The notes beneath the pieces are model-generated. The model saw only the letters and a list, made by a program, of their open reading frames with translations, was not told the origin of the DNA and made no database searches. The translations under genes were made by a program, and so were the position numbers. Of a DNA stretch of 17,832 bases, positions 1-17,832 are shown piece by piece (position 1 is the stretch's first letter; every line of letters begins with the position of its first letter). Source of the DNA: an uncultured Prevotella sp. (GTDB lineage Bacteria > Bacteroidota > Bacteroidia > Bacteroidales > Bacteroidaceae). The DNA lies in NCBI GenBank assembly GCA_934229335.1, contig CAKQDQ010000038.1, forward strand, positions 1 to 17,832, in the 5' to 3' direction.

Positions 1-8
1 GTTTTCTT

Positions 9-101
9 ACGCATTTTTTATCTCATCTTGCTGGCTATTTTGTGGCTATTCATCAGTCACGATGCTCGCATCGCCCCATCTTCATATCCCCCAAATATCT
101 A
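9..101. repeat. 93-bp dispersed direct repeat, copy 1
   Basis: This 93-bp stretch recurs in the same orientation at 5078-5170 with only two differences by eye (C/T in the CATCGCCCC segment, C/A near the 3' end). It starts with ACGCATTTTTTATCTC and contains the short palindrome GATGCTCGCATC. I see no open reading frame of note. Its function is unknown; it could be a dispersed Bacteroidales intergenic repeat, a small-RNA relic or the end of a mobile element. Confidence 0.9.
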
Positions 102-105
102 TACA

Positions 106-360
106 TGTACGGTTGAACAAGAAGCGCCCTGAAAGGGCAACCTGCACATAGCCCAGGGTAACACCCTGGGTAATAGTCCAATGATGATGCCGCCCTGTAA
201 GGGCAAAAGCATTCGTTTTGTTGCTTCATGGTGCTTTTGCCCTTTCAGGGCGAAAATAATGCCTTGCTACAACCCAGGGTGTTACCCTGTGCTTTGTGCT
301 TTTGGGCTTTCTTGCCTAAGGCAAGTGGCAGAGCCAATAACAGCCCGTTTCAACCGTACA
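106..360. repeat. 255-bp foldback (MITE-like) repeat element
   Basis: The ends are a perfect 12-bp inverted repeat: TGTACGGTTGAA at 106-117 and its complement at 349-360. Inside, two half-units face each other. Each carries a CAGGGTAACACCCTG-type palindrome (about 152-171 left, 271-290 right) and a GCCCTGwAAGGGCAAAAGC block (about 192-210 and 231-251). The left half also has the palindrome GCCCTGAAAGGGC near 126-138, and the right half has CTTGCCTAAGGCAAG at 311-325. It has no transposase and no clear target-site duplication. The same palindromes recur at 17520-17832. The mobile-element interpretation is an inference. Confidence 0.75.
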
Positions 361-419
361 GGACGTTATTTTTTTTACCGTCACCCTACATTCTAAATTT
401 TGGATGTACTATGAATGTG

Positions 420-908
420 CTAATTTAGCTCAATCAGCTCAAGGTCCTTTATTTGTGTGCCTGATATCTTTAGGCGTACAATGGTGCGTACAGGCTGCTG
501 TCCGTATAGTCCTGCCGCTCCTGGGTTGATATGCAGTAAGGCGAGAGTGTGGTCGTACATTACCTTTGCTATGTGTGAGTGTCCTGATATGAAGAGCTGT
601 GGTGGTGTCTCTCTAATAGCGCGCGCTATTGAGCGGTCGTAACGTCCTGGATACCCTCCGATGTGCTTCATAAGCACCGTAACGTCTTCGCATCGGAAAC
701 GTTGTATCTCAGGGAACTCTCTTCTGAGTTCTGTGCCGTCGATGTTGCCGTATACCCCTCTCAGTGGTGCTATCTCTCTTAATTTGTCGGCAATGTCGAG
801 CGTGCCAAAGTCGCCAGCATGCCATATCTCGTCGCAGTCCTTGAAGTAGTGCGCGTACCTCTCGTCCCAGTGTGAGTGTGTGTCAGATATTATTCCGATG
901 GTTTTCAT
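420..908 (-). CDS. YfcE/MJ0936-family metallophosphoesterase
   Basis: A 162-aa cytoplasmic protein with no signal peptide and the full set of calcineurin-like phosphoesterase metal motifs: D9-T-H11, G-D33, G-N55-I-D, H82, and G-H110-S-H112, followed by NPG. Length and motif order fit the small YfcE/MJ0936 group of di-metal phosphodiesterases, which hydrolyse phosphodiesters in vitro but whose natural substrates are mostly unknown. The ATG overlaps the stop of the upstream glycosyltransferase gene by 4 bp (ATGA), so the two are probably translationally coupled. The family call is strong; the substrate cannot be told from sequence. Confidence 0.9.
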   Translation of the reverse strand: MKTIGIISDTHSHWDERYAHYFKDCDEIWHAGDFGTLDIADKLREIAPLRGVYGNIDGTELRREFPEIQRFRCEDVTVLMKHIGGYPGRYDRSIARAIRETPPQLFISGHSHIAKVMYDHTLALLHINPGAAGLYGQQPVRTIVRLKISGTQIKDLELIELN

Positions 909-1942
909 ATCCTATTTATGATTTGCTCTTCGTCAATGTTGTTCATGCAAGCGAAGTCGCCTCTTTCGCATGGTTTGTTTCCGAATACGGAGCATGGTCT
1001 GCATGGCATTGCGATCTGTACGCAGTCGTCTTCTCTTTGTTGCCATCCGAGGAATCCCGCGTATGGGTGTGTAGCCCCCCAGACGCTGACTACTCTTGTG
1101 CCTACGAGACTGGCGAGGTGCATATTGGCAGAGTCCATTGAAATCATGACGTTGAGTTTGGACATTAATTGCAGCTCTTTCGCCATGCTATTAAGCAGTG
1201 ATGACGCTGCTATCACGTTGCCCTGCCATTTTTGTTGCCATTGCGTCATTATTTCTCGCTCTTCTCCCCCTCCTCCGAATAGGAATATTTTGTTTTTCGG
1301 GTCTTTGGCAATGAGTTTTTCTATTACCTTTTCAGTTTTCTCTATTGGTAGAATCTTGCCTTTGTGAGCCGCGAATGGTGCTATGCCTATTGTCTTTCCC
1401 TCTATTCCGTTTAGCATCATTGCCACCTCTGGGTCTATGTGTGTGAATGTCATGACGGGTGTGTCATGCTTCACTTTGTCTATAGCTTCTATGCCAGGTA
1501 TTTGTAGTTTTCGCAGTACCTCACGGTATTTCTCAAACGATGTGCTGAGCTGCTTCATTCGTTTGTTGTTACCTTTTGCCGTCAGTGCTCTACGCTCCGC
1601 CCTTCGTTTGTCGATTTTGGCAACTCGGTATCCTGCCATACGGAATCGCATGCTGAGATAGTGTGTGCGCAGCACTCCGTGCATATCTGCCACATAGTCG
1701 TATTTTTCTGCCTTTAGCCGTGCAAAGAGTTTTGACAGCCCTCTTATGCCTTTATACTCTCCTTTTATGTCAACTCCGAGGAAGTGTACCCTCTCTCCTA
1801 ACCCGGCGAATATTGGTGCGCAAAATGGGCGTGACATTACTGTAACGTGTGCATCGGGCAATGCTGTGACGACTTCCTGCACTATGGGCGCGAGCATCGC
1901 AACGTCGCCAAGTGCAGAGAAGCGTATCATTAGTATCTTCAT
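905..1942 (-). CDS. Glycosyltransferase family 9 (heptosyltransferase-like)
   Basis: A 345-aa GT9/WaaC-WaaF-like enzyme, expected to transfer a sugar to the LPS or lipooligosaccharide core on the cytoplasmic side of the inner membrane. It begins MKILMIRFSALGDV, the typical GT9 N-terminal loop, and has the C-terminal donor-site motif MDSANMHLA (269-277) followed by VSVWGATHP. A cysteine cluster (C314, C317, C325, C332) lies near the C-terminus. The start at 1942 is supported by a well-placed promoter just upstream. The gene heads a two-gene operon with the phosphoesterase. The exact sugar donor and acceptor cannot be assigned. Confidence 0.93.
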   Translation of the reverse strand: MKILMIRFSALGDVAMLAPIVQEVVTALPDAHVTVMSRPFCAPIFAGLGERVHFLGVDIKGEYKGIRGLSKLFARLKAEKYDYVADMHGVLRTHYLSMRFRMAGYRVAKIDKRRAERRALTAKGNNKRMKQLSTSFEKYREVLRKLQIPGIEAIDKVKHDTPVMTFTHIDPEVAMMLNGIEGKTIGIAPFAAHKGKILPIEKTEKVIEKLIAKDPKNKIFLFGGGGEEREIMTQWQQKWQGNVIAASSLLNSMAKELQLMSKLNVMISMDSANMHLASLVGTRVVSVWGATHPYAGFLGWQQREDDCVQIAMPCRPCSVFGNKPCERGDFACMNNIDEEQIINRI

Positions 1943-1963
1943 TGTGGATTGTTTTTATTTCTG

Positions 1964-1994
1964 CAAAGATATAAAAAAAAAGGCAGAAATGCAA
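1964..1994 (-). promoter_or_regulatory. Bacteroidetes-type promoter for the GT9 operon
   Basis: On the minus strand TATCTTTG (1971-1964) matches the -7 consensus TAnnTTTG. A TTGC (1994-1991) lies 19 nt further upstream, close to the usual -33 TTTG spacing. Transcription would begin around 1957, giving a leader of about 15 nt before the ATG at 1942. Confidence 0.6.
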
Positions 1995-2169
1995 TTTTTT
2001 TTAATAAGCGTCACTTATTGTGTAACTATTCAGCGATGGTTATAGCCAACCAAATGAAAGTACACTCTGTGGGAATAATAATTTCTTTTAGCGTTGTTTC
2101 GTTATGGAGCCGAGTTTTTTTAACCTCGGTTTATAGTCAAACAGAAATGATTTGAGAAAAGTAATTATT

Positions 2170-2231
2170 GTGCTTCGCACTACTTTTTATAACATTAATC
2201 ATCATTAATCTAACATTAATCTCTCATTAAT
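2170..2231 (-). repeat. ATTAATG-array repeat, copy A (minus orientation)
   Basis: Read on the minus strand, this element has four ATTAATG motifs spaced 10-11 bp apart, followed by TTATAAAAA and GTGCGAAGCAC. It is nearly identical to 17411-17472 and related to 16790-16872. It lies in the 441-bp gap between the GT9 and esterase genes, which has no gene. Function unknown. Confidence 0.85.
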
Positions 2232-2316
2232 ACCTTTGCTCTCGTATATATACTCAAAAACATCATCTGAGATAGATTAATGAAAGATTAATGTTAGATT
2301 AATGGTGATTAATGTT
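2191..2316. repeat. 41-bp inverted repeat made of two opposed ATTAATG arrays
   Basis: Arm 2191-2231 and arm 2276-2316 are complementary at 39 of 41 positions by eye, with a 44-bp loop. Further out, TATATACTCAAA (about 2247-2258) is mirrored by TTTGAGTATATA (about 2364-2375), so the structure fills most of the 1943-2383 gap. The arms are A/T-rich and lack a GC stem plus U-tract, so this is not a standard intrinsic terminator. Confidence 0.85.
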
Positions 2317-2383
2317 GAAAGGTAAAAGCAACCAATATTGTTGGTATTCTCAAAATAATTTTGTTTGAGTATATAAATAGTGA

Positions 2384-3310
2384 TTATCGCAAAACAGTTG
2401 CTTTTTGTGGCATATTGCGCATGAAGCGCATGAACTCTTTTTTCCACTGTCTGCACTCTTCAGAACCTTTGTATTGTGAGGCTCCGAATCCGTGTCCTCC
2501 CACCTTATATAATATATAGCGGTGTGGCACGCCTTGCGCTGTCAGTGCCGAGTCGAGCAGTATGGCGTTTTGGTATTTCACTATGGGGTCGTCCTCGCAG
2601 TTTACGAGGAATACAGGTGGACAGTCATTGGGCACGTGTCGTTCCAGCGACAAGGAGTCGCGCAGCGTGTGCCTGTACTTGCGTATTTCTCCGAGCAGTG
2701 CTCTTCGTGAGCGTTTGTGCACGTATGGCTGCATCATTGTCACCACGGGGTATATCGGTGCCACGAAGGCGGGGCGCAGGGAGTGGCTAACGTTGATGCC
2801 GAGTGGCGCGAGGAAGTTGGTGTGATGATATACCGCGGCTGTCATTACGAGGTGTCCTCCCGCAGAGAATCCCATCGCTCCTATGCTGTCAGGGTTTATG
2901 TTCCACCGTTCAGCGTGTTGCCTCACGGTGTGCAGTGCCATCTGTAGGTCTTGTATCATCATGGGGTGGCGTCGTCCGGGTATGAGGAGGCGTGAGTGTG
3001 TGACGTACTGAAATATGCCCTGCACTCTATAGTTGAGCACGAAGGCGGCAATGCCGTTGCTCTGCAACCATCGCGCCACCTGCACTCCTTCAGTCTCGCG
3101 GTCGTGCCAACAGTAGCTACCGCCAGGACAGACGATGACTGCCGCTGTGGGACGACGCGAAGGTTGGTTGAGGGTGTCGGGCAGATAGACGTCGAGCGTG
3201 ACGCTACGTGCGTGTACCTTGGTGTCGTGCCAAAGTCGTATGCGCTGTTGTGACATTGCCGTGAGCGACGTCAGCGCAAGAAGTAGTTGTAGTATTATTA
3301 TACGTAACAT
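2384..3310 (-). CDS. Secreted alpha/beta-hydrolase esterase (BD-FAE/acetyl-xylan-esterase-like)
   Basis: A 308-aa protein with an N-terminal signal peptide (about residues 1-20, ending LTAMS) and an alpha/beta-hydrolase fold. Seen in the sequence: oxyanion-hole CPGGSY (61-66), nucleophile elbow GFSAGG with Ser149, acid EDDPIV (Asp241 most likely), and His273 in GGHGFG. This motif set fits the BD-FAE/xylan-esterase-like family that removes acyl groups from plant polysaccharides or oligosaccharides in the periplasm. It lies 31 bp downstream of the MFS gene on the same strand, so co-transcription is likely. A sugar-uptake plus deacylation role is inferred; substrate unknown. Confidence 0.88.
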   Translation of the reverse strand: MLRIIILQLLLALTSLTAMSQQRIRLWHDTKVHARSVTLDVYLPDTLNQPSRRPTAAVIVCPGGSYCWHDRETEGVQVARWLQSNGIAAFVLNYRVQGIFQYVTHSRLLIPGRRHPMMIQDLQMALHTVRQHAERWNINPDSIGAMGFSAGGHLVMTAAVYHHTNFLAPLGINVSHSLRPAFVAPIYPVVTMMQPYVHKRSRRALLGEIRKYRHTLRDSLSLERHVPNDCPPVFLVNCEDDPIVKYQNAILLDSALTAQGVPHRYILYKVGGHGFGASQYKGSEECRQWKKEFMRFMRNMPQKATVLR

Positions 3311-3341
3311 TTACAAGGGTGTTTCTATAACTCTCTCTCTG

Positions 3342-4508
3342 CTACCCTTTCTTCATATTGAAGACGTAGTAGTAGAGCATAATCATGAGCAGCACAGAGG
3401 CGAGCATTACTATTACTCCTGCCTCTATTCCTAACCAGTCGCTTACGAACGCCATGAACATTGGCAACACGGCACCTCCGCTGAAGGCTGTCACGGTGAG
3501 TGCGCTCGACTCTTCGCGCTGCATGGGGAAGAGCTTGAGTATCTTACAGAATGATATGGCGAAGATGTTGGCACTGCCTACGCCAGTGAGGGCAATGCTT
3601 GCGAGTAGCATGAATTCGGACGTGCTGAATAGTAGCACCACTAACGATACCGCCATGACAGACACACAAGCGAAGAAGTTGCGTTTGTTGCTCACGTTGC
3701 TCAGTGTTAAGGCTCCTACGAGGCAGCCAAAGCTTCGCGTCAGGTAGTATATGCCACTGGAGTGTATGGCGTCTACTATGCTTACCCCTAGTCGCTCGCT
3801 CAGCAGTTCGGGCATGATGGCTCCCATGCCGACATCGATGCCCATGTTGCAGAAGACGATGAAAAAGGTGAAGAGCACTATGGGCATCTTCAGCAGCTTT
3901 ACGTGTTGCATAGGGGCTGCGCGCCTTTCTGTTTCTGGTTCTAACGGTGTCATGGCGAAGAGGGCAAAGGCGAATACTGCTAACACGGCGTAGACTACGC
4001 AGAGCAGTGACCACTCGAAGCTGCGATGTGGACCTATAGCCGACGCGCTTGCCACGATGGTGAGCGGTGCTATCATGGTGGGCATGAAGCGTAGGCACTG
4101 ACCAAGGCTGAACAGTGGCAGGAGGTTTTCGCTCTTTACTATTGAAGCGAGCAGCGGCACCAAGGACGATAATAGTATGGTGCCTCCTGTGCCGAGAAGT
4201 ATAAGGGATATGCTGACGATGACGCCCACGCCTCGGTCTGCCAACGGTAACAACGCGCCTATGGCGATAACGAAGAGTGAGAGCATGATGGTGCGCTTAC
4301 TGCCGAATTGCTCAGTAAGACGGTATGCGGGATATGTCAACAAGGGACACATCAAATATGCTATTGTGGGTAGAAGTGAGGAAACGGAGGCACTGTTGGC
4401 TGCGCTTATTTTTACGTAATTGGAAGATATAGCGGCAAAGTCTGCAAAGCCCATAACGAAGAAGCTTAGCAGAATGGGAATGAGTGCGAGTTTCTTGATG
4501 CTTGACAT
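3342..4508 (-). CDS. MFS transporter, 12-helix
   Basis: A 388-aa integral inner-membrane protein with about twelve hydrophobic segments in two halves, separated by a charged loop around residues 195-215 (EPETERRAAP). The loop between helices 2 and 3 has EQFGSKRTIM, close to the MFS signature GxxxDRxGRR. Length and look fit the sugar or small-solute branches of the major facilitator superfamily. It precedes the secreted esterase gene by 31 bp and follows the sugar-sensor HTCS on the same strand, which suggests, without proving, that it imports a product released by the esterase. Substrate cannot be assigned. Confidence 0.88.
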   Translation of the reverse strand: MSSIKKLALIPILLSFFVMGFADFAAISSNYVKISAANSASVSSLLPTIAYLMCPLLTYPAYRLTEQFGSKRTIMLSLFVIAIGALLPLADRGVGVIVSISLILLGTGGTILLSSLVPLLASIVKSENLLPLFSLGQCLRFMPTMIAPLTIVASASAIGPHRSFEWSLLCVVYAVLAVFAFALFAMTPLEPETERRAAPMQHVKLLKMPIVLFTFFIVFCNMGIDVGMGAIMPELLSERLGVSIVDAIHSSGIYYLTRSFGCLVGALTLSNVSNKRNFFACVSVMAVSLVVLLFSTSEFMLLASIALTGVGSANIFAISFCKILKLFPMQREESSALTVTAFSGGAVLPMFMAFVSDWLGIEAGVIVMLASVLLMIMLYYYVFNMKKG

Positions 4509-5077
4509 AGTTATTTCACTGCTGTTAGTTTTTTGTCTTTACGTTTTTAATGTCGAAACATAAAGGAATGTTGTTGCGAAATAACTGAACTTTTCTTTTT
4601 TTTATTACTGACGCCATATTTTATCTATCTATATATTATAAGGAGGCGTCATAATAAAAAAATGTTATCCTTGAATAAAACCTTTATAACCTCTCGGTTA
4701 ACTACTGCCTATCTATTTAGCCTGAAATACGAATCTTTTTAAGTGTGTTTTCTTTTCTCTGTTATTGCAAAACTATCCTCCTTGTTTGCATTTCTTAAAT
4801 CCTAAATTGTTTACCTAATTATTAATCAGTTTACCTAATACCGAAAATAAGCTATTCTTTTGTTTGTTGTCTATTTCATATTTCTGCTGCAAAGGTAGTA
4901 ATTTTCTTTTAACTACACTACTACAGATGTTACATAATATGCAAAAAATCGTTCAATGTATCATTTTTTGTGTATTTTACGCCTGTTTTTATGTATCAAG
5001 GTAACATTTGTTCTACCTTTAGTAATGTTAAAAAAATAACTTTATCAATTTTTATATTGTTAGAGTAATGTTGTCTA
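4509..5077 (-). other. Gene-free gap / possible long leader of the MFS gene
   Basis: No coding region is visible here. The minus strand has a perfect -7 element TACCTTTG at 4897-4890, which would give a leader of about 375 nt before the MFS start at 4508, but no clear -33 TTTG. A weaker TATGTTTC lies at 4562-4555. An inverted repeat with arms 4597-4615 and 4645-4662 (one bulged C, 29-nt loop) sits inside this putative leader. The region is very A/T-rich. No riboswitch family is recognisable. Confidence 0.4.
4890..4897 (-). promoter_or_regulatory. Candidate -7 promoter element upstream of the MFS/esterase genes
   Basis: TACCTTTG followed by GC on the minus strand is a full match to TAnnTTTG. 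No TTTG is seen at the -33 distance, so the call rests on one element and would imply an unusually long leader. Confidence 0.35.
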
Positions 5078-5170
5078 ACGCATTTTTTATCTCATCTTGC
5101 TGGCTATTTTGTGGCTATTCATCAGTCACGATGCTCGCATCGCTCCATCTTCATATCCCCAAAATATCTA
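5078..5170. repeat. 93-bp dispersed direct repeat, copy 2
   Basis: Second copy of the repeat at 9-101, same orientation, two differences by eye. It lies 97 bp past the stop codon of the HTCS gene. The two copies bracket a 5-kb block of four genes. Confidence 0.9.
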
Positions 5171-5267
5171 AGCAATCTGAGGCAAAAACTGCGTAAGTTA
5201 TTTTTTCAACATTACTTAGCAGTATGTGGAGCAGATTTTCGCAGGTGATTCTTAGTGTGCACAGAGC

Positions 5268-8024
5268 CTACATTTCAGTAGGCAGTGTGCCATATTCTTC
5301 TTTGAAACACTTGCTGAAATACGACGGTGTGGCAAATCCTACCTTGTAGGCTACCTCCGCTACCGTTCCGTCGTGTGCTTGCAGTAGCTGCCGTGCTTTT
5401 GTCAGTCTTGCCTTGCGTAGTATCTCGACAGGCGTGAAGCCTGTCAGTGCTTTTACCTTTCGGTAGAGCTGCACTCTGCTCATGCCCATTCGCTCTCCTA
5501 TCTCCTCTACGCTTAGTTCGCTGTCTTCCATAGAAGCTTCTATCACCTCTTTAAGTCGTGACATAAAGGCGTCTTCCTGCCTTTCGCTTCTGCTCTCTGG
5601 CACCTTTTCTTCTTGTTGTTGCTTTTCTGCTTTATTCTGCTCGGCGTTGCGCCAGCGTACCTTCAGCAGAGTGCGGTTGCGCAGCAAGCTCTCAGCCTGC
5701 GCCAGTAGCACACTTGATGAGAAGGGCTTTTTGAGGTAAGCGTCGGCACCGCTCGCCAGTCCCTCCACCTGTTGCTCGTTGAGAGTGCGTGCCGTGAGCA
5801 GTATTACGGGTATGTGGCTGGTGACAGAGCTTTCCTTCAGCTTCTCGCACATCTCCACACCGTCCATGTATGGCATCATGACATCGCTGATGACGATGTC
5901 GGGCACATACTTTAAGGCAACGTCCAGTCCGTCACGTCCGTTTGCCGCCTCTATCACGTTGTACGTCTCCTGCATCACGGACTTTACGTATCCGCGCACC
6001 TCCGTATTGTCGTCAACAACGAGCAGCAGCGGTTTGTTCTCCTCGTAGTTCTCCGTCAGCATCTCCTTGTTTCGCTTCTCGTTGATGTCGGAGTTAGCGT
6101 AAGGTTCAAGTTGCAGTCTCAGCGCATAGTCGTCATATCCGCTTTCTCCTTCCTTCACGGCGTCGTTCTCCTCTTTATATTCTGGCTGTGTGGCAGGGAA
6201 GGTGAACAGCATCTCTACGGCAGAGTTGCCTATGCTGCGTGCCTCTACCTTGCCGTGATGCAGTTCGGTGAACGCCTTGATGTTGGCAAGACTTATCACG
6301 GTTCCGCCCGTCATTCCCTTGCTGTACTTGAAGCGTCGGAACACATCCTTTACCGACTCTTCGTCTACAGGCACTCCTCCGTTTACGCACTTCAGCGTGA
6401 AGCAGTCTTCCTCTCGTGTCAGTTTAAACGTGAGCACGGTGCCAGCAGCCGAGTATCGTAAGGCTATCTGTATGAGGTTCAGGAATATTCTGCCCATTTT
6501 CTCATAGTCAGCCTCTATCAGTTCGCCCACAGCGTCGCTGGTGTCGAGCTTTATGTACATGAACTTCTTGCGCAGCATATCGTCCACCATCTCCACCCAG
6601 TGCGTCATAGCTTCTCCGAAGTCGAAGCGTGAGAGGTGCAGGTGCATCTTGCCTTCATCCATTTTTCTGAAGTCGAGAATCTCGGTCACGAGGTTCATCA
6701 GTGCTCCAATGCTGCGGTTTACGGTCTGCAACAGTTCGCGGTTCTTTCCCTTAATATTCTTGTCGGCAAGCAACCGCTCTATGGGGTCTGCCATCAGCGT
6801 TAGCGGTGTGCGGAGCTCATGGCTCACATGGGTGTAGAATGACAGTTGCTCGTCGGTCAGCTGCTCTACCTCATGCGTCAGTTTCAGTTGTTTGTCGTAG
6901 CTCTCTTGCAGTTTCTCGCTATACTTCGCCTTGGTTACGTATGCGTAATACGCATATCCGCACGCCACTAAGAGCAACGAGGCTATCAGTGCGAGTGTCA
7001 ACAGGTATACCCTTTGGTTGTCAAGCAGATGCAGCGAGTTAGCCACCCTTGCGTGTAGGTTGTCGAGATACGCCATCTGGTTAGTGACCTCTTGGTTCTG
7101 CATATATAGCAGGTTGGCGTTGTCTTTCGTCACGAGTGCTCCCGTGAGCTTTTGGTCCGTCTTGTACTTCTCGCCCTTTAGTATGTTGAGTGCGAGTTCT
7201 ATCAGCTCGTCACCGTTGGTTGGATTGATATATGTAGCGTCGAGTATCCCATCGCACACTAACTTTATGCCTCCTTGGTCGCCAGGCAGTCCGTCTATGC
7301 CATAGAAGCGTATCTTCTTGTTTTTCAGCACTCCAGCTTCTTCTAATGCCTTTCTTACGCCCATTGCCATTTGGTCATTGGCACCATACACGGCGTCGGC
7401 GTTAGCGAGAGTGGCTATTCTCTGCTTTGCTGTCTCGTAAGCATTTTTTTCAGTCCAGTTACACTCTAACGAGTCTATCACCTCAATGCCAGGGTAGTTT
7501 CTCAGTGCATTGCGGAATCCCACGTGTCTGCCTACTGATGGCGAGGTGCCTCGTTGTCCCATTATCTCCACTACTCTGCCCTCACCTTTGAGTTGCGACA
7601 CTATGTATTGCCCCATCTGCCAACCCATCTTATAGTTGTCGGCAGCTACAAAGGCGGTATACTTCTTTGTGTCCACCTTACGGTCAAAGAGTATTATGGG
7701 TATTCCGCGGTCGTAGGCACGTTCCACGGCAGGTGTTACAGAAGTGGTAGTGTTAGGGGTGACGATTAGCAGGTCTACGCCAATGTTCACAAGGCTGTCT
7801 ATTTGTCGGGTCTGCTCTTCGTCGTTATTGAAGGCTGCAGCGAATACCATGTCTACTTCGTCTTTGGAGAACGCCAGTAGCTTCATCTCATCGTTCTGCT
7901 TATTGTGCCATACATCATCTGTAAATTGCGACACGCCAATCTGGTATCTCTTCTTGCCGCCGGTGCATGAAGAGACAATCAGTGCCAACAGTATCACTAT
8001 ATGATATAGTAAGAATTTACGCAT
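5268..8024 (-). CDS. Hybrid two-component system regulator with periplasmic sugar-binding sensor and degenerate ATPase
   Basis: A 918-aa one-protein sensor/regulator. Order: signal or anchor segment with a lipobox-like VSSC (C20); a periplasmic type I binding-protein domain (about 27-305, ribose/LacI-like); one membrane helix (about 338-362); HisKA with H402 in SHELRTPL; HATPase (about 500-610); receiver (665-780) with D671, D672, acceptor D714, T744 and K766; AraC-type HTH (822-918). The layout resembles the Bacteroides fructose sensor BT1754. The ATP-binding motifs are eroded: the N-box Asn is Ile520, G1 reads VNGGVP without its Asp, and G2 reads GTVISL without two glycines. The likely targets are the transporter and esterase genes downstream (inference). 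Confidence 0.93.
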   Translation of the reverse strand: MRKFLLYHIVILLALIVSSCTGGKKRYQIGVSQFTDDVWHNKQNDEMKLLAFSKDEVDMVFAAAFNNDEEQTRQIDSLVNIGVDLLIVTPNTTTSVTPAVERAYDRGIPIILFDRKVDTKKYTAFVAADNYKMGWQMGQYIVSQLKGEGRVVEIMGQRGTSPSVGRHVGFRNALRNYPGIEVIDSLECNWTEKNAYETAKQRIATLANADAVYGANDQMAMGVRKALEEAGVLKNKKIRFYGIDGLPGDQGGIKLVCDGILDATYINPTNGDELIELALNILKGEKYKTDQKLTGALVTKDNANLLYMQNQEVTNQMAYLDNLHARVANSLHLLDNQRVYLLTLALIASLLLVACGYAYYAYVTKAKYSEKLQESYDKQLKLTHEVEQLTDEQLSFYTHVSHELRTPLTLMADPIERLLADKNIKGKNRELLQTVNRSIGALMNLVTEILDFRKMDEGKMHLHLSRFDFGEAMTHWVEMVDDMLRKKFMYIKLDTSDAVGELIEADYEKMGRIFLNLIQIALRYSAAGTVLTFKLTREEDCFTLKCVNGGVPVDEESVKDVFRRFKYSKGMTGGTVISLANIKAFTELHHGKVEARSIGNSAVEMLFTFPATQPEYKEENDAVKEGESGYDDYALRLQLEPYANSDINEKRNKEMLTENYEENKPLLLVVDDNTEVRGYVKSVMQETYNVIEAANGRDGLDVALKYVPDIVISDVMMPYMDGVEMCEKLKESSVTSHIPVILLTARTLNEQQVEGLASGADAYLKKPFSSSVLLAQAESLLRNRTLLKVRWRNAEQNKAEKQQQEEKVPESRSERQEDAFMSRLKEVIEASMEDSELSVEEIGERMGMSRVQLYRKVKALTGFTPVEILRKARLTKARQLLQAHDGTVAEVAYKVGFATPSYFSKCFKEEYGTLPTEM

Positions 8025-8107
8025 AGTGTTGTGTATTGGGTGCTGCTTTATTAGGTTTATTACAATCCTTATATCTTAAAAATGTTGGATATATAGCTTT
8101 TTCGTTG

Positions 8108-8115
8108 CAAAGTTA
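8108..8115 (-). promoter_or_regulatory. Candidate -7 element for the HTCS gene
   Basis: TAACTTTG on the minus strand matches TAnnTTTG and would give a leader of roughly 75 nt. No good -33 TTTG is seen; a self-complementary A/T block (TTTTTTTATAAAAAAA, 8142-8157) lies just upstream. Confidence 0.45.
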
Positions 8116-8196
8116 AGAAAAAAAACTCACACCACAGCAGTTTTTTTTATAAAAAAATGGGAAATATATGATTACCTATTGTATATAATGTTTCTA

Positions 8197-9369
8197 TTAT
8201 GTGTTATGGATTTGTGAATCTCTCCTGTATTTCTTTCTGTCAGGCTTGCCGTTGGCTGTTCGTTCTATGTGTGATACCTGCCTATACATCAGTGGTACCT
8301 TGTAACGCTCTATGCGTGAGGCTATATGCCTGGCGATGCTGCGTTTGTCGAACTGGTAGCCTTCGGTGGTTACTACAAGTAGCTCTGTACATTCGCCCAA
8401 TATGGGGTGCGGCTGGGCAATACATAGGCAGTCGGCAATGGATGGGTGCGACAGTGCCGCGTCTTCTATCTCCGTGGGGCATATCTTGTAGCCGCCCACG
8501 TTGATAATGTCGTCGCTGCGACCTTGTATGTGCAGCCTTCCTTCGGTGTCGATGTAGCCCTTGTCGTTGGTAACGAAGGTGTCTTCCAGCAATGTCACTC
8601 CGTTACAACTCGCCATCAGTGTGTCGCCCTTGCAGGCTATGCGTCCATCGTCGGTGATAAAGACGTCGGAATGTGGCAGTGGTTTTCCGAGACATCCCGG
8701 TATGCATGAGCCGTCGTTGTAGTTGTAGGTGGCTATGATGCCTGTTTCTGTAGAGGCGTAGGTGTTGTAAAGTCGTGTGTTTGGCAGCAGCTGACATAAC
8801 TTTAACATATCGCTATGTGGCATTGGTGCCGCTCCTGTTTCTATGAACTCTATGCGGTCGGCGTATTGTGCCAAGCGGTCGGCAGAGAACTGTAACAGTA
8901 TTCGTATGTTACTGGGAACGAGGAATGTGGCGTACCTTGCCGCGCGCCCATCGGCATAATGCTCTGGTGGTGTAGCGAGGACGCGGAAGAAGGCTTCTAT
9001 GTCTCTCATTCCGTCGGGTAGTATCAGCAGCGTTGCGCCAACGGCAAGTGTTGGGAATATCTTTGACCAACAGCCGAGATGTGTCATGTCGCCAGCAATG
9101 ATGAAGACGAGGTTAGGGTTATATCCCTGCCCCTTTATCAGGTTGTCGGTATTGGCGTCCACCGCTTTCTGCGTTATTAGTATTTCCTTTGGCGTTCCCG
9201 TAGTGCCTGTGGTATGCAGTTTGAAGTTGCCTTGCCAGCTGTCGCCTAATAGTGGTATGGGCAGTGGAATGTTATTATCCATTCGCCTCCACAGTTCGGT
9301 GTATGTGATGCGTTCGTTGCCGCAGATGATGGCGGTGCGCTCAGCGAAGTCATTGTTTCTCTTCATCAT
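8197..9369 (-). CDS. AMP-forming acyl ligase (ANL superfamily)
   Basis: A 390-aa adenylate-forming enzyme, expected to activate a carboxylic acid as acyl-AMP and load it on CoA or, more likely here, on the carrier protein of the same operon. The core motifs are present: phosphate loop TTGTTGTPK (53-61), YASTETG (204-210), GYID (271-274), the hinge region RSDDIINVGGYK (284-295), and the C-terminal catalytic lysine K375 in NGKPDRK. It is shorter than the usual 500 or so residues because the N-terminal subdomain is reduced to about 50 residues before the phosphate loop. The ATG (9369, or 9366) overlaps the preceding gene by about 20 bp. Last gene of the operon; the substrate may be an aryl or fatty acid (inference). 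Confidence 0.9.
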   Translation of the reverse strand: MMKRNNDFAERTAIICGNERITYTELWRRMDNNIPLPIPLLGDSWQGNFKLHTTGTTGTPKEILITQKAVDANTDNLIKGQGYNPNLVFIIAGDMTHLGCWSKIFPTLAVGATLLILPDGMRDIEAFFRVLATPPEHYADGRAARYATFLVPSNIRILLQFSADRLAQYADRIEFIETGAAPMPHSDMLKLCQLLPNTRLYNTYASTETGIIATYNYNDGSCIPGCLGKPLPHSDVFITDDGRIACKGDTLMASCNGVTLLEDTFVTNDKGYIDTEGRLHIQGRSDDIINVGGYKICPTEIEDAALSHPSIADCLCIAQPHPILGECTELLVVTTEGYQFDKRSIARHIASRIERYKVPLMYRQVSHIERTANGKPDRKKYRRDSQIHNT

Positions 9370-9769
9370 ACTCGTTGTTTGGCATTGGTGTTACGGTGTA
9401 GGTTCTCTTTCCGGCAGAAAAAGTGTTGCGTTGCTGTCTCATGGCGAGGAGCAGTCCGCGCAGGTCACGTCGCAGCCCGATACGTATGTACCACTTGTTG
9501 AGCGGTCCTGCTACGTTATGCAGTCGCACCTTACCACGCTCTATAGAGTAAGAGAAATCGATGAACGACACTCCAAACTCGTTGACGATGCTTCCTTTTA
9601 TGTTCTTGCCTCCGTCATTATACATCAAGCACACACCGCTAACATACGCCTTTGGCAGCTCTATGGTCACGGCATAGCGTGCTTTAGCTCCAGCTGTAGG
9701 CAGAAGCTGCGCTTGGGCTATGGCAACGGAGAAGAGTAGGAATAGGAATGGCAGTATGTAGTGTCTCAT
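9350..9769 (-). CDS. Small secreted protein of the synthase operon, function unknown
   Basis: A 139-aa protein with a clear signal peptide (cleavage likely after AIAQA, residue 20). The mature part is short and beta-rich in appearance, with blocks such as GSIVNEFGVSFIDFSY and HNVAGPLNKWYIRIGLRRDL, and a charged C-terminus. I do not recognise the family with certainty. Its place directly after the LolA-like gene (5-bp gap) recalls the DUF3261-type proteins next to LolA genes in aryl-polyene clusters, so a role in moving the product to the outer membrane is possible. The stop overlaps the ligase start by about 20 bp. Confidence 0.75.
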   Translation of the reverse strand: MRHYILPFLFLLFSVAIAQAQLLPTAGAKARYAVTIELPKAYVSGVCLMYNDGGKNIKGSIVNEFGVSFIDFSYSIERGKVRLHNVAGPLNKWYIRIGLRRDLRGLLLAMRQQRNTFSAGKRTYTVTPMPNNEYDEEKQ

Positions 9770-9774
9770 AGCAA

Positions 9775-10407
9775 TTACTTAAAATTACTACCGTTAAATT
9801 CGCTGTTGCTGACGTTGGCGTTAAGGCGTATGTTGTCTAACACTATATCGGTGCAGTCGCCATTACGCTCATACATAGTGACACGGTTTACCGTTGCCGT
9901 TTGTTTTCCGAATGTCAGCACTATGCGCGAGTACATCTGCTTCATGTCTTTCTTTAGTGGAACAAGCGTTGCGGTATAGTTCTTGGCGTCAGTTTTCACG
10001 CTGACCTTAAACGTCTTACTGTCGGTGATGCAGCGTCCCAGCATACTGTTCATCATGATGCGCGCTATTTCCTTAAACATCTTGTTGCGGTTTACGTCAA
10101 TAACGTCGCTTCGTTTTCCTTTGCGCAGCAGCACCTTGTTGCCATTGAGTATGAAGGTGTATGTGTATGGCGATGTATATTCCCACCTCAGTTTATCGCT
10201 CTGACTGTAGCACATTCTTCCCTTCGACACCATTTTGTCGCCAAGCATCTTCAGCGTCTTTGTCTGCGTGAACGTAGCTTGCAGTGTCTTTGTATTGGCA
10301 GCAGCGCGGCTGATTGCGTTAATGGCGGCTTGCTCCTGCTTTGTTGTCTGTGCCCATGCGGTACAAAGCGTTAATAATGTTATGATTATTAATAATATTC
10401 TTCTCAT
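9775..10407 (-). CDS. LolA-like outer-membrane lipoprotein/lipid carrier protein
   Basis: A 210-aa periplasmic protein with a signal peptide (MRRILLII...CTAWA, cut near residue 19). The mature part has the LolA features ATFTQTKTLKMLGDKMVSKG followed by KLRWEYTSPY, typical of the open beta-barrel that carries lipids between the membranes. House-keeping LolA carries lipoproteins; LolA paralogues inside aryl-polyene and flexirubin clusters are thought to carry the polyene lipid. The operon context favours the second role (inference). It starts 97 bp after the membrane-protein gene, with no convincing promoter in between. Confidence 0.88.
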   Translation of the reverse strand: MRRILLIIITLLTLCTAWAQTTKQEQAAINAISRAAANTKTLQATFTQTKTLKMLGDKMVSKGRMCYSQSDKLRWEYTSPYTYTFILNGNKVLLRKGKRSDVIDVNRNKMFKEIARIMMNSMLGRCITDSKTFKVSVKTDAKNYTATLVPLKKDMKQMYSRIVLTFGKQTATVNRVTMYERNGDCTDIVLDNIRLNANVSNSEFNGSNFK

Positions 10408-10495
10408 AGTTGTTATTGCTTCATAACTGAAGTTTCTGATTCAGCCCGCTCCCATCTAAATCCGAAACTTGAATTCATAATAATGATGGCATACA

Positions 10496-10514
10496 GCATA
10501 ATTATTAATTATGC
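10496..10514. repeat. Perfect A/T-rich hairpin over the DMT gene stop
   Basis: GCATAATTA-T-TAATTATGC gives a 9-bp perfect stem with a one-base centre. It spans the stop codon of the DMT gene at 10505. It is weak in energy and has no U-tract, so a termination role is doubtful. Confidence 0.5.
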
Positions 10515-10855
10515 ATTATCACAGCGCACCCTATTATAATAAGGAGTACGCCGAGCCATTTAGTCCAGTCTACCGTCTCATGGAATATTACGACAGCGGC
10601 TATCATGCCGAAGACATAGCTCAGCGACACTAATGGGTAAGCCACGCTGAGTGGATAATGCTTCATGATATATGCCCACAACAGTCCTGCCGCTGTGAAG
10701 CTGACACCGCATAGCGCGAGTCGCCAGTTGAGCAACATCGCCCTGAGGTATGCAGTGTTCATCTCAAACCGCGGTGTATGTTCAAGTCCTAACTTCAACC
10801 ACACCTGTCCTATAGCGAGCAGTATACTCTGTATGACACAAAGGTAGTAATTCAT
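10505..10855 (-). CDS. Small DMT/EamA-type membrane protein (four helices, ArnE/SMR-like)
   Basis: A 116-aa inner-membrane protein with four hydrophobic segments. It starts MNYYLCVIQSILLAIGQVWLKLG, where the GQ and K within helix 1 resemble ArnE/ArnF and other small DMT proteins, and it has YPLSVAYPLVSLSYVFG in the third helix. I place the start at 10855, because the longer frame from 10888 would run into the ketosynthase gene; from 10855 the gap to that gene is 8 bp. ArnE/F-like proteins flip undecaprenyl-linked sugars. In this operon a flippase for a lipid intermediate is plausible, but drug or metabolite efflux cannot be excluded. Confidence 0.85.
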   Translation of the reverse strand: MNYYLCVIQSILLAIGQVWLKLGLEHTPRFEMNTAYLRAMLLNWRLALCGVSFTAAGLLWAYIMKHYPLSVAYPLVSLSYVFGMIAAVVIFHETVDWTKWLGVLLIIIGCAVIMHN

Positions 10856-10863
10856 CTTACCTA

Positions 10864-12618
10864 TTATCCCTTCTTTAGTATTACGCACCTTGCATACAGC
10901 TCTTTCGGTTCTTCTTCGCCCAAGCGTGCCGCAAAACTGCGCGTCAGTGGTGTTGACTCATCGGCAGCTACTACCAGCACGTTGCTGGCGTTACCGTTTT
11001 CGATCATTCTCTTAGCGTCGCGCATTGCCCATGCCATTGACTCTGCCCCCTGCGTATATGTCACGTTATATCCGTGGCAATGTGTGCGTATGGCGATGTC
11101 GCTGCCCACGGTGTTGTGCGTGCTCTGCATAAAGAGGGTAGGCTTCAGCAGTTGCTCTCCGCCTTCGCACATATCGGTGAGAAACTTCTCGCTGTTTTCC
11201 ATCATACCGTATGCCGTAGCCGACACTATGGCGTCGGGGCTTTCTACTGCCGCCTGTTCCATCGCCATCAGGGATGCCGTGGTAGCTGCCTTCATCAGTC
11301 GGCACATACGTCGTCCTTCTCTTGGCGATATATATCCACTGTTCTGCGCCAGTGCTTCCGTTCCGTCTATGGTGACATCCGCTGCCACTGTTACGGCATT
11401 GCGTTTCTCGCCACATGGCTCTACGCTCCATGGCTCACGGCATAACAGCAGCGAGCTGTCGTTGCCTCCAAATCCGAAGGCGTTGCATAGTGCGTAGTCT
11501 ATCTTCGCCTCAGTAGGTACTGTTACAGGGTTTACGCACGTCTCGTCAGCTTTAGTGCAGCCTACATTTGGTGGTATAAAGCCATGTTGCATGGCAAGTA
11601 TCGTTATCACCGTCTCTATCGACCCTGAGGCTGAGGTGGTATGCCCCGTCATGCCCTTGGTGCTTGATACTGGCGGTATGTTGTTGCCAAACACTCTACG
11701 CAACGCTGCGCTCTCGCTGGGGTCGTTATTGGGTGTTCCTGTGCCGTGGGCATTGACATACTGTATCTTCTCGGCACTTACGCCTGCCATGCTTAACGCC
11801 TCTGTCATAGCGAGATACGCGCCCTCTCCATTGTCTGACGACGCTGTTTGGTGAAATGCGTCGCAGCGGTTGCCGTAGCCTCCCACGTAAGCCTTTGTCT
11901 TCTCTCTCGCGGCGTCGGGCTCTATCACTACGTATGCTGCTCCCTCACCGAGGTTCAGTCCTGCTCGCGTAGCGTCGAAGGGTCTACAAGGCTCATGGTC
12001 GAGTATCATCAGCGTGTTGAAGCCATTGAGATGAAACTTGCTCAAGGCTTCTGTTCCACCAGCTATCACAATGTCCGCTTCGTTGTTTCTCAGCATCTCA
12101 CACCCCATGATGATGGCGTTAGCGGCTGATGAGCAGGCGGTAGAGATGGTGCACACCTCGCTGTCGCCTATGCCGCACAGCTCTGCTATATGGTGTGTGC
12201 AACTGCCGCAGTCGTGGCGTGTGAAGTATCTCAGTGCCTCGTCGTCGGTCTTCATATCGTTGAAGAGGCGTTCCGTCACGTCCATTCCGCCCACTGTGGT
12301 GCCTGATATAAACACTACTCTCCGTCCCTGCAACTCTGTTGGTGTTATGCCAGCGTCTGCCATGGCTTGCTTCAAGGCTATGGCTCCCATCAGTGTGGTG
12401 CGACTTACTATTGCGTCTGACGCTATGCCGAGCTTGACCTTCATCTCACTGTCTGACATCTGCACCTCGCCTACGGGCAGCTCCTTGTGTACGGTGTCGA
12501 GATAGCGCACGCTACGTATGCCGCGCTCTCCGTTGCTTACGGCTCGCAGCACCTCGTGGCAACTATTGCCAATGGCGCATACCACACCGAGTCCTGTTAT
12601 AGATAAGTGTTGTGCCAC
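10864..12618 (-). CDS. Beta-ketoacyl synthase fused to a cysteine-less ketosynthase-like (CLF-like) domain
   Basis: A 584-aa protein. Residues 1-395 are a complete FabF-like condensing enzyme with the triad C162 (STACSSA), H291 (NAHGTGTP) and H326 (KGMTGHTT). Residues about 400-584 look like the N-terminal half of a second ketosynthase (PF13723 type), with HNTVGSDIAI and VLVVAADES, but where the nucleophile Cys should be it reads TQGAES (522-527), so it should be inactive. Aryl-polyene synthases use a separate KS (ApeO-like) and a small chain-length-factor-like partner (ApeC-like); this protein looks like both in one chain. It starts with GTG, whose G is the last base of the ACP stop codon (TAGTG), so the two genes are tightly coupled. 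Confidence 0.9.
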   Translation of the reverse strand: MAQHLSITGLGVVCAIGNSCHEVLRAVSNGERGIRSVRYLDTVHKELPVGEVQMSDSEMKVKLGIASDAIVSRTTLMGAIALKQAMADAGITPTELQGRRVVFISGTTVGGMDVTERLFNDMKTDDEALRYFTRHDCGSCTHHIAELCGIGDSEVCTISTACSSAANAIIMGCEMLRNNEADIVIAGGTEALSKFHLNGFNTLMILDHEPCRPFDATRAGLNLGEGAAYVVIEPDAAREKTKAYVGGYGNRCDAFHQTASSDNGEGAYLAMTEALSMAGVSAEKIQYVNAHGTGTPNNDPSESAALRRVFGNNIPPVSSTKGMTGHTTSASGSIETVITILAMQHGFIPPNVGCTKADETCVNPVTVPTEAKIDYALCNAFGFGGNDSSLLLCREPWSVEPCGEKRNAVTVAADVTIDGTEALAQNSGYISPREGRRMCRLMKAATTASLMAMEQAAVESPDAIVSATAYGMMENSEKFLTDMCEGGEQLLKPTLFMQSTHNTVGSDIAIRTHCHGYNVTYTQGAESMAWAMRDAKRMIENGNASNVLVVAADESTPLTRSFAARLGEEEPKELYARCVILKKG

Positions 12619-12878
12619 TACTTCTTACGGTTCTTTTCTACGTATTCCGCTATTGTCTTCACATTTTTGAAGATTGCCTTACCTTCTGACGCATTGGCGA
12701 GATGTATGCCGTAGTTCTTGTCGAGCATTACTATCAGCTCCAGCGCGTCAATGGAGTCAAGTCCTATGCCATCGTCGCCAAAGAGTGGAGCGTCGTCTGT
12801 AAACTCCTCCATAGTGAGGTCTTCGAGGTTCAGGGCTTCCTTGATTTGCATCTTCAGATTCTTTATAAGTTCTTCCAT
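12618..12878 (-). CDS. Acyl carrier protein of the synthase operon
   Basis: An 86-aa acidic acyl carrier protein. The phosphopantetheine site is GIGLDSIDALEL with Ser42, followed by the usual helix. I chose the ATG at 12878 (MEELIKNLKM) rather than the longer frame from 12935, whose extra residues are encoded by the A/T-rich leader and a promoter element. It carries the growing chain for the ketosynthase encoded next to it. First gene of the minus-strand operon. Confidence 0.92.
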   Translation of the reverse strand: MEELIKNLKMQIKEALNLEDLTMEEFTDDAPLFGDDGIGLDSIDALELIVMLDKNYGIHLANASEGKAIFKNVKTIAEYVEKNRKK

Positions 12879-12924
12879 TGTCTTTTTTTTCTTATATATA
12901 TAAAAAAGGTGTATTACTGTCGTG

Positions 12925-12932
12925 CAAAGGTA
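12925..12932 (-). promoter_or_regulatory. -7 promoter element for the ACP-synthase operon
   Basis: TACCTTTG (minus strand) followed by GC matches TAnnTTTG and predicts a leader of about 40 nt before the ACP start. The -33 element is not obvious. It lies back to back with the PorZ promoter in a 170-bp divergent region. Confidence 0.5.
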
Positions 12933-12993
12933 CATCTTTTTCCGCTAAATGCTCACTAAAATATCACATATTTCGTAGATTAAAGAAAAAAAA

Positions 12994-13025
12994 GTTGGTA
13001 TATTCGTTAACTCTTACTATCTTTG
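12994..13025 (+). promoter_or_regulatory. Promoter for porZ
   Basis: GTTG at 12994-12997 and TATCTTTG at 13018-13025, separated by 20 nt, fit the Bacteroidetes -33/-7 pattern. Transcription would start near 13031, giving an 18-nt or so leader before the ATG at 13049. Confidence 0.65.
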
Positions 13026-13048
13026 CAGGGCAAAAATGACATATTTTT

Positions 13049-16733
<3,685 letters not shown>

Positions 16734-16789
16734 TCTCTATTCTTTCAAGCTTTATCTGACGCTTATTTCAACACAAGCCCCCTAAAAGC

Positions 16790-16872
16790 ATTAACGAGAG
16801 ATTAACGTTAGATTAACGAGGATTAATGTTAGATTAACGAGGATTAATGTTAAAAGAAACTGTGCGAAGCAC
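16790..16872 (+). repeat. ATTAATG-array repeat, copy C
   Basis: Six ATTAAcG/ATTAATG motifs spaced 10 or 11 bp, followed by a short A-rich stretch and GTGCGAAGCAC. It has two more motifs than copies A (2170-2231) and B (17411-17472). It ends 50 bp before the second ACP gene, so it lies in its upstream region. Confidence 0.85.
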
Positions 16873-16921
16873 CAACACTGGTAATCACAATTATACATTA
16901 CACATTATTAATTCAACAAGA

Positions 16922-17209
16922 ATGAACCACGACCTTACAGCGGAAATACGCTCAATACTTGAAGACGCACTGCCACTGGCAGACCTCGACTCCGACTTTC
17001 TGTTCGCCGAGCTTAGCTCTCTCGACATCACTACCATCATGATGCTGCTGTCAGAGAAATACAACATCACACTCGACTCTCACGACGTAACACCAAAAAA
17101 CTTCATGACGCTCAATGCTATCGTGGAGATGGTAACAAGGAAAGCCCCCCACCCTTCCCTCCCCCACGGGGGAGGAGAGAATACCTCAAAGGATAATATA
17201 GTCAAATAG
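16922..17209 (+). CDS. Second, atypical acyl carrier protein with repeat-encoded tail
   Basis: A 95-aa protein whose first 74 residues look like an acyl carrier protein: a helix 1 (LTAEIRSILEDALP), then FAELSSLDITTIMMLLSEKYNI. The phosphopantetheine Ser should be Ser33, but the usual DSL is SSL, and the helix after it is less standard. Residues 75-95 (PHPSLPHGGG and a polar end) are encoded by a GC-rich palindromic repeat and flanking DNA, so the gene seems to have lost its original stop. The start at 16922 gives a normal ACP N-terminus. It may serve the synthase operon or a pathway outside the window. The fold call is fair; activity is unproven. Confidence 0.75.
   Translation: MNHDLTAEIRSILEDALPLADLDSDFLFAELSSLDITTIMMLLSEKYNITLDSHDVTPKNFMTLNAIVEMVTRKAPHPSLPHGGGENTSKDNIVK
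17145..17177. repeat. GC-rich palindromic repeat, copy 2, inside the 3' end of the ACP gene
   Basis: Contains CCTCCCCC-AC-GGGGGAGG, an 8-bp perfect stem, flanked by CCCACCCTTC and AGAG as in the copy at 15278-15316. It is translated as the tail of the second ACP. Confidence 0.75.
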
Positions 17210-17216
17210 AAATTAT

Positions 17217-17491
17217 CCCAAGAACAACAATCATTGTGCTTCACACTATCTTTTAGGTAGTAGGTGCTGTGTCTCACCGCACAATGAAGAAAGGTAGTAG
17301 GTGCTGTGTCTCACTGCACAAAAGTGCGTTGTTATCACTGTTGTGCGGTGAGACTCCGCACCTACTATCTTTTCGAGATATTTGATTATATGTTGGTAAG
17401 AGCAAAAGTTTTAATGAGAGATTAATGTCAGATTAATGATGATTAATGTTATAAAAAAATAGCGCGAAGCACGATAATCGTTGTTCTTGGG
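17217..17491. repeat. Nested inverted-repeat (foldback) element
   Basis: Outer arms 17217-17255 and 17452-17491 are inverted copies (CCCAAGAACAAC at the left end, GTTGTTCTTGGG at the right end); apart from the T-run near the inner end, the differences are five transitions. Inside, a 30-bp direct repeat (17255-17284 and 17292-17321, one mismatch) is mirrored at 17341-17370 with 27 of 30 pairs. The right part includes ATTAATG-array copy B. No open reading frame is seen. It may act as a 3'-end structure for the ACP gene or be a non-autonomous mobile element. Confidence 0.75.
17411..17472 (+). repeat. ATTAATG-array repeat, copy B
   Basis: Four TTAATG motifs spaced 10-11 bp and the GCGAAGCAC tail; nearly identical to the reverse complement of 2170-2231. 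Confidence 0.85.
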
Positions 17492-17519
17492 CTCATTTCC
17501 GTCTGACTATAAAAAAACA

Positions 17520-17832
17520 TTACTGTCCGTTAGAAATATATGACAGAAAGTTGGAGGCGAAGTGCGGGCTGTAAGCCCAACCTGCGCATAGCCTAAGGTA
17601 ACACTCTGGGTACAAAAAAAAATATTACTGTCCGCTAAAAATATATGACAGAAAGTTGGGGCAAAGTGCAGGCTGTAAGCCCAACCTGCGCATAGCCCAA
17701 GGTAACACTCTGGGTACAAAAAAAATATTACTGTCCGCTAAAAATATATGACAGAAAGTTGGAGGCGAAGTGCGGGCTGTAAGCCCAACCTGCGCATAGC
17801 CCAGGGTAACACCCTGGGTACAAGGTAAATAT
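17520..17832. repeat. Tandem array of three 103-105-bp units
   Basis: Units 17520-17624, 17625-17727 and 17728-17832 (running to the window edge). Each starts TTACTGTCCG, has AATATATGACAGAAAGTTGG, then the palindrome GGCTGTAAGCC, CCAACCTGCGCATAGCC and a GGTAACAC-centred palindrome that is intact only in the last unit (CCCAGGGTAACACCCTGGG). The second half matches the left half of the foldback at 106-360. The array may continue outside the window. Confidence 0.9.

Follow-up and report, generated by a model that had tools for sequence, protein, structure and literature searches.

A ketosynthase fused to a half-size chain-length-factor-like domain in a flexirubin/aryl-polyene-type gene cluster of Prevotella and its Bacteroidales relatives

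Ketosynthases (KSs) condense acyl units through an established Cys-His-His active site, and a chain-length factor (CLF) contributes half of the KS dimer and gives the acyl pocket its shape. In the aryl-polyene synthases, KS and CLF are the heterodimer ApeO:ApeC (PDB 6QSP), in which ApeC retains mostly the first thiolase fold (PMC8358021, available text). The earlier note on the locus described here, generated from the letters alone, had taken the same background as its starting point, namely an aryl-polyene KS and a half-size CLF made as separate proteins, in agreement with that source. One-chain KS-CLFs are likewise known, from PUFA synthases (PMC13311796, PMC9702510, available text), the PfaC KS-CLF (PDB 6RIW) coming from a multidomain PUFA megasynthase (PMC13311796). 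A further point of comparison is the flx flexirubin cluster of Chitinophaga pinensis, which combines several KS-like genes with LolA, glycosyltransferase, acyltransferase, exporter, reductase, dehydratase, and ligase genes; its beta-ketoacyl synthases FlxC, I, L, N, and O are separate, and the available text of its description leaves fusion unmentioned (PMC3992019). KS:CLF pairs and the one-chain KS-CLF of PUFA synthases are thus already known, while in the literature searched, largely outside the subscription journals and partly in excerpt, a KS-CLF fusion in Bacteroidota is undescribed and the KS-CLF didomains found are those of PUFA synthases. New against that literature are the fusion of a half-size CLF to a free-standing polyene KS, a repeated change between one gene and two, and a second, cryptic pair.

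The fusion lies in the window, the whole stretch of 17,832 nucleotides of Prevotella DNA that was analysed. On the minus strand, 10864..12618 encodes a fused KS-CLF protein of 584 aa, with a GTG start and a TAA stop at 10864-10866; the frame is free of internal stops, and a plus-strand reading of 10864-12618 is broken by them. The earlier note had placed a single ORF at these coordinates correctly without giving its strand. Residues 1-395 (11434..12618, minus strand) form a complete FabF/ApeO-like ketosynthase with Cys162, His291, Lys321, and His326. Here PF00109 (residues 6-235, E 5.9e-32) and PF02801 (residues 243-354, E 8.8e-35) both match over their curated cut-offs, and their presence together with Cys-His-His makes this a FabF/ApeO-type ketosynthase. 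Residues 396-584 (10867..11433, minus strand) comprise a linker and a half-size CLF-like domain. PF13723, the half-KS family to which the aryl-polyene CLF ApeC belongs, matches at residues 434-558 (E 4.4e-10, 40 bits vs a cut-off of 25) and covers only positions 26-144 of the 223 in the profile. The C-terminal region, which had been read as resembling half a KS, does carry a ketosynthase-fold match over cut-off. By Pfam, this CLF part of about 190 aa is followed by no further domains.

Set beside ApeO:ApeC, the window protein shows the same division into an active KS and an inactive partner reduced essentially to the first thiolase half; its KS matches ApeO (6qsp_A, E 8.8e-42), its C-terminal half carries PF13723 and reaches ApeC (6qsp_B) at E 0.1, the Arg-Arg pair is invariant, and a carrier protein gene adjoins. 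Unlike ApeO and ApeC, which are two proteins, the window pair is one 584-aa ORF, and its CLF half of about 190 residues is shorter than the 239-residue ApeC chain in 6qsp_B. The order of KS and then CLF within one chain is that of PfaC. Yet the solved PfaC chain has 923 residues and room for a full-size CLF, whereas the window protein is a free-standing enzyme with a half-size one.

The residues of the two halves accord with this division of labor. Cys162, His291, and His326 are exactly as the earlier note had named them, and with Lys321 they are kept in 54/54 aligned fused proteins (window included). The TQGAES motif, which it had seen where the nucleophile cysteine should be, occupies residues 522-527; Ala525 aligns with the KS nucleophile Cys162 (codon at 11044..11046, minus strand, placed by alignment with coordinates by arithmetic), and Gln523 stands two positions earlier. 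Across 54 sequences, column 525 reads A11 K11 E8 D6 S5 Q4 G3 T3 R1 C1 P1. These 11 different residues rule out a conserved alternative nucleophile in the C-terminal half, from which a catalytic nucleophile is absent.

Glutamine replaces the cysteine in some CLF/KSQ proteins, and Gln523 is common (42/54, with His in 10/54). Conceivably, then, the C-terminal half could be a decarboxylase of KSQ type, producing starter units through Gln523. This reading is very improbable: Gln523 was rejected as a KSQ-type residue for lying off the nucleophile position by two residues, homologues whose CLF is a separate gene mostly have His at the Gln523 site (17/20), and, going by the KS fold, the half would be without the second thiolase half that bears the catalytic histidines.

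The likeness to ApeC itself is faint at the level of sequence. The match to 6qsp_B (E 0.1) is weak, although it includes a His-Asn motif common to the window protein (...QSTHNT...) and ApeC (...MSVHNS...). When the C-terminal half alone was searched against the PDB, ordinary FabF KSs (1j3n, E 6.3e-4) ranked before ApeC, and chance-level matches to an unrelated tRNA enzyme also appeared. Arg436-Arg437, present in 54/54 fused proteins, probably corresponds to Arg30-Arg31 of Acinetobacter (A. baumannii) ApeC, conserved surface residues proposed to contact the carrier protein (PMC8358021, available text).

Relatives establish that the fusion is no accident of this assembly. A scan of a genome-contig collection returned 67 loci, which with the window gave 68 rows classified by ORF: 37 short fusions (572-636 aa), 6 long fusions (704-789 aa), 20 split pairs, and 5 KS-only rows. 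Among the last, L052 (its KS stop is 49 bases from the contig end, too close for its CLF to be judged) and L063 (its KS is cut by the contig end, and it was omitted from the tree) are limited by contig ends, and L065-L067 are distant KSs. Both parts were readable in 62 loci and the window, with 43 fused (37 with a truncated CLF, 6 long) and 20 having a separate CLF gene beside the KS; since the scan was seeded with six fused-protein peptides, two from the CLF half, this ratio is not a frequency. The question of how common the fusion is had been raised by the earlier note, and the counts of 43 fused and 20 separate-neighbor rows speak for a functional pairing of the two parts. The existence of relatives with separate genes might suggest that the single frame is an assembly or frameshift artefact of this contig. 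Such an artefact is practically excluded, being refuted by a protein elsewhere (P0001) of 95% identity, equal length (584 aa), and equal domains, by the 37 short fusions, which come from many assemblies, and by frames of at least 580 aa in 22 of the 48 matched genomes of one family. Nor is the fusion due to chance, given P0001, the 37/68 rows with a short fusion, and a protein search in which PF13723 accompanied KS domains in every one of the 120 matches listed, of 7,999 scored. It is a real, widespread Bacteroidales variant of the known ApeO:ApeC pair, with PfaC as one-chain precedent.

In the split loci, the CLF gene follows the KS in 20/20, at spacings from a 170-base overlap to a 46-base gap, the larger overlaps being possible start errors as ORF starts were taken mechanically. 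The separate CLFs of the Bacteroidales split loci are 322-370 aa long. One of them (L034) matches PF13723 and PF00109 with a weak, below-cut-off trace of PF02801, the second KS half, and another (L055) matches PF13723 and PF00109 only. By this Pfam content, the separate CLF looks like a longer KS relative, of which the short fusion keeps just the first half. One contig, titled Clostridiales bacterium, has split versions of both this pair and the second pair discussed below (L043:7835-12195), perhaps through mislabelling, mis-binning, or gene transfer.

A fairer measure of how often fusion occurs comes from genome samples of the order, phylum, and family, searched for PF13723 at E 0.001 or better. 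In the order sample, 76/295 genomes matched at 93 places, of which 7 fall in open frames at least 595 aa long; in the phylum sample, 27/296 genomes matched at 29 places, with one in such a long frame, which belongs to the centre genome; and in the family sample, 48/251 genomes matched at one place each, 22 in frames of at least 580 aa. These tallies each count once the centre genome (G001), which was picked for having the fusion and is in the long-frame sets of the order and family samples as well, and four long-frame matches (one order, three family) cross a stop codon, with a few partial. A long PF13723 frame probably marks a fusion, and this reading agreed with the ORFs in 8/8 genomes checked (6 fused, 2 split). 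Genomes with a fusion-sized frame showed no second PF13723 match (none in 22/22 of the family sample and none in 7/7 of the order sample), but single CLFs per genome are not universal, as 17/76 matched order-sample genomes have two places. At the unfused phylum-sample loci (L070-L076, L078, L079), the CLF gene adjoins a KS gene in 7/9; at L071 no KS was found in the 3.4 kb examined, and at L075 a partial KS lies about 750 bases from the CLF gene.

The KS tree places the 37 short fusions and one split row in one group (support 81/93) and the long fusions in three places. An approximately unbiased (AU) test rejected a single clade of all fused rows, and with it a single origin (p 0.0015), as well as one clade of long fusions (p 0.017); one clade of short fusions was not rejected (p 0.60), and the tree that holds them together is slightly better. 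The tested groups were chosen after the tree had been viewed. The rejections imply that KS and CLF switched between one gene and two more than once. Such a tree, here with a midpoint root, several long end branches, and unsettled bootstrap, counts changes and reads fusion and splitting alike. The KS-CLF merger seems to have happened more than once; as the wider genome samples contain mostly separate genes, the two probably joined repeatedly rather than split repeatedly.

The structure prediction of the chain alone, which the earlier note had proposed, bears on how the two halves are arranged. AlphaFold2 folds the whole 584-aa chain into one compact unit (pLDDT 92.8, pTM 0.94), with a short stretch at about residues 396-408 joining the C-terminal domain to the KS. 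By Foldseek, the model matches the single-chain PfaC KS-CLF 6riw at TM 0.78 (rank 7 by E-value), and lone KSs among the matches listed reach 0.59-0.64. A match to the KS part only could score at most 395/584 = 0.68; 6riw is the sole match listed above this ceiling, so that the resemblance to a solved single-chain KS-CLF extends beyond the KS part. The 6riw match has an rmsd of 7.8 Å over 743 columns, and the VIA-align rows span only about residues 1-399, the C-terminal half lying outside them. The docking of this half, predicted by the model to be on the KS dimer face, accordingly rests on one Foldseek TM-score and the pTM.

FabF-type KSs are homodimers, and the window protein might form ordinary KS:KS homodimers too, its C-terminal half being an appended stabilizer or a platform for carrier docking (in a 2:2 or domain-swapped assembly) that has no influence on chain length. 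The short connecting stretch would suit such an arrangement, and a single-chain prediction fits internal docking and a swapped dimer equally. Against it stand the separate CLF gene beside the KS in all 20 split relatives and the KS:CLF heterodimers of the solved aryl-polyene relatives (PMC8358021, available text), and we regard it as unlikely. The window protein is instead, with good confidence, a single-chain KS:CLF pair of a type II polyene (aryl-polyene/flexirubin-type) synthase, a self-contained pseudo-heterodimer whose dead C-terminal half is predicted to sit on the KS dimer face. A built-in KS-CLF pair was also what the earlier note had proposed, and PF13723, the variable nucleophile site, the neighboring split genes, and the 6riw model match all support it. 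Condensation would be performed by the N-terminal KS with Cys162, His291, and His326. The half-KS, catalytically dead on this model, would pack onto the KS dimer face as ApeC does on ApeO, making the chain its own pseudo-heterodimer; it would offer the carrier protein a basic docking patch (Arg436-Arg437) and close the far end of the acyl pocket, and it may set chain length. Fusion would also fix the KS:CLF ratio at 1:1.

The genes around the fusion, all on the minus strand, run in the order carrier protein, KS-CLF, EamA-like protein, LolA2_flexi, weak LolB2-like protein, and AMP ligase. The acyl carrier protein gene upstream (12618..12878; PF00550; NF006617 at 71.1 bits vs 70) has a listed ORF extending to 12935, with an inner ATG at 12878 as the likelier start; its TAG stop shares one base with the GTG start of the KS-CLF (TAGTG). 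Next after the fusion comes a small EamA/SMR-like membrane protein (10505..10855; PF00892), whose ORF is listed to 10888 and whose ATG at 10855 clears the KS-CLF stop. It is followed by a LolA2-type lipoprotein-carrier-like protein of flexirubin clusters (9775..10407; NF053544 LolA2_flexi, 219.9 bits vs a cut-off of 125), a possible, weakly matched LolB2-like partner (9350..9769; NF053540 LolB2_flexi at 19.9 bits, below the cut-off of 60, and no Pfam match), and an AMP-forming acyl/aryl ligase (8197..9369; PF00501 and PF13193). Adjoining the ligase, 5268-8024 encodes a hybrid two-component regulator of 918 aa, whose periplasmic domain is of sugar-binding type and whose DNA-binding end is of AraC type. 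Upstream of the carrier gene (12618-17209), where relatives have a second KS, the window has three other genes instead: a divergent PorZ-like gene (13049-15277), an esterase (15261-16733), and another carrier protein (16847-17209).

The company of KS, carrier protein, ligase, and LolA-type transport protein, features familiar from such clusters and in part from the available text of PMC3992019, assigns the window to a flexirubin/aryl-polyene-type cluster, of which it is only a part. A fuller set surrounds the homologue in L001: a reductase, another KS, two carrier proteins, an LpxL-like acyltransferase, a thioesterase, a FabA-like protein just below the Pfam cut-off, a glycosyltransferase-acyltransferase, two FAD enzymes, and an MMPL exporter. 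This cluster resembles the C. pinensis flexirubin polyene cluster, sharing its gene kinds except the ligase, and the window has LolA2_flexi and the ligase (PMC3992019, available text). No reductase, dehydratase, or exporter like those around L001 was found among the window proteins scanned, and no ammonia-lyase or resorcinol gene was recognized among the window and relative proteins scanned.

A second KS (KS2) recurs in 48/67 loci. It has a half-KS partner of its own, fused to it in 34 loci and encoded separately in the other 14, and this state varies independently of that of the first pair. The fused form, exemplified by L006:7986-9683 with homologues in 34/67 loci, has ORFs of 507-614 aa in total (one 481-aa copy is cut by a contig end) and keeps its Cys, His, Lys, and His in 27/27 aligned copies. 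Elsewhere the partner is a separate gene of 164-228 aa (for example L043:8986-9669 and L055:9081-9710). Pfam matched neither the C-terminal part of fused KS2 in the 4 proteins scanned nor the stand-alone partner in the one scanned (L043). By profile comparison, the stand-alone partner is related to the fused KS2 C-terminus (E 4.7e-77) and to the window-type CLF half (E 5.9e-7, probability 92%). Compared directly with the KS2 C-terminal part, the CLF part (E 0.0011, probability 20%) and the split CLF (E 0.0011, 21%) give weak matches, so the kinship is clear only via the stand-alone form. For the AlphaFold2 model of the L006 KS2 protein (pLDDT 89.9, pTM 0.93), the best PDB match is the PfaC KS-CLF (TM 0.77), lone KSs reaching 0.54-0.58 among the matches listed. 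Both pairs could be judged in 46/67 loci: 27 have both fused, 10 have a fusion of the window-type pair alone (L038, with a broken KS2 gene, among them), 5 have one of KS2 alone, and 4 have neither pair fused. Seven further loci have the stand-alone partner without KS2, and neither KS2 nor its partner was found in the window. Separately, L006:2525-3748 carries a third, FabF-like KS of Hallella colorans in two ORFs (225 + 170 aa), perhaps because the gene is broken or the sequence is in error.

Tentatively, and at somewhat less than even odds, Bacteroidales polyene clusters may run on two parallel single-chain KS:half-KS enzymes, the window KS-CLF and KS2 with its Pfam-invisible half-KS family, each arising from repeated merging of neighboring genes, and perhaps one serving the earlier and the other the later elongation steps of a single polyene; in the window lineage, the second pair may have been lost or relocated. 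The failure of Pfam to see the KS2 partner in any protein scanned suggests that annotations naming plain ketosynthases understate what such clusters encode. In type II synthases, product length is held to be decided by the CLF, but a complex of two proteins is difficult to titrate or exchange. A KS:half-CLF that occurs naturally as one chain offers a minimal, self-contained system in which control of chain length is testable via one short domain, and the series from long separate CLF through long fusion to short fusion shows how much CLF a KS may need.
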